Part shown: positions 1 through 64,000 of the stretch, piece after piece
Layout of the letters: every line of letters begins with the position of its first letter
Position numbering within the stretch: the stretch's first letter is position 1
DNA from: Sphingobacteriaceae bacterium
Lineage (GTDB): Bacteria > Bacteroidota > Bacteroidia > Sphingobacteriales > Sphingobacteriaceae
NCBI GenBank assembly: GCA_947458875.1
Contig: CANGZD010000005.1
Span: 1-64,000, forward strand
Direction of reading: 5' to 3'
DNA length: 64,000 nt
Notes under the pieces: model-generated
What the model was told of the DNA's origin: nothing
Seen by the model: the letters and a program-made list of their open reading frames with translations, nothing else
Database searches by the model: none
Program-made: the position numbers and the translations under genes

Positions 1-39
1 ATTATGCAATTTTTTGTTTCACTTAAATAATCAATCAAA

Positions 40-255
40 ATGGTAGGAAGTATCGCTGCAATTGGTGCAGGTTTAGCCGCAATCGGTGCCGGATTAGGTA
101 TCGGACGTATCGGTGGTTCAGCAATGGACGGTATGGCTCGTCAGCCAGAGGCTGCATCTAAAATTCAAACTGCGATGTTAATCGCCGCTGCCTTCGTTGA
201 GGCGGTAGCATTGTTCGCGGTGGTAGTTGCTTTGTTGGGTAACAACCCTCAGTAA
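40..255 (+). CDS. atpE: ATP synthase F0 subunit c
   Basis: Proteolipid subunit that forms the membrane c-ring and carries protons during ATP synthesis. The 71 residues are two hydrophobic helices joined by a polar loop with the conserved ARQPE motif (about residues 34-38). The first helix is Gly/Ala rich (GAGLGIGRIGG). The ion-binding carboxylate is the Glu in helix 2 (AAFVEAVALF, about residue 54), which fits proton coupling. An in-frame TAA at 28-30 fixes the start at 40. It is the first complete gene of the atp operon in the window; atpB is expected just upstream. A perfect hairpin follows the gene before atpF. Confidence 0.97.
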   Translation: MVGSIAAIGAGLAAIGAGLGIGRIGGSAMDGMARQPEAASKIQTAMLIAAAFVEAVALFAVVVALLGNNPQ

Positions 256-273
256 TTTAACCGAATGAATCTA

Positions 274-305
274 GGCGTATGGCGGTTGGCCATACGCCCG
301 GGTTT
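274..305 (+). terminator. terminator-like hairpin between atpE and atpF
   Basis: A perfect 10-bp stem (GGCGTATGGC pairing with GCCATACGCC, loop of 5) is followed by CGGG and five Ts. It lies 18 bases after the atpE stop and 36 bases before the atpF start. A partial terminator or mRNA-stabilising stem here would make more atpE than atpF message, in line with the high copy number of subunit c. The role is inference; the hairpin is seen directly. Confidence 0.6.
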
Positions 306-341
306 TTAAATTTTGATTGACAAAAAATTTAGACAGATACA

Positions 342-833
342 ATGGAATTAGTAACCCCCAGCATTGGTTTAATTGTTTGGCAAACACTTGCCTTCTTATT
401 ATTGGTGTTTTTATTAGGCAAGTTTGCCTGGAAACCGGTTTTGAGTGCCATCAAAGAGCGTGAGCGTTCTATTGATGATGCCTTAGAAGCCGCTAAAAAA
501 GCTAAAGAGGAAATGGCACGTTTAACTAATGAGAATGAGGCTTTATTAAAGCAGGCCCGTGCAGAGCGTGATGTGATCTTGAAAGAGGCTAAGCAGTTGA
601 AAGACCAGATTGTGAGCGATGCCAAAGCCAGCGCTCAGGCTGAAGGTGCCAAATTGATTGAAAAGGCCAAGCAGGAAATTGATAGCCAGAAGACTGCTGC
701 CCTGGCCGAGGTGAAAAACCAAGTGGCTGAGCTTTCTTTGCAAATTGCCGAGAAGGTATTGAGCAAACAGCTGGAAGACCAGAAAAAGCAGGAAGCTTTG
801 GTAAGCGACCTGTTGAAAGAAGTTAAATTGTAA
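342..833 (+). CDS. atpF: ATP synthase F0 subunit b
   Basis: Peripheral stalk subunit that holds F1 static against the rotor. The 163 residues start with one membrane helix (about residues 8-28, LIVWQTLAFLLLVFLLGKFAW), followed by a long charged Ala/Lys/Glu-rich helix typical of the b-dimer coiled coil. Length is usual for bacterial subunit b. It sits between atpE and atpH (17 bases before atpH), the canonical order. Confidence 0.97.
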   Translation: MELVTPSIGLIVWQTLAFLLLVFLLGKFAWKPVLSAIKERERSIDDALEAAKKAKEEMARLTNENEALLKQARAERDVILKEAKQLKDQIVSDAKASAQAEGAKLIEKAKQEIDSQKTAALAEVKNQVAELSLQIAEKVLSKQLEDQKKQEALVSDLLKEVKL

Positions 834-850
834 TTCGCAGTACACTCAAC

Positions 851-1387
851 ATGTCAGAAATTCAAGTAGCAAGCCGGTATGCCAAATCGCTGATTGACCT
901 GGCCAGAGAACAGAAAGTGCTGGACAAGGTGAAAGTGGAGATGGACCTGTTTATTGAAGTGGGTAAAGCTAATCCGCAATTACTGGCGGTATTGAAAAAC
1001 CCCATCATCAGCCTGGATAAAAAGGCAGCGGTGTTGAAGGATTTGTTTGCCAACAAGGTGCAGCCGATGGTGATTTCCTTCTTCCATATTATGGTGAACA
1101 AGGGCCGTGCAGGTGTTTTGTATGCTACTGCGAAGGAATTTGTGAATTTATACAATTTAGATAAGGGTATTGTGAAGGCTAAAGTGACTTCGGCAGTAGC
1201 TTTAACTGAAGAAAATAAGAAGCAGTTGGTGGAAGTGGTGAAAGCCGCAACTAAGGGTGAGGTGATTTTGGAAGCTAAAGTGGACCCTACACTGATTGGT
1301 GGTTTTGTGCTGCAGGTGGGCGATCGTCAGTTTGATGCCAGCCTGAACAGCAAACTGAAGAAACTAAAAAAAGAATTTGCGCTTTAA
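851..1387 (+). CDS. atpH: ATP synthase F1 subunit delta
   Basis: Delta (OSCP-type) subunit that connects the F1 head to the b stalk. The 178 residues begin with the family pattern SRYAKSLIDLA, and the C-terminal part has the usual DPTLIGGFVLQVGDRQFDAS-like segment for binding b. It lies between atpF and atpA. The following gap of 129 bases is long for this operon and holds a dispersed repeat. Confidence 0.96.
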   Translation: MSEIQVASRYAKSLIDLAREQKVLDKVKVEMDLFIEVGKANPQLLAVLKNPIISLDKKAAVLKDLFANKVQPMVISFFHIMVNKGRAGVLYATAKEFVNLYNLDKGIVKAKVTSAVALTEENKKQLVEVVKAATKGEVILEAKVDPTLIGGFVLQVGDRQFDASLNSKLKKLKKEFAL

Positions 1388-1415
1388 TTGAATTGCCTTT
1401 GGCGCAGGTAAACTA

Positions 1416-1461
1416 AACCCGATTGCAGCGGAAACTGAAAGTTGAAGCAGAAAGCGGGATA
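1416..1461. repeat. dispersed intergenic repeat-like element
   Basis: The segment begins AACCCGATTGCAGCGGAAA and ends GAAAGCGGGAT, so CCCG and CGGG form short inverted ends around a purine-rich centre. This layout resembles a short intergenic repeat I recall from Sphingobacteriaceae genomes; only one copy is visible in this window, so its repeat status rests on memory. It lies within the atpH-atpA gap and has no coding potential. Confidence 0.45.
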
Positions 1462-1516
1462 AATGATAAAGAACGATTTTTACACTGATTTACAATAACA
1501 AAAACGCTAAAAAATT

Positions 1517-3091
1517 ATGGCAGAAGTTAGACCAGACGAAGTTTCGGCGATTTTAAGACAGCAGCTTTCGGGCTTTAAGTCTGAAGCCGAACTCGAAGAA
1601 GTGGGTACCGTTTTACAGGTGGGTGATGGTATTGCCCGTGTATACGGCTTAACTAAAGTTCAATCGGGCGAGCTGGTTGAATTTGAAAATGGTTTACAAG
1701 GTATCGTATTGAACTTGGAAGAAGACAACGTGGGTGTGGTATTGCTGGGTGCTTCTGATGAGATTAAAGAGGGTGATACGATTAAGCGTACCAAGAAGAT
1801 TGCCTCTATCAATGTAGGCGAAGGTATGCTGGGCCGTGTGGTAAACACTTTGGGTCAGCCGATTGATGGCAAAGGCCCGATTAGTGGTCAAACCTACGAA
1901 ATGCCATTGGAGCGTAAAGCGCCTGGGGTAATTTACCGTCAGCCGGTAAATGAGCCATTGCAAACTGGTATCAAGGCAATCGATGCCATGATTCCGATTG
2001 GCCGTGGTCAGCGTGAGTTGGTAATTGGTGACCGTCAGACTGGTAAGACTGCGGTTTGTATTGATACCATCATCAACCAGAAAGAATTTTATGATGCCGG
2101 TCAGCCGGTATATTGTATTTACGTTGCGGTAGGTCAGAAAAACTCTACCGTGGCGAACATCGTTCGTACTTTGGAAGAAAACGGTGCCATGCCTTACTCT
2201 ATTGTAGTAGCGGCGTCGGCTGCTGATCCTGCACCTATGCAGTTCTTTGCGCCATTTGCGGGTGCTGCCATTGGTGAGTATTTCCGTGATACAGGTCGTC
2301 CGGCTTTGATCGTGTACGATGATTTATCGAAACAGGCGGTGGCTTATCGTGAGGTATCTTTACTATTGAAGCGTCCTCCGGGTCGTGAGGCTTATCCGGG
2401 TGACGTATTCTACCTGCACAGCCGTTTGTTGGAACGTGCTGCGAAGATCAACGCCAACGATGATATTGCTAAAAACATGAACGATTTGCCGGAGTCTATC
2501 AAGGGTATCGTGAAAGGCGGTGGGTCTTTAACTGCTTTGCCGATCATTGAAACTCAGGCCGGTGACGTTTCTGCGTATATCCCAACCAACGTAATTTCTA
2601 TTACCGATGGGCAGATCTTCTTAGAGTCGAACTTGTTCAACTCTGGGGTTCGTCCGGCTATTAACGTTGGTATCTCGGTATCTCGTGTGGGTGGTAATGC
2701 ACAGATCAAATCGATGAAGAAAGTTGCCGGTACTTTGAAGCTTGACCAAGCGCAGTTCCGCGAATTAGAAGCTTTCTCTAAGTTCGGTTCAGATTTGGAT
2801 GCGGCTACCAAAGCGGTACTGGATAAAGGGGTACGTAACGTAGAGATCTTGAAACAGGGTCAGTTTGCGCCGGTAACGGTTGAAAAGCAGGTGGCTATTA
2901 TTTATGCAGGCTCTAAAGGCTTATTGCGTAATGTGCCTGTGAATAAAGTGAAAGAGTTTGAGGCCGAATACCTGCAGCAGCTGGAACAGCGTCATCCTGA
3001 TGTGCTGAAAGCGCTGAAAGAAGGTAAATTCGACGATACCCTGACTGGTATATTGGAGAAAGTAGCTAAAGAACTGGCGGATAAGTATTAA
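1517..3091 (+). CDS. atpA: ATP synthase F1 subunit alpha
   Basis: Non-catalytic nucleotide-binding subunit of the F1 hexamer. The 524 residues carry the N-terminal beta-barrel with the [11 protein letters not shown] segment, the Walker A loop GDRQTGKTA (about residues 171-179), and the family signature with [14 protein letters not shown] (about residues 380-393, including the arginine-finger region). Length is normal. It is followed after 71 bases by atpG, with a small hairpin between them. Confidence 0.98.
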
Positions 3092-3092
3092 T

Positions 3093-3135
3093 AGTTTGGA
3101 ACTTGGAGTTTAGAGTCCTGAGATGGCTCCAAACT
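3093..3135. repeat. intergenic inverted repeat between atpA and atpG
   Basis: AGTTTGGA (3093-3100) and TCCAAACT (3128-3135) are perfect inverted copies, and the inner TTGGAGTTT also matches AAACTCCAA. The gap is built from degenerate AACTCC-type words. There is no T tract, so an RNA processing or stability stem is more likely than a terminator. Confidence 0.5.
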
Positions 3136-3162
3136 CCAAATTCTTAACTCCCAACTTAGAAT

Positions 3163-4041
3163 ATGGCTAATTTAAAAGAAGTAAGAAACCGGATTGCGTC
3201 GGTGGGTTCGACCCAGCAGATTACCAAGGCTATGAAAATGGTTTCGGCTGCGAAGTTGAAGCGTGCCACCAATGCCATTATCCAGTTGCGTCCGTATGCC
3301 AATAAATTGAGAGATATCCTGGCTAATCTTTCGGCCAGTTTGGAAGGTTCTACCTCTCCGTTTACCGTAGAGCGTGAGCCTAAAAAGGTGCTGATTGTGG
3401 CGGTTTCTTCTAACCGTGGCTTGGCCGGTGCGTTCAACATGAACGTAATCAAAACGGTAAACCAGTTATTGGCTACTACTTATGCGGCCCAGCACCGTGA
3501 AGGGAATGTGAGCATTGTGGCCATTGGTAAGAAAACACAGGATTATTTCGAGAAACGTAAGTTCAATGTGATTGGTAACAACAATGAAGTTTACCAGCAT
3601 TTGAGTTTCGAAAACGTTTCTAAAATTACCGAAGCCATTATGGATGGTTTCCAAAAAGGTGAATTCGACCGTGTGGAAGTGGTGTACAACCAGTTCAAGA
3701 ACGCGGCAGTACAAATCCTGACTACCGAACAATTATTACCATTGCCTAAAGCTACCGCGATTGCCGAAAGCAGCCAGCAAATGGATTATATTTTGGAGCC
3801 TTCGCAGGCGGAGATTGTGGAGCAATTGATCCCGAAATCGATCAAAACGCAATTGTACAAAGCGGTACTGGACTCGCATGCTTCTGAGCATGGTGCACGT
3901 ATGACTGCCATGGACAAAGCAACGGAGAATGCCGGCGAATTGCTGAAAGCCTTGAAATTATCTTACAACCAGGCCCGTCAGGCAGCCATTACCACCGAAT
4001 TGACCGAGATTGTGAGTGGTGCGGCAGCTTTGAATGGTTAA
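3163..4041 (+). CDS. atpG: ATP synthase F1 subunit gamma
   Basis: Central rotor shaft of F1. The 292 residues start with the N-terminal helix containing RIASVGSTQQITKAMKMVSA-type sequence and end with the C-terminal helix (ASEHGARMTAMDKATENA, then SYNQARQAAITTELTEIVSG), the two segments that form the coiled-coil axle. It is the last gene of the cluster: a strong terminator follows within 20 bases, so atpD and atpC must be encoded elsewhere, which is common in Bacteroidota. Confidence 0.97.
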   Translation: MANLKEVRNRIASVGSTQQITKAMKMVSAAKLKRATNAIIQLRPYANKLRDILANLSASLEGSTSPFTVEREPKKVLIVAVSSNRGLAGAFNMNVIKTVNQLLATTYAAQHREGNVSIVAIGKKTQDYFEKRKFNVIGNNNEVYQHLSFENVSKITEAIMDGFQKGEFDRVEVVYNQFKNAAVQILTTEQLLPLPKATAIAESSQQMDYILEPSQAEIVEQLIPKSIKTQLYKAVLDSHASEHGARMTAMDKATENAGELLKALKLSYNQARQAAITTELTEIVSGAAALNG

Positions 4042-4060
4042 GATTAGATCGATTTGATCA

Positions 4061-4092
4061 AAAAAGCCCCTCCGGATTCGGAGGAGCTTTTT
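4061..4092 (+). terminator. intrinsic terminator of the atp operon
   Basis: A 14-bp stem with one mismatch (AAAAAGCCCCTCCG against CGGAGGAGCTTTTT, 4-base loop) ends in a T run, 19 bases after the atpG stop. Confidence 0.9.
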
Positions 4093-4132
4093 GCTTACTT
4101 GGTTCGTTAACGTACAACTCAATTCCGATTAA

Positions 4133-4536
4133 TCACTTTTCCAAGTAAAATGTTCGTCTAGATGGGCCTTGGCCGATGTCATAATCATGATAGATAGTGA
4201 GTTTCTCTTCATCTAATTGCTGGATTTTATAGTAAACTCCAGTTTGCCCATCAATATGGAGCAAATTCCCATTATCTATGAGTATCCATTCATCTTTCAG
4301 CATATTTCCACTAAAGTTCATGGTTATCGTCTGATCTTCATGGAACTCATAACTGGAACTATTATATAAGTGGGTCTGTTCATCAGCCCCTATTGGAACC
4401 TGATCTCCATGCATTACTAATGTCCATTTGCCTAATATTTTTTTTTGACGAGGAGGCTGGCGTCTAAATTTTCCTTTTTACAAGCCATCAGGCCGATGCA
4501 TCCTAGCAGCAGTCCTGAAATAATCATATTTTTCAT
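4133..4536 (-). pseudogene. lipocalin-like lipoprotein with a frameshift in a 9-A tract
   Basis: Two reading frames together make one plausible protein. The N-terminal frame starts at 4536 (or ATG 4542) and encodes a lipoprotein signal peptide, MKNMIISGLLLGCIGLMAC, followed by KKENLDASLLV. It then runs into a tract of nine A (4438-4446) and stops at once. One extra A would join it to the frame ending at 4133 through KKKILGKWTLVMHGD. The C-terminal part (GKWTLV, then short beta-strand-like segments) resembles lipocalin-like domains of secreted Bacteroidota proteins. The joined product would be 134 residues. It may be a pseudogene, a sequencing error, or a contingency gene switched by slippage. 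Confidence 0.6.
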
Positions 4537-4642
4537 AGGCATAATCTTTTAACCGTATAAGGATTATAATCGGATATTGTTTGAACGGTTAACCGTTTTC
4601 TGATGAATGGCAGAAAACCGGGGATAAATGGTTGAATTTCCG

Positions 4643-4675
4643 ATTGTGATTGTATAGAAAAGAATGCTATTTTTG
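4643..4675 (+). promoter_or_regulatory. candidate promoter of the 4693 gene
   Basis: A Bacteroidota-type -7 box TATTTTTG (4668-4675) lies 17 bases before the start codon, with TTG at 4644-4646, 21 bases upstream of it, as a possible -33 element. Confidence 0.55.
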
Positions 4676-4692
4676 GCTATCAAATTAGATCT

Positions 4693-4911
4693 ATGGCAAA
4701 GAAATCAGCTCCAGCTCCTTCAACTATTCAGAACAATAATGCGAATGAAACCGGTCATTACAAACTGATGACGGTGGGTATTGTGATTGGCCTCGTAGGC
4801 GTTTTCGGACGTTTTGTTCAAGATTCTACCTTAGCCAGCGGCATTGCCAATGTGTTGGTGGTGATCGGGTCGGTGATCAGTATCAAGGCGGTGCTGAATA
4901 TTCTGAAGTAA
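4693..4911 (+). CDS. small two-helix membrane protein, unknown function
   Basis: The 72-residue product has a polar Ala/Pro/Asn-rich N-terminus (about 24 residues) followed by two hydrophobic segments (about residues 27-42 and 51-70) separated by FVQDSTLAS. No enzymatic motif is visible. It has its own candidate promoter and stands alone between the lipocalin-like gene and gldB. Similar small proteins occur in Sphingobacteriaceae as conserved hypotheticals (from memory). Coding status is supported by the promoter and the clean two-helix pattern. Confidence 0.75.
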   Translation: MAKKSAPAPSTIQNNNANETGHYKLMTVGIVIGLVGVFGRFVQDSTLASGIANVLVVIGSVISIKAVLNILK

Positions 4912-4958
4912 ATCCATTTTCATGATTTGTCGATTTGCCAATTTGCAAATCCAAATTC

Positions 4959-5981
4959 CTATTTAGGCTTATATTTCGATTCCTTAAGTAGGCTTTGTGC
5001 ATCTTTAAGGGCTAGCAATTGTTTAAGACTGGTTTCCGGGTGTTCTTCCATGTATTTTTTAACGATCTGCCAGCCGGTCCATACCCCCAGTTTGGGTGCC
5101 GAACTTTGACCTTCGCCTAAGCCAGGTGTGAAGGGCGCATCCGTCAGGTATTTCTGAATTTTCAGGTAATCGGTCTCGAAGAGCAGGTTCTCTTCCATGA
5201 AATAGGCCCAGATATCACTTTCGTATTCTTCGCACCATTTCAGCTGGGCATCTGTATAGCCGATCAGCGTACTGTCGGCCACATCGGGCATCAGTTCCTG
5301 CATCAGGTATAAAACCTTACCGTTGTACACCATTTTGTCTAAAAGGGACTGCTCTTCATCTTTCTCCTGATAAATTTCTTCCCTCACAAAGGCTTCAATT
5401 ACCCTCGGACGAATATTTTCTGGGGTAAATCTTCGCGAAATGTATTGCGGGATACTCTGCACCAATGCCGGATAAAATTTAGAATCGGCACCCAGGAACA
5501 TATCCAGGCCTATGCCGATATAATCATTACCGATGGGCGTTTGTACGGCAAATCCGGACAGGAAGCTGATCAGTCTTGGTATTTTTTGTTTCGGGAAATG
5601 GTATTTGATCCGCTTAAAAGCATCTGTTAGTTCTTCCTCCTGTTGTTTCAGGTCGGGGTACTTAGCAGCAACTTCTGCCGCCAAAGCCTGATAGTCTTGC
5701 TGGCTGAGTACTGTACGGAAATTCTGGTAATAAGCCGTATCGGCCACTGTGCCTACGCTCAGCATGCCTTCCATGTAATCGGCATAGAACCAGCCGTATT
5801 TTGTTTGGAGTTCAGGAAGGTTCTTAGCCACATTCGCGGCTGTTAGCTGCTGCATATCTTGGTCGAAGCGTTCGATTTTGATATCGAGTTTAATGCTGCT
5901 CACATCGGGTTCATTTTTGCCGGAACAAGCAGCTAAGATGAAACAGCTGAGCAGGAGTAAGTAGATTTTTGAATGTTGCAT
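4959..5981 (-). CDS. gldB: gliding-motility-type lipoprotein GldB
   Basis: The 340-residue product begins with a lipoprotein signal peptide ending LAAC (Cys19). It matches GldB: IKIERFDQDM near residue 35, LQTKYGWFYADYM near 60, and the GNDYIGIGLDMFLG segment near 150-165 followed by FTPENIRP. GldB is an essential lipoprotein of gliding and type IX secretion in Flavobacterium. It is also conserved in non-gliding Bacteroidota, so motility cannot be concluded from this gene alone. It is divergent from nadE, an arrangement related to the nadE-gldB linkage of Flavobacterium. Upstream, TAATTTCG lies close to the ATG, a near match to the -7 box. Confidence 0.88.
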   Translation of the reverse strand: MQHSKIYLLLLSCFILAACSGKNEPDVSSIKLDIKIERFDQDMQQLTAANVAKNLPELQTKYGWFYADYMEGMLSVGTVADTAYYQNFRTVLSQQDYQALAAEVAAKYPDLKQQEEELTDAFKRIKYHFPKQKIPRLISFLSGFAVQTPIGNDYIGIGLDMFLGADSKFYPALVQSIPQYISRRFTPENIRPRVIEAFVREEIYQEKDEEQSLLDKMVYNGKVLYLMQELMPDVADSTLIGYTDAQLKWCEEYESDIWAYFMEENLLFETDYLKIQKYLTDAPFTPGLGEGQSSAPKLGVWTGWQIVKKYMEEHPETSLKQLLALKDAQSLLKESKYKPK

Positions 5982-6020
5982 GGCTCGAAATTAGCGAATT
6001 GACCGTTACGCTTTTTTAAT

Positions 6021-6120
6021 TTTTACTTTTTGCTTGACCAAAAAGTAAACAAAAAGTCAAGACAAAACGAAGCTTCATCTCTAGGGCCATACACCCGGCC
6101 CGCTGTCTTCCCTTAGCTCT
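6021..6120. repeat. dispersed intergenic repeat-like segment
   Basis: The stretch runs from CTTTTTGCTTGACCAAAAAG to the GGCCATACACCCGGCCCGC segment and contains an imperfect inverted repeat (TTTTTGCTTGAC with GTCAAGACAAAA). I recall this combination as a frequent non-coding repeat in Pedobacter-like genomes; only one copy is in the window. Confidence 0.5.
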
Positions 6121-6139
6121 TTATGTTAGAAACTATACC

Positions 6140-6205
6140 GTCAGCCTGAGCCTGTCGAAGGGTGGTAGGATAAGGGAAATTATCATTTGACAAGCTCAGA
6201 ACGAC
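6140..6205. repeat. inverted repeat of the GTC-CTGAGC-TGTC type
   Basis: GTCAGCCTGAGCCTGTCGAA (6140-6159) and, inverted, TTGACAAGCTCAGAACGAC (6187-6205) are imperfect arms of a palindromic element. This resembles a very widespread intergenic repeat family in environmental bacteria (from memory). No open frame. Confidence 0.6.
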
Positions 6206-6232
6206 CGGGTCCGCTAAATCTAAATTAATCCC

Positions 6233-6240
6233 TAAATTTG
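6233..6240 (+). promoter_or_regulatory. -7 box of nadE, possibly a leaderless start
   Basis: TAAATTTG ends 4 bases before the nadE ATG. If it is used, transcription would begin at or near the start codon. No good -33 TTG is seen at normal spacing. Confidence 0.4.
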
Positions 6241-6244
6241 GGCG

Positions 6245-7879
6245 ATGAAGATCGCTTTAGCCCAGCTCAATTACCATATCGGTAATTTCGAATTCAATAC
6301 TGCTCAGATGATCCGTGCGATCGAACAGGCCCGTACCGAAGGCGCTGATTTAGTGGTCTTCGCCGAACTGTCGGTTTGTGGTTACCCACCCCGGGATTTG
6401 CTCGAAATGGACAATTTCATCGAACAATGTGAGGTTGCCGCACAGCAAATTGCCAAAGCCTGCACCGACATTGCCTGTATCATCGGGCTACCAACCCGTA
6501 ATCCGGAAATTAAAGGTAAAGACCTTTTTAATTCCGCTTATTTTATTGAAGATGGTCTCGTGAAAGCACAAGTGAATAAGGCCTTATTGCCAAATTACGA
6601 TGTGTTTGATGAGTACCGTTATTTTGAGCCTTCACTCAGCAGTTCCTGCATCGATTTCAAAGGGTTTAAAATTGCGCTTACTATTTGTGAAGACCTTTGG
6701 AATGTGAATGATAATCCGCTGTATGTAAGCGAGCCGATGGAGCAGCTAAGTAAAGAGCAGCCCGATCTGATGATCAACATCGCCGCTTCGCCTTTTGCCT
6801 ATAACCACGACGAGGAACGCTTGCAGGTTTTAGGCGATAATTGCCGTAAATACCGATTGCCGCTTTTCTATGTGAATCAGGTTGGCGCACATACCGAAAT
6901 TATTTTTGATGGCGGTTCGCTGGTGTTTGATGAAAAAGGTGATGTGTTAGACGAAATGCCTTATTTCAGCGAAAGCATCCGCTATTATGAATTTGAAGGC
7001 AAAGCAGTAAAAGGCCTGGCGCCTAAATCCGAGTTACGCCAAACGGATATCGAACAAATCCATCATGCATTGATCCTCGGTATTCGCGATTATTTCCAGA
7101 AATCAGGCTTTAGTAAGGCTATTCTGGGTCTTTCCGGTGGTATCGACTCGGCGGTGGTTTGCGCCCTTGCGGCGGAAGCGTTGGGTCCGGAGAATGTGAT
7201 GGCGGTATTGATGCCTTCGGAGTATTCAACGGATCATTCTATAAAAGATGCGATGGATCTGGTGAATAACCTGGATTGTAAGCATGAGCTCATCCCGATT
7301 AAGGCTGCGGCCAAAACTTTCGATGAGATGCTGAAGCCGGTGTTCAAAGACCTGCCTTTCAACATTGCCGAAGAGAATATCCAGTCACGCAGCCGTGCCA
7401 TTGTAGTGATGGCCCTATCAAATAAATTTGGTTATATCCTGCTTAATACTTCCAATAAAAGTGAATGTGCCGTGGGTTATGGTACCCTTTATGGAGATAT
7501 GGCCGGCGCCATCAGCGTGCTGGGTGATGTCTACAAAACACAAGTGTTTCAGCTAGCCCGGTATATTAACCGCGACAGAGAAATTATCCCTGTAAACAGT
7601 ATTGTGAAGCCGCCTTCGGCGGAATTGCGTCCGGGACAAAAAGATACCGATTCACTTCCTGAATACGAGATCCTCGATCGCATCCTGTTCCATTATATAG
7701 AGGAGAAGAAAGGCCCAGAAGCAATTATCGCTTTGGGTTTTGAACCAGCTTTGGTACGTAAAATCATTAAAATGGTGAATTTGGCCGAATTTAAGCGCTA
7801 CCAAACGCCGCCTATCTTAAGGATATCGCCCAAAGCCTTTGGCATGGGCCGCCGTATGCCTATTGTAGGGAAATACTAA
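6245..7879 (+). CDS. nadE: glutamine-dependent NAD+ synthetase
   Basis: Makes NAD+ from nicotinic acid adenine dinucleotide, ATP and glutamine in the cytoplasm. The 544 residues contain an N-terminal nitrilase-type glutaminase domain (1 to about 255) with the Glu41-Lys112-Cys148 triad (FAEL, NKALLP, CEDLWN). The C-terminal synthetase domain (about 270-544) has the PP-loop SGGIDSA at about 297-303. All key residues are present and the length is typical. The stop overlaps the stop of the convergent serine hydrolase gene by 4 bases. Confidence 0.97.
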   Translation: MKIALAQLNYHIGNFEFNTAQMIRAIEQARTEGADLVVFAELSVCGYPPRDLLEMDNFIEQCEVAAQQIAKACTDIACIIGLPTRNPEIKGKDLFNSAYFIEDGLVKAQVNKALLPNYDVFDEYRYFEPSLSSSCIDFKGFKIALTICEDLWNVNDNPLYVSEPMEQLSKEQPDLMINIAASPFAYNHDEERLQVLGDNCRKYRLPLFYVNQVGAHTEIIFDGGSLVFDEKGDVLDEMPYFSESIRYYEFEGKAVKGLAPKSELRQTDIEQIHHALILGIRDYFQKSGFSKAILGLSGGIDSAVVCALAAEALGPENVMAVLMPSEYSTDHSIKDAMDLVNNLDCKHELIPIKAAAKTFDEMLKPVFKDLPFNIAEENIQSRSRAIVVMALSNKFGYILLNTSNKSECAVGYGTLYGDMAGAISVLGDVYKTQVFQLARYINRDREIIPVNSIVKPPSAELRPGQKDTDSLPEYEILDRILFHYIEEKKGPEAIIALGFEPALVRKIIKMVNLAEFKRYQTPPILRISPKAFGMGRRMPIVGKY

Positions 7880-9693
7880 TCTTTAGCCCTCGCAATTGCC
7901 TCATAAATCACATCCTGAATTCTAGGCCGGATGCGCATATTGGACAACTTATCTGTGACCTGCGGATATACGCGGTTGGAAAGAAAAATATAAATCAAGT
8001 CGTTCACAGGATCGGCCCAAACGCAGGTGCCGGTATAACCTGTATGTCCGAAGGTTTGCGGCGAAGCCAAACGGGAAGGATATTGCTTGGTAGTATCGGG
8101 ATCCCAGCGATCAAAACCTAAACCACGACGGCTGATGTTCGACTGTTTTGAAGTAAACAACTCAACCGTGGAGACTTTGAAATAACGGTGCCCGCCATAG
8201 CTGCCTTTGTTAAGAAATAGCTGGTATAAAATGGCGAGGTCGTTGGCACTGGAAAACAAGCCGGCATGTCCGGCTTCGCCGCCCAGCATGGCCGCACCCT
8301 GGTCGTGAACATCGCCTTGCAATCTGGTCTTTCTAAAAATGGTATCTTCCTCGGTAGGGATAATATCTTCGGCCAGGAAACGGTTTAGCGGATGGTATCC
8401 GGCTCTTTGCATTCCCAACGGTCGGTAGAACTGGTCCTGCACATATTGACTTAAAGATTTTCCAGCCAGTTTCTCTACAATTTCTTTCATTACATACATG
8501 CTTAGGTCGCTGTACACATAGCGGCCACGGCTTTGCAGGGGCGAACGCAGCATCTGTGGCCACATTACTTCGGCAAAATAATTTTTGCGCAAGTAGTAAT
8601 TCGCTGCTACTCTGGTATTGAACTCGGCACTGGAATCACTACGGTAATCTGCTACATTCAGTTTTTGGTAGAAGGGGATAAAAGGTACAAAGCCTGCCTC
8701 GTGGAGCATCACTTCTTTAACACTAATGGCCGACTTGTCCAATCCGCGGCTGCGACCCAAATAGGTACCCAAGTTGGCATCGAGTTGGAGCTTTTCCTTT
8801 TCATATAAATGCATGACGGCAGGCGTGGTAGCTGCCGTTTTGGTGATGGAAGCCAGGTCGTAAATATCGTCAATATGTGTGGAGTGGCTGCTTTGGTAAG
8901 TGGGTTTGCCAAAAGCCTGGTGGTAGATTACATGCCCACTTTTTACAACCATCACCACAGCGCTTGGGGTGGCCTTCGCAACGATAGCTTCGTTTGCGAT
9001 TTGGCTAATTCCTTTTAAATCATCGGTATTGATACCTACAGCTTCCGGTATACTGTAACTCAATCGGATTTTGCGGATGCGGTAGCCGCTGCCTGCACAA
9101 AAGTTCTGTCCGTAATCTTGTTTGAGATAATTCTCTACATCCACGCCTCCGAAAATGGCCTGTGCCACTACACGGGCTGCGGCATCGTTATGCTGTTCTG
9201 ACCAAATTAGAGGGTAATTAAAAGAATCGAGTTTAACCAAACTTCGGGCATCTCCAAACAGGGCAATGAGTACTTGTTTTTGCTGGCCAGCTTCAGCAAT
9301 AAAGTTCAGTACCCGCTGGTCGAAGGCCGATACATCCGAAATTTCGAGAATCAGCGTATGGTAGAACTTAAGGTCGTCGAGTAGGGCATCCAGACTTGAA
9401 GTACTGGCATAAAAGTTTCCGTTAAAATGGTCGACTTTTTGATATTTATTGGCCAGGCTGTCGAACACCGTACTGTGATTAAAACCGAGATCGATGCAGG
9501 CTATCTTCTGATCGAGGTTTTTAAGCGGAAGAATTTCTTCTGCATTATTGAGCACAACCGTACTTTGTAGCACCGTTTTTTCCAGACGCAGGCGTTCCAA
9601 GTTGGCCTCATGTTCTTGCGCCAGCGTGGTCATCCCCGAAAGGGAAAAAATAAAAAAGAAAAGCAGCCTAACGCTGATAAACCTTTTCGCCAT
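7876..9693 (-). CDS. secreted serine hydrolase (beta-lactamase/PBP fold) with GH3 C-terminal-like domain
   Basis: The 605-residue product has a signal peptide (about 1-25, ending TLAQ). Residues about 30-210 resemble the C-terminal domain of family 3 glycoside hydrolases (ILPLKNL, a GDARSL...FNYPLIWSEQHN-like region, QAIFGG). The catalytic GH3 barrel is absent. Residues about 220-600 are a class C beta-lactamase-type serine hydrolase with SxxK at Ser282-Lys285, YxD at Tyr394-Asp396 and HxG at His550-Gly552. Fused GH3 N-acetylglucosaminidase/serine hydrolase proteins are known in Bacteroidota, and this looks like the second half of one. A role in cell-wall or amide turnover is inferred. Its start lies 26 bases inside the upstream amidohydrolase gene, so the two are probably translated together. 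Confidence 0.85.
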   Translation of the reverse strand: MAKRFISVRLLFFFIFSLSGMTTLAQEHEANLERLRLEKTVLQSTVVLNNAEEILPLKNLDQKIACIDLGFNHSTVFDSLANKYQKVDHFNGNFYASTSSLDALLDDLKFYHTLILEISDVSAFDQRVLNFIAEAGQQKQVLIALFGDARSLVKLDSFNYPLIWSEQHNDAAARVVAQAIFGGVDVENYLKQDYGQNFCAGSGYRIRKIRLSYSIPEAVGINTDDLKGISQIANEAIVAKATPSAVVMVVKSGHVIYHQAFGKPTYQSSHSTHIDDIYDLASITKTAATTPAVMHLYEKEKLQLDANLGTYLGRSRGLDKSAISVKEVMLHEAGFVPFIPFYQKLNVADYRSDSSAEFNTRVAANYYLRKNYFAEVMWPQMLRSPLQSRGRYVYSDLSMYVMKEIVEKLAGKSLSQYVQDQFYRPLGMQRAGYHPLNRFLAEDIIPTEEDTIFRKTRLQGDVHDQGAAMLGGEAGHAGLFSSANDLAILYQLFLNKGSYGGHRYFKVSTVELFTSKQSNISRRGLGFDRWDPDTTKQYPSRLASPQTFGHTGYTGTCVWADPVNDLIYIFLSNRVYPQVTDKLSNMRIRPRIQDVIYEAIARAKD

Positions 9694-11296
9694 TTACGTA
9701 GGTACTCAAAACCTTGGTCTTCAATAAATCGGCTGGAGCTACTTTGATGATATCCTGGTCGAGGATAATGAAATCAGCAAATTTGCCCACTTCTAAACTG
9801 CCCTTTTCTTTCTCCTCAAAATTGCCTTTGGCTGCCCAAATGGTCATGCCGCGTAATGCTTGTTCTCTGGTGAGGGCATTTTCGATCTGGAAGCCTTTTT
9901 CGGGCCAGCCTTTACTGTCCTTACGAATGGTTGCAGCGTAGAAGGTAAGCATTGGGTCAATATTTTCTACCGGAAAGTCGGTGCCCAGCACTAGCCAGCC
10001 ATTTTGTTGCAATAGCGTCTGATAGGCATATGCGCCTTTAAGACGCTCAGCGCCCAAGCGATCGCCAGCCCAGTACATGTCTGAAGTGGCATGGGTAGGT
10101 TGCACCGAAGGGACCACATTATAGGTTCCGAATAGCTTAAAGTCTGCGGGATCGAGCACTTGGGCATGCTCGATTCGCCAGCGGCGGTCATTTTTGCCTT
10201 TTAAAACTTTGGCATAGATATTCAATATTTCGCGGTTGGCCGAATCGCCAATGGCATGGGTGCACATCTGGAAGCCTTTGTCGGCAATGTTTTTAGCTAC
10301 TTGTTCAAAATGCTCCTTTTTACTCAAGAGAAATCCGGAATATCCCGGCTGATCGCTATAATGTTTGAGCAGGCAAGCTCCACGTGAGCCCAAGGCCCCG
10401 TCGGCATAAACCTTGAAAGAGCTGACATTCAAACGTTCGGTTTTAAAGGCCCCGTTTTTAAACAGGTAATCGTAATTGGCTTTTTTATCCGATAGCATCA
10501 CAAACAAACGCATCTTGAGTTCATTTTGCTGTTGCAATTCATCAATTACCTTCACCATCGGGTGATCCAATCCGCAGTCGACCACGGTGGTCAATCCTGC
10601 AGCAAAGCAATTCTCTTGTGCAGCCAGTAAAGCTTTGTTCAACTGTTCTTTGCTGGGTTCGGGTATTTTAGAGGCGACCAGATCTACGGCATTATCAATT
10701 AACAGGCCACTCAACTTACCATTGTTGACTCCAATTTCACCTCCAGTAAGGGTTTGACCAGATTTTATACCTGCCAGTTCTAACGCTTTTTGGTTGGCTA
10801 TTGCTGCATGTCCATCTACCCGGTTCAATAAGACCGGACGATCTGGGAAAAGATCATTCAGTTCATCATTAGTCGGGAAGCGTTTATCGGCCCAGTCGTT
10901 TTGGTCCCAGCCGCGGCCGAGTATCCATCCTTCGGGATTTTGCGCTGCAAAGTTTTTGACCTTCTCCACAATTTCTGCCCAGCTTTGGGTGCCTACCAGA
11001 TCTACCGTTTGTAGTCCCTGGCCATAGGCCAGAAAATGGGCGTGTCCGTCGATAAATCCGGGGTAGATGCTTTTCGCCTGAGCATCCAAACTGTCGATAG
11101 CATCAAACTCTTTTCTCAAATCGGCTTTATTACCAATAGCCACAATTTTACCGTCTTTGATAGCCATGGCTTCAGCTTGGTTGAATAAACTATCAACGGT
11201 ATAGATCTGTGCATTGTAAACCAACAGGTCGATCTGCTTTTTGGAAGAACAAGCCATCAAAACAGTAATGGCCAGCAATAAGGCAAGTTTTCTCAT
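9668..11296 (-). CDS. lipoprotein amidohydrolase, YtcJ type
   Basis: Metal-dependent hydrolase of the amidohydrolase_3 (YtcJ/NfdA-like) family; the natural substrate is not known. The 542-residue product starts with a lipoprotein signal peptide (LMAC, Cys16), which places it in the cell envelope. The metal-binding HxH is at His85/His87 (GFIDGHAHFL). Later conserved segments include THAIGDSAN, RRWRIEHAQVL, VLGTDFPVE and the C-terminal GSLEVGKFADFIILDQD. It is the first gene of a two-gene minus-strand unit with the serine hydrolase. TATCTTTA about 27 bases upstream of the start is a near match to the -7 box. Confidence 0.9.
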   Translation of the reverse strand: MRKLALLLAITVLMACSSKKQIDLLVYNAQIYTVDSLFNQAEAMAIKDGKIVAIGNKADLRKEFDAIDSLDAQAKSIYPGFIDGHAHFLAYGQGLQTVDLVGTQSWAEIVEKVKNFAAQNPEGWILGRGWDQNDWADKRFPTNDELNDLFPDRPVLLNRVDGHAAIANQKALELAGIKSGQTLTGGEIGVNNGKLSGLLIDNAVDLVASKIPEPSKEQLNKALLAAQENCFAAGLTTVVDCGLDHPMVKVIDELQQQNELKMRLFVMLSDKKANYDYLFKNGAFKTERLNVSSFKVYADGALGSRGACLLKHYSDQPGYSGFLLSKKEHFEQVAKNIADKGFQMCTHAIGDSANREILNIYAKVLKGKNDRRWRIEHAQVLDPADFKLFGTYNVVPSVQPTHATSDMYWAGDRLGAERLKGAYAYQTLLQQNGWLVLGTDFPVENIDPMLTFYAATIRKDSKGWPEKGFQIENALTREQALRGMTIWAAKGNFEEKEKGSLEVGKFADFIILDQDIIKVAPADLLKTKVLSTYVNGEKVYQR

Positions 11297-11397
11297 GTGA
11301 TTAGGACTTTAGGTGCCTAAAGATAGGAAATGCTGTCCTTAAAATTGGTCGTTTTGAAGGCGCATTGGTAAAAATTTAGCTATTTTAGCGGGGTATT

Positions 11398-13239
11398 ATG
11401 TCTGATATTATCCAACTTTTACCCGACTCGGTTGCCAACCAGATTGCTGCAGGTGAAGTAGTGCAGCGGCCGGCATCAGCGGTTAAAGAATTGATAGAAA
11501 ATGCCATTGATTCGGGTGCTGATCATATCCAGTTGATCGTGAAGGACGCCGGCAAGGCCCTGATCCAGGTGATTGACAATGGTTGCGGCATGAGCCAAAC
11601 GGATGCCCGCATGTGCTTCGAGCGTCACGCTACCTCGAAAATTCGCAAAGCGGACGATTTATTTGCCATCCGTACGATGGGTTTTCGTGGGGAAGCCATG
11701 GCTTCCATCGCTGCCATTGCTCAGGTAGAACTCAAAAGTCGCCGTGTAGAGGATGAGTTGGGTACTTGTTTGCGCATTGAGGGTTCCGAAGTCATTAGTC
11801 AGGAGGCTGTTGCCTGCCCGGCGGGGACGAATATCAGTGTCAAAAATTTGTTTTATAATACACCGGCCCGACGCAATTTTCTTAAAAGCAACTCAGTTGA
11901 GTTGAGGCATATTATTGATGAATTACAGCGGGTGGCACTGGCGCATCCCGAAATTTTCTTCAGCCTTCATCAAGATGGGAATGAAGTGTTTCACTTGCCT
12001 TCTTCGAGTCTTAAACAACGTATCCTTCATCTTTTTGGAAATAATTATAACCAGAAACTGGTTCCTGTTGAGGAGGAAACCACCATTATCAACCTGAAAG
12101 GCTATGTGGGTAAACCGGAGTTTGCCAAAAAGACTCGAGGGGAACAGTTTTTCTTTGTGAACAAACGTTTTGTGAAAGATGCCTACCTCAACCATGCCGT
12201 GCTTTCGGCTTTTGAGGAGGTGCTGGCTAAGGATAGTTTCCCGCTGTATGTATTATTCATCGAGATTGATCCGGCACAGATTGATATCAATGTGCATCCT
12301 GCCAAAACGGAGATTAAATTTCAAGATGAAAAGGCTTTGTACGCCATCATCCGCTCTGCGGTTAAACGTTCCCTGGGTCGTTATCATATCAGCCCAAGCT
12401 TAGACTTTAATCAGGAAACAGGATTCAGCAGGATGATCAGTCAGCAGGCACCTGAAGATATTGTGGCGCCAAGCATCAGCTTCAACCCCGATTATAATCC
12501 TTTTGAAAGCAAACCGGCCGATCGAGAAACTACTTTTCAGCGTCATCAGAGTGGACATTCCGAAAAGCCTGATCGTAACTGGGCCTCCTTGTATGAGATC
12601 GGACAAACCATGCAGAAGGCTCCGCAGGAGATAAATTTCGCATCAATTCAAAATCCTGAAGAACAAAAGAGCGAAAAACAGATCATTCAGATACATCAGC
12701 GATTTATTTTATCTACCATTAAGTCTGGTTTTATGCTGATTGATCAACAATCGGCTCATGAACGGATCTTGTATGAGCGTTTTCAGCAACAATCAGCGAA
12801 TCGTCAGGGCATCAGTCAGCAAAGCTTGTTTCCACAAACGGTCAGCCTACAAGCAGCTGATTTTGAACTTATTAAAGAACTTTTACCTGATATACAAGCC
12901 TTAGGTTTTCAGATCAGGGAGTTTGGTAAAAATACATTTGTGGTGGAGGGAGTACCGGCTGAAATAGCTGACAAAGCCAGCGAGGTAGAGTTATTGGAAC
13001 ACCTGATAGAAGGTTTTAAGAGCGATCAGCAAGGGTTGAAATTGAGTAAAAGAGATCAGCTGGCACGTACACTGGCCAAAAATTCAGCCATTAAGGTCGG
13101 TACGCCTTTAAGTGCTGATGAAATGAACGTGCTGATTGACGAATTGTTCGCTTGCGAACTGCCGAACCAATCTTTGAACGGTAAGCCTGTCATTGTTACC
13201 TTTAGTCTGGAAGATATCCTGCAATTATTCGATAAGTAA
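11398..13239 (+). CDS. mutL: DNA mismatch repair protein MutL
   Basis: Couples MutS mismatch recognition to downstream repair. The N-terminal GHKL ATPase domain shows ENAIDSGAD, DNGCGM and GFRGEAMASI, followed by the transducer domain with FVNKRFV. The C-terminal domain (about 430-613) has DQQSAHERILYE at about residue 449. In nicking MutL proteins this motif reads DQHA-x2-E-x4-E, so His is Gln and Ala is Ser here. The late CPHGRP-type motif reads SLNGKP (592-597). The endonuclease site therefore looks altered. It heads a cluster with the rhomboid and EEP genes (gaps of 9 and 4 bases). Length is normal. Confidence 0.97.
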   Translation: MSDIIQLLPDSVANQIAAGEVVQRPASAVKELIENAIDSGADHIQLIVKDAGKALIQVIDNGCGMSQTDARMCFERHATSKIRKADDLFAIRTMGFRGEAMASIAAIAQVELKSRRVEDELGTCLRIEGSEVISQEAVACPAGTNISVKNLFYNTPARRNFLKSNSVELRHIIDELQRVALAHPEIFFSLHQDGNEVFHLPSSSLKQRILHLFGNNYNQKLVPVEEETTIINLKGYVGKPEFAKKTRGEQFFFVNKRFVKDAYLNHAVLSAFEEVLAKDSFPLYVLFIEIDPAQIDINVHPAKTEIKFQDEKALYAIIRSAVKRSLGRYHISPSLDFNQETGFSRMISQQAPEDIVAPSISFNPDYNPFESKPADRETTFQRHQSGHSEKPDRNWASLYEIGQTMQKAPQEINFASIQNPEEQKSEKQIIQIHQRFILSTIKSGFMLIDQQSAHERILYERFQQQSANRQGISQQSLFPQTVSLQAADFELIKELLPDIQALGFQIREFGKNTFVVEGVPAEIADKASEVELLEHLIEGFKSDQQGLKLSKRDQLARTLAKNSAIKVGTPLSADEMNVLIDELFACELPNQSLNGKPVIVTFSLEDILQLFDK

Positions 13240-13248
13240 ACAAGCACC

Positions 13249-13959
13249 ATGCGTATGCCACTGTCAAATACCCCTCCGGTTGTAAAAAATCTGCTCATCA
13301 TCAATGTAATTTTTTACATCGCCACTTTATTGTTCAACCAAGGTGGTACTTTTCCTCTGGTAGAGCATTTGGCGGTTTATTATTTCGACTCTCCCAACTT
13401 CAGGGTTTGGCAAGTGATTACCTATATGTTTATGCATAGCCCGGTAAGTTTTGCTCATATCCTGTTCAATATGTTTGCCCTATATACTTTTGGTACATCA
13501 CTCGAATATTTGTTTGGTTCCAAGAGATTTCTCAATTATTACCTGATTACCGGTTTGGGTGCTTTAGTGCTCCAAATGGTGGTTCAGGCTGTAGAAGTGT
13601 ATCAGATTGTCGGCAGTATCAGTATTGATCCGGCTACCTACACGTCGGCTAATCCAGATCAATTGCGAAAGCTGCAGGAAATTTATTACGGGCCCATGGT
13701 GGGAGCTTCGGGGGCAATTTTCGGACTTTTAATCGCTTTTGGTTTTCTCTACCCAAATGCCGAATTGTTTATCATGTTCATACCAATGCCCATCAAAGCA
13801 AAGTACATCATTCCGGTGTACGTGTTACTCGAACTATTTTTGGGAGTGGCGCAGTTTAGCGGCGATTCGGTTGCTCATTTTGCGCATTTGGGTGGTGCAT
13901 TATTTGGTTTCATACTGATGAAAATATGGCGCATCAGGAGACCATGGGATTATTATTAA
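13249..13959 (+). CDS. rhomboid family intramembrane serine protease
   Basis: Cleaves membrane proteins within or near the bilayer. The 236-residue product has about six hydrophobic segments. The oxyanion pair His70/Asn74 (HILFN), the catalytic Ser154 in GASGAIFGL and the catalytic His213 in AHLGGALFG are all present, so it should be active. It lies 9 bases after mutL and 4 bases before the EEP gene. ATG at 13255 is an alternative start. Substrates are unknown. Confidence 0.93.
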   Translation: MRMPLSNTPPVVKNLLIINVIFYIATLLFNQGGTFPLVEHLAVYYFDSPNFRVWQVITYMFMHSPVSFAHILFNMFALYTFGTSLEYLFGSKRFLNYYLITGLGALVLQMVVQAVEVYQIVGSISIDPATYTSANPDQLRKLQEIYYGPMVGASGAIFGLLIAFGFLYPNAELFIMFIPMPIKAKYIIPVYVLLELFLGVAQFSGDSVAHFAHLGGALFGFILMKIWRIRRPWDYY

Positions 13960-13963
13960 TGGG

Positions 13964-15082
13964 ATGAGAAGAAATAAAAAACAGCTTAGTTTTTTCAGTA
14001 AATCGCTGCTTTTTATCAATGCAGTGTTTATTGTATTGCTCTTACTTTCTTATCTGGCACCCTTTATCAATCCCAGCAAATTTTGGCCCATCGCCTTTTT
14101 TGGTTTAGCCTATCCATTTTTGCTGCTCGGAAATGTTTTACTGCTAATATTTTGGTTGTTCCGAAAACCGACTTATTCATTACCTTCCCTTTTGGTGATA
14201 TTACTGGGATGGAAGTTTTTAACCAGCTTTATAGGATTCAGGGAGTCTACAGCTATTCAGGTACCTAAATCATCACCCGAATTTTTGAGGGTGATGACTT
14301 ACAATGTGCATAGTTTTAAAAAGTTTGGTGCTTCTAATGAGGAAAACATTAAAAATCAGATCCTCAATATCATTAGGCAGGAACAGCCTGATGTGATTTG
14401 TTTCCAGGAGTTTTTTACCCGAAAAAAAGGTAAATATAATTTTAAGAAAGCAGTACAGGAGATTCTAGGTAGCCGATATGTTTATTTTGAGCCTTCTGTT
14501 GATAATGGTTATGAGGCTTTGGGCTTGGCTATATTTTCAAAGTTTCCCATCCAGGAGAAAGGACCGATCTGGTTTGACGAAACGAATAAGGGTAACGGTG
14601 CTATTTACATCGATGTGAAGTTTCGTGGAAAATTGATAAGGATATACAATACCCATTTCCAATCTATCAAATTTCAACCCGAAGATTATAATTACCTCAA
14701 TCAGGTGAAAACGGATATCAATACCGATATGATTTCACCCAGAAGGATTGGTGGACGTTTGAAGAGAGCCTTTATCAATCGGAGCAAACAAGTAAAAATA
14801 CTCAAAGAACATACCGCAAGTTGTGAAAGTCACTATCTTATTGCTGGTGATTTTAATGATACTCCGGTATCTTACACCTTGCAGCAAATGGGTAGTGGGA
14901 TGTTAAACTCGTTCAGGGAGAAGGGTAGCGGATTGGGTATTACTTACAATGGCGATTTTCCTAATTTTCAGATCGATTATATCTTAACCACCACCGATTT
15001 TCAGGTTAAAAATTATCGAATCATCAATAAAAAATTGTCAGATCATTACGCTGTTCGTGCAGATTTAGAACTGGTTCAATGA
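13964..15082 (+). CDS. membrane-anchored endonuclease/exonuclease/phosphatase family protein
   Basis: The 372-residue product has three hydrophobic N-terminal segments (to about residue 90), then an EEP-fold domain. Visible motifs are MTYNVHSF (about 111-118), CFQEF (metal-binding Glu), NTHFQS, AGDFNDTP (Asp/Asn pair) and the C-terminal SDHYAV with the catalytic His. Substrates of such membrane-anchored EEP proteins could be phospholipid, nucleic acid or sugar phosphate; sequence alone does not decide. The catalytic domain would face the periplasm or cytoplasm depending on the number of helices. Probably co-transcribed with the rhomboid gene. Confidence 0.87.
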   Translation: MRRNKKQLSFFSKSLLFINAVFIVLLLLSYLAPFINPSKFWPIAFFGLAYPFLLLGNVLLLIFWLFRKPTYSLPSLLVILLGWKFLTSFIGFRESTAIQVPKSSPEFLRVMTYNVHSFKKFGASNEENIKNQILNIIRQEQPDVICFQEFFTRKKGKYNFKKAVQEILGSRYVYFEPSVDNGYEALGLAIFSKFPIQEKGPIWFDETNKGNGAIYIDVKFRGKLIRIYNTHFQSIKFQPEDYNYLNQVKTDINTDMISPRRIGGRLKRAFINRSKQVKILKEHTASCESHYLIAGDFNDTPVSYTLQQMGSGMLNSFREKGSGLGITYNGDFPNFQIDYILTTTDFQVKNYRIINKKLSDHYAVRADLELVQ

Positions 15083-15090
15083 TATTTTTA

Positions 15091-15098
15091 TAAGTTTG
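15091..15098 (+). promoter_or_regulatory. -7 box of cysS, possibly a leaderless start
   Basis: TAAGTTTG ends 4 bases before the cysS ATG and lies after the EEP stop. No clear -33 TTG is present. Confidence 0.4.
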
Positions 15099-15102
15099 TG
15101 AC

Positions 15103-16563
15103 ATGGATTCCCAACTGCAGGTATATAATACACTCACTCGTCAAAAAGAGGTCTTCAAACCCATCAATCCGCCATTGGTTGGAATGTATGTTTGTGGGCC
15201 CACCGTTTACAGTGATGTGCATTTAGGGAATTGCCGCACTTTTGTGTCATTTGACCTCATTTACCGTTACTTGCAGCATTTGGGCTATAAGGTACGTTAT
15301 GTGCGCAACATTACCGATGCCGGCCATTTGGAAGGCGATCGGGACGAAGGAGACGATAAATTCACGAAAAAAGCCAAACTCGAGCAGCTCGAGCCCATGG
15401 AGATTGTACAAAAGTACACGCTCGGATTTCGTGAAGTGATGCGCCTTTTCAATACCCTCTCGCCAAATATTGAGCCCTCCGCTACTGGTCATATTACGGA
15501 ACAAATTGAAATGGTGAAGCAAATCATCGACAGTGGTTTGGCTTACGAAGTAAATGGCACCGTTTATTTTGACGTGGAGAAATACAGCAAAGATCAAAAC
15601 TATACCATCCTTACTAACCGTGAGCTGGATGATCTCCTGGCCAATACCCGCGAATTAGGCGGACAAGATGATAAAAAAGGGCGTTTAGATTTTGCCCTCT
15701 GGATTAAAGCCAAGCCAGAACACCTGATGCGCTGGCCTTCGCCATGGGGTTGGGGTTTCCCGGGCTGGCATATCGAGTGTTCGGCCATGAGTAAGAAATA
15801 TTTAGGAGATACTTTTGATATTCACGGAGGTGGACTTGATTTAGCTGCAACCCATCATACCAACGAAATTGCCCAGTCGCAGGCATGTAACCATGCCGAG
15901 CCGGCGAAATATTGGATGCACACCAATATGCTCACGGTAAATGGTACCCGCATGTCTAAAAGTGCGGGCAATGGTTTCCTACCATTTGAGTTGTTTACGG
16001 GTAACCATCCCTTACTGAGTAGGGCTTATTCGCCGATGACGGTTCGTTTCTTTATGTTGCAGGCTCATTATCGGAGTACACTTGACTTTTCTAACGAGGC
16101 TTTGGAAGCATCGGACAAAGGATTTAAGCGATTGATGTCTGCAGTCCATTTGCTCGATAAATTGCCAGTCGCAGCATCATCTGATTATGATGTTCAAGAT
16201 TTAAGCAGACGCTGCTATGCAGCCATGAATGATGACTTTAACAGTCCTGTTTTAATTGCCGAATTGTTCGAGGCGGTAAGACTGATCAACAGCGTTTATG
16301 ACGGAAAATCAAAATTAGATAAGCAAAGTTTAGACCAGCTTCAACAGTTGATAAATGCCATGGTATTTGATGTGCTGGGTCTACAATCAGAGGAGAAATC
16401 AGAGGGCGATCTAGCCGGAATCATGGATTTGTTGATCAGATTGAGAAATGAGGCCAAGGCTAAACAAGATTATGCCACTTCCGATCAAATCAGGATGAGT
16501 TTACAAGATCTGGGTATTCAGTTAAAGGATAGCAAGACCGGCACTACCTGGGATAAAATCTGA
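15103..16563 (+). CDS. cysS: cysteinyl-tRNA synthetase
   Basis: Charges tRNA-Cys with cysteine. The 486 residues have CGPTVYSDVHLGN (zinc Cys and the HxGH-type ATP motif) near the start, the zinc/cysteine pocket segments GWHIECSAM and HHTNEIAQS, and the KMSKS-type loop RMSKSAGN near residue 286. The C-terminal DALR-like helical domain is complete. Length is typical of a bacterial enzyme. Confidence 0.97.
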   Translation: MDSQLQVYNTLTRQKEVFKPINPPLVGMYVCGPTVYSDVHLGNCRTFVSFDLIYRYLQHLGYKVRYVRNITDAGHLEGDRDEGDDKFTKKAKLEQLEPMEIVQKYTLGFREVMRLFNTLSPNIEPSATGHITEQIEMVKQIIDSGLAYEVNGTVYFDVEKYSKDQNYTILTNRELDDLLANTRELGGQDDKKGRLDFALWIKAKPEHLMRWPSPWGWGFPGWHIECSAMSKKYLGDTFDIHGGGLDLAATHHTNEIAQSQACNHAEPAKYWMHTNMLTVNGTRMSKSAGNGFLPFELFTGNHPLLSRAYSPMTVRFFMLQAHYRSTLDFSNEALEASDKGFKRLMSAVHLLDKLPVAASSDYDVQDLSRRCYAAMNDDFNSPVLIAELFEAVRLINSVYDGKSKLDKQSLDQLQQLINAMVFDVLGLQSEEKSEGDLAGIMDLLIRLRNEAKAKQDYATSDQIRMSLQDLGIQLKDSKTGTTWDKI

Positions 16564-16579
16564 AATTAACCCCAACCTG

Positions 16580-17260
16580 CTAAAGGCTGTTGTAGTGTGC
16601 AATTAATCGAACCAGATCGGACTCGTTTTTCAAGTTCAGTGCATTGCTTTTGATAAAGGCTTCCAGCTCTGTTACACGATCTGCCAATGCGGTTAGAACT
16701 TGTTTTTTGTCTTTTTTGATTTTGATAGTCTTGTTATTTTTATAGAGGTAATAATACTCTTCTTCTCGGAATGTCTTAGTGGTAATAGCTGAACTATACT
16801 CTCTATTTTCAAAAATAATTTTTGTTTTTCGTTTCAAGAGTTTTAATCCACCATCGAATAGTACCTGGTAGTAAGCTTTTGGGCTAGTGCCATCGTCTGA
16901 GATAAATCCGTTTCTGAACATCATTGGGCTTTCGCCGGATTCGGTAGCCGGCATCAATTGAAATTCTACCACCGGCTCTTTAAAATTGAGCGCCTGATCC
17001 GATTTGCTATCCTTGAATTGTAATTCATCCGACACGATATCATATCTCAATGGTACGTTGGTATAGCTTTTTCCATTGCCCAGGCGAATGGTTCCGTTCA
17101 CCCATTGCTCAAACAAATATGGATTTCCCTGCACATCCGTGTACTTGATGCTCCGTACAACATTGCCCTGAACATCTTGCATGAACTGCCCCTTGACGTT
17201 CAAGGGCATTGTAGCCATTAACGCTACGTTTATAAATAAAAATAATGCTTGTTTATACAT
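16580..17260 (-). CDS. secreted protein of unknown function
   Basis: The 226-residue product has a signal peptide (about 1-24, cleavage near NVKG-QF). It begins after that with a beta-rich region containing DVQGNVVRS and DVQGNPYLFEQW, two similar short words, and has a Lys-rich stretch KTIKIKKDKKQV near the C-terminus followed by a helix. No family motif was recognised. It stands alone on the minus strand and is convergent with cysS. Expected to be periplasmic or surface exposed. Confidence 0.75.
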   Translation of the reverse strand: MYKQALFLFINVALMATMPLNVKGQFMQDVQGNVVRSIKYTDVQGNPYLFEQWVNGTIRLGNGKSYTNVPLRYDIVSDELQFKDSKSDQALNFKEPVVEFQLMPATESGESPMMFRNGFISDDGTSPKAYYQVLFDGGLKLLKRKTKIIFENREYSSAITTKTFREEEYYYLYKNNKTIKIKKDKKQVLTALADRVTELEAFIKSNALNLKNESDLVRLIAHYNSL

Positions 17261-17313
17261 TTTGGTTTAGTTTTTTGCTGTTTCAACTTTCAACAGTTAA
17301 TTATACAGATTTA

Positions 17314-17350
17314 AAAATAAGGTGTTTTGTCATTTTTAGCACCTTATTTT
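17314..17350 (-). terminator. terminator after the asparaginase-type gene
   Basis: AAAATAAGGTG (17314-17324) and CACCTTATTTT (17340-17350) form a perfect 11-bp stem. Read on the minus strand it lies 30 bases after the stop at 17381 and ends in a T-rich tract. Confidence 0.7.
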
Positions 17351-17380
17351 CATAAAGAATCATCATCAAAATTCCGGAAA

Positions 17381-18418
17381 TTAATCCTTGTAGATGAATA
17401 CCTCAATTTTACCCTCACTGTTCAGAGTGCCTCTGTACATGCCTTCGGTATTGAAAGGCATGGTCACATTGCCATCTTTATCTAAAGCAATTAAGCCACC
17501 ATCGCCACCCAAATTAGGGACCTTTTTATAAATGATTTCATCGCCCGCAGCTTTTACAGATAAACCCTTATAGGCCATCAATGCTGCAAGATCGTGGGCT
17601 ACCACGTTTCTGATGAAATATTCACCCCAACCCGTGCAAGAAACCCCAACCTGTTCATTGGCATAGGTGCCCACTCCAATGAGCGGAGCATCACCCACAC
17701 GTCCGTATTTTTTATTAGTCATACCGCCGGTAGAAGTAGCCGCTGCTAACCGACCTTGCTGGTCCAAGGCAACAGCACCTACGGTGCCGAACTTAAAATC
17801 TTTGTTAATGGTTCCTAATAAGGCGCTTCCTGATCTCTTTTTTTGTACCGCTTGAATAGAATCCTCTTTTAGTGCTCGCTGTAAAGCTTGCCATCTGGCT
17901 CGAGTTTTAAAATAGGAGGGGTCCACGATTTCTGAACCTGTTTCGGCGGCAAATTTTTCTGCACCTCTACCAACCATCATCACGTGTTCTGATTTTTCCA
18001 TTACCGCCCTGGCTGCAGTGATGGGGTTTTTGATGGTAGTGACACCTGCTAAAGAGCCTGCTCTTAAAGTGGCTCCGTCCATGATGGCAGCGTCCAGTTC
18101 AATCGTTCCATCGTGAGTAAATACCGCCCCTTTGCCTGCATTGAATAAAGGGGAATCCTCCATAATTCTTACTGCAGTTTCTACGGCATCTAAACTTGAT
18201 TTCCCAGATTTCAAGGCCATATATCCCGCTTGCAATGCTTCGGTGAGTTTCGTTTTATAAGCGAGCTCCCGCTCTGCCGTCATCTGAGATTTCAGGATGG
18301 TGCCTGCTCCACCATGGATCACCATGATGTATTTAGGTTGAGATTGAGCTAATAGATTAAAAGAGCTACTTAAAAATAAAATGCTGAATGAAACAAATCT
18401 TAAGATGCTGGCGTTCAT
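17381..18418 (-). CDS. isoaspartyl peptidase / L-asparaginase (Ntn hydrolase)
   Basis: Plant-type asparaginase family enzyme that hydrolyses beta-aspartyl peptides or asparagine after self-cleavage. ATG 18418 is chosen over the first possible start (18454) because it begins a good signal peptide (MNASILRFVS...NLLAQ), so the enzyme should be exported. MVIHGGAG lies near the mature N-terminus. The autocleavage site is before the Thr of FGTVGAVALD, and the substrate pocket segment RVGDAPLIGVGTYAN and the later CTGWGEYFIR are present. It is divergent from the small gene at 18470. Confidence 0.92.
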   Translation of the reverse strand: MNASILRFVSFSILFLSSSFNLLAQSQPKYIMVIHGGAGTILKSQMTAERELAYKTKLTEALQAGYMALKSGKSSLDAVETAVRIMEDSPLFNAGKGAVFTHDGTIELDAAIMDGATLRAGSLAGVTTIKNPITAARAVMEKSEHVMMVGRGAEKFAAETGSEIVDPSYFKTRARWQALQRALKEDSIQAVQKKRSGSALLGTINKDFKFGTVGAVALDQQGRLAAATSTGGMTNKKYGRVGDAPLIGVGTYANEQVGVSCTGWGEYFIRNVVAHDLAALMAYKGLSVKAAGDEIIYKKVPNLGGDGGLIALDKDGNVTMPFNTEGMYRGTLNSEGKIEVFIYKD

Positions 18419-18469
18419 AACTTGATCGGGATTTACGAGAACTAAATTTACCATTTAAAAAAGATTTTA

Positions 18470-18793
18470 ATGAGTAATACCCCTAAAAATTACCAAAGTC
18501 TTTTAGCAGCAGTATCCGGTTTAACAGAAAGAGGGTATAACTTCAACTACAAGTTTACGGATGGTGCCTTGCATTGTGATTCACTCAATCGATGCTTCTA
18601 CACTACTGATTTATTGATCACGGAAGTTTACCGATTTGAAAGTATGAGTGATCCGTCCGACAATTCTGTAGTTTACGCAATTGAAAGTAAAGATGGGATC
18701 AAGGGCTTATTGGTAGATGCTTACGGAACCTACTCTGACGGTGATAAAACTAGTTTTCTGGAGCAAATTCCGGTAAAAGATGCAACTAATTAG
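18470..18793 (+). CDS. small conserved protein, often labelled phosphoribosylpyrophosphate synthetase
   Basis: The 107-residue product is acidic and soluble, with no signal peptide and no nucleotide-binding motif. It matches a small family that Bacteroidota annotations often call phosphoribosylpyrophosphate synthetase (from memory). It is far too short for PRPP synthetase (about 310 residues) and has none of its PPi- or ribose-phosphate-binding loops, so that name should not be used as a function. Visible features are ERGYNFNYKF, a CDSLNRCFY segment with two Cys, and SKDGIKGLLVDAYG near the end. It lies between divergent and convergent neighbours as a single gene. Confidence 0.8.
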   Translation: MSNTPKNYQSLLAAVSGLTERGYNFNYKFTDGALHCDSLNRCFYTTDLLITEVYRFESMSDPSDNSVVYAIESKDGIKGLLVDAYGTYSDGDKTSFLEQIPVKDATN

Positions 18794-18802
18794 ATTTAAA
18801 AA

Positions 18803-20164
18803 TTATTCTACCGGATTAGTCGTCCAATCGGCTAAGCCTTCGCAGTCTTTGTAGGCTTCATCAATTTTGATGAAGGTAGATTTACGGCGCTTTTCAAACC
18901 ATTCGCTGATCACACGACTTACCTTGTCCTCATAAGCATTTTCCTTTATTTTTGGATAGTCTTGCTCAAGATTGGCTGTATGAGGCCCTATTCTGGATTT
19001 TAGGTAGAGAAACCGATAGCCCGTTTTGCCATCTTGTGAAGTAAAATAAGCAGGTTTAGAATAAGTTCCCACCTTCATGGTATCGAGTGCAAGAAAAATC
19101 ATGGGGTCTAACTTATCAGTCGGGATGAAGGTTGTTCTGCTTTGTACATTGTCTGCGTTGAGCATCATCCCTCCATTAAATTTAGTCTCATTATTATCAG
19201 AATGGAGAGATGCAGCTGTAGAGAAGTCAAGCTTTTTATCAACTACCGATTGGTAAACACTGTCAATCTTTGCCTTACATCTTTCTAAACTGGCGTTAGT
19301 TGGGTCAATCTTGATCAAGATGTGTCTCACCCTTGCTTGTTCACCTCGTCTTTCCATCACTTCTAACACATGAAACCCGAACTCCGATTCAAATACTTGA
19401 GAAAGTTCTCCGGGTTTTAGTTTGAAAGCAACCGCCGCAAATTCTTTAACCAGCATGGTCCGATCCATGAATCCGAGGTCACCACCCTCAGCTGCCGAGC
19501 CTGGATCTTGTGAATATAGGCGGGCCAATGTCTCAAAGCTCTCCCCACCTTTTATTCTTAAGCGCAAAGCCTCTGCTTTATCTCGGTAAGCTTCCTTTTC
19601 TTTTTTGGTTAATTTCGGATACATGGAGATCTCTCCAATTTCTACCTCCGTATTGTAATAGGGCAAGCTATCGCGAGGAATAGTTTCAAAAAACTGACGT
19701 ATTTCAAGAGGGCTGATGCTTACTTTCTCAGAAATGGTGCCCTGCATTTTATTGGCAATCATTTGCTCCCGGATATCCGGCCTGATCTCATCTTTATATT
19801 GAATGATGGAACGATTTAAAAATTGTTCCAGCCTTTCCTGCCCACCCGCACGGCCAATCATGCTGCGCATCCGCCGATTGATTTCATCGTCTACCTGCTC
19901 CTCGGTAACACTTACCGAGTCGATGACCGCCTGCTGCGAAAGTAGCTTTTGCGTAAGCAATTGTTGTAAAAAGTAACATTTGATATTCTCATTAGCCGGA
20001 TTACCCTGAGCTAGGTATTGAGCATATTGCATTTCAATGTCAGACTGCAAGATGATAGCCCCCCCTACAACCGCAGCTACTTTGTCTAAGGGTAGTTTTT
20101 GTGCCTGAAGATTACTTGCAAAAAACAGCAGTACGGCACTTATTATTCCTAAAATTCTTTTCAT
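18803..20164 (-). CDS. periplasmic peptidyl-prolyl isomerase, SurA/parvulin type
   Basis: Chaperone/isomerase for outer-membrane or secreted proteins. The 453-residue product has a signal peptide (1-22, ending NLQAQ), an N-terminal SurA-like helical domain beginning LDKVAAVVGGAIILQSDIE, and two parvulin domains (about 171-270 and 277-380). The first domain has YSQDPGSAAEGGDLGFMDR and LKPGELSQVFESEFGFHVL; the second starts VRHILIKI and has a less conserved GG..L segment (NGGMMLN). A -7 box TATTTTTG lies on the minus strand at 20206-20199. Confidence 0.93.
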   Translation of the reverse strand: MKRILGIISAVLLFFASNLQAQKLPLDKVAAVVGGAIILQSDIEMQYAQYLAQGNPANENIKCYFLQQLLTQKLLSQQAVIDSVSVTEEQVDDEINRRMRSMIGRAGGQERLEQFLNRSIIQYKDEIRPDIREQMIANKMQGTISEKVSISPLEIRQFFETIPRDSLPYYNTEVEIGEISMYPKLTKKEKEAYRDKAEALRLRIKGGESFETLARLYSQDPGSAAEGGDLGFMDRTMLVKEFAAVAFKLKPGELSQVFESEFGFHVLEVMERRGEQARVRHILIKIDPTNASLERCKAKIDSVYQSVVDKKLDFSTAASLHSDNNETKFNGGMMLNADNVQSRTTFIPTDKLDPMIFLALDTMKVGTYSKPAYFTSQDGKTGYRFLYLKSRIGPHTANLEQDYPKIKENAYEDKVSRVISEWFEKRRKSTFIKIDEAYKDCEGLADWTTNPVE

Positions 20165-20198
20165 GAGATCTGTTTTCTTCGCCCGAAGATCAATGTCG

Positions 20199-20206
20199 CA
20201 AAAATA
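20199..20206 (-). promoter_or_regulatory. -7 box of the SurA-like gene
   Basis: Minus-strand TATTTTTG, with TTG 23 bases further upstream. An inverted pair ATCAGATA/TATCTGAT flanks this divergent promoter region. Confidence 0.5.
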
Positions 20207-20349
20207 TCAGATATAATGGATATCCATCTCAATAAAATAAAATATCTGATTCCTTTTTTCTCTTTCGGCTTACTAAATTAAAACTCACCAACATTCAAGT
20301 TTGCCATTTAACTATTTTTAACAGATTTGGTTTTATTACATTTGCTTTG

Positions 20350-20859
20350 ATGTCCGAATTACTGACTACAGATCGCACTGCACTTTCTTTATTATTTGAT
20401 GAAGAGCTTTACCTGGTCAAGGCAAAGTCTGAAACCCCTGGCACCGCTCAAGCAATAGAGGGAAAGCAAGAGTTGCCTCTGGTTTTTGATTATTTGGGAG
20501 AAAATAATCGATTTTTCTTGTTATTGTTGGAATCACCCAATGAAAAACACCTTCCAGAGCCACATTTAGAAGTCCTTTTAAAAATATTACAGGCCAAAGG
20601 CCTCGAATTGAAAGATGTAGCCATACTTAATCTGAGTAATTACCCGCATGCTAATTTTAAAGCGCTCAAAGACTTCTTCAGTAGCAGCAAAATCTGTCTT
20701 TTCGGAATTCCGCCACATCAACTCGGCCTGCCCGATTTCCCTTCAAATGAACCGGGTAATTTTGAAGGTACTAAGGTTTTAACAACTTTCAGTTTATCGG
20801 AATTGATCCAAACTCAACACAAAAAAGTGGCTTTCTGGAATGCCATGAAAAACTTTTAA
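20350..20859 (+). CDS. conserved protein with possible similarity to DNA polymerase III psi (HolD)
   Basis: A 169-residue soluble protein starting at ATG 20350 (a TTG lies directly before it). It has LLLLESPNEKHLPEPHLEVLLKIL in the middle and ends FEGTKVLTTFSLSELIQTQ followed by HKKVAFWNAMKNF. The last 40 residues follow the same order as the C-terminus of E. coli HolD as I remember it: a hydrophobic-E-G-small motif, an L-x-E/D-L turn, basic residues and a late Trp. HolD bridges the clamp loader and SSB. This is only a suggestion. The gene is followed after 1 base by rdgB, so they form one transcription unit. Confidence 0.8.
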   Translation: MSELLTTDRTALSLLFDEELYLVKAKSETPGTAQAIEGKQELPLVFDYLGENNRFFLLLLESPNEKHLPEPHLEVLLKILQAKGLELKDVAILNLSNYPHANFKALKDFFSSSKICLFGIPPHQLGLPDFPSNEPGNFEGTKVLTTFSLSELIQTQHKKVAFWNAMKNF

Positions 20860-20860
20860 C

Positions 20861-21442
20861 ATGCCTCCTGCCTTAGTTTTCGCCACTCATAATGCCCATA
20901 AATTAGCCGAAGTGCAAGCCATGCTTGGGGCTGGTTTTTTACTCAAAAGTCTCAACGATATCGGATTTGAAGAAGATATTGATGAAACGGGTTCAACTTT
21001 TCAAGCCAACGCTCACCTTAAGTCAAAGGCTATTTTCGATCGGTTTGGCTTGAATTGTTTCGCCGATGATTCGGGTTTGGTGGTAGATGCCCTCCATGGA
21101 GAGCCCGGCATCTATTCTGCCCGTTATTCGGGCAGTCGTGATCCGAAAACCAACTTGGAATTGGTCCTTCAAAAAATGGAGGGGCATCAGGAGCGCTCCG
21201 CACACTTTGTATCGATCATCTCACTCATTTGGGAAGGTGATAATTATTTTTTTGAAGGCAGGGTAGAAGGTAGCATCATCGAAAAATCGAGAGGATTGGC
21301 GGGCTTTGGCTACGATCCCATCTTCATTCCCAAAGGTTACGATCTCACTTTTGCCGAAATGGAGGCAACAGAAAAGAACCGGATTTCTCACCGGTCCCTC
21401 GCCATGCAGCAAATGCTTGAGTTTTTAAAACAGCAAAGCTGA
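20861..21442 (+). CDS. rdgB: non-canonical purine NTP pyrophosphatase (RdgB/HAM1)
   Basis: Removes ITP, dITP and XTP from the nucleotide pool. The 193-residue product has the N-terminal FATHNAHKLAEV motif (substrate phosphate binding), the FADDSGLVVDAL metal/catalytic segment near residue 67, GEPGIYSARYSG, and GFGYDPIFIPKG with the C-terminal ISHRSLA. All family motifs are present. Its stop directly abuts the stop of the convergent OstA-like gene. Confidence 0.96.
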   Translation: MPPALVFATHNAHKLAEVQAMLGAGFLLKSLNDIGFEEDIDETGSTFQANAHLKSKAIFDRFGLNCFADDSGLVVDALHGEPGIYSARYSGSRDPKTNLELVLQKMEGHQERSAHFVSIISLIWEGDNYFFEGRVEGSIIEKSRGLAGFGYDPIFIPKGYDLTFAEMEATEKNRISHRSLAMQQMLEFLKQQS

Positions 21443-23278
21443 TTACTTTTTCTTCTTTTTTTGTGGATTAGGCTTCGTGTTGGCTTTGTCCGGTTTTGCG
21501 GGAGCCGTTTTGAGAATCGGCTTGGGTCTCGGTGCCAAGGAAGGTATGATGGCCTCTTTTGAAACGGGCCGATCTTTAGGTTTCCAAATAAAACCTTCTA
21601 AAAATTCTTCGTCCTTATCAATTTCCTCGATAGGGAAGTATATCATTTCCGGTTTCTTAATAAAGAAGATATCCTTGAGTTCTTTATCGCCAAATAAAAG
21701 TTTGATACGGCTGCTAACGGAGCGATTCATGCCGGTATAGCTGCTGTCTTCTTTCGCATAATAAATACTCTCTGCGTTGCCATCCGTAAAAAGTTGATCG
21801 AGCTTGCTGTCTTTAAAGTAACCGGTCATTACCTTGCCTTTTACTTGATTGAACTTGCTCGAATCGCCTTCGGTATTCACGATGAAAGCTTTGTGTTGCA
21901 GCAACATGCTATGCAACTTTTTGTTTTTAAGCTGCAGGTAAACCGTATCTGAATTGAGCTGGGAGCCTTGCGTCCAGATCATGGGATTTTGGTAACAGCG
22001 CATGATGGAGTCGCCGTAACTGAAGAACAAAGAGTCTGCCTTTGCTTGTAAATCCGACTTGAAAATTCGAGCCTGGTGGTAAGCAGAGATGATCCTGATT
22101 TTAGTGGTATCCAATTGAGAAGAATCGATGGGAATCTTAGTTAATTTGATCGCTTCATCATTTTTTAAGTCCTCTTTTTTAATTTTTTTATCTAATCTTT
22201 TGGGGCGCTCTTTTTCTTCGACTTTCAATTCTTCTTTTGGAATCGAACCGGGTTCCCGTCTGCTTTCCGGGGCAGTTTCTTCTTCCTTCATCAAGTCTAC
22301 ATCTTGCTTCACTTGCATCACATTCAGAGCGGGCAAATCTCTTCGATAAATTACTTTACTAAATAAAGTATCGGCGGTAAGCCAAATAGAATCTACTTTG
22401 GCCGAATCGGATTCGGCAGTGAGTATCACATGCGCATTTCTAGTTACCAGCGTACTCTCATCCAGCTTTTTGTAGATGCCCAGGTCACCTTTCAAGATAA
22501 TTTTATCCGCGGTATCAATAAAAATGATGTTCTTAACGGCCCTGCCCAATCCTTTTTTACGGTCGTAAAACAAGCTGTCGCCGGTTAAAGATTTTGAACC
22601 CTGTCTGTACAAATTCTTTTTCCCGAAACGGGCCTGATCATATTGCGTGTTGTAGTCGCCGTTCTCGGTATAGAGGGTATCATCTTTGCCGTAAATATTC
22701 GTTGGGCCGTAAAAATACGCGATTTTAGATCCGGTGTTGTAACGGAGCGTGTCCGATTTAATAAGCGCCTCGGGGCTCGTAACCACTACATCGTAACGGA
22801 AATAACTATCTCTGGAGTTCGAAAAATAATAACCGTTTTTGCTGGTCAGCACGTTTTTGCCGTTCACTATTTTGCCCCCTCCGGTGTAGGTGCCTACTTT
22901 GGTGGCCATGTTGTAGGTCATGTATTCGGTGCTCAGGGTGGCATCTCCGTCAACCAGTCGTACTTTATTGGTGAGAATGGCAATTTTTGTATTCCCGTTG
23001 TAATTCAACAAATCAGAATAAACCACGGTGCCATTAGTTTGGGTAATTACCACATTCCCAAAAGCATCAAAAGTATTTTGGGCCTGATTGAAATAAGCAC
23101 TATCGGCCGCAAGGGTAGAATTATCTTGAGAAAAAACCGGGCGCATTACCTTTAAGACATCGACATTGGGCATGCCAATAATTTTTTGGGAAGAAACCAG
23201 TTGTACCCGGTTAACTTGCTGTGCTTCTGCCCCCAGGCAGATAAAAATTAATCCTATAATGATGCACAACTTGTTCAC
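21443..23278 (-). CDS. OstA/LptA-like periplasmic protein
   Basis: Probable lipopolysaccharide-transport bridge protein. The 611-residue product has a signal peptide (1-19, ending GAEAQ) and repeated beta-strand segments of the OstA/LptA jelly-roll type: ADSAYFNQAQNTFDAFGNVV, GTVVYSDLLNYNGNTKIAIL, DGDATLSTEYMTYNMATKV and later IKSDTLRYNTGSKIAYFYG. The family is much longer in Bacteroidota than in E. coli LptA. A Glu/Lys-rich segment (about 335-375) interrupts the beta repeats, and the C-terminus is very Lys/Pro rich (KPNPQKKKKK). Confidence 0.87.
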   Translation of the reverse strand: MNKLCIIIGLIFICLGAEAQQVNRVQLVSSQKIIGMPNVDVLKVMRPVFSQDNSTLAADSAYFNQAQNTFDAFGNVVITQTNGTVVYSDLLNYNGNTKIAILTNKVRLVDGDATLSTEYMTYNMATKVGTYTGGGKIVNGKNVLTSKNGYYFSNSRDSYFRYDVVVTSPEALIKSDTLRYNTGSKIAYFYGPTNIYGKDDTLYTENGDYNTQYDQARFGKKNLYRQGSKSLTGDSLFYDRKKGLGRAVKNIIFIDTADKIILKGDLGIYKKLDESTLVTRNAHVILTAESDSAKVDSIWLTADTLFSKVIYRRDLPALNVMQVKQDVDLMKEEETAPESRREPGSIPKEELKVEEKERPKRLDKKIKKEDLKNDEAIKLTKIPIDSSQLDTTKIRIISAYHQARIFKSDLQAKADSLFFSYGDSIMRCYQNPMIWTQGSQLNSDTVYLQLKNKKLHSMLLQHKAFIVNTEGDSSKFNQVKGKVMTGYFKDSKLDQLFTDGNAESIYYAKEDSSYTGMNRSVSSRIKLLFGDKELKDIFFIKKPEMIYFPIEEIDKDEEFLEGFIWKPKDRPVSKEAIIPSLAPRPKPILKTAPAKPDKANTKPNPQKKKKK

Positions 23279-23328
23279 TCCGTAAAATTAGTTTTTTGGC
23301 TAAGGATTTTAATAAATAAATTTGATTG

Positions 23329-24678
23329 ATGTTGTCTGCACAGCCATTTCAGGATTTTATTCAAGCAAATCGACTTTTCGAACCTTCGGATAAGGTTTTA
23401 TTGGCAATTAGTGGAGGGCGGGATTCGGTACTGATGGCCCATCTTTTTAAATCTTTGGGTTATTCTTTCGGCTTGGCTCATGTTAATTTTCAGCTTCGGG
23501 CCGAAGCATCAGATGCCGATGAGGCTTTTTGTAAGGCATTGGCCGCACAACTCGAAGTTCCTTTTTATCGCACAAGTTTTCATACCCAGTCTCATGCCGA
23601 AAGTTATCAAATTTCTATCCAAATGGCTGCCCGCGATTTAAGATACCAATGGTTGGAGGAACTACGAGCAGTACAGCTGTATGATTTTATTGCCACTGCA
23701 CATCATCAAAACGATAGCGTAGAAACCATCCTGATGAACCTGGTGCGAGGTACCGGTTTAAGCGGAATGCATGGCATTTTGCCCAAGCGAGGACATTTGG
23801 TAAGACCCATGCTAGCCTTTACCAGAGCTCAAATAGAGGAGATGGTAGAGCAGGAGCAGATCACTTATCGTGAAGACGCTTCCAATCAATCTACCAAATA
23901 TGTAAGGAACAAAATCAGACTGGAAATTATTCCGAAATTAAAAGAATTGAACCCGGCTTTGGAAGCAACCTTTGAAGCCAATGCCCGCCGTTTTGCCGAA
24001 CTAGAAGAGTTACTGCAAGAAAGAGTAAACGTTTTAAAAAATGAATGGATGCTGCCCGACCAAGCCGGGAATATCAAACTCAGTTTGCAGGCCCTCCAAC
24101 AATTGAAACCCCTGAACACCCTGCTTTTTGAATTGTTAAGGCCTTACGGTTTTTCGGCGCAGGTTCTGGAGCAGCTCATGGCCAGCTGGAACGGTCACCC
24201 AGGTAAAGTTTTTGAGTCGGCCAGTCATCAAATTCTGCTCGATCGCGATTTTCTGATCCTGTCTCCTATTGAGCAAGGTGCTATCCCTGATAAGCTCATT
24301 GCCAATATGGATGGCGATTGGAATTGGGGAAAGCTCAGTTTCAAGGTTAATTTGGTAGATGCCAAAGATTTCGTTCTGCATAAAAACCCTCACATAGCCC
24401 AAATAGATGCCGATTTATTGCAATTCCCGCTCAGGGTTAGGGCTTGGAGAACGGGAGATTTTTTTCATCCCTTGGGGATGAAAGGGCAGAAAAAGTTGAG
24501 TGATTTTTTGATTGATCAAAAGGTCCCCTTATCTCAAAAGAAACAGATCGCTATTCTCGAGAACGGCAATGGTGACATCATCTGGATTGCGGGGAAAAGA
24601 ATGGATGAGCGTTATAAAGTTACCGAAAACACCAAAAAAGTAATTATCTTAGAACAGGAACAAGAACATGTCAGCTGA
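23329..24678 (+). CDS. tilS: tRNA(Ile)-lysidine synthase
   Basis: Modifies C34 of the CAU-anticodon tRNA-Ile to lysidine. The product from ATG 23329 is 449 residues, with the PP-loop SGGRDSV near residue 29, GLAHVNFQLR, the TAHHQNDSVETILMNLVRGTG segment and the RPML motif. The C-terminal domain has VRAWRTGDFFHPLGMKGQKK, which is typical of the longer TilS form. A TTG start 3 bases earlier is possible but unlikely. The last 11 bases overlap the next gene. Confidence 0.96.
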   Translation: MLSAQPFQDFIQANRLFEPSDKVLLAISGGRDSVLMAHLFKSLGYSFGLAHVNFQLRAEASDADEAFCKALAAQLEVPFYRTSFHTQSHAESYQISIQMAARDLRYQWLEELRAVQLYDFIATAHHQNDSVETILMNLVRGTGLSGMHGILPKRGHLVRPMLAFTRAQIEEMVEQEQITYREDASNQSTKYVRNKIRLEIIPKLKELNPALEATFEANARRFAELEELLQERVNVLKNEWMLPDQAGNIKLSLQALQQLKPLNTLLFELLRPYGFSAQVLEQLMASWNGHPGKVFESASHQILLDRDFLILSPIEQGAIPDKLIANMDGDWNWGKLSFKVNLVDAKDFVLHKNPHIAQIDADLLQFPLRVRAWRTGDFFHPLGMKGQKKLSDFLIDQKVPLSQKKQIAILENGNGDIIWIAGKRMDERYKVTENTKKVIILEQEQEHVS

Positions 24679-25144
24679 AGTTTTATTTGTGGAGAAACAA
24701 TACCTGGGTCGCGATTACAATCGCATCAGCATCAGGATGGTGATGGCTTTATTTGCCTTTGCCGCGTATTATTTTTCTGAAAACGAACAAACGGCAGAAC
24801 TTTTCCTGGTGGTGGGTTTTGGAATTTTGATCATCTCCCTCATCATGATGTTCTTGATGCATTTCCGTACCACCGTCAGAAATAAATCAGTCATTTTGGA
24901 TGGTCTTTGGACTACCAAGCTCGTGAAAATTGATCTCCAAAGTATTTCTAAAGTGGAGCGTCATCCATACAGTAAATATTTGATCAACAATCCGGTCTAT
25001 AATTTGCATAAAAATGGTACCATTCGCTTTTATGCAGGAGGTAAGGATGCCGTTTACCTGTTTGATAAGGACGGTTTTACCTATATCATCGGTACTCAAA
25101 GGGCCAATGATTTGTACCATGCCATCAAAAGTGCCATGAAATAA
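24668..25144 (+). CDS. small membrane protein overlapping tilS, unknown function
   Basis: The 158-residue product has a short polar N-terminus, two hydrophobic segments (about 25-40 and 45-65) and a C-terminal soluble domain of beta-rich pattern (RNKSVILDGLWTTKLVKIDL, then IRFYAGGKDAVYLFDKDGF and a final helix). The layout resembles membrane proteins with a small PH-like domain, but no family was identified with certainty. The 11-base overlap with tilS indicates translational coupling. Confidence 0.8.
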   Translation: MSAEVLFVEKQYLGRDYNRISIRMVMALFAFAAYYFSENEQTAELFLVVGFGILIISLIMMFLMHFRTTVRNKSVILDGLWTTKLVKIDLQSISKVERHPYSKYLINNPVYNLHKNGTIRFYAGGKDAVYLFDKDGFTYIIGTQRANDLYHAIKSAMK

Positions 25145-25170
25145 AAAACCCCGACCAGCAGGTCAGGGTT
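25143..25170 (-). terminator. terminator of the oxygenase gene
   Basis: AACCCCGACC and GGTCAGGGTT pair with one mismatch around AGCA; on the minus strand the stem is followed by six Ts, 19 bases after the oxygenase stop. Confidence 0.75.
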
Positions 25171-25188
25171 CAGGTTTAATTTATTCCA

Positions 25189-26151
25189 TTATTTTTTCAG
25201 TCCGATTTCTCTTAAGCGTTCGTCCAGGTATTCACCGGCGGTGATATTGTCGTATGCTTTAGGATTTTCAGCATCGATGCAAGAATCGAGACAAGTTAAA
25301 TCCATATCAGACTTGGGATGCAGGAAGAAAGGCACCGAGAATCGGGATGTTTTCATTAATGCTTTTGGTGGATTCACCACGCGGTGGGTGGTCGATTTCA
25401 GTTTGTTATTAGTTAGTCGCTGCAGCATATCGCCTACATTCACTACAATATCTTCACCATGTGCCTTAACCGGGAACCATTCGCCTTCACGAGTGAGCAC
25501 TTCCAGGCCATCGGCGCTGGCGCCGATCAACAATGTGATCAGGTTGATGTCTTCGTGGGCTCCGGCTCTCACCGCATCAGAAGGAATGCTCTCCGGATCT
25601 TCAATCGGGAAATAATGAATCGCTCTTAAAATGGAGTTACCATTATGTACTTTATCGTCGAAATAATTAGTCGGCAGTCCGAGGTAATCGGCAATGGCAT
25701 GCAAGAGGTACTTGCCTGAAGCTTCCAGCTTTTCGTAAACCTCTTGAGTGATGGTATTGAAGCGAGGCGCTTCGGCCACCGATGGATTTTCATGGTATTC
25801 TGCTTTTACAGGATCGCCGTCTGTTACGGTTTGTCCGCGTTGCCAAAACTCTTTTAAATCAGGCGTATTAGCGTCTTTTGCTTTTTCTTTCCCTTTACTG
25901 GTATAGCCGCGTTGGCCTGCCAGTTCGGGGATTTCGTATTTCATTTTTACCTCTTCCGGTAAGTCGAAAAAGTTTTTAACTTCTTTATAAAGTTCTTCAA
26001 TTAATTCAGGCGTCATGCCGTGGTTAGCAATGGTGGCAAAACCAGTTTCCTGATAAGCTTGGCCTAAATCATCCGAAAACTTTTTCTTTTGTTCGGGGGT
26101 GCCGAAGATATAATCGTTTAAATCGAGGCGGGGGATATTTACTACTGCCAT
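25189..26151 (-). CDS. isopenicillin N synthase family Fe(II)/2-oxoglutarate-type oxygenase
   Basis: Non-haem iron oxygenase of unknown substrate. ATG 26151 (MAVVNIPRLDL) is chosen rather than the far upstream start because family members begin near this VPxxDL segment. The N-terminal DIOX_N domain has ETGFATIANHGM and LPEEVKMKYEIP. The iron ligands are the HxD of AGAHEDINLITLL and the His of STTHRVVNPP; the 2-oxoglutarate-binding RxS is in SRFSVPFFLHP. No biosynthetic cluster is nearby, so an antibiotic-type product is not suggested. Bacteroidota carry this family as a single conserved gene. Confidence 0.93.
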   Translation of the reverse strand: MAVVNIPRLDLNDYIFGTPEQKKKFSDDLGQAYQETGFATIANHGMTPELIEELYKEVKNFFDLPEEVKMKYEIPELAGQRGYTSKGKEKAKDANTPDLKEFWQRGQTVTDGDPVKAEYHENPSVAEAPRFNTITQEVYEKLEASGKYLLHAIADYLGLPTNYFDDKVHNGNSILRAIHYFPIEDPESIPSDAVRAGAHEDINLITLLIGASADGLEVLTREGEWFPVKAHGEDIVVNVGDMLQRLTNNKLKSTTHRVVNPPKALMKTSRFSVPFFLHPKSDMDLTCLDSCIDAENPKAYDNITAGEYLDERLREIGLKK

Positions 26152-26322
26152 GAAGTTAATGTTGGTTTGACGAATATACGAGCAATTGTGGAAAAGCCTC
26201 AAAATTTATCTTTCAAAAAGAGGCAAGTTGCATAAAGTCAGCTATTTATTAGTTTCCACATTTCTGTTTGAGATTTAATTTCATTGCAATTGAACGCTGC
26301 AAAATTAAATTTTAGATTTTTT

Positions 26323-26352
26323 TTGAAGAATTGCCCAGACCTTCTATATTTG
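26323..26352 (+). promoter_or_regulatory. promoter of tRNA-Val
   Basis: TTTTG (TTG at 26323-26325) and TATATTTG (26345-26352) are separated by 19 bases, an almost perfect Bacteroidota housekeeping promoter. The tRNA begins 11 bases after the -7 box. Confidence 0.85.
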
Positions 26353-26363
26353 CAGTCCCCAAA

Positions 26364-26438
26364 GGAGGCTTAGCTCAGCTGGTTCAGAGCATCTGCCTTA
26401 CAAGCAGAGGGTCACTGGTTCGAATCCAGTAGCCTCCA
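26364..26438 (+). tRNA. tRNA-Val (anticodon TAC)
   Basis: Cloverleaf is complete: acceptor GGAGGCT pairs with AGCCTCC, the anticodon stem TCTGC pairs with GCAGA around the loop CTTACAA (anticodon TAC, reading GUA/GUG), and the T arm contains GGTTCGAATCC. The discriminator is A; CCA is not encoded. The gene has its own promoter and a strong terminator. Confidence 0.97.
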
Positions 26439-26443
26439 CAAAG

Positions 26444-26475
26444 AAAACCCTTCAGATGATTCTGAAGGGTTTTTT
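26444..26475 (+). terminator. terminator of tRNA-Val
   Basis: A perfect 13-bp stem (AAAACCCTTCAGA with TCTGAAGGGTTTT, loop TGAT) runs into T residues directly after the tRNA. Confidence 0.92.
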
Positions 26476-26515
26476 GTTATTTTGAGGTAGGTTAAATTGG
26501 TTTCGGCTTGATTCT

Positions 26516-27796
26516 TTATTTTTTAGTGTAAACTTCTACAATTTGCGACTTAGCTGGATTGAAGTGCAAAAACTTTGTCTTTCCGGTACTGGCATTTTGT
26601 GAAATCGGGATAAAGAAATCAGTTAATGAAGGATTAATATCCCAGTTCGGGTTTTCAAATATATTTCCTCCTTTATTTATCCAAACCCTTTTAGTTAAGG
26701 GCTCTCCGTTGTTGGTGATAAACAAAATATCATCCAACCTGTCAAAATCAAGATCCATGATAAGATAATCTCTAAAATTATTGTTTGGCGCTGTATTCTG
26801 AATCGTTGTAATGTCTTCTAATTGCGTAAAATCACTGTCTTTTGATCTAAACACCTTTTGTGCAAGAACCCCACTCTCCACGAAATAGAAGAAGGTGTTT
26901 TTATTGCCATTTTTTGAGTTTGGAATACCAATTATTTTGAAACAGCCAAAGTCATTGCCGAACGGCCTAACAATTGAACTGTTGGTTTTGGTATAGGAAT
27001 TAGATGTCAGATTGATTTTTTGTATATAGGTTGATGGGGTATTGGCTCTATCAATATAAGGAGCAGAAACAATATCTGTATTACCGTCATTATCCATATC
27101 GGCAATGAAAACACTACCGGTTTGGTTTTGAACATCAACATTCATTTTTTTTGTTAGTGTGTTATTTGCATTGATAAACACTTCCATTTCTTCAGATGTG
27201 AATGATTGAACGACCAGATCTTTATCCCCGTCTTTATCCAGATCGCCAACAGCCGAGTTGTGATAAAACTTCAAAACATTGGTCAAATCGGGCACATTTG
27301 CTTTGCTGAAAGTACCATTACTCTTGCCCCAAAATAAATGGTTCACATAGCCCGGGAACTTTCCATTGATCATCAATGAGGGAGTTTCTTTTCCATGATC
27401 GGCAACAAATAAGTCTTTAATTCCGTCTCCATTTAGATCTTCGTAATAAAACGGACTTTTAGGGAAACCTACTTCCTTGTACTCCCCCAATAAAGTACTA
27501 GTGTTCTCTGTTAATAGTCCGGTATTTACATCAATCTTGAACGATCTGAAATAATCGTATGTGGTGCCAAAAAGCTCCGCAAATGAAGTAATCAAGTGAT
27601 AATTGCTTCCAACTTGTATCACCTTGATGGTTTCAGGATGTACTGATGATACACGCAATGGCGTAGCGTAACTGATGTTCTGCTGTGCAGAGTAGGTGGT
27701 ACTTTTGTTTGCATTCTGTATTTCATCATCAGAATTGCTACTCTTCTTACAACCTAATAAGGAAATACAAATCAATAAAACCGTTGATCTTTTCAT
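26516..27796 (-). CDS. FG-GAP/VCBS-repeat lipoprotein
   Basis: ATG 27796 is preferred over 27829 because it starts a lipoprotein signal peptide (MKRSTVLLICISLLGCKK, Cys16). The 426-residue mature region is a beta-propeller of FG-GAP/VCBS type: calcium-loop-like motifs DLNGDGIKD, DLDKDGDKD, DMDNDGNTD and DLDFDRLDD recur about every 50-70 residues. Such propellers bind ligands or other surface proteins; no catalytic residues are evident. It is divergent from the gene at 27932 and convergent with tRNA-Val. Confidence 0.87.
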   Translation of the reverse strand: MKRSTVLLICISLLGCKKSSNSDDEIQNANKSTTYSAQQNISYATPLRVSSVHPETIKVIQVGSNYHLITSFAELFGTTYDYFRSFKIDVNTGLLTENTSTLLGEYKEVGFPKSPFYYEDLNGDGIKDLFVADHGKETPSLMINGKFPGYVNHLFWGKSNGTFSKANVPDLTNVLKFYHNSAVGDLDKDGDKDLVVQSFTSEEMEVFINANNTLTKKMNVDVQNQTGSVFIADMDNDGNTDIVSAPYIDRANTPSTYIQKINLTSNSYTKTNSSIVRPFGNDFGCFKIIGIPNSKNGNKNTFFYFVESGVLAQKVFRSKDSDFTQLEDITTIQNTAPNNNFRDYLIMDLDFDRLDDILFITNNGEPLTKRVWINKGGNIFENPNWDINPSLTDFFIPISQNASTGKTKFLHFNPAKSQIVEVYTKK

Positions 27797-27931
27797 TTTT
27801 TTGAGATTTTTATCTAGTATAGTTAACAAATTCCTGTTTAGCTAAAACAATTAGGTGAATTAGGATTTCACTTAATTTAATCTGAGAATATAATTCTACA
27901 TCATTAAGTTTGATCACTATTGGGAAGTTAA

Positions 27932-29248
27932 ATGAAAAGAAGCTATCTTTTTTTAGTGCTACTGCTACTCTTAAGCAGCACCTCTTTAGCCGAGGGGAAG
28001 TATATTTCTTGGTTTGATGGTACGGCTAAGCTAAGAAAGAGGATAGACCTTGAACACCGCACTTTACAAGCAGAATACGCTCCCGGTAAGTGGCGGGATA
28101 TCATGCTGGTGCAATTTGATAGTTTGGCAAATAAGCACCTGCCACCTAGAATAAGCGCTCATGCATTTTATTTAAATAATGGGAAATGGAGATTGACGCT
28201 GGCAGGTACTGGGATAGTATTTGATTTTGATGAAACTAAAGGCAGCCTAAATAAAGCAGATAGAACCTTTTTTTCCGGGTATAACTTTGGTGCGAGTGTA
28301 TTTCTTCGGAGGGATACTTTGTACAGTTTTGGTGGTTCCGGATTTTGGAATTACAGTAAGGCTTTGACTTATTTTGACCCATCTTCAGCAGAGTGGGAAA
28401 ATATCAAAGCTCAAAACCTGGGGCCGGCATCTATTTTCAATGGATTCCACGGCTATCATGCTCCATCCGACTTTTTTTATTCCGGAGGTTCTGAGTACCA
28501 CAATTTCCTGAACAATGAACCTACAGCTATAGATCAGCAGTTTTATAAATTTGATTTCAAATCCAAGCGTTGGGAACTCTTAGGAAACATACTTCCTGAG
28601 TTATTTAAAACCAAGAATAGAGAAATTATTTGGTCAGGACGCTATTTTGTTCAATTCAGTGATGATGCTATCTATTTTATTGATCCTGTAGCTAATCAGG
28701 TTTATAAATACCAGAGTGAAAGCCGATTTTTTCAAGTTGCACCCAAAATGTATGTGCATAATGACACCGTTTATGGGTATTGGGATGAGGAAGGCGGGAA
28801 GTTTATTTCGTTTAGTATTTTGGATTTAGTCAAAAAATCCGAGCCAATCGGCAGGTTCTACTCAGCAAACTCCTATTGGGCATATTATCTGCTTAGCGTT
28901 TTTCTATTCGTGTCTGCCGTGCTAATTTTCAACTATTTACGCAAGCGGGATAAAAAACGCAATCTCCACCTGGATGTGCAGGAGCTGAATTTGGTGAAAG
29001 CCCTTTTAGCAGCTGAATCACGGGGTTTGAGTACGGTTGAGGTTAATGATTTGCTGGGCCTTTCTGCTAAGAATTTGGATAACCAGCGCAGGTTGAGATT
29101 GAATATTATTTCCAATATCAATCATAAACTCTACCTGAAGTATCGCGTTGAGCATGCCATCGTCAGAACCTCCTCATCACTAGATAAACGACAAAGTTTG
29201 TATCTTTTCAGCAATGATGTTTTGCAGCTATTAAAAGAGGTATTCTAG
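27932..29248 (+). CDS. membrane-anchored protein: exported beta/kelch-like domain, one helix, cytoplasmic C-terminal domain
   Basis: No family recognised. The 438-residue product has a signal peptide (1-20), an exported domain of about 290 residues with kelch-like words (LYSFGGSGFWNYSKALTYFD, YFVQFSDDAIYFIDP), one transmembrane helix (about 316-337) and a basic stop-transfer RKRDKKRN. The last 95 residues are cytoplasmic and helical, with a helix-turn-helix-like LSTVEVNDLLGLSAKNLDNQ, then RRLRLNIISNIN and two late strands. The layout suggests one-component signalling from envelope to DNA, as in ToxR-like proteins, but this is inference. A 12-bp inverted repeat follows the stop. Confidence 0.82.
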   Translation: MKRSYLFLVLLLLLSSTSLAEGKYISWFDGTAKLRKRIDLEHRTLQAEYAPGKWRDIMLVQFDSLANKHLPPRISAHAFYLNNGKWRLTLAGTGIVFDFDETKGSLNKADRTFFSGYNFGASVFLRRDTLYSFGGSGFWNYSKALTYFDPSSAEWENIKAQNLGPASIFNGFHGYHAPSDFFYSGGSEYHNFLNNEPTAIDQQFYKFDFKSKRWELLGNILPELFKTKNREIIWSGRYFVQFSDDAIYFIDPVANQVYKYQSESRFFQVAPKMYVHNDTVYGYWDEEGGKFISFSILDLVKKSEPIGRFYSANSYWAYYLLSVFLFVSAVLIFNYLRKRDKKRNLHLDVQELNLVKALLAAESRGLSTVEVNDLLGLSAKNLDNQRRLRLNIISNINHKLYLKYRVEHAIVRTSSSLDKRQSLYLFSNDVLQLLKEVF

Positions 29249-29256
29249 TAGTTCTT

Positions 29257-29292
29257 AAAATATGTGAATCACCTACTTCACATATTTTTTTT
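29257..29292 (+). terminator. terminator after the 27932 gene
   Basis: AAAATATGTGAA and TTCACATATTTT form a perfect 12-bp stem with an 8-base loop and a T run. The half-site ATATGTGAA/TTCACATAT reappears at 31874-31900, so the sequence may also be an operator. Confidence 0.75.
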
Positions 29293-29445
29293 AAAAAAGC
29301 GATCTGTTTCTATTTAATCTTGGACGATTTTAGTTCTTTCAAAATCGATCATTTAATTCAAATTAATTTTTATTACAATGGAGTCCAGCTACCATTTCAA
29401 AAACGGGGCGTGACTGAAAAGCCATATGAGTAGGTAAAAAGCATT

Positions 29446-30369
29446 ATGTCAGAAACTAATAATAACAATTCAAAAGGGGGCTTGATAATAGCCGTTGTCA
29501 TTACCATTGCCGTAATATATTACTTTTTAAAGTTTTTAGGCGTCATTTTAGGCTATACACTTATTTTGGCAAGTATTGTATATTTTCTATATACTGTTTT
29601 CAAGAAGAAAAAAACGGGTACAATCTATAATATTTTAAAATTTAGTGAGGAAACGTATGACAAGAAACTCCTGCAAACTAATACCTTGATTTTATTGGTT
29701 TCGGGTCTTTTACTTATGGGTCTAGGTAAATGGCTAAATGTGTCTTATTGTGAATGTAAAGAAATTGTAACTCGGGGTGAGGTTAAATCTGCATTAGGTT
29801 ATAAAGAATATGACAGTTTGTTTCCTGATCAGGAGTTTAGTGCCTCTGATTATGAAGAATGCATAAAAATTTATCAAAGTGATTTACGAAAAGGTACAGG
29901 TTTGGATCGAGGGGTATATGGTACCCCGATTGGTTATTTTGATTATAAGTGTAATAATCAGATTAGTATCATATCTTCTATGGGGGTCCTGTATGGAAAC
30001 ATGAAATATAAGTTTGGCTGGGGTAGAGAAGAAGAGCTGGCTGAATTAGACAAGATGGAATCAGAAATGTTCGCTAGTATTCCTAAAGCGCCCACTCAGC
30101 CAGCTAAGGATTCGTCTGTTGTTACAGACACCCTGGCCCAAGCCCAGGAGACAGTGGCTGCTCCTGCGGAGGTAATTACTAAATATCAAATTAATGATCC
30201 TGACGGTTATACTAATTTAAGAGATAGCCCTGGAGGGAAGATTATAAAAAAAGTATATGAGGGTGAAAAATTTGAATTATTAGAGAAAGGGGCTGCTTAC
30301 TCAAAAGTTAAGTTGAGTGATGGAACTGTTGGGTTCATGTACAATAACCGAATCATTATTTCAAATTAA
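29446..30369 (+). CDS. membrane protein with C-terminal bacterial SH3-like domain
   Basis: The 307-residue product has a hydrophobic N-terminus with two adjacent helices (about 13-48), a third helix (about 80-95, ILLVSGLLLMGLGKWL), a soluble Cys-containing region (CECKEIV, about 102-108; two later Cys), a Pro/Ala-rich linker (about 210-245) and an SH3-like domain (about 248-305: YTNLRDSPGGKIIKKVYEGE, KVKLSDGTVGFMYNNRI). SH3b domains often bind peptidoglycan or peptides. Its function is unknown. It stands alone and ends before a strong terminator. Confidence 0.83.
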   Translation: MSETNNNNSKGGLIIAVVITIAVIYYFLKFLGVILGYTLILASIVYFLYTVFKKKKTGTIYNILKFSEETYDKKLLQTNTLILLVSGLLLMGLGKWLNVSYCECKEIVTRGEVKSALGYKEYDSLFPDQEFSASDYEECIKIYQSDLRKGTGLDRGVYGTPIGYFDYKCNNQISIISSMGVLYGNMKYKFGWGREEELAELDKMESEMFASIPKAPTQPAKDSSVVTDTLAQAQETVAAPAEVITKYQINDPDGYTNLRDSPGGKIIKKVYEGEKFELLEKGAAYSKVKLSDGTVGFMYNNRIIISN

Positions 30370-30439
30370 TTAGATTTTGTCTTTGATCAGAAATAGCTTG
30401 AGGGGTCTCAGCTATAACTGACAAACAAATAAACCACTT

Positions 30440-30468
30440 AAAAGCACTTGCAATATGCAAGTGCTTTT
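30440..30468 (+). terminator. terminator after the SH3-like gene
   Basis: A perfect 13-bp stem (AAAAGCACTTGCA with TGCAAGTGCTTTT, loop ATA). It is symmetric enough to stop transcription from the minus-strand array as well. Confidence 0.85.
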
Positions 30469-30469
30469 G

Positions 30470-30853
30470 TTATTTACATAGATTTCTATGTGTTATTTGA
30501 TTCAACTGAAGGTTTTTTGTTTGTAACCTTTTTTCCTGAGCTTTTTTTGGCGTCTTTTCAGTTATTTTAGCCTGCTGCGCTGCTCCAAGCAGCTGGCCCG
30601 GGCTTAATCCTCTGGCTCCTATGCCGTAGGGAAGCATTTCTATGTTGCAGGGCGATAACTCTATACTGCAGGTTACCATTTCCATGTTGCAGGGTGCTAA
30701 CTCTATACTGCAGGTTGCCATTTCCATATTATAGGACGATAACTCTTTACTGCAGGTTATCATTACCATGTTGCAGGGCGATAGTTCCATGTTGCAGGTT
30801 GCCATTACCGTGTTGCAGGGTGACAGCTCCATGTTGTAGGTTGCCATTACCAA
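30470..30853 (-). other. open frame across the 21-bp array, Cys-heptad peptide; coding status uncertain
   Basis: The minus-strand frame is open over the array and translates into ten or more heptads with the pattern [MIT][EV][LM][SAV][PTS][CY][NS] (for example MELSPCN, TVMATCN, IELAPCN), so Cys falls every seventh residue. A basic tail of about 50 residues follows. The apparent start at 30853 is TTG; the first ATG is at 30847. No ribosome-binding signal or promoter is apparent and an in-frame stop lies at 30880. It follows the 241-residue gene by about 50 bases on the same strand. It may be a small repeat protein or only a by-product of a 21-bp repeat that happens to lack stops. Confidence 0.35.
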
Positions 30854-30872
30854 GTTGCAGGGCGATAGTTTT
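30621..30872. repeat. tandem array of twelve 21-bp units
   Basis: Twelve consecutive units of exactly 21 bp fill 252 bp without gaps. Most units begin with a version of ATGTTGCAGG or ATACTGCAGG. Two flavours alternate: one continues with GCGATAACTC-like sequence, the other with TTGCCATTACC-like sequence, giving a 42-bp higher period. Units are diverged (the 30621 and 30726 units most), so the array is old or under relaxed selection. It starts 33 bases beyond the stop of the 241-residue gene. There are no spacers, which excludes CRISPR. Confidence 0.92.
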
Positions 30873-30904
30873 ATACTTTACCTCAGCTTTTCCATATTTT
30901 CTAC

Positions 30905-31630
30905 CTACTTGGGTGTGAAACGGATACTCCTAATTTGTTTATATTCATTGCTCTCACTACCAAAAATCGATTTTACATAAGCCTTCATCATGGTCAGGGT
31001 ATTGGCCAGACCGTCGGGTAGGTCGTAAAAGGCATGATCACGAGCTAAACGGGCATTATGTAAGTCTGTTTCGGCTTGTAAAATGGCGAAGTTCTTCACT
31101 TTCAGTAGCTCGATATGGGCCTGCAGTCCGCTAAGTTTCAAATCAGCTTCATTAGGCTGATAGGCGGGCAAGGTGGCCACCAAGCCTACCAGGCCTTTGA
31201 GGTGTTCTACGAGGTTATCGTAGCTGGTTTGCGCTGAAGAGATGACTTGGGGCGGAGGTAGGGTTGGATCGGGCGGACTTTGTGGTTTGGATGCCCGCTG
31301 TCCTTGTATTTTTCGGTTAAAGGATTTGGCGGTTTCGAGGGTTTGTTGATCGGCTCCGGCAGCGATCATGGCGCTCAGGATTCGGGTGGATAGAGACCTT
31401 AGTGTGCTGAAGGCAAGTGTGCGTTTATCGACGGCCACCGCTTTGGCTACAAACTTTGCCTTCCAGTCGTCGAGCAGCGTTTGTGCTGCGGCAAATTGCA
31501 GATCGAGGTTGGCGGTGCTGAGTGCGCTATTGCCGGGATTATAAGCGGCGCCATAGCCTTTACAATAGCTAATGCCCTGTTGAAAGGCGGCCAGGTTTTT
31601 GGTGTTTCCGGTTTCTGATTGTGATGCCAT
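30905..31630 (-). CDS. all-helical protein of unknown function beside the 21-bp array
   Basis: The 241-residue product has no signal peptide or membrane helix. It looks like two helical bundles (about 35-112 and 128-230) joined by a Pro-rich linker (KPQSPPDPTLPPPQ, about 115-128). The first bundle ends AKSFNRKIQGQRASK, and the protein ends SNEYKQIRSIRF followed by TPK. Ala and Leu are abundant. I did not recognise a family. The Cys-heptad array lies directly downstream on the same strand, and the large NHL-repeat gene is divergent on the other side. Confidence 0.78.
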   Translation of the reverse strand: MASQSETGNTKNLAAFQQGISYCKGYGAAYNPGNSALSTANLDLQFAAAQTLLDDWKAKFVAKAVAVDKRTLAFSTLRSLSTRILSAMIAAGADQQTLETAKSFNRKIQGQRASKPQSPPDPTLPPPQVISSAQTSYDNLVEHLKGLVGLVATLPAYQPNEADLKLSGLQAHIELLKVKNFAILQAETDLHNARLARDHAFYDLPDGLANTLTMMKAYVKSIFGSESNEYKQIRSIRFTPK

Positions 31631-31956
31631 TGTGTTTTGTTATTTAGGGTTAAACGATTTTGTTAATTGCTTAAATAACTGATAGATGGCGGCTTTATTG
31701 TATGTGTGAACACTGGTTAGGGCTGAATGTGGGGAGATGGGTGTGCTGCGCTATTTTTGGTACAAAAACTTGCTATTGTGGACACGAAGGGCTGCGTGTG
31801 CTTCCTCATGGTTTTCAAATCCAAATCATTGTAGATTAGGATGCAAAACAGCCGACATTTTGAAAGTTTCCTAATATGTGAATTCACGTAATTCACATAT
31901 ATGAATTATAATTCCTGGTTATAATTTATCAATTTAGACCTTGATACAATCAGAAA
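31631..31956. other. divergent intergenic region of 326 bases
   Basis: No gene seen. It holds a possible plus-strand -7 box TATTTTTG at 31752-31759 and the palindromic cluster at 31874-31900 upstream of the NHL-repeat gene. It must contain the start signals of both the 241-residue gene and the NHL-repeat gene. Confidence 0.6.
31874..31900. promoter_or_regulatory. palindromic operator-like cluster upstream of the NHL-repeat gene
   Basis: ATATGTGAAT and ATTCACATAT form a perfect 10-bp inverted repeat around 7 bases. Inside it is the perfect palindrome GTGAATTCAC, and ATTCAC occurs twice in the same direction. It lies 57 bases upstream of the ATG and has no T tract on the plus strand, so a protein-binding site is more likely than a terminator. 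Confidence 0.5.
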
Positions 31957-34900
31957 ATGAATAAAAGAATAACACACTACCTCAATATAACCATTATTGC
32001 CGCCGTCTTGTCTGTTTTGCTGAGTTCCTATACCCGGGGTTCAACAAACCACATGATGGTAGATAGGAAAAGTTCCACCAAACTGGAATTTTTTAAAACG
32101 GATTTACGTTCATTTTATTCAAAAAACGATTTTATAGCGAATAACAAATCTCCTTTCCCTCAAGCAAAAGCGCCTAAGTATTTAAAATCAGGCAGCCAAG
32201 TTAACTCAGCTTTCTTTTACAATACGCCGATTTTAAGGAGCAGCGGAACCTGCGGAGTTGCTAAATTGACGATTAGTGGCATCAATTTAGAGCAAATCAA
32301 CAGTATTGTCTGGAAAAATGGCACCACAACCGTGGGTACTATTGCTACCACAGGAGAGACGATTGCCGGAGGCAATGGCCGCTCGAGTGGTGCCAATCAA
32401 TTCAATAATCCAAGCAGTATTGCGGCTGATGCAGCCGGTAATATTTACATTGTTGATAGAAATAATCACCGAGTTCAAAGGTGGACACTTGGTACCAGCT
32501 TTGGCGTAACCGTAGCCGGAGGTAATGGTGCGGGGAGTAATGCCAATCAATTAAACAGTCCATCCTATATTTTCATTGACGCAGCTGGTAATCTTTTTAT
32601 TTCGGATACCAATAATCACCGTGTGCAAAGGTGGGCTCCTGGTGCAAGTTCTGGTACGACCGTAGCTGGAGGTAATGGCGCTGGCTCCGGCACCAATCAG
32701 CTAAACGGTCCTTCTGGGATTAGTTTTGATACTTCCGGCAACCTTTACATTGTAGATGCCAATAATCACCGAGTGCAAAGGTGGGCTCCTGCTGCAAGTT
32801 CTGGCACTACCGTAGCGGGGGGTAATGGTATAGGTTTAGCCTTAAACCAATTAAATTCACCATCTGATGTTTTTTTGAGAGGTAATAACTTCTTCGTAAC
32901 AGACTTAGGTAACCATCGGGTACTGCGCTACACTATAGGTAGTACCACTGGGGTATTGGTTGCCGGTGGAAATGGAGCGGGCAGCGATGCTCAGCAATTG
33001 AATTCTCCAAGAGGTCTTTCTGTAGATAATGCCAATAATGTTTTCGTTGCAGATGCCAATAATAATCGTATTCAGCGTTGGGCAGCAGGGGCTACAGCAG
33101 GCACTACAGTAGCAGGAGATAATGGGACTGGTATTGGGAACAATCAATTAAATTTTCCAAATGATGTGATACTGAACGCAAGCAATCAAATCTTGATTGT
33201 TGATACTAACAATAGCCGAGTACAGCGGTGGGGCGGCTTAGATGCCGATCAGCTCAGTTTTGAGGCCATTAATTCAGGAAGTTATACCGCCGAAATCACC
33301 TATAATGATTTTACAAAGGGAAACAGTAATTCATTAAATGTTACGGTTAATGCCAAGCCGGTTGTTCCGGCAATTGTGGGCTTGAGTAATTTGTATGTGG
33401 GACAATCGTTGAGGTTAACCAATGCCGCAACGGGTGGTACCTGGGCCAGTTCGAATACCCAGGTGGCCAGCATTTCGAGTACCGGTACCCTCATAGCGCT
33501 CAAAGCAGGGTATACCACAGTATCATATACCGTTACGGGTGCCAGTTCTTGTTCCACAAGCATCACTGCAAATATTCTGATATATGACATCCCGAAATTA
33601 AATAGCTCCAGTAATTGCGACACCGCTACTTTGAGTTTGGAGGGTCTTGTAGCCGAACAGGTACAATCTGTGGAATGGTTCAAAGATGGAAGCTCGGTTT
33701 CATCGGTAGCAGCAACTGGCACCACCATTGCTGGCGGGAATACTACTCAAAACATCCCCCCTAATGATGTTTATAATCCAAGAGGGGTTTTTGTAGATGC
33801 TGATGGTAATATCTATGTAAGTGATTCTGATAATGCGAGGATTCAAAAATGGGCGCCCGGTGCAAGCAATGCGGTAACGGTTGCCGGGGGTAATGGTGTG
33901 GGGAGTGCAGCCAACCAGTTTTCTACCATCAATGATGTATTTGTGGATCCAAGCGGTAATATTTATGTGTCGGATGCCGGGAATGGACGTGTGCAGCGCT
34001 GGGCCCCAGGTGCAAGCTCAGGTACGACGGTCGCAGGAGGAAACAATGCTCAGGTTTCGGATATAGAGGTGGGCAGTCCGGTAGGTACTTTTGTTGATAA
34101 AAATGGGAATGTATACGTTTCTGATGCATTCACCCATCGAGTGATGCGCTGGGCCCCTGGAGCTACTTCGGGGGTGGTAGTTGCAGGGGGCAATGGTGCT
34201 GGGAGCGCTACCAATCAGTTGAACTCCCCTGGAGCAATCTTCATTGATGGTCAAAATAATCTCTATGTCGCCGACCGGCAAAATTATAGAATTATGAAAT
34301 GGGCTTCAGGTGCTTCAAGTGGAACTAGGGTAGCTGGAGGTAATGGAGCTGGAAGTACTGCAGATCGGTTCTTGTCGGTGACGTCTATTTTTGTTGATGC
34401 ATCTGAAAACATATACATCACTGATAATTTGGCAAATGGTCGAGTGATTAAATGGCCTTCCGGAGCCTCAAGTGGTGTAATTGTTGCCGGAGGAAATGGT
34501 ATTGGTACGCAGACCAATCAATTATATGGTTCATCGGGCGTATATGTTGATAATTCCGGTAATGTAATTGTAAGTGATTATAATGGAAGAGTATTGCGCT
34601 GGGCACCCGGAGCCACTGCCGGGGTATTAATTGCTGGCGGGAATGGGACTGGAAGTGGTGCTAATCAACTTGGGGGTCAAAGTTCGATTTGGTTAGATGC
34701 CAGCGGTAATCTTTTTATATCTGATTTAGTTAACCACCGTGTTCAAAGATGGTCGGTAGGGGCTACCTCAGGAGTCACTGTTGCCGGTGGTAATGGTTCC
34801 GGTTCGGCTGGAAATCAATTTAACAATCCTCAAGGTATTTATGTGGACGTAAATGGAAATATTTTTGTAGCCGACAACAATAATAATCGGGTGCAACGTT

Positions 34901-37683
34901 GGGCTCCGGGTGCAAGCAGTGGTACCACCGTAGCCGGTGGTAATGGGTATTTGAGCAGGGCTAATCAATTGAGATTTCCTTCGGGGATTTATGTGGATAA
35001 TGCGGGTAATGTATATGTAGCAGATGTAAATAATCATCGTATACAGCGATGGGCTCCTGGCGCTACATCTGGGGTAACCGTAGCTGGTGGTAATGGACTC
35101 GGTTCGGCAAACAATCAACTTTCAACCCCTACTGGTGTGTATGTGGATGCTAATAATGCCATCTTTATTGCTGACAGAAATAATCACCGTATTCAAAAAT
35201 GGAATCAAGGTGCAACTACCGGGGTGACGGTGGCTGGAGGAAATGGCCTTGGCAGTGCGGCTAACCAATTAAATTCCCCCGGCAGGGTAAGCTTGGATGC
35301 TGCCGGAAATATCTACATCAGTGACAACCTCAACTATCGTGTTCAAAAATGGGCGCCAAACGCTACAAGCGGGACTACCGTTGCCGGTGGAAATGGTTTC
35401 GGTAGCGCAGCGAATCAATTTTCCAGCCCTTTTGGATTGTTTGTAGATGCAGTAGAGAATATTTACGTAACCGATGTGTCTAACCATCGGGTGCAGAAAT
35501 GGGGGGCAGCGAGCAATGTTGGAATTACCGTGGCTGGTGGGGGTGGCTTTCGCTCAGCTGCCAATCAGTTGAATACTCCGGTAGGATTGGCTTTCGATTC
35601 TAAAGGCAACTTGTATGTGGCCGATGCCAATAATCACCGTGTACAACGCTGGGCTCCGGGTGCAAGTTCAGGTGTAACGGTAGCAGGTGGAAACGGTTCT
35701 GGAAATGCCGCTAATCAGCTTTCTAACCCCTATTCGGTTTTCGTTGATCAAGCTGATAATTTATACATTGCCGATCGCAATAATCATCGGATACAAAAAT
35801 GGGCGCCGGGTGCAACAAGCGGAACTACTGTGGCCGGTGGTAATGGATTTGGTAGTGCTGCTAATCAATTGTCCAGCCCTTTGGGGGTACACCTAGACTC
35901 TGATGGCTACATCTATGTGGCAGATCAAGGTAATCATCGTGTACAAAGATGGATACAGGGTTCGGGTTCTGGGGTAACTGTGGCTGGCGGAAATGGAGCT
36001 GGAAGTGGTTCTAATCAGCTTCAGGCACCTTCAGGGATTTTTGTAGATGCTTCTAAAAATATTTATGTAGCAGATTTATCAAACAATCGCATTCAAAGAT
36101 GGGCACCTGGTGCATCCAATGGAACTACAGTTGCTGGAGGTAACGGTTATGGCTCCAATCCAAATCAATTAGCTTCTCCATCAGGGGTGTATGTGGATGT
36201 ACTAAATAATGTTTATGTAGCTGATCAATTTAATTCTAGAGTGCAGAAATGGCCGGTCAATTCGACCATCGGCATTACCCTGGCTGGTGGCAATGGTTAT
36301 GGTGGAGCTGCCGATCAATTAAGTTATCCAGGAGCGGTATTAGTTGATAAAGATTTTAATCTATACGTTTCGGATATTAATAATTTCCGTGTTCAAAAAT
36401 GGGGTGGTACCAATGCTTCTGCATTTAAATTAGCCAATGCTAAATCTGGTACCTATCGTGCAGAAATCACGTTTAATAATGGATCGCAATATGTTACCAA
36501 TACCAAAACCATATTCCCTTTAGAAATACCTACTATTACTACCTCAGGCGCCACTACATTTTGTGCTGGCGGCAAGGTAAGCTTAACGGCAAGCGAAGGC
36601 AGCAGTTACTTATGGAGCACCGGAGCCACCACGCGAAGCATAGAGGTAAGTACTGCAGGCAGCTACACGGTAAGAGTAACGAACGCTAACGGCTGTAGTG
36701 CGACCAGTACGGCTACAGCTGTAACAGTAAGTGCTTTCCCTGTAGCTACCATTACCGCTTCTGGCCCGACCACGATCACCCAAACGGGGAATGTGGTATT
36801 GAGTGCGAACACGGGCACCGGCCTGAGCTACCAGTGGTTTAGAGATGCCGTAGCAATTAGTAATGCAACGAGCGGTACCTTCACGGCCAATACCGCAGGC
36901 AGCTACACGGTACGGGTAAGCAATGTCACCGGCTGCCAGACACTCTCTGCCCCCTTGGTGGTAAAGACAGTATTTGTTTTACCGGTAAACAATTACCAGC
37001 TGAACATAGAAGGAGAGACCTGCCGCACGAGCGATAACGGGAGGATCCGTATCTCTGCGGTGCAGAACCTAAACTATACTGCCACGTTGAGCCGATTAGG
37101 TCAGACCCTGAGGACGACCACTTTCACGACGGTTACCGAGCTGACCGGTCTGTCTGCCGGTAACTACAGCCTGTGCATTACCGTAGCTGGCCAAGCCGAG
37201 TACAAGCAGTGCTACGAGCTGGTCATTACCGAACCCCAGGACCTGTCGGTATACACCCAGCTGAACCCGGTAAACAATACCATCGATCTTAACATGAGTG
37301 GCAGCGATAGCTATACCATTACTCACAACGGTAAGACCTATACCAGTAGGCAAGCCCGCATGAGTCTGGCCCTGGAATCGGGACGGAATACCATACAGGT
37401 AAATACCACAAACGCCTGCCAGGGCAGCTATACCGAAGAGATCTATATCAGTGAAAAAGTAGAAGTATACCCCAACCCCTTCAGCAGCACACTGAACCTG
37501 AAGATTGAGAACCAGGAAGGCAAAGAGCTACTGATCAAAGTACACAACGGATCGGGTAATACCGTGTATCAAGGCATGCACCGTGTGCACAACAACCTGA
37601 TTAAGCTTGACCTCAGCGAATTAGACAACGGCTACTACTTTGTCATTATTGGTAAACAGACCTATAAAGTAATTAAACAATGA
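31957..37683 (+). CDS. giant secreted NHL-repeat protein with T9SS sorting domain
   Basis: The 1908-residue product has an N-terminal signal region (about 1-30). It contains 24 NHL-type repeats of about 50 residues (consensus VAGGNG..S..NQL..P.G..VD..GN.YVAD..NHRVQRW). Six lie at about 135-430 and eighteen at about 587-1481, separated by a bacterial Ig-like (Big_2) domain (about 465-545). Two more Ig-like domains follow (about 1523-1671), then a region of unknown fold, and a type-A T9SS C-terminal domain (EVYPNPFSSTLNLKI to the end). It should be exported by the Sec and type IX systems and fixed on the surface or released. A function in adhesion or ligand binding is inferred. Its stop overlaps the next start (ATGA). 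Confidence 0.92.
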   Translation: MNKRITHYLNITIIAAVLSVLLSSYTRGSTNHMMVDRKSSTKLEFFKTDLRSFYSKNDFIANNKSPFPQAKAPKYLKSGSQVNSAFFYNTPILRSSGTCGVAKLTISGINLEQINSIVWKNGTTTVGTIATTGETIAGGNGRSSGANQFNNPSSIAADAAGNIYIVDRNNHRVQRWTLGTSFGVTVAGGNGAGSNANQLNSPSYIFIDAAGNLFISDTNNHRVQRWAPGASSGTTVAGGNGAGSGTNQLNGPSGISFDTSGNLYIVDANNHRVQRWAPAASSGTTVAGGNGIGLALNQLNSPSDVFLRGNNFFVTDLGNHRVLRYTIGSTTGVLVAGGNGAGSDAQQLNSPRGLSVDNANNVFVADANNNRIQRWAAGATAGTTVAGDNGTGIGNNQLNFPNDVILNASNQILIVDTNNSRVQRWGGLDADQLSFEAINSGSYTAEITYNDFTKGNSNSLNVTVNAKPVVPAIVGLSNLYVGQSLRLTNAATGGTWASSNTQVASISSTGTLIALKAGYTTVSYTVTGASSCSTSITANILIYDIPKLNSSSNCDTATLSLEGLVAEQVQSVEWFKDGSSVSSVAATGTTIAGGNTTQNIPPNDVYNPRGVFVDADGNIYVSDSDNARIQKWAPGASNAVTVAGGNGVGSAANQFSTINDVFVDPSGNIYVSDAGNGRVQRWAPGASSGTTVAGGNNAQVSDIEVGSPVGTFVDKNGNVYVSDAFTHRVMRWAPGATSGVVVAGGNGAGSATNQLNSPGAIFIDGQNNLYVADRQNYRIMKWASGASSGTRVAGGNGAGSTADRFLSVTSIFVDASENIYITDNLANGRVIKWPSGASSGVIVAGGNGIGTQTNQLYGSSGVYVDNSGNVIVSDYNGRVLRWAPGATAGVLIAGGNGTGSGANQLGGQSSIWLDASGNLFISDLVNHRVQRWSVGATSGVTVAGGNGSGSAGNQFNNPQGIYVDVNGNIFVADNNNNRVQRWAPGASSGTTVAGGNGYLSRANQLRFPSGIYVDNAGNVYVADVNNHRIQRWAPGATSGVTVAGGNGLGSANNQLSTPTGVYVDANNAIFIADRNNHRIQKWNQGATTGVTVAGGNGLGSAANQLNSPGRVSLDAAGNIYISDNLNYRVQKWAPNATSGTTVAGGNGFGSAANQFSSPFGLFVDAVENIYVTDVSNHRVQKWGAASNVGITVAGGGGFRSAANQLNTPVGLAFDSKGNLYVADANNHRVQRWAPGASSGVTVAGGNGSGNAANQLSNPYSVFVDQADNLYIADRNNHRIQKWAPGATSGTTVAGGNGFGSAANQLSSPLGVHLDSDGYIYVADQGNHRVQRWIQGSGSGVTVAGGNGAGSGSNQLQAPSGIFVDASKNIYVADLSNNRIQRWAPGASNGTTVAGGNGYGSNPNQLASPSGVYVDVLNNVYVADQFNSRVQKWPVNSTIGITLAGGNGYGGAADQLSYPGAVLVDKDFNLYVSDINNFRVQKWGGTNASAFKLANAKSGTYRAEITFNNGSQYVTNTKTIFPLEIPTITTSGATTFCAGGKVSLTASEGSSYLWSTGATTRSIEVSTAGSYTVRVTNANGCSATSTATAVTVSAFPVATITASGPTTITQTGNVVLSANTGTGLSYQWFRDAVAISNATSGTFTANTAGSYTVRVSNVTGCQTLSAPLVVKTVFVLPVNNYQLNIEGETCRTSDNGRIRISAVQNLNYTATLSRLGQTLRTTTFTTVTELTGLSAGNYSLCITVAGQAEYKQCYELVITEPQDLSVYTQLNPVNNTIDLNMSGSDSYTITHNGKTYTSRQARMSLALESGRNTIQVNTTNACQGSYTEEIYISEKVEVYPNPFSSTLNLKIENQEGKELLIKVHNGSGNTVYQGMHRVHNNLIKLDLSELDNGYYFVIIGKQTYKVIKQ
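32362..33240 (+). repeat. first block of six 150-bp NHL repeats
   Basis: Six in-frame units of about 150 bp, each encoding one propeller blade with a GGNG start and an NHRVQRW-like end. Six blades can close one propeller. Confidence 0.9.
33715..36405 (+). repeat. second block of eighteen 150-bp NHL repeats
   Basis: Eighteen in-frame units of about 150 bp of the same type. Neighbouring units share long nucleotide words (for example around GTGCAACGCTGGGCTCCGGG), a sign of expansion by duplication. Eighteen equals three sets of six blades. Confidence 0.9.
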
Positions 37684-38369
37684 TCAAACGACCATTCCTC
37701 TACCTTATCATCCTACTCAGCACTGTGCTGCTCTCCTGCGGCGGTGGAAAAGAAGCCCCAGCCCCTACAGCAGCTACCCTGAGCAGTCCGGCCAATAACG
37801 AAGCCTGTACCACAGGTACTGTACTGAACGATACCGATAGCAGGATCAGCTTTAGCTGGATAGCGGGAGCCAATGCAGACAGCTATGAATTGATTGTGAC
37901 CAACCTGTTAACCCAGGCACAACAGATCCAAAGCAGTAATACCACCAGTGCAGAGCTGACACTGAAACGCAACACCCCCTACTCTTGGTACATCATCTCC
38001 AAGTCGAGCAAGAACCCGACAACGGCCAATAGTCCGACTTGGAAGTTCTACAATGCAGGCCCGGCCACAACTAGCTATCCGCCCTACCCGGCAGAGATCA
38101 TTAGTCCGACGATGGGCCAAAGAATCAGTCCCAGCAACGGCAGGATCAGCCTGCAATGGAGAGGGAGCGATGCAGACAACGACCTACTCAATTACGATGT
38201 CTACCTTGGCACGACCACAACCCCGGCACTCATCAGAAGTCAACATACCAGCAGCACGCTCAGCGATGTAGCCGTAAATTCGAACACGACCTACTATTGG
38301 AAGGTTATCACTAGAGACGCCAAGGGTAATACTTCCGACTCAGGGCTGTTTGAGTTCAGGACGAATTAA
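37680..38369 (+). CDS. lipoprotein with two fibronectin-III-like domains
   Basis: The 229-residue product begins with a lipoprotein signal peptide ending LLSC (Cys20) and a GGG spacer, typical for surface export in Bacteroidota. Two beta-sandwich domains follow (about 35-125 and 138-229) with the FN3-type words SYELIVTNLLT, LKRNTPYSWYI, NYDVYLGT and VNSNTTYYWKVITRDAKGN. Its ATG overlaps the stop of the NHL-repeat gene by 4 bases, so the two are translationally coupled and the lipoprotein may be a surface partner of the secreted protein. Confidence 0.88.
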   Translation: MIKRPFLYLIILLSTVLLSCGGGKEAPAPTAATLSSPANNEACTTGTVLNDTDSRISFSWIAGANADSYELIVTNLLTQAQQIQSSNTTSAELTLKRNTPYSWYIISKSSKNPTTANSPTWKFYNAGPATTSYPPYPAEIISPTMGQRISPSNGRISLQWRGSDADNDLLNYDVYLGTTTTPALIRSQHTSSTLSDVAVNSNTTYYWKVITRDAKGNTSDSGLFEFRTN

Positions 38370-38380
38370 AATATGCATGA

Positions 38381-38410
38381 ACCCAGCCCGGCCTAAACCG
38401 GGCCTTGGGT
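38381..38410 (+). terminator. hairpin after the NHL/lipoprotein operon
   Basis: ACCCAGCCCGG pairs with CCGGGCCTTGGGT across a 6-base loop with a 2-base bulge. There is no T run, so it is a weaker terminator call. It lies between convergent operons. Confidence 0.5.
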
Positions 38411-38421
38411 AAGGTTATTGA

Positions 38422-39789
<1,368 letters not shown>

Positions 39790-39899
39790 CTATCAAAAAA
39801 TGATTTTTATTATTTTCTTTAGTTATTCATAAATGTTGGTAAGTATTCAAAATGTTGGTCTGATTGCCTTATTTTAGCATTTAATTCATCCCTTATCCT

Positions 39900-40412
39900 A
39901 TGTCAAATTCAGATCATATTCACCAAAAAGCGGTTTTATTTAAAAAAATTGAAGCGCAATTGCATGCGCAAGGCTTCCTTATTGACCAGCTTGACCAGGA
40001 GCGGCCATGGGGTGGTTTTTTTGTGATTAATGAGGCTCAGGCACAAGCTTTTGCTAACCAATATTTTGGCGGATTAGATGTGAATGAGCTGAAAATTTCA
40101 GGTAAGTTAAGTCCGAAAATTTTGTTGGTTGCACCCCAAACCCGGTTATCCTGGCAATATCATTTTCGCAGGGCAGAGATCTGGACGGTGGTAGAGGGCA
40201 TTGTTGGTATTAAAACCAGTCCGAGCGATGAGGAAGGTGAAATGCGGACTTTGTCGCAAGGCGATACCATTACGCTGCAGCAAGGGGAACGACATCGTTT
40301 GATTGGATTAGATGACTGGGGTATTATTGCTGAAATTTGGCAGCATACCGATGCATCCAATCCTTCTGATGAAAGCGATATTGTTCGTGTTCAGGATGAT
40401 TTTGGTCGATAA
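39900..40412 (+). CDS. cupin, type II phosphomannose-isomerase-like
   Basis: The 170-residue product resembles the single-domain cupin related to mannose-6-phosphate isomerase, sometimes labelled phosphoheptose isomerase in Bacteroidota. It has ERPWGGFFVIN, LSWQYHFRRAEIWTVVEG, GDTITLQQGERHRL and ends AEIWQHTDASNPSDESDIVR then VQDDFGR. Metal ligands come from the H/E residues of the two cupin motifs. The substrate is probably a sugar phosphate, but it is not fixed by sequence. TATTTTAG about 25 bases upstream is a weak -7 box. Confidence 0.85.
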   Translation: MSNSDHIHQKAVLFKKIEAQLHAQGFLIDQLDQERPWGGFFVINEAQAQAFANQYFGGLDVNELKISGKLSPKILLVAPQTRLSWQYHFRRAEIWTVVEGIVGIKTSPSDEEGEMRTLSQGDTITLQQGERHRLIGLDDWGIIAEIWQHTDASNPSDESDIVRVQDDFGR

Positions 40413-40449
40413 TTATTGATATTTGATATTACACCAAAACCAAACATAA

Positions 40450-41217
40450 ATGGCCAAAGCCGATATTTTTTCTAAAGTTCCGGAATTAAATTATTCGGAG
40501 CCAGCAATTGAAACCGATTTTGATGCTTTTAAGGCTGTGGTGAACAGTCGCCGGAGTATCAGGGTTTACGATGCTACGCCGATCCCTGAATCGGTGATGC
40601 GTGAGTGTTTGGATCTGGCATTATTGGCCCCAAATTCATCTAATCTTCAAACCTGGGAGTTTTTTTGGGTACGATCGCCGGAGAAAAAAGCAGAACTGGT
40701 TCGTTTATGCCTTTCACAGCCGGCTGCCCGAACTGCTCAAGAATTGGTGGTAGCCGTGGCACGACCTGACTTCTGGAAAATAAATAGAGAAAGAATGCTC
40801 GAAGTGCTCACGCAAAATGGAGAAAAGGGCGCCGGTTATCAATACTACAATAAGGTGGTGATTTTAGCCTATTCTCTGGGCTTTTTAAACCTGATGGGAT
40901 TTTTTAAAAGGCTTTTCGTTTACTTCAGGGGATTAACACAAGTCACCCCGCGAATCCCTACCTCTTCAACAGAACTAGAAACCTGGGCGCAGAAAAGCAC
41001 GGCACTGGCTTGTCAAAATCTGATGTTGGCACTACGAGCAGCAGGTTACGATTCTTGCCCAATGGAAGGCATGGATGGCGTACGGGTGAGAAAGTTGCTG
41101 GGCCTACCCAATGCAGCCAAAGTTTGTATGGTAATCAGTGCCGGTAAACGTGGCAAGAATGGTGTGTATGGTCCACGCATCCGTTTCGATAATTCCCATT
41201 TTATTCACGAGGTTTAG
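40450..41217 (+). CDS. nitroreductase family protein
   Basis: FMN-dependent oxidoreductase fold. The 255-residue product has NSRRSIRVYDATP (about 33-45, FMN phosphate contact), LLAPNSSNLQTWEFFWV and the late LMLALRAAGYDSCPMEGMDG segment with RKLLGLP and a GKRGKNGVYGPRIRF tail. A hydrophobic stretch (about 135-160) includes GFLNLMGFFKRLFVYFRG, an insertion larger than in short nitroreductases. Substrate unknown. It follows the cupin gene after 37 bases, so they may be one unit. Confidence 0.88.
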   Translation: MAKADIFSKVPELNYSEPAIETDFDAFKAVVNSRRSIRVYDATPIPESVMRECLDLALLAPNSSNLQTWEFFWVRSPEKKAELVRLCLSQPAARTAQELVVAVARPDFWKINRERMLEVLTQNGEKGAGYQYYNKVVILAYSLGFLNLMGFFKRLFVYFRGLTQVTPRIPTSSTELETWAQKSTALACQNLMLALRAAGYDSCPMEGMDGVRVRKLLGLPNAAKVCMVISAGKRGKNGVYGPRIRFDNSHFIHEV

Positions 41218-41278
41218 TTGACCCCAGCCTTTTTTCGGTATAGCTTTTGATAGTCTGCTATCGACTAACCTTTATGCT

Positions 41279-41641
41279 ATGCCTAAGCGAATATTAATTT
41301 GCGATGATGATACCGATATTCTATCTATCTGTGAATACATCTTATCGGCATTAGGCTGGGAAGTGCATACCCGCACTCATTGTAACGACATCCTCAAAAC
41401 AGTACGCCAGCTTAAGCCAGACATCATTCTGATGGATAATTGGATACCCGATTGCGGGGGTATTGCGGCTACTCAATTGTTAAAGAAAGATCAGGAAGTG
41501 TATCAAATTCCAATCATCTATTTTTCGGCCAATAATGATATTAAAAAATTAGCAGAGGAGGCAGGGGCCAATAATTTTCTTTCTAAACCGTTTGATATCA
41601 AGGAATTGGAAGATATTGTCCTGAATTTTAATCGATATTGA
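41279..41641 (+). CDS. single-domain response regulator
   Basis: The 120-residue product is one receiver domain with no output domain. The acidic pocket is Asp10-Asp11-Asp11 region (CDDDTD), the phosphorylation site Asp53 (LMDNWIPD), Ser83 and Lys103 (SKPFD). It probably acts by protein contact. The next gene is a histidine kinase 69 bases downstream, a likely partner. Confidence 0.93.
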   Translation: MPKRILICDDDTDILSICEYILSALGWEVHTRTHCNDILKTVRQLKPDIILMDNWIPDCGGIAATQLLKKDQEVYQIPIIYFSANNDIKKLAEEAGANNFLSKPFDIKELEDIVLNFNRY

Positions 41642-41710
41642 TTAAAGTGTATACAAAAATCAACAAAGCCCTTCAAATCTCTTTGATGGATACAATCATG
41701 AGTTCGCGAA

Positions 41711-42820
41711 ATGAAAAAATTAAGTCCTACACCTCGTAAACTACGGGAGGATCATTTTACCGAATTAGCTGATCTGATACCCACCATGATCTGGAAGGTA
41801 AATAATGAAGGCTCGGCAACTTATGTTAACAAGACCTGGGTAGATTTTACGGGGATGACCTTTGAAAATAGTTTAGGATTTGGCTGGGGGATGGCGGTTC
41901 ATCCCGATGATCGGGATAATGAATTCAAAATATTCATGACTGCATTTGAAAAACGATCTCCATTTCAATCTAAGTTTCGCTTAAGAAGGAGCGATGGTCA
42001 GTACCGTTGGGTACTCAGCCAGGGAAATGTATTGTATAATCCACAGTTTGCGGGTTATATAGGGAGCTTAACCGATATTACCGAACAAGAGTTAGCTCAG
42101 CAGGCCACCAAAATTTTAATGCAGAAAAAAGATGAATTCATGAGTATTGCCAGTCACGAGCTGAAAACGCCTATTACCAGCATGAAGGCATCGCTACAAA
42201 TTCTGGAGCGCTTAAGCATTCAAGAAGGACAGTTGCAACAAATCTATTCTTTCATTGGAAAAGCCAATAAACAGGTGAACAAATTAATTACCCTGGTCGA
42301 AGATTTGTTAGATGTTACCAAAATCCATGCTGGGAAAATGCAATTCAATCATTCTGTTTTCAATATCGAAGAGGTGCTGGCTGATTGTGTAGATCAGGTT
42401 AAATCTCATGCAATTAGCCACCAGATTATAATCAATGGAGCTGACGAGGTGTTGATTTTTGCCGATAAGCACCGTATTGAACAGGTGATCATCAATTTTT
42501 TATCGAATGCCATTAAATATTCGCCCGATGCCGACCGGGTACTGATTAATTTGCAGAAAGATGAGCAATATTTAAAAATTGCTATTCAGGATTTTGGCAT
42601 TGGGATACCTGCAGACAAGATCCGATACATTTTTAACCGGTTTTTTAGAGTGGAAGAATCTTCGCAGAAGTTCTCCGGATTGGGTTTGGGGCTTTATATT
42701 TCATCAGAAATTGTAAAACGGCATGGCGGGGATATTGGGGTGGAAAGTCAAGAAGGAGAGGGGGCAATTTTCTGGTTTACGCTGCCTTTATCTCAGGAGC
42801 CGCTGCTGAATTCAATTTAA
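41711..42820 (+). CDS. cytoplasmic PAS-domain sensor histidine kinase
   Basis: The 369-residue product has no membrane segment. It has a PAS/PAC domain (about 15-128: IPTMIWKVNNEGSATYVN, HPDDRD, FRLRRSDGQYRWV), a HisKA domain with the phospho-acceptor His149 in SIASHELKTPITSMK, and a HATPase domain with the N box NFLSNAIKYSPDA, G1 DFGIGIPAD, and G2 GLGLGLYISSEIVKRHGG. The ligand or redox signal is not determined by sequence. It probably phosphorylates the regulator at 41279. Confidence 0.94.
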   Translation: MKKLSPTPRKLREDHFTELADLIPTMIWKVNNEGSATYVNKTWVDFTGMTFENSLGFGWGMAVHPDDRDNEFKIFMTAFEKRSPFQSKFRLRRSDGQYRWVLSQGNVLYNPQFAGYIGSLTDITEQELAQQATKILMQKKDEFMSIASHELKTPITSMKASLQILERLSIQEGQLQQIYSFIGKANKQVNKLITLVEDLLDVTKIHAGKMQFNHSVFNIEEVLADCVDQVKSHAISHQIIINGADEVLIFADKHRIEQVIINFLSNAIKYSPDADRVLINLQKDEQYLKIAIQDFGIGIPADKIRYIFNRFFRVEESSQKFSGLGLGLYISSEIVKRHGGDIGVESQEGEGAIFWFTLPLSQEPLLNSI

Positions 42821-43542
42821 CTAAAAAGCTCGCTCAAAATAGCCTGTGACCTGATTTCTCCAAAATTATCAACATGCAAACGGTAGTAATCGAGTAGGTG
42901 TTCGAGTAATAATCTACGATCGTTGGACGAGATCTGAAGCGTTTCCAATTCTTCAAATGAGCATTTCATTAGTTGTAGCCATAAATCGGCCAAAATTGGA
43001 GGGATGACGAAGGAGTGTGGAGGTAAAAAAGAGCTGAATTCGGCATTTTTCAAATCAAAATAAGCACCCTCCCGGTAAGCATGCTCATCAGGAAAAAAAC
43101 CCAGGAAGCGGGTCAGTCTCATTAAAAAATGAAGGTGGAAATTGGCCAATCCTCTTTCCATCTTATCCAAAAGTTCAATGGCGTGGAATAAAAAATCAAA
43201 CAGAGTATCGTCTTTACTTTGCTGTTTGAGACTCTTGTAAATTACTTCATTCAAGAAAATCGCTAAACTGCTTTTAACAATATCATAAGGGATACTTTGA
43301 AAAACCGGACTCTGTCGCAACTCGGCCACCCGTTGAATATTGCTGTTCGATTTATGATATACCACCATTTCGAGCAGGTGTAACGGCTGCAGCATATTCA
43401 GGCTAATTTTTGCCTTCGGTTTTTTTACCCCATTAATCAGGTAGGATTGTAAACCCAGTTTTTCAGTAAATACTTGCACAATTACGCTGCTTTCTGAGTA
43501 GTGCGTGGTTTTAAAAACAATTCCCCGGGTTTTTTGAAGCAT
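42817..43542 (-). CDS. recO: DNA repair protein RecO
   Basis: RecF-pathway mediator that helps load RecA on SSB-coated DNA and anneals strands. The 241-residue product has the OB-fold N-terminus (LQKTRGIVFKTTHYSESSVI, LQSYLINGVKK) and the helical C-terminal domain (FLNEVIYKSLK, LFHAIELLDK, FLGFFPDE). The zinc-finger Cys residues found in some RecO proteins are absent. The stop overlaps that of the kinase gene by 4 bases. Confidence 0.92.
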   Translation of the reverse strand: MLQKTRGIVFKTTHYSESSVIVQVFTEKLGLQSYLINGVKKPKAKISLNMLQPLHLLEMVVYHKSNSNIQRVAELRQSPVFQSIPYDIVKSSLAIFLNEVIYKSLKQQSKDDTLFDFLFHAIELLDKMERGLANFHLHFLMRLTRFLGFFPDEHAYREGAYFDLKNAEFSSFLPPHSFVIPPILADLWLQLMKCSFEELETLQISSNDRRLLLEHLLDYYRLHVDNFGEIRSQAILSELFS

Positions 43543-43623
43543 GACCTTAGCTCGATACGGCTGCTGCCAATTTAGGAAAATTTGTAGTTTTACAGACGAT
43601 TCACCAATTTATAAAACCGTTTT

Positions 43624-45981
43624 ATGTGGGAAAGGCTATCTAAATTCATCTTCGCTAAGCGTTTAGCTTTTTTGCTATTTTTTCTGTCGGCTACTGTTTT
43701 CATGGCTTGGCAAGGGTTTCAGGTGCGTTTGTCTTTCAATGCGGGTAAAATGCTACCGCTTACCGATTCGGCTTATATCAAATACGATCAATTTAAACAG
43801 ACTTTTGGCGAAGACGGGAGTGTAATGGTGCTGGGCGTGCAGTCCGACCGACTTCTACAACGTGATTTTTTTAATGATTGGCTCAAACTGAACGAGGAGA
43901 TCCGGCAGATCAAGGGGATCAAACAAGTGCTTTCTTTCGGTAAGCTGATCAGTCTGCATAAAGATACCATCCAGCAAAAATTTGTGGCCAAGCCTATTGC
44001 CAGCTATCCGGTGGCTACTCAGGCTGGTATGGATAGTATTGCAGTGAAATTAGTCAATTTGCCTTTCTATAAAAATTTGATCTATAATCCGGATAAAAAG
44101 GTGACCTTGATGGCGATCACTTTTACCGATTCGGTGCTCAATTCATCCGATCGAATTGGCGTGATCGGCACGATTGTAGAACAGAGCAAAGCCTTTAGTC
44201 TGAAACATGATACCAAAATCCATTATTCAGGCCTTCCATACATTAGAACCGTTATTTCCGACAAAGTATCTCAAGAGTTTGCCTTGTTTATTGGCCTTTC
44301 CATCGCGGTTGCAGCGCTGATCCTTTTTTTGTTTTTCCGCTCATTCTCTGCTGTATTTTTTCCGCTTATGGTGGTGTTGATTGGAGTAGTATGGAGTTTA
44401 GGCACCTTGGTGATGTTCGGCTACGATATTACCCTCCTTACGGGATTGATTCCGCCATTGATTGTGGTTATCGGAATCCCGAACAGTATCTTACTCATCA
44501 ACAAGTATCACAATGAGTTCAACCGCCACGGCGATCAGCAGAGGGCCTTAAAAACAGTGATCGAACGCATTGCCATCACCACTTTTATTGCTAACCTCAC
44601 TACGGCCATCGGATTTGGTGTGTTGTATTTCACCAACAGTGAGCTGCTGATGCAGTTTGGAATGGTGGCGGCGATCAATGTAATGGCTACTTGGTTACTC
44701 AGTCTTTGCCTCATACCAATTATTTTCAGTTTCCTGCCACCACCGCAAGCCAAACATACCCGCCACTTGGAAAGCCCGGCATTAAGCAAGCTGCTGCTTA
44801 AAATTGATCAATTGGCGCACCATCACAGAAATTGGATTTATGGGGTAACACTTGTTTTGTTGTTGATTGCCGGCATTGGCATCAATCTCATTCGAATTAA
44901 TGGTTATGTGGTAGATGACTTACCGAAAAAGGACGCCATCTATCAGGACATGAATTTCTTTAGTGAGAACTTTAAAGGAGTGCTGCCCTTAGAAGTGAGT
45001 GTAGATACCAAGCGTAAAAATGGAGTAATGAGCCTTTCGGTGATCAATAAAATCGATCGATTGCAAGATATGATTACTCAATATCCTGAATTTTCCAGGG
45101 CAGTGTCTTTAGTAGAAGTACTTAAATTCTCCTCCCAGGCCTTTTATGGTGGAGATACCACTTTCTATCGACTGCCAAATGAATTGGAAAAGAATTTCAT
45201 TCTTTCGTACGCTGCTAATTCGGCCGGGAAAAATACCAACAATAATTTGCTGAAGAGTTTTGTCGATAGTAATAAACAGATCACCCGGCTAAGTTTTCAG
45301 ATGGCCGATGTTGGTTCGGAGCGTATGAACAAACTGATCGAAGAAATTGAACCTCAAATCGATTCCATTTTTAACCCGGAGCGATACGATGTGGAGTTGA
45401 CTGGCTCGAGTATCATTTTTGTTAAGGGAACCAATTACCTGGTCAACAATTTACGCGACAGTCTAATTCTGGCAGTGGCATTGATCGCCATTTTGATGTG
45501 GATTTTATTCCGTGGCGGACGAATGATCCTCATTTCCCTCATTCCAAACATCATACCATTGGCCCTCACTGCGGGTATCATGGGCTTTGCCGGAATTCCA
45601 CTCAAGCCATCTACAATTCTCATTTTTAGTATCGCCTTTGGTATTGCCTCCGATCAGACCATTTATTTTTTAACCCGTTACCGTCAGGAACTGCGTACTA
45701 CCAAATGGACCATCTCTCAAATTGTGACCGATACCATCAAAGAAACCGGCTTAAGCATGATTTACGTGGCCATGATCCTGTTCTTCGGCTTCGGCATTTT
45801 TGCAGCTTCTACTTTTGGCGGAACGGTGGCCTTGGGAATTTTACTTTCCATTACGCTTTTGCTGGCATTGATTTCGAATCTGACGCTCTTGCCCGCTCTT
45901 TTACTCAGTTTAGAGAAACGAAATTTGAAGAAACAAACACCCGAAAGTATAATTGAACTCGAACCTGAAGAAATCAATTGA
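43624..45981 (+). CDS. RND/MMPL family transporter
   Basis: The 785-residue product has two repeated halves, each with one isolated helix, a large exported loop and a bundle of five helices (about 220-390 and 625-770), i.e. about 12 segments. The membrane helices include GLSIAVAALILFLFFRSF and the SSD-like TGLIPPLIVVIGIPNSILLI in half one, and ILIFSIAFGIASDQTIYFLT in half two. This is the MMPL/HAE3-type layout. Substrates could be lipids or hydrophobic molecules. No membrane-fusion or TolC partner is adjacent. Confidence 0.9.
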   Translation: MWERLSKFIFAKRLAFLLFFLSATVFMAWQGFQVRLSFNAGKMLPLTDSAYIKYDQFKQTFGEDGSVMVLGVQSDRLLQRDFFNDWLKLNEEIRQIKGIKQVLSFGKLISLHKDTIQQKFVAKPIASYPVATQAGMDSIAVKLVNLPFYKNLIYNPDKKVTLMAITFTDSVLNSSDRIGVIGTIVEQSKAFSLKHDTKIHYSGLPYIRTVISDKVSQEFALFIGLSIAVAALILFLFFRSFSAVFFPLMVVLIGVVWSLGTLVMFGYDITLLTGLIPPLIVVIGIPNSILLINKYHNEFNRHGDQQRALKTVIERIAITTFIANLTTAIGFGVLYFTNSELLMQFGMVAAINVMATWLLSLCLIPIIFSFLPPPQAKHTRHLESPALSKLLLKIDQLAHHHRNWIYGVTLVLLLIAGIGINLIRINGYVVDDLPKKDAIYQDMNFFSENFKGVLPLEVSVDTKRKNGVMSLSVINKIDRLQDMITQYPEFSRAVSLVEVLKFSSQAFYGGDTTFYRLPNELEKNFILSYAANSAGKNTNNNLLKSFVDSNKQITRLSFQMADVGSERMNKLIEEIEPQIDSIFNPERYDVELTGSSIIFVKGTNYLVNNLRDSLILAVALIAILMWILFRGGRMILISLIPNIIPLALTAGIMGFAGIPLKPSTILIFSIAFGIASDQTIYFLTRYRQELRTTKWTISQIVTDTIKETGLSMIYVAMILFFGFGIFAASTFGGTVALGILLSITLLLALISNLTLLPALLLSLEKRNLKKQTPESIIELEPEEIN

Positions 45982-46252
45982 TTTTCGAGTCAGTTTCTTT
46001 TTTTGTTTTCCTAAATCTTTGTTCTTTTAGGCTGTGATAATCCATTTTCCGGATCAAACTCCATAAAAAAAGGACGAAACTGCCTGCAAGTAGCATCACC
46101 CCTATGATCATGGCCCATCCGTACTCACCCCACTCCATGTTTCGAATCAGGTAGCCGGTGCCGACCATTAATAAACCAGTTAGAAACAAGATCATGCCAC
46201 TGCAAACATATTTGCTATTCAGTATGATTTGAGCCAGAATTTTTAATTGCAT
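45974..46252 (-). CDS. small membrane protein, unknown function
   Basis: From ATG 46252 (MQLKILAQ) the product has 92 residues with two hydrophobic segments (about 19-38 and 47-68) and a Lys/Arg-rich cytoplasmic tail (RKMDYHSLKEQRFRKTKKE). No motif. It overlaps the stop of the transporter gene by 8 bases in the opposite direction. Confidence 0.6.
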   Translation of the reverse strand: MQLKILAQIILNSKYVCSGMILFLTGLLMVGTGYLIRNMEWGEYGWAMIIGVMLLAGSFVLFLWSLIRKMDYHSLKEQRFRKTKKETDSKIN

Positions 46253-46316
46253 AAGCTTTTCAGATAAATAAATATACCCCACAAGTTTTATGCCTATTAT
46301 TAACCCCGAAATTTTC

Positions 46317-46324
46317 TAATTTTG
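46317..46324 (+). promoter_or_regulatory. -7 box of the ileS operon
   Basis: TAATTTTG lies 29 bases before the ileS ATG, giving a short leader. No clear -33 TTG at consensus spacing. Confidence 0.5.
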
Positions 46325-46353
46325 CTGGCTTAATTCGGAGATGTAAAGCGCTG

Positions 46354-49300
46354 ATGTACAAAGAATATAAACAACTCAATTTATCACAAACCGGAAAGGA
46401 AATTCTGGATTATTGGAAAAGTCAAAAGATCTTTGAAAAAAGCATCCAGAACAGACCAGCTTCCAAACCATACACCTTTTATGAGGGTCCGCCATCTGCC
46501 AATGGTATGCCTGGTATTCACCATGTGATGGCACGTGCCATTAAAGACATTTTTTGTCGTTATAAAACTCTCAAAGGCTATCAGGTAAAACGTAAGGCTG
46601 GCTGGGATACACACGGCTTACCGATTGAATTGGCTGTAGAAAAAACTTTAGGTATCACAAAACATGATATCGGCAAGAAAATTTCGGTGGCCGATTACAA
46701 TGCCGCTTGTCGCAAGGAGGTAATGAAATGTACCGATATATGGAATGACCTGACCGAGAAGATGGGTTATTGGGTGGACCTGGAAAATCCGTACATCACC
46801 TATGAGAATGATTATATCGAAACCCTGTGGTGGATTTTGAAAGAAATTCATAAAAAAGGGTACTTGTATAAGGGATACACCGTTCAGCCGTATTCTCCGG
46901 CTGCAGGAACCGGTCTGAGTTCGCACGAACTGAACCAGCCAGGTACCTATAAAATACTGAAGGATACTTCAGTGGTTGCGCAGTTCCGCCCGAAGAAAGG
47001 CCAGCAGCATCCGCTGATGCCGGTATTGTTTGAGCAGAAAGATGAAGATACCGTGATCCTGGCCTGGACTACCACCCCATGGACCCTGCCTGCTAACTGT
47101 GCTTTGGCGGTTGGCGAAAAAATCGATTACGTAAAGGTGAAAACCTTTAATCCTTACACATTTGCTCCGGTGAGTGTTATTTTGGCCAAAGAGCTGGTTT
47201 CGAAATATTTCAAAACTGAGGGTGAGAACGCTGATTTTGCTGCATATAAAGCCGGAGATAAAGTGATCCCATGGAAAGTCACCGCCAACTTCAAAGGCAA
47301 AGACCTGCTGGGTCTGCGTTACCACCAGCTGATGCCTTATGTAACCAATGAAGAATTAGAACAAAAAGCTTTCCGGGTAATTCCGGCTGATTTTGTGACC
47401 ACTGAAGATGGTACCGGCGTGGTGCATACTGCTTCTGTTTTTGGTGCAGACGACTTTAGGGCATGTAAAGAAAACGACGTGCCTTCTGTAATGGTAAAAG
47501 ATGATAAAGGCAATGAAATACCTTTAGTGAACAAAAAGGGGAAGTTTGTGGATGAGGTAAGTGATTTTGCCGGCCGTTTTGTGAAAGAGGAGTTTTACAC
47601 CGACGAGGAGCGTAAAGATCCGGATTTCCGCCCAACCGATGTGCTCATCGCCATCAAGTTGAAAGAAGATAATAAAGCTTTTAAGGTAGAAAAATACGAA
47701 CACAGCTATCCGCATTGCTGGCGAACCGATAAACCGATATTGTATTATCCGCTCGATAGCTGGTTCATTAAAACCACCGCGGTGAAAGACCGCATGGTAG
47801 AGCTGAATAAAACCATCAACTGGAAGCCGGAAGCTACCGGAACCGGTCGTTTTGGCAACTGGCTCGAAAATCTGGTAGACTGGAATTTATCCCGTTCACG
47901 CTATTGGGGTACCCCGCTGCCGATCTGGAGAACAGAAGACAAAACAGAAGAAATTTGCATTGGTTCTATCTCCGAGCTAAACGAGGAACTGCAAAAATCG
48001 CTGGCCAGCGGTCTGCTGAACGATTCAGAAAAAGCCAAAGTGCAGGAATATGCCCAAGCTTTGGAAGGTGGTACTTTCGATCTGCACCGTCCGTATGTGG
48101 ATGAGGTGATCCTGGTATCACCTAAAGGTAAAAAAATGTTCCGCGAAAGTGATCTGATCGATGTTTGGTTCGATTCTGGCGCTATGCCTTATGCACAATG
48201 GCATTATCCTTTTGACAATAAGGATGATTTTAAAAATGCCTATCCGGCCGATTTTATTGCCGAAGGTGTAGACCAAACCCGTGGCTGGTTCTTTACGCTG
48301 CATGCCATTTCGGTGATGCTGAACGATAGTATAGCTTTTAAAAATGTAGTATCGAATGGATTGGTCCTCGATAAGAATGGCAATAAAATGTCGAAACGAT
48401 TAGGCAATGCCGTTGATCCTTTCGAAACCATCGAAACCTACAGTGCCGATGCCAGCCGCTGGTACATGATCAGCAATGCTTCGCCCTGGGATAACCTGAA
48501 ATTCAATATCGAGGGTTTGGACGAAGTTCGCCGTAAATTTTTCGGCACTTTATACAATACTTATTCCTTCTTTGCACTATATGCCAATATTGACCGTTTT
48601 ACCTACAAAGAAGCGGAGATGGATATTCAGCTACGGCCTGAAATCGATCGTTGGATTATTTCTTTATTGAACTCGCTGGTGAAAGAAGTAGATGGGTATT
48701 ATGAAGATTTTGAGCCTACCAAGGCTGCCCGTGCCATCCAGAATTTTGTGGATGAGCACCTGAGCAACTGGTATGTGCGCCTCTGTCGCCGACGTTTCTG
48801 GAAAGGCGATTATACCGATGATAAAATATCGGCTTACCAAACCCTGTACACTTGTTTGAACACGGTGGCCAAGCTGATGTCGCCAATTGCACCCTTTTTC
48901 TCCGACCGTTTGTTCCTCGATTTGAATACTGTTAGCGGTAAAGAAAATGTGGAATCGGTGCATTTGTCAGATTTCCCGACCTATCATGCAGAATTAGTAG
49001 ATCAAGCATTAGAAGAGCGCATGGCTTTGGCCCAAGACATCTCTTCATTGGTTTTGTCGCTTCGTAAAAAAGTAAGCATCAACGTACGCCAGCCACTGAG
49101 TAAAATTCTGGTACCGGTACTTGCTCCTGGTTTCAAAGAGCAGGTAGAAAAAGTTCGTGAATTGATCCTTTCAGAAACCAATATCAAGGACATCGAATAC
49201 ATTACCGATACTGCAGGTTTCATCAGTAAAAAAGTAAAACCAAACTTTAAAGCGCTCGGTCCGAAAGTGGGTAAGGATATGAAAGAGGTGGCTGCCGTGC

Positions 49301-49740
49301 TGACTGAGCTTAATCAGGAGGAGATTGCCCGTTTTGAATCGGAGGGCGTTTATCTGATCCCGAATACAACTTATACCATCGATATTGTCGATGTAGAAAT
49401 ACTGGCAGAAGATGTACCCGGATGGCAAGTGGCTAGTTTAGGCAAACTGACCGTTGCCTTAGATGTTACCTTAACAGAGGAACTGAAACAGGAAGGTATT
49501 TCGCGGGAGTTGATTAATCGCATCCAAAACTTACGTAAGGAAAAAAATCTCCTAGTAACCGATCGCATTAAGTTACTGGTACAGGAGCATTCGCTTATTA
49601 GCCAGGCAGTTGAAAATAATTTGAATTATATTTGCGCCGAAATTTTAGCCGATCAGCTTCAATTAGATGCTGGCTTAACTGCCGGAGATCTCATTGAAAT
49701 AGATGATGTGGAATTATTCGTTTCAATAACTAAATCTTAA
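46354..49740 (+). CDS. ileS: isoleucyl-tRNA synthetase
   Basis: Charges tRNA-Ile. The 1128 residues are longer than the E. coli enzyme (about 940) and fit the eukaryote-like type 2 IleS found in many Bacteroidota. The HIGH-type motif is NGMPGIHH (about residue 50), the editing domain begins near 190 with the TTTPWTLPANCALAVG signature, and the KMSKS loop is KMSKRLGNAVDP. Type 2 enzymes are often less sensitive to mupirocin. It begins the ileS-traR/dksA-lspA cluster with a 1-base gap to the next gene. Confidence 0.96.
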   Translation: MYKEYKQLNLSQTGKEILDYWKSQKIFEKSIQNRPASKPYTFYEGPPSANGMPGIHHVMARAIKDIFCRYKTLKGYQVKRKAGWDTHGLPIELAVEKTLGITKHDIGKKISVADYNAACRKEVMKCTDIWNDLTEKMGYWVDLENPYITYENDYIETLWWILKEIHKKGYLYKGYTVQPYSPAAGTGLSSHELNQPGTYKILKDTSVVAQFRPKKGQQHPLMPVLFEQKDEDTVILAWTTTPWTLPANCALAVGEKIDYVKVKTFNPYTFAPVSVILAKELVSKYFKTEGENADFAAYKAGDKVIPWKVTANFKGKDLLGLRYHQLMPYVTNEELEQKAFRVIPADFVTTEDGTGVVHTASVFGADDFRACKENDVPSVMVKDDKGNEIPLVNKKGKFVDEVSDFAGRFVKEEFYTDEERKDPDFRPTDVLIAIKLKEDNKAFKVEKYEHSYPHCWRTDKPILYYPLDSWFIKTTAVKDRMVELNKTINWKPEATGTGRFGNWLENLVDWNLSRSRYWGTPLPIWRTEDKTEEICIGSISELNEELQKSLASGLLNDSEKAKVQEYAQALEGGTFDLHRPYVDEVILVSPKGKKMFRESDLIDVWFDSGAMPYAQWHYPFDNKDDFKNAYPADFIAEGVDQTRGWFFTLHAISVMLNDSIAFKNVVSNGLVLDKNGNKMSKRLGNAVDPFETIETYSADASRWYMISNASPWDNLKFNIEGLDEVRRKFFGTLYNTYSFFALYANIDRFTYKEAEMDIQLRPEIDRWIISLLNSLVKEVDGYYEDFEPTKAARAIQNFVDEHLSNWYVRLCRRRFWKGDYTDDKISAYQTLYTCLNTVAKLMSPIAPFFSDRLFLDLNTVSGKENVESVHLSDFPTYHAELVDQALEERMALAQDISSLVLSLRKKVSINVRQPLSKILVPVLAPGFKEQVEKVRELILSETNIKDIEYITDTAGFISKKVKPNFKALGPKVGKDMKEVAAVLTELNQEEIARFESEGVYLIPNTTYTIDIVDVEILAEDVPGWQVASLGKLTVALDVTLTEELKQEGISRELINRIQNLRKEKNLLVTDRIKLLVQEHSLISQAVENNLNYICAEILADQLQLDAGLTAGDLIEIDDVELFVSITKS

Positions 49741-49741
49741 T

Positions 49742-50125
49742 ATGGATAATCACGAAAAGACCAGATACTCTGATATAGAGTTACAAGAATTCAAAGAGAT
49801 TATATTAGAAAAATTGCAGATAGCCCGTGAGGAGCTGAGCGCCCTTACCCAATCTTTGAGCAACCCCAATGTGAATGGTACCGATGATACCGCCGGTACT
49901 TATAAAACCCTGGAAGATGGTTCGGCTACTTTAGAAAAGGAGCAGATCAACCAATTGGCAGCCCGTCAAAAGAAATTCATCGAAAATTTAGAAGCAGCAT
50001 TGGTGAGAGTGGAAAATAAAACCTACGGCATATGCCGTGAGACCGGGAAATTGATCCAGAAAGAACGCTTACGTGCGGTGCCCCACGCCACCCTGAGCAT
50101 GGAAGCTAAACTGAGACAAAACTAA
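49742..50125 (+). CDS. TraR/DksA family protein lacking the zinc finger
   Basis: The 127-residue product has an N-terminal coiled-coil-forming helix (YSDIELQEFKEIILEKLQ, ALTQSLS) and the DksA-type C-terminal segment NKTYGICRETGKLIQKERL then RAVPHATLSMEAK. The single Cys shows that the four-Cys zinc site of E. coli DksA is not present. DksA-type proteins act through the RNA polymerase secondary channel with ppGpp; here the role is inferred from family. The gene is 1 base after ileS and its TAA overlaps the lspA ATG by 1 base. Confidence 0.88.
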   Translation: MDNHEKTRYSDIELQEFKEIILEKLQIAREELSALTQSLSNPNVNGTDDTAGTYKTLEDGSATLEKEQINQLAARQKKFIENLEAALVRVENKTYGICRETGKLIQKERLRAVPHATLSMEAKLRQN

Positions 50126-50775
50126 TGAAAGGCTACACCAAACCTCTTTTGTTGATATTGCTGGTTTTGCTGGCCGACCAGATCCTGAAATTCTGGATCA
50201 AGCTGAACATGACCCTGGGTCAGGAATTCGCAGTTTTCGGAAAATGGTTCATCATTCATTTTACCGAAAATAATGGGATGGCCTTTGGATTTGAATTTGG
50301 CGGCGAAGCAGGTAAATTAGCTTTGAGCATTATTCGCATCATTGCCGTTTCCGGCATTGGTTATGGATTACTTTACCTCATTAAACACAAATATCACCGT
50401 GGTTTGATTCTCAACGTGGCACTTATTTTTGCTGGAGCCCTGGGAAACATCATTGATTCTACGTTTTACGGAACCATTTTTAGCGAGAGTACTTACTTCG
50501 AAAAAGCTCAATTCTTGCCGATTAATGGTGGATATGCGAGTATTTTTCACGGAAAGGTGGTAGACATGTTCTACTTTCCTATCATAAACACACATTATCC
50601 ATCTTGGTTTCCTTTTTGGGCCAATCAGCCCTTGGTGTTTTTTCAGCCGGTGTTCAACCTGGCCGATGCAGCCATCAGCGTAGGTGTGATACTCATCATG
50701 ATATTCCAAAAGCATTATTTCAAAGAACCCATCCCTGAAGAAAGTCATCTCCAGAGCGAGATGTTAGAAGAATAA
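50125..50775 (+). CDS. lspA: lipoprotein signal peptidase
   Basis: Cleaves prolipoprotein signal peptides in the inner membrane after lipid transfer to Cys. The 216-residue product has four hydrophobic segments. Motifs are LLADQILKFWIK near the N-terminus, FTENNGMAFGF, the first catalytic Asp region ALGNIIDSTFYG and the second, VFNLADAAISVG. An insertion between them (about 115-165) gives it greater length than the E. coli enzyme. The operon ends with a strong terminator. Confidence 0.95.
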   Translation: MKGYTKPLLLILLVLLADQILKFWIKLNMTLGQEFAVFGKWFIIHFTENNGMAFGFEFGGEAGKLALSIIRIIAVSGIGYGLLYLIKHKYHRGLILNVALIFAGALGNIIDSTFYGTIFSESTYFEKAQFLPINGGYASIFHGKVVDMFYFPIINTHYPSWFPFWANQPLVFFQPVFNLADAAISVGVILIMIFQKHYFKEPIPEESHLQSEMLEE

Positions 50776-50777
50776 GC

Positions 50778-50804
50778 AAAAGCCTCCCGAATGGAGGCTT
50801 TTTT
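50778..50804 (+). terminator. terminator of the ileS-lspA operon
   Basis: AAAAGCCTCC pairs with GGAGGCTTTT (loop CGAAT) and is followed by more Ts, 2 bases after the lspA stop. Confidence 0.92.
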
Positions 50805-50861
50805 GTTGTCTAAATCTAAATTATTCGCGAACTTAAGTTCAAATCAAAAACATCCGCAATT

Positions 50862-51554
50862 ATGAAAAAGAGCTTTTTTTTCTTTCTGATGCTCGGCATG
50901 GTGCTGAGTACTAAAGCCCAAAACATCGACCTGCGTCGCAAAATTGAAGTGAGTGGTACGGCCGAAACCGAAGTGACCCCCGATATAATTTACATAAGTA
51001 TCTCCCTGAGAGAATACATTGATGGGAAGAAAAAAATGGAGATCGAAGAACTGGAGAAACAACTGCAAACGGCAGTGCTCAAAGCAGGAATTCCTAAAGA
51101 AAATTTCACTATCAATAATATTTCGGCCTATAATTATACCTGGGATCGCAAAAAGAATCCTGATTTTAAGGCCAGTAAGCAATACCGAATCAAGGTAAGT
51201 GATTTGAACAAATGGAACCAAATTATCAATTCGGTTGATTCGAGAGCAGTGCAGTACAGCAATATTGACGGTTACGACCATTCCAGAATGGAGGAATTTA
51301 AAAAAGATTTGAAGATCAAAGCCTTGCAAAATGCCCGTGACAAGGCTGTATACTTAGCCGAAGCTATTGCAGAAAAAGTGGGATCTGCATTAGAGATCAA
51401 CGAAAGTGGGAATGAACTATATCCTCAACCCATGGTACGTACCAGCATGCTGTTAAAAACGGATGCCGCTATGGAAACTGAACCTATGCCTGATATTGAT
51501 TTTAAAAAAATCAAACTAATGGCGCAGATTAGGGCGGTGTTTGAGCTTAAATAG
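50862..51554 (+). CDS. SIMPL-domain (DUF541) secreted protein
   Basis: The 230-residue product has a signal peptide (1-19, ending STKAQ) and a SIMPL domain: IEVSGTAETEVTPDIIYISISLREY, then a long helix (KKMEIEELEKQLQTAVLKAG) and a second copy of the fold with LKIKALQNARDKAVYLAEAIAEKVG. E. coli relatives (YggE) affect oxidative stress responses; no enzymatic activity is assigned. It is convergent with the DUF2490 gene. Confidence 0.9.
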   Translation: MKKSFFFFLMLGMVLSTKAQNIDLRRKIEVSGTAETEVTPDIIYISISLREYIDGKKKMEIEELEKQLQTAVLKAGIPKENFTINNISAYNYTWDRKKNPDFKASKQYRIKVSDLNKWNQIINSVDSRAVQYSNIDGYDHSRMEEFKKDLKIKALQNARDKAVYLAEAIAEKVGSALEINESGNELYPQPMVRTSMLLKTDAAMETEPMPDIDFKKIKLMAQIRAVFELK

Positions 51555-51611
51555 GTGGACAGCCCGGCCGGGTAAAGGTTATTTTTATGAATAATAAGTT
51601 TTACGCTTTGG

Positions 51612-52265
51612 TTAGAAATTCACGAATGTGATCAGATTAAATTGGTTTCTTGAATTATTGCTGGTGGATTGATTCATGATCCCGGCTTCTATTCTCGTGC
51701 TTTTGGAGAACCTGTATCCAAGTCCACCATAGAGTCTGTTTCTATCAAAAAAGTTTGACTGGGTATTGATGAACACTTCATTATAAGCCGACAAATAAAA
51801 GGTTTTGTCTATAATTTGGGATTGATTTAGGGGGATGTTTAATGATAAAAAATAGCGTAGCCGGAGTTTGAAATCATCCTCCACAAATCTTTGTTCAAAT
51901 CGATAACGATGTTGTATAGCAACACGGCCGAACGTATGTTTACTTAACAACTGCTGATAGATACGGTGTTCTTTAAGTGAGGTTTTGGCATCTGTATCGT
52001 TTAGGTAGGGTTCGCTATAAACAAATGCATAGCCCAATAGAACATTGTTGTTATTTTTGGTTAGATTGTAACCTAAGCCTGTTCTTAAAAGTAGTTGTTC
52101 TGTATCGCCAATAAAATTAAAGTTTCTGTATTGAGCTTCATGATGCCAGTTCCAGCGGTCATTAATTTTTTTATTTCCAAAATAAATAAACCAATTACCT
52201 GTATCGCTTGGCTGAGCGGCCAGGGTCAAGGGATAAGCGAGAAGTAGGACTAAGAGCCGCCTCAT
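51612..52265 (-). CDS. DUF2490 outer-membrane beta-barrel-like protein
   Basis: ATG 52265 starts the signal peptide (MRRLLVLLLAYPLTLAAQ); a TTG start 9 bases upstream is less likely. The 217-residue product is a series of amphipathic beta-strands (NWFIYFGNKKINDRWNWHHE, LLLRTGLGYNLT, RLYGGLGYRFSKSTRIEAGI) ending in an aromatic residue (LITFVNF), typical of an outer-membrane barrel. This matches the DUF2490 family of Bacteroidota. Function unknown. It follows serS on the minus strand after 32 bases, so it may be co-transcribed. Confidence 0.85.
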   Translation of the reverse strand: MRRLLVLLLAYPLTLAAQPSDTGNWFIYFGNKKINDRWNWHHEAQYRNFNFIGDTEQLLLRTGLGYNLTKNNNNVLLGYAFVYSEPYLNDTDAKTSLKEHRIYQQLLSKHTFGRVAIQHRYRFEQRFVEDDFKLRLRYFLSLNIPLNQSQIIDKTFYLSAYNEVFINTQSNFFDRNRLYGGLGYRFSKSTRIEAGIMNQSTSNNSRNQFNLITFVNF

Positions 52266-52297
52266 GCAAACCAAAAATTCAATATTAAGCTATTTTA

Positions 52298-53569
52298 TTA
52301 CTCGATCCATTCAAAGCCAGTATAAGGTACCAGCACTTTCGGAATTCGAATGCCTTTTTCAGTTTGGTTGTTCTCTAATAAAGAAGCTACAATTCTCGGT
52401 AAAGCCAGGGCGCTGCCGTTCAGTGTATGCGCTAATTGGGTTTTGCCTTCTTTACCTTTAAAACGCAATTTTAAACGGTTTGCCTGGAACGTTTCGAAGT
52501 TAGAAACGGATGATACTTCCAGCCAGCGGGCCTGTGCGGCACACCAAACCTCCATATCGTAGGTAAGGGCTGAGGCAAAGCTCATGTCGCCGCCGCATAG
52601 ACGTAGCACCCGGTAAGGCAATTCGAGTTTTTGCAATAAAGACTGCACATAAGTGCTCATATCCTCTAATATTTCATAAGATTTTTCAGGATGCGCCACT
52701 TGTACGATTTCTACTTTGTCGAACTGGTGCAGGCGGTTCAACCCACGAACATGGGCACCATATGAACCGGCTTCGCGGCGAAAACAAGGGGTATAAGCGC
52801 AGTTTTTCACTGGTAATTCTTCTTCTTTCAGAATTACATCGCGGTATAAATTGGTAATGGGCACTTCGGCAGTAGGAATCAGGTATAGATTATCTAGACC
52901 CACATGGTACATCTGACCTTCTTTATCCGGCAATTGTCCGGTACCAAAGCCTGAAGCTTCATTGACCAAGATTGGCGGCTGCATTTCACGGTAGCCCGCT
53001 TTTTCGGCTTCATCTAAAAAGAAATTGATGAGGGCACGTTGCAGGCGGGCACCCTTGCCTTTATACACCGGAAATCCGGCTCCGGTAATTTTATTACCCA
53101 ATTCAAAATCGATGATATCGTATTTGGCAGCCAGCTCCCAATGGGGAAGGGCATCGGCGGATAATGCCGGCTTGGCACCATTTTCCAGAACGGTTTCGTT
53201 TTCCTCGGCAGTACTGCCCAGCGGAACGGAACTATGAGGGAGGTTAGGTAGGATGACCAGTTGTTGCTGCAACTGTTCTTCCAGTTTCGTCAGTTCTTCG
53301 CTTAATTCTTTTTGCGCCTCTTTATGCTGACCACTTTGCGCTTTGATGGCTTCTGCTTCTTCTTTTTTGCCCTGACGCATCAAATCGCCAATTTGTTTAG
53401 CGGCAGCATTGGCTTCCGCTGCAAGATTATCCAGCTGTGTTTGAGTCTGACGGCGTTTTTCATCCAGTTTCAGGATCTCTTCCACCAGCTCCGTCTGTTT
53501 GAAATTTTTTACAGCCAGGCGTTTTAAAACTTCCTCCTTATGTTCGCGGATATAATTAACTTGCAGCAT
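52298..53569 (-). CDS. serS: seryl-tRNA synthetase
   Basis: Charges tRNA-Ser. The 423 residues start with the long tRNA-binding coiled coil (about 27-105) and continue with the class II core: motif 2 TPCFRREAGSYG and RGLNRLHQFDKVEI, and motif 3 TLNGSALALPRIVASLLEN. The enzyme is complete and of normal size. A -7 box TATCTTTG lies 17 bases upstream of the start on the minus strand. Confidence 0.97.
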   Translation of the reverse strand: MLQVNYIREHKEEVLKRLAVKNFKQTELVEEILKLDEKRRQTQTQLDNLAAEANAAAKQIGDLMRQGKKEEAEAIKAQSGQHKEAQKELSEELTKLEEQLQQQLVILPNLPHSSVPLGSTAEENETVLENGAKPALSADALPHWELAAKYDIIDFELGNKITGAGFPVYKGKGARLQRALINFFLDEAEKAGYREMQPPILVNEASGFGTGQLPDKEGQMYHVGLDNLYLIPTAEVPITNLYRDVILKEEELPVKNCAYTPCFRREAGSYGAHVRGLNRLHQFDKVEIVQVAHPEKSYEILEDMSTYVQSLLQKLELPYRVLRLCGGDMSFASALTYDMEVWCAAQARWLEVSSVSNFETFQANRLKLRFKGKEGKTQLAHTLNGSALALPRIVASLLENNQTEKGIRIPKVLVPYTGFEWIE

Positions 53570-53585
53570 TTTATTGAAATTTGCA

Positions 53586-53593
53586 CAAAGATA
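53586..53593 (-). promoter_or_regulatory. -7 box of serS
   Basis: Minus-strand TATCTTTG; its last base is 16 bases before the ATG. No consensus TTG at -33. Confidence 0.5.
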
Positions 53594-53670
53594 ATATCAG
53601 TTACGAGTTGTGGGTTATCAGTTTTGAGTTTTTTTACTGCCGAAACTAACCTGAATAAAAAATAAAAAAC

Positions 53671-54342
53671 ATGAGCGGCAAATTATACCTCATTCCCACA
53701 CCCATTGGCAACCTGGAAGACATGACCCTGAGGGCCATCCGTTTGCTGAAGGAAGTGGATTATATTTTGGCGGAAGATACCCGTACTAGTGCACCTTTGC
53801 TCAAGCATTTCGGTATCGATAAAAAAGCCTTTGCCCATCATCAGCATAATGAGCACCAGTCGCTGAAAGAAATTATTCGCTTTTTGAACGAAGGCAAGCA
53901 GGTAGCACTCATCTCTGATGCTGGTACCCCTGCCATTTCCGACCCTGGATTTTTATTGGTCCGGGAGGCCATCAAAAATAATATTGAAGTTTGCTGTCTG
54001 CCCGGCGCCACTGCTTTTGTACCGGCTTTGGTAGATTCTGGCCTGCCCAACGATCGTTTTGTATTCGAAGGTTTCCTCCCGGTTAAGAAAGGTCGCCAAA
54101 CCCGGATCAAATCTTTGTTGAATGAAGAAAGAACAATGATTTTTTATGAATCGCCCCACCGTTTACTGAAAACTTTGGATGAATTTGCCGAATACTTTGG
54201 TGCAGAACGCCCGGTTTCGGTATCGCGGGAGCTGAGCAAGGTGTTCGAAGAAACTGTTCGCGGAACCTTGGCAGAGGTGAAAACTCATTTTGAAACCCAC
54301 ACCCTGAAAGGTGAATTTGTGATTTGCCTTTCCGGTAAATAA
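53671..54342 (+). CDS. rsmI: 16S rRNA (cytidine-2'-O)-methyltransferase RsmI
   Basis: Methylates the 2'-O of C1402 in 16S rRNA with SAM. The 223 residues belong to the tetrapyrrole methylase fold: LYLIPTPIGNLEDMTLRA at the start, LAEDTRTS, DAGTPAISDPGFLLV (SAM loop) and the LPGATAFVPALVDSGL segment, then VFEGFLP and IFYESPHRL. It is shorter than E. coli RsmI (about 286), lacking the C-terminal extra domain, which is usual in Bacteroidota. Confidence 0.95.
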   Translation: MSGKLYLIPTPIGNLEDMTLRAIRLLKEVDYILAEDTRTSAPLLKHFGIDKKAFAHHQHNEHQSLKEIIRFLNEGKQVALISDAGTPAISDPGFLLVREAIKNNIEVCCLPGATAFVPALVDSGLPNDRFVFEGFLPVKKGRQTRIKSLLNEERTMIFYESPHRLLKTLDEFAEYFGAERPVSVSRELSKVFEETVRGTLAEVKTHFETHTLKGEFVICLSGK

Positions 54343-54361
54343 TAATTAGTTATTGATTTAA

Positions 54362-55987
54362 ATGATAAAAAAGCAATATCTACTAGCACTTTTAAGCGCT
54401 TTTTTACTCTGGCTGGCCTGGCCGCCCATTCCATATACCGGGCCAATTCTGTGGTTCGCATTTGTGCCTTTATTGTTTGCTATAGAAGACATTCTTGACT
54501 CAGATATTAAGAAGAAAGGCAGCAAAGTATTTAACTTGTCTTTTCTTACGTTTGCCATCTGGAATACTGCTTCTATTTATTGGGTTTATAACTCGCTGGC
54601 CTCGGCCATGTCGGCGCCGGTGGCGGTACTTATTTCCTTTATTCCTTTTGGCTTGGGGGCCTTGTTAATGGCTGGTGCAGTATGGATGTTTTATGCCTTT
54701 AGGCAATTGTTTAATCGTTTTTGGTCTTATTTGGCATTGATCTGCTTCTGGATTGGCTACGAGTACCTGCATCAAACCTGGGATCTGGCCTTCCCATGGA
54801 TGAATTTGGGTAACGGTTTTGCACAAACACATCAGCTTGTACAGTGGTACGAATATACCGGTGTGTATGGCGGAACGCTTTGGGTATTACTCAGCAATAT
54901 CTTGCTTTTTGAGATCCTTCGGATCAAGTTTAAACAAGATCAAATCAGTAATTTAAGTTACGTTTGGTTGGGTTTGATTTTGATTCCTACGTGCTTTTCC
55001 ATGTACCGTTATCATCATTATGAAGAACAAAATAGTCCGGCTAATGTGGTGGTGGTGCAACCAAATATTGATCCTTATGCCAAATTTGGAAGTATGCCAA
55101 CTTCGGAACAGATCAATCAACTGATCCGGCTTTCTGACTCCCTTGCACAAGTAAATACAGAATATTTTATTTGGCCCGAAACGGCTATATCAGAATTCAG
55201 CAATGAAGATCAGCTGCGTGCCAACCCTCATTTTGTAACCATTCAGAACTTTTTAAGCAAATACAAGAATGCTAATGTATTGTCGGGAATAGAATCCTAC
55301 CGACTTTATACTAAGCCTCAAAGTAATACGGCGAGGTTCGATGAAAGTTCCGGTTTGTATTTCGATAGTTTTAATGCAGCCGTTCAAATTGAAAACTCTG
55401 CCAATCTCCAATTTTATCACAAGTCTAAATTGGTTCCTGGTGTGGAACAATTGCCTTTTGCAGCTGCATTGGCATTCATGAAACCTGCTTTTGCAGCTTT
55501 TGGCGGTAGCACAGGTGGCTATGGTAGCCAACCCGAACCTTCGGTTTTCTATTCGCAAAATGGCTTAGGTGTTTCTCCGGTTATATGTTATGAGTCCATC
55601 TGGGGGGATTATGTAGCTCAAAGCGTGGAGCAAGGGGCCAGTTTCATTGCCATCATCACCAATGATGCCTGGTGGGGAAACACGGCAGGCAAAGACCAGC
55701 ACTTAGCTTATGCCAAGTTGAGGGCCATCGAAAACAGGCGCTGGGTTGCCCGATCAGCCAATACCGGTATATCAGCATTTATTAACCAAAGGGGAGATGT
55801 GGTACAACAAAGCCAGTGGTGGACGGCAACGGCATTGAAAGCAGATATTAATTTAAATGAGGAACAGACTTTTTATACCACCTACCGGGATATCATTGCC
55901 AAAATCGCCCTTTTGGGAGCTTTGCTAATGTTGGTTTTCGGTTTGATCATGTATTTACGCTTAGGTATTTCGTTCCGATCTAAATAG
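54362..55987 (+). CDS. lnt: apolipoprotein N-acyltransferase
   Basis: Adds the third acyl chain to lipoproteins in the inner membrane. The 541-residue product has an N-terminal membrane domain with about six helices and a nitrilase-fold periplasmic domain with the catalytic triad Glu273 (WPETAI), Lys356 (HKSKLVPG) and Cys409 (VICYESIWG), then a C-terminal helix. With lspA in the same window it supports a full lipoprotein pathway. It follows rsmI after 19 bases. Confidence 0.95.
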   Translation: MIKKQYLLALLSAFLLWLAWPPIPYTGPILWFAFVPLLFAIEDILDSDIKKKGSKVFNLSFLTFAIWNTASIYWVYNSLASAMSAPVAVLISFIPFGLGALLMAGAVWMFYAFRQLFNRFWSYLALICFWIGYEYLHQTWDLAFPWMNLGNGFAQTHQLVQWYEYTGVYGGTLWVLLSNILLFEILRIKFKQDQISNLSYVWLGLILIPTCFSMYRYHHYEEQNSPANVVVVQPNIDPYAKFGSMPTSEQINQLIRLSDSLAQVNTEYFIWPETAISEFSNEDQLRANPHFVTIQNFLSKYKNANVLSGIESYRLYTKPQSNTARFDESSGLYFDSFNAAVQIENSANLQFYHKSKLVPGVEQLPFAAALAFMKPAFAAFGGSTGGYGSQPEPSVFYSQNGLGVSPVICYESIWGDYVAQSVEQGASFIAIITNDAWWGNTAGKDQHLAYAKLRAIENRRWVARSANTGISAFINQRGDVVQQSQWWTATALKADINLNEEQTFYTTYRDIIAKIALLGALLMLVFGLIMYLRLGISFRSK

Positions 55988-56019
55988 GTTATTGAATAAA
56001 ATAGAGCGATATTTATCAT

Positions 56020-57147
56020 ATGAAAATTGGGATTGTTTGTTATCCCACCTTTGGTGGAAGTGGCGTTTTGGCAACAGAACTGGGTAAAGGCTTGGCCGAT
56101 AAAGGGCATCAGGTGCATTTCATCACCTATAGTCAGCCCGCTCGTCTCGATTTCTTTTCAGAGAATTTGTTTTATCACGAGGTTTCGGTAGCCGATTATC
56201 CGCTTTTTGATTATGCCCCATACGAGTCGGCGCTGGCCAGTAAATTAGTGGATGTGGTCCGTTTTGAAAAATTGGACATCTTACATGTTCATTATGCCAT
56301 ACCACACGCTTCTGCAGCCTTCATGGCTAAACAAATCTTGGCAACCTACGGTATTCATATTCCGGTGGTGACCACCTTGCACGGAACTGATATTACCCTG
56401 GTAGGCAAAGATCTAACCTATAAGCCGGTTGTTACTTTCTCCATCAATCAATCAGATGGGGTAACCGCCGTCTCCCACGATCTTAAGGAGGATACTTATA
56501 AACACTTTGATATCAAAAATGAGATCAGGGTGATTCCCAACTTTGTAGATATGAATCGCTTTAAATTAAAAGCGAAAGATCACTTTAAGAAAGCGATTGC
56601 TCCCAATAATGAGCGCATTGTGGTTCACACTTCTAATTTCCGAAAGGTGAAGCGTACTAAGGATGTTATCGCTATTTTCGAGAAAATATTAAAAAAAGTG
56701 CCCGCTAAATTATTGATGGTGGGTGATGGTCCGGAGCGCTCTATTTGTGAGCAGCTTTGCCGCGATTTGCATGTTTGTGATCATGTACGCTTTTTGGGTA
56801 AACAAGATGCGGTTGAAGAGATTTTATCGGTGGCAGATTTGTTCATCATGCCCTCTGAGTCAGAAAGTTTTGGACTGGCCGCACTCGAAGCGATGGCTTG
56901 TAAAGTTCCGGTAATTACCTCAAATGCTGGCGGACTGCCCGAATTAAATGTGGATGGTGTAACCGGATATTTGGACGCCGTGGGTGACGTGAATGCAATG
57001 GCGCACCATGCCATAGCTATTTTAGAAGACGATGATCGCCTGTCAAGTTTCAAAGAAAATGCCTACAATAGGGCTAAAGAATTCGATCTGAAATTGATTT
57101 TGCCAATTTATGAGGCATATTATCAGGAAGTGATCGATCAGCAATAA
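56020..57147 (+). CDS. bshA: N-acetyl-alpha-D-glucosaminyl L-malate synthase BshA
   Basis: First step of bacillithiol synthesis: joins UDP-GlcNAc and L-malate. The 375-residue GT4-type glycosyltransferase begins KIGIVCYPTFGGSGVLATEL, with the BshA-type HVHYAIPHASAAFMAKQIL and TTLHGTDITLVG segments. The donor-site motif SESESFGLAALEAMACKVPV and SNAGGLPE are present. It follows lnt after 32 bases. The YtxJ-type gene at the window end belongs to the same thiol system. Confidence 0.93.
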   Translation: MKIGIVCYPTFGGSGVLATELGKGLADKGHQVHFITYSQPARLDFFSENLFYHEVSVADYPLFDYAPYESALASKLVDVVRFEKLDILHVHYAIPHASAAFMAKQILATYGIHIPVVTTLHGTDITLVGKDLTYKPVVTFSINQSDGVTAVSHDLKEDTYKHFDIKNEIRVIPNFVDMNRFKLKAKDHFKKAIAPNNERIVVHTSNFRKVKRTKDVIAIFEKILKKVPAKLLMVGDGPERSICEQLCRDLHVCDHVRFLGKQDAVEEILSVADLFIMPSESESFGLAALEAMACKVPVITSNAGGLPELNVDGVTGYLDAVGDVNAMAHHAIAILEDDDRLSSFKENAYNRAKEFDLKLILPIYEAYYQEVIDQQ

Positions 57148-57153
57148 GAGATC

Positions 57154-58452
57154 CTATTTAATCAGGTGTTTCAGCTGGATAATTTCCTTATCATCTAAGT
57201 GTCTCCAACGTCCTCGTGGTAAATCTTTCTTGGTCAGGTTGGCATAAATTACCCGGTCAAGCTTTACGACTTCATAACCTAAATGCTCAAAAATTCTTCT
57301 TACGATTCGGTTTTTGCCGCTGTGTATTTGTATCCCAATTTCACGCTTACTTGCACCCTGTACGTAAGTAACCTCATCCGGTTTAATAAATCCGTCTTCC
57401 AACTCCAGTCCAAAAGCAATTTTGTTCAGGTCTCCCTGACTAAGGCTTTTGTTCAATTCGGCATGATATATTTTAGTGACGTTATTTTTAGGATGAGATA
57501 GTTTTTCTGCCAAATCGCCATCATTGGTCATGAGTAACAGACCGGTGGTATTCCGATCAAGACGACCAACAGGATAGATTCGTTCTCTGGATGCTTTTTC
57601 AACCAATTGCATCACCGTACGACGTTCTTGCGGATCATCGGTGGTGGTGATGTAGTCTTTAGGTTTGTTCAGCAACACATAAACCATTTTTTCCCTTTTG
57701 AGGGTCTCGCCGTTGTAACGGATCACATCTTTTGCCGGGTCAACCTTAAAACCCAGTTCAGAAACAACGGTTCCATTTACAGAAACTACACCAGCAGCGA
57801 TCAGCTCATCCGCTTTGCGGCGTGAGCAAATTCCTGCATTTGAAATATAACGGTTTAAACGGATTAGGCCATCATCCTTGGTAGGCCCTGCGGGTCTTTT
57901 GGGCCCCTTGCCACCTAATCTTTCAGGTGCAGCTTTTCTTGGGCTGTAAGATTTCTTATATCCCCTGTCGTAAGATCCTTCAGTTCTGTTTGAAGTTTTG
58001 TTGAAACGAGGTCTTTCTTCGCTATCTCCTTCCTTTCTAAAAGGCCTTTTTCCGGCTGTTCCGAAAGTTTTCTTGTTATCTCGATCGATTTTTTTTGGCT
58101 CTCCGGCGAACCCTTCGCTTCTAAAGCTTTTGCCCGGTTTTGTTTCCCCTACATCTTTTCTTCCGGATCTTGGTGACCATGTTTGATCGCGATCATTTTT
58201 TTTGGGCTTGTCAACAAAACCTTCTCTGCTGAAGCTTTTTCGAGGCTTGTACTCACCCGCCTCTTTCCTGCCAGCTCTTAGCGGACGTTCCTGGCCTTTG
58301 TCAAAAGACTTTTTGTCAGTATCTCTTTCTTTATTGAAAGAACCAGCTGATTTAGACTTAAAACTTGGTTTACGATCTGTAAAGCTCTTTTTAGGGCCCT
58401 TGTCGTTGCTGGACTTGTCATCGCGACTATTCCTTGGTCTTGGTGTTGGCAT
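57154..58452 (-). CDS. RsuA/RluB-type pseudouridine synthase with long basic extension
   Basis: The 432-residue product has an N-terminal extension of about 195 residues rich in Lys, Arg, Ser and Gly, including two 36-37-residue tandem repeats (61-96 and 97-133, each with GRK..GE.KP.KSF, then a basic FxDKPKK-like segment). The S4 RNA-binding domain (about 196-245: NRYISNAGICSRRKADELI) and the catalytic domain follow, with Asp300 in GRLDRNTTG. The family modifies 23S or 16S rRNA; RluB is the most likely member but the exact site cannot be fixed. The extension is predicted disordered and RNA binding. Confidence 0.92.
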   Translation of the reverse strand: MPTPRPRNSRDDKSSNDKGPKKSFTDRKPSFKSKSAGSFNKERDTDKKSFDKGQERPLRAGRKEAGEYKPRKSFSREGFVDKPKKNDRDQTWSPRSGRKDVGETKPGKSFRSEGFAGEPKKIDRDNKKTFGTAGKRPFRKEGDSEERPRFNKTSNRTEGSYDRGYKKSYSPRKAAPERLGGKGPKRPAGPTKDDGLIRLNRYISNAGICSRRKADELIAAGVVSVNGTVVSELGFKVDPAKDVIRYNGETLKREKMVYVLLNKPKDYITTTDDPQERRTVMQLVEKASRERIYPVGRLDRNTTGLLLMTNDGDLAEKLSHPKNNVTKIYHAELNKSLSQGDLNKIAFGLELEDGFIKPDEVTYVQGASKREIGIQIHSGKNRIVRRIFEHLGYEVVKLDRVIYANLTKKDLPRGRWRHLDDKEIIQLKHLIK

Positions 58453-58483
58453 GAAAAATGCGTGTTAGTACTTAAAAAGTACG

Positions 58484-58491
58484 CAAACATA
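58484..58491 (-). promoter_or_regulatory. -7 box of the pseudouridine synthase gene
   Basis: Minus-strand TATGTTTG, 31 bases before the ATG at 58452. Confidence 0.45.
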
Positions 58492-58661
58492 AGCAAAAAA
58501 GCCATCATTTCAGGCTTATCCACATTTTAAAAATCAGGCTGGAGACTTTGTCAGCCCTTATTTGAGCGATCATGATAAAATTTGTGGAGAAGTATGCCGG
58601 TATCTGAGGGCCTTAAGGCGTATTTTTGTGAAATTTTCATTTCACTTAATTTTAATTGGTA

Positions 58662-59462
58662 ATGAAAACGAAGAAAATGCTAATGGTCAGTTTTGGTTTA
58701 CTAGGATTGGCCCTGATTGCAAGATTCCTACTATTTAATTCTGAACAGGTTCCTCCACCTGCTCCTAAAGTAATTGCTGCATCTAAATGGGATGATGCCT
58801 ACATTGCCTCCCTTCATTTTGCCAATGAATCACTTCCTGTGGTGGATCATTATGTATTAAAAAAAGTGAAGGGTGTTTTTAACACTTATAGCTATGCTAA
58901 TTTACGTTCCTACCGCCTTCACCGGGTAGCTTCGCGTTGGTTTCCGGTAATGGAACCCATTCTTGAAAAATATGGTATCCCCGAAGATTTTAAGTACATA
59001 CCCTTGGTAGAAAGTGGTTTACAATCGGGAGTCTCACATAAAGGTGCAGCAGGTGTATGGCAGTTCATGCCTCATACCGCCAGAGCCTATGGTTTAAAGA
59101 TCAATGGCTCTTTAGATGAAAGACATCAGGTTAAAAAATCAACCATTGCTGCGTGCAAATACATCCGATCTCTATATAAGGAATTTAACAATTGGACTTT
59201 AGTGGCTGCAGCTTTTAATATTGGTGAAAATAAGCTAAAGCGCATCATCCGTCAGCAAAAACAAGATGATTATTTCAGTATCAGGCTCAATCCTGAAACC
59301 GCTATCTACGTTTATAAGTTAATTGCCATCAAAGAAATCATTGAACACCCCACCTTACATGGCTACGATAAGGCTCCCGTTCCTGCTTATGCAATAAACC
59401 TACCAGATACGCGTTTCTATACCAATAGCCTTTTAAGAGGCGTCATTCATTCGAGTCCCTGA
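58662..59462 (+). CDS. lytic transglycosylase, SLT/MltD type
   Basis: The product from ATG 58662 has 266 residues with an N-terminal membrane anchor or signal (about 6-22, LMVSFGLLGLALIARFLLF). The SLT domain (about 105-230) has the catalytic Glu in YIPLVESGLQSGVSHKG, AAGVWQFMPHTARAYGL and VAAAFNIGENKLKR. It cleaves peptidoglycan glycan strands to anhydromuropeptides. No LysM domain is attached. The extended TTG-initiated frame (58656) was rejected because an ATG lies 6 bases on. Confidence 0.93.
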   Translation: MKTKKMLMVSFGLLGLALIARFLLFNSEQVPPPAPKVIAASKWDDAYIASLHFANESLPVVDHYVLKKVKGVFNTYSYANLRSYRLHRVASRWFPVMEPILEKYGIPEDFKYIPLVESGLQSGVSHKGAAGVWQFMPHTARAYGLKINGSLDERHQVKKSTIAACKYIRSLYKEFNNWTLVAAAFNIGENKLKRIIRQQKQDDYFSIRLNPETAIYVYKLIAIKEIIEHPTLHGYDKAPVPAYAINLPDTRFYTNSLLRGVIHSSP

Positions 59463-59498
59463 TGAGGTGAACTTAGTTGTTTTTTGTAGTTTAATATT

Positions 59499-59538
59499 AA
59501 TTGTAAAGGGCTGGTTTTTTAACCGGCCTTTTACAATT
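59499..59538 (+). terminator. long hairpin between the transglycosylase gene and uvrA
   Basis: AATTGTAAAGGGCTGGTT and AACCGGCCTTTTACAATT pair over 18 positions with two G-U type wobbles and a TTTT loop. It lacks a T tract, so it may terminate poorly or act as an RNA end-protecting stem. Confidence 0.6.
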
Positions 59539-59603
59539 GAAAACTGGTTATTTGAGAAAGATTATCGCATCTTTGCCTTTTAATTCTGAGCGTTTTTTTG
59601 ACC

Positions 59604-62441
59604 ATGCAAAAAACAAATCATGACTTGGGTGAGCAAAGTGAAGTTGAGGTTTTTGGAGCCCGAGTACACAACCTAAAAAATATAGATGTTTCTTTCCCAA
59701 GAAATCAACTGGTGGTAATTACTGGCTTGAGTGGGAGCGGTAAATCATCTCTTGCCTTTGACACCATTTATGCCGAAGGACAACGACGCTACATGGAAAC
59801 CTTTAGCGCTTATTCAAGACAGTTTTTGGGAGGCATGGAAAGGCCTGATGTCGATAAAATTTCTGGGTTAAGTTCGGTGATTTCAATTGAGCAGAAAACA
59901 ACAAGCAAGAATCCCCGGTCAACTGTGGGGACGGTTACCGAGATCTATGATTTTATGCGTTTGTTGTTTGCCAGGGCTGGTGAAGCCTATTCTCATGTGA
60001 GTGGTAAGATCATGCAACGCATGTCTGAAGATCAAATTTTGCAAAATATTCTCAAGCAATTTAACCAGCAGGCTATTCATGTTTTGGCTCCGGTGGTGAA
60101 AGGTCGTAAGGGTCATTATCGCGAATTATTTGAACAAATTAGAAAGCAGGGTTATTTAAAAGTAAGAGTGGATGGAGAAGTACTGGATCTGAAGCCTAAA
60201 ATGCAGGCAGACCGGTACAAAATTCATGATATAGAAATTGTAGTAGACCGTTTATTGGTGGCCGATGAGGACAAAAAACGCATCCAAAATGCCATCCAAA
60301 CCGCCATGAAACTGGCTAAAGGAATCATCAAAATCACCGATCAGCATAACAAAGAGTATTTTTTTAGTAAGTTTTTAATGGATCCCGAATCAGGGATTTC
60401 CTACGATGAACCGCAGCCAAATACTTTCTCCTTCAATTCTCCTTATGGTGCCTGTGAGCGCTGTAATGGTTTAGGGACGATCTTTGAGGTGGATCAGTCC
60501 ACGGTAATTCCAGATCCTAAAATGAGCATCATGCAAGGCGGTTTAGCTCCTCTTGGTGAATACCGGGAAATCTGGATTTTTCAAATTCTGAAGGCCTTGG
60601 CCAAACAACAAAACTTTTCTTTATCTACTCCTTTAAAAGATATTCCCCAGGAACAAATAGACATCATCCTCAATGGCTCTGATGAGGTGTTGACCGTGCC
60701 CGTTGCTTATAACAGCTGGAATGTAAAAAACTATCAGATTGAGTTTGAGGGCATCATCAAATTATTGGAAGAACAGTACGAAAGGCGTGGTGAGGAGGCT
60801 TTAGCCGATTTAGAAAATTTTCGATCCATCAAAACTTGTCCAGCCTGTGATGGTGCCAGGTTAAAGAAGGAATCCTTGCACTTTAAGATCGCTCAAAAAA
60901 ATATCTATGAATTGGCCTGTATGGATATTGTGACATTGGCCAATTGGTTTGATCAGGTGGAGGCTCGCCTAAATGAGCGGCAGTTGACCATCGCAAAGGA
61001 GATAGTCAAAGAAATCAAATCTCGAATTGGTTTTTTACTCAGTGTTGGATTGAATTATTTAACCTTGAATCGAACTGCCAAAACCCTTTCGGGGGGCGAG
61101 GCACAGCGCATCCGTTTGGCAACCCAAATTGGCTCTCAATTGTCTAATGTGCTTTATATTTTGGATGAGCCGAGTATTGGTTTGCACCAAAGAGACAACA
61201 GCAGATTGATTACTGCTCTGAAAAATTTAAGAGATATCGGTAATTCAGTTTTGGTAGTAGAACACGATAAAGACATGATCCTGGAGGCCGATCATGTAAT
61301 TGATATGGGGCCGGCAGCCGGCGTACATGGCGGAGAGGTGGTGGCGCAGGGTACACCCGCCGAATTGATGAAAGCCCATACCTTAACCACCGATTACTTA
61401 AATGGCGCCAAACAAATAGCCACACCTGCGAAGCGAAGAAAAGGTAACGAAAAATCACTCATCCTGGAAAATGCAAGCGGTAATAATTTAAAAAAGGTCA
61501 ATGCTCACTTCCCTTTAGGAACCTTGATTGGAGTAACGGGAGTTTCGGGAAGTGGAAAATCAACCCTCATCGCCGAAACGCTTTATCCAATTCTCAATCA
61601 TCATTTTTATAGATCGAAGAAAAAACCGATGCCTTATGGTAGTATCAAAGGCTTGGAGCACATTGATAAAGTGATTGAGATTGATCAGGCTCCTATTGGA
61701 CGAACTCCACGCTCCAATCCTTCTACCTATACAGGGGTTTTTTCAGACATCCGGAATTTATTTGTTCAGTTGCCCGAGGCCAAGATCAGGGGTTACAAAC
61801 CCGGACGTTTTTCATTCAATGTAAAGGGGGGACGCTGCGAAACCTGTCAGGGTGCAGGTTTAAAAATTATTGAAATGAATTTCTTGCCCGATGTCCAGGT
61901 CCCTTGTGAAGAATGTGGAGGCAGACGCTATAATCGGGAGACTTTGGAAGTTCGCTACCGCGGAAAATCAATCAGTGATGTGTTGGATATGAGTATTGAA
62001 GAGGCGGTAGCATTTTTTGAGCCTATTCCGGCTATCTATCGCAAGATTAAAACTTTACAAGATGTGGGATTGGGTTATATTACTTTGGGTCAGGCTTCCA
62101 CCACACTTTCGGGAGGTGAAGCCCAAAGGGTAAAATTAGCTACCGAGCTCTCTAAAAAGGACACAGGCAATACTTTCTACATTTTGGATGAACCAACCAC
62201 AGGCTTGCATTTTGAAGATATCAATGTGCTCTTGGGGGTATTGAACCGATTGGTAGATCATGGAAATACCGTATTGGTAATTGAGCATAATTTAGATGTG
62301 ATCAAAGTAGCAGATTGGATCATCGATCTAGGACCCGAAGGCGGAGCAGGAGGAGGCGAAATCTTATTTGAGGGATCTCCGGAAGGCTTGGTAAAATGTG
62401 AACGAAGTCATACCGGACGCTTCTTAAAAGCAGAATTATAA
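59604..62441 (+). CDS. uvrA: excinuclease ABC subunit A
   Basis: Damage-recognition ATPase of nucleotide-excision repair. From ATG 59604 the product has 945 residues with two ABC ATPase units: [12 protein letters not shown] (first Walker A) and [11 protein letters not shown] (second), with ABC signatures [13 protein letters not shown] and [13 protein letters not shown]. Zinc modules are seen in [12 protein letters not shown] and [13 protein letters not shown]...CEECGG. The stop overlaps the lipA stop by 6 bases in the opposite direction. Confidence 0.97.
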
Positions 62442-63314
62442 ATCGAACAGGTGCTTTTCTGCGTGATAAGATGAACGTACCAGTGGTCCGCTTTCTACGT
62501 ATCTAAATCCCATTTCTAAGCCAATTTTCTTGTATTTTTCGAATTGTTCTGGGGTGATCCAGTCAATCACCGGATGATGATTGCGTGTAGGCTGTAAGTA
62601 TTGGCCTAAAGTGAGAATGTGAACACCTGCCTTCAGCAGATCACCCATCGCTTCAATTACATCTTCTTCGGTTTCTCCCAAGCCCAACATAATGCCAGAT
62701 TTGGTCCGTAAGCCGGCGGCCGCAATGCGGCTTAAACATTCCAGACTGCGGTCGTATTTGGCCTGAATGCGAACTTCACGGGTCAGGCGGCGTACGGTTT
62801 CAAGGTTATGCGAAACTACTTCCGGACGTACCGCTAATACTCGGTCCAGGTTGTCCCAAATTCCTTTAAAATCGGGGATCAGGGTTTCGAGCGTGGTTTC
62901 AGGGCTTTCGCGTCGAATAGCCAGGATGGTTTCGGCCCAAATGGTGGAACCACCATCTTTTAAATCATCGCGATCAACCGAGGTGATTACGCAATGTTTC
63001 ACTTGCATCAGTTTCACTGAATTTGCAACGCGATTCGGTTCATCCAAATCTACCGCCAAAGGCCTGCCTGTTGCTACGGCACAAAATGAGCAAGAACGAG
63101 TACAAATATTACCCAAAATCATGAAAGTAGCCGTACCCGCACCCCAGCATTCGCCCATATTCGGACAATTACCGCTCTCGCAGATGGTATGAAGTTTATG
63201 CGTATCCACCAAATTACGTACATGGGCATATTCTTTTCCAACGGGCAATTTTACGCGAAGCCAATCGGGCTTGCGTTGCATTTGGTTAACGGGGATAACC
63301 GGTAGTTCGATCAT
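62436..63314 (-). CDS. lipA: lipoyl synthase
   Basis: Radical-SAM enzyme that inserts two sulfurs into octanoyl groups of lipoyl domains. The 292-residue product has the auxiliary cluster motif C-x4-C-x5-C ([12 protein letters not shown]), the radical-SAM motif CTRSCSFC and the C-terminal RSSYHAE. The Ser of that motif is the ligand for the auxiliary cluster. A -7 box lies 4 bases before the ATG. LipB is not in the window. Confidence 0.97.
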
Positions 63315-63318
63315 GAAA

Positions 63319-63326
63319 CAAAATTA
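63319..63326 (-). promoter_or_regulatory. -7 box of lipA, possibly a leaderless start
   Basis: Minus-strand TAATTTTG ends 4 bases before the lipA ATG. Confidence 0.45.
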
Positions 63327-63403
63327 CAATTTTTAGGCAATTTAGGGGCCTAGCTGGTCATTCGAGTTTCATTTTATTGGTATCTTGCATCAAATTCAAA
63401 GAG

Positions 63404-63811
63404 ATGGCAACAGTAGAAACGGTTTATTTAGGCGATTTACGTACACAGGCTACCCATGTTCGCTCGGGGCAGCAAATCATCACGGATGCTCCAATTGATA
63501 ATCAAGGCAAAGGAGAAGCATTTTCACCCACCGATTTATTAGCCACCGCATTGGGTAGCTGTATCCTGACGGTAATGGGAATTGCCGCTCGTGAACAGAA
63601 GGTGAGTATTGATGGAACTACCTGCTCCATCACCAAAATTATGGCTACCGAACCACGAAGAGTGGGTGCCATCGAAATTACATTTAATTTTCCTGCCGGA
63701 GATTATTCAGATAAGGTGAAAATCATTTTAGAGCGGGCAGCTAAAACCTGTCCGGTGGCAAAAAGTTTACACCCCGATTTGGAAGAAAAACTGGTATTTA
63801 ACTGGGCTTAA
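63404..63811 (+). CDS. OsmC family peroxiredoxin-like protein
   Basis: ATG 63404 (MATVETVYLG) is chosen; the upstream frame (63377) lacks a better start. The 135-residue product has the two OsmC Cys residues, in the ALGSCILTVMGIA helix and the AAKTCPVAKSLHPD segment, that reduce organic hydroperoxides in this family. The EAFSPTDLLATALG segment is the family signature. It is divergent from lipA and its stop overlaps the YtxJ-type gene by 4 bases in the opposite direction. Confidence 0.92.
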   Translation: MATVETVYLGDLRTQATHVRSGQQIITDAPIDNQGKGEAFSPTDLLATALGSCILTVMGIAAREQKVSIDGTTCSITKIMATEPRRVGAIEITFNFPAGDYSDKVKIILERAAKTCPVAKSLHPDLEEKLVFNWA

Positions 63812-64000
63812 GCCAATTGAACAGCCGCTTCTGCACCGGAGATTTCCCCATGAGATGCTTCAAAAACACAATCTCCGTTTTTAATCACCAATAATTGCGG
63901 AGACTGGTGTACTACCTGGAAAATCTCGGCAATGGTATTGGAGATTTCCCGGTGGTTCAATAAATCGAGGTAATAAACCGGTACCTCCTGAGGAATTAAT
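63808..64000 (-). CDS. ytxJ: bacillithiol-system redox protein YtxJ, C-terminal part (cut by window end)
   Basis: The last 63 codons read LIPQEVPVYYLDLLNHREIS..., with NTIAEIFQVVHQSPQLLVIK and a GEISGAEAAVQLA end. The SNxIAExFxVxHxSPQxLLI pattern is that of YtxJ (monothiol bacilliredoxin-like), which belongs to the thioredoxin fold. The catalytic Cys would lie in the missing N-terminal part. Its presence fits bshA in the same window. Confidence 0.83.
   Translation of the reverse strand, partial: LIPQEVPVYYLDLLNHREISNTIAEIFQVVHQSPQLLVIKNGDCVFEASHGEISGAEAAVQLA

Follow-up and report, generated by a model that had tools for sequence, protein, structure and literature searches.

What is a tandem array of 21-bp units doing directly behind the gene of a small helical protein, and is the protein involved with it? 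The question arises from a 64,000-nucleotide stretch of the genome of a Sphingobacteriaceae bacterium (contig CANGZD010000005.1, positions 1 to 64,000; referred to as the window). An earlier note, made from the letters of this DNA alone, had suggested that the array might encode a repeat peptide expressed with the protein, serve as an RNA or DNA target, or represent a chance minisatellite.

The array in the window and its surroundings

Direct reading of the sequence bore out the layout described before, i.e., twelve units that follow each other head to tail without gaps or spacers (Table 1), and the self-match score at lag 42 was 126, whereas none of 20 shuffled versions of the window exceeded 11. 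Two unit types, aGAgcTATCgCCCTGCAACAT and GGaAATGgcAACCTgCAgcAT on the sense strand of gene A, alternate and form a higher-order repeat of 42 bp. This true period had also been proposed earlier and was recovered by TRF (period 42, 5.5 copies, score 270, 30635-30867). The outermost units of the array are degenerate. The gene for the 241-aa protein has its stop codon at 30905-30907, which leaves 32 bases between gene and array.

The inverted repeat past the array is the sole terminator-like repeat at this locus, and none occurs between gene A and the array. It was called as a terminator on the plus strand only; as the repeat is a near-perfect palindrome, it could, judged by its sequence, also terminate a minus-strand transcript of gene A and the array. 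On the plus strand, an Rfam DUF805 RNA motif (RF03081, 79 bits, 29373-29440) ends 5 bases before the start of the 29446-30369 gene, whose product has apparent membrane helices and a weak SH3_3 match; a DUF805 domain was not found in it. Gene A is adjoined by a plus-strand gene (31957-37683) for an NHL-repeat protein of 1908 aa that has a sorting domain (Por_Secre_tail) at its C terminus.

Table 1. Coordinates of features at the array locus, with the strand and the basis of each assignment.
Feature	Position	Strand	Basis
Inverted repeat past the array, with an intrinsic-terminator score on + (for the 29446-30369 gene)	30439..30469	.	Terminator scan
Open frame of 127 aa across the array, with Cys heptads; considered spurious	30470..30853	-	ORF list; array-class coding test
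Array of twelve 21-bp units, two alternating types, non-coding; core CCTGCAACAT (sense)	30621..30872	-	TRF, direct reading, coding test
Open frame of 74 aa across the array, with YCRLPFP-like heptads; considered spurious	30694..30918	+	ORF list; array-class coding test
Family A gene, encoding a basic, all-helical protein (241 aa) with two tandem four-helix units	30905..31630	-	ORF, homologues, AlphaFold2

An unnamed family of basic, all-helical proteins

The window protein has no match in Pfam or NCBIfam and belongs to an unnamed Bacteroidota family, here called family A. That the protein is all-helical, as read before from its sequence, was confirmed by a confident AlphaFold2 model based on 44 homologues (mean pLDDT 91.8, pTM 0.79), in which the four-helix unit is present twice in tandem. 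When PDB and BFVD were searched with this model by Foldseek, nothing matched at E<=0.001, and no fold match in these collections hinted at DNA binding. Family A proteins are basic, with a median pI of 9.4. Homologues were identified in 16 of 100 relatives, in 43 of 401 genomes of the order and, at the level of the phylum, in 9 of 395 genomes, indicating a sporadic distribution. They occur in the named genera Flavobacterium, Epilithonimonas and Paradesertivirga and also in MAGs that carry the labels Ignavibacteria, Saprospiraceae and Chitinophagales. Cultured strains that possess both gene A and an array include Flavobacterium limnosediminis JC2902 and Paradesertivirga mongoliensis KCTC 52859. 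Searches of 72,556 plasmid records, with one family member as query, and of phage records yielded no match for family A.

Arrays of constant unit length are linked to family A genes

To determine how regularly an array accompanies the gene, all distinct family A homologues whose downstream sequence extends for 350 bp or more (96 loci) were counted, and arrays were sought within 800 bp downstream of gene A by the best lag in the range of 8 to 69. A downstream array was present in 74 of the 96 loci, which share descent and do not amount to 96 independent trials, and the best lag was 21, 42 or 63 in all 74. Multiples of 21 bp thus do follow the gene in relatives, and the suspected link between array and protein turned out stronger than had been guessed. 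The median distance between gene and array was 87 bp, and the arrays had a median length of 262 bp, corresponding to about 12 copies. In several of the remaining 22 loci, an array is located upstream or is weak. Among seven further near-full-length loci found later, four have a downstream array, two an upstream array and one has none. Near some family A genes (L309, L312, L314), arrays with periods of 45/46, 52, 24 and 8 replace or accompany the 21-bp array.

For comparison, the part of the window's own genome that was read (1.52 of 1.74 Mb) contains 11 tandem arrays, 8 of them with lag 21, 42 or 63, or about 9 when a weak array beside a paralogue is added. At 8 such arrays per 1.52 Mb, a random 800-bp stretch would carry one with a frequency in the order of 1% or less.

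Between loci, the unit sequence is variable and the unit length constant, and after clustering the A-linked units fell into 41 dissimilar types. Unit similarity tracks protein identity, from about 0.3 (below 45% identity) to 0.36 (50-60%), 0.53 (60-80%) and 0.91 (above 80%), and paralogues within one genome have unit types no more alike than their protein identity predicts (p=0.69). Therefore, gene A and array are inherited together. Genome-wide homogenization of units is left without support by the paralogue comparison. The linkage across the phylum and the constant length are not explained by a chance minisatellite, the option that the earlier note would have fallen back on.

The array class shows no coding signal and no signal of sense-strand RNA structure

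A codon-phase test on unit variation in 67 arrays gave no signal (p<0.05 in 1 of 67, median p 0.51). Of these arrays, 38 have a sense frame that is open throughout, as compared to 33.3 +/- 3.4 expected when unit columns were permuted. In many homologous arrays the best frame is interrupted by stops, and some carry single-base indels (e.g., L052). Thus, the frames that had drawn attention in the window, with Cys heptads on the minus strand and an open plus strand, do exist, but the array class to which they belong shows no sign of coding, and a repeat peptide was ruled out by the codon-phase and open-frame tests.

The predicted fold energy of the sense RNA was no different from that of column-permuted arrays (mean z -0.15), and a structured sense RNA was set aside on this ground. 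The antisense RNA had a somewhat lower fold energy (mean z -1.07), for which base composition and G-U pairs may be the cause. In 22 of 70 loci, an intrinsic terminator is located between gene A and the array, so that the array there is probably outside the gene A mRNA; its presence within this mRNA is thereby ruled out as a general rule.

Unit conservation shows a moderate 10.5-bp rhythm and a conserved polarity

A length of 21 bp corresponds to two turns of the double helix. In the conservation across the unit, determined for the 41 dissimilar arrays, the strongest harmonic was found at 10.5 bp and accounted for 0.212 of the variance, as compared to 0.101 after permutation (z 7.8), while period 3 in the same profile was at chance level. 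Against smoothness-matched surrogates, this excess shrinks to a z of 2.7-3.5, and the rhythm is therefore graded as moderate. It is also present in the B-linked arrays, which comprise few unit types though, and absent in eight solo arrays. In the window array, the 10.5-bp harmonic (0.14) is not dominant.

The 41 dissimilar A-linked units have a weak consensus in common, approximately AnCtGcAntTaTaAAAcTngC. Its information of 5.31 bits decreased to 4.24 +/- 0.16 when strands were flipped at random, demonstrating that the polarity of the unit relative to gene A is conserved. Together, the moderate 10.5-bp periodicity and the strand-polar consensus make helically phased double-stranded DNA the best reading of what would be recognized in the array.

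Arrays occur away from gene A and beside other gene families

In one genome of the same genus, family A gave no hit even at E<=10, yet 21-bp arrays are present. Arrays can thus persist in the absence of protein A, which was ruled out as a requirement for them. Beyond the view of the earlier note, related arrays with lag 21, 42 or 63 and differing units lie at eight places in the window's own genome. While the link between array and gene stands, arrays found apart from the gene, or in a genome lacking it, speak against a simple pair of protein and own array. The solo arrays are intergenic, and several of those in the own genome (C2, C5, C8, C11) are flanked by convergent genes. Among them is the strongest 21-bp array in this genome (C11:12451-12942, about 23 copies), which has no family A gene in its vicinity.

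A second unnamed gene family (family B, 178 aa) was found in 22 of 301 genomes. In about 24 of the 30 B loci listed, from a related genus, an array ends about 230-246 bp (around 243 bp) upstream of the B start codon, and the spacer is conserved in sequence and fixed in length across different contexts. The gene order in one genome is A, array, B. The AlphaFold2 model of protein B was unusable (pLDDT 44). Six genomes have a second array with the same unit as the A-linked one, usually upstream of B. Unit types of A-linked and B-linked arrays within a genome were uncorrelated in a permutation test (p=0.46), to which the idea of coevolution between gene-linked and unlinked arrays of one genome fell.

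DUF6261 (PF19775) resembles family A in its occurrence in Bacteroidota, its similar length, its apparently helical nature and the arrays beside some of its genes (L258, L260, L261, L263, L264). In contrast to family A, these arrays are located upstream, and the Pfam model does not recognize the window protein. The DUF6261 arrays have a period of 41 or 42, the former not being a codon multiple, and a CTGCAA or TTGCAA core in three cases. A single family A member matches DUF6261 (8e-5), and hhalign of the two families gave a weak result (E 0.018 over 90 columns, probability 2.6%), so that homology, as judged from sequence, is suggestive only. The one B protein and the one DUF6261 protein that were checked are both acidic. 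Nothing of use was found in the literature on DUF6261.

A possible DNA platform and its alternatives

We tentatively favor, as possible if somewhat short of probable, a reading of the array as a non-coding, helically phased DNA platform that would be bound by protein A. As each unit comprises two turns, every copy would present the same face of the helix, and the basic, two-lobed helical protein could bind the array cooperatively from one face, either alone or together with a general DNA-architectural factor. Such binding may regulate the protein's own locus or organize the local DNA. Since protein A is dispensable for arrays elsewhere, any such role would be local or replaceable. Direct binding is what we infer, with the basic nature of the protein and the 10.5-bp rhythm as indirect pointers. 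In favor of the platform are the linkage to family A with lags of 21, 42 or 63 throughout, set against the low background of such arrays in the own genome, the absent coding and sense-structure signals, the polar consensus, the terminators ahead of the array in 22 of 70 loci and the DUF6261 period of 41. The platform reading is challenged by the arrays in the genome lacking family A and by a rhythm that is not dominant in the window array and absent in solo arrays. The uncorrelated A- and B-linked units, paralogues whose units are no more alike than protein identity predicts, the lack of a fold match in PDB or BFVD that would point to DNA binding, and the acidic B and DUF6261 proteins also count against it.

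Alternatively, the array may be a fast-evolving satellite that travels with the gene as a hitchhiking or mobile module and has no function itself. This is unlikely but deserves serious consideration, as unit similarity follows protein identity, the family is sporadic, arrays without gene A exist, and the block of array and B keeps its fixed spacing in different contexts. However, a length fixed at 21 despite complete turnover of the sequence would be unexpected for such a passenger, as would a shared polar consensus and a linkage that persists across classes of the phylum, and family A was not found on the plasmid or phage records searched. Rather unlikely, too, is a repeat non-coding RNA transcribed from the array and bound by the helical protein, similar to a type III toxin-antitoxin system or an RNA sponge. 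The conserved polarity would agree with a transcript, bacterial satellites are transcribed in RNA-seq of Bacillus coagulans (PMC8625621), and no terminator separates gene and array in the window. Against this stand the sense-strand structure, which does not exceed that of permuted units, the terminators preceding the array at other loci, the position of arrays downstream of A yet upstream of B, and the 10.5-bp rhythm, which is not expected for single-stranded RNA. Of the RNA or DNA target considered in the earlier note, DNA is thus the better supported. That the intergenic arrays are BIME-like sites for topoisomerase or nucleoid proteins, with gene A as one neighbor of many, is improbable; the solo arrays between convergent genes would suit this role, but it gives no account of why most family A loci specifically should have an array. 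That the array codes for a small peptide of heptad repeats, produced together with the helical protein, is hardly credible in view of the absent codon-phase pattern, open frames at chance level, stops and indels, even though the window array is open on both strands.

Comparison with known systems

Plasmid iterons with their Rep initiators and parC-type centromere arrays are helix-phased tandem direct repeats beside a protein gene. Unlike these, the present arrays are chromosomal, and their unit sequence is not conserved. In addition, protein A has no known initiator or partition domain (Pfam, NCBIfam) and no fold match, and no extrachromosomal replicon carrying the family, as would be typical of an iteron-Rep system, was found among the plasmid records. 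Type III toxin-antitoxin systems (ToxIN, CptIN, TenpIN) also have tandem repeats beside a small protein gene. Their repeats are structured RNA upstream of an endoribonuclease, whereas the 21-bp units are without structure signal and downstream of an all-helical protein, whose model shows no ToxN-type endoribonuclease fold and has no structural match at E<=0.001. BIME/REP elements are intergenic repeats, often at gene ends; they are palindromic and interspersed, in contrast to the head-to-tail 21-bp units. A CRISPR is not indicated, as the array has no spacers and no cas gene occurred among the flanking proteins scanned.

On every feature tested, the arrays agree with the 20-21-nt bacterial tandem repeats that Subirana and Messeguer (2021; PMC8161180) described as a class constant in size but variable in sequence. 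In the excerpts available from that article, these repeats are described as non-coding, species-specific, present as several unrelated families per genome and enigmatic in function; their size is noted to equal two helical turns, and a protein polymerizing on the DNA, or small RNAs, are proposed. Likewise, the present unit is 21 nt or a multiple thereof, its sequence varies between loci and species at constant size (41 dissimilar types), the array class shows no coding signal, and several array families occur in one genome (eight places in that of the window). The excerpts name no protein or linked gene, and the authors' J Bacteriol 2020 paper may hold more. Family A, with an array at about three quarters of its loci across the phylum, makes the question of these fixed-length, free-sequence satellites testable at the bench, for which a single protein and a 250-bp DNA would suffice. 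It is conceivable, though doubtful, that family A represents a new DNA-organizing protein which would read repeat length and helical face instead of a fixed sequence and polymerize on 21-bp satellites, and would then be their first identified partner. With respect to the class as described in the excerpts, the link to one protein family with an array at most of its loci, the conserved polarity and the 10.5-bp rhythm appear to be new, and this rhythm of constraint provides a sequence-level signature that can be checked in other bacterial groups with such repeats.
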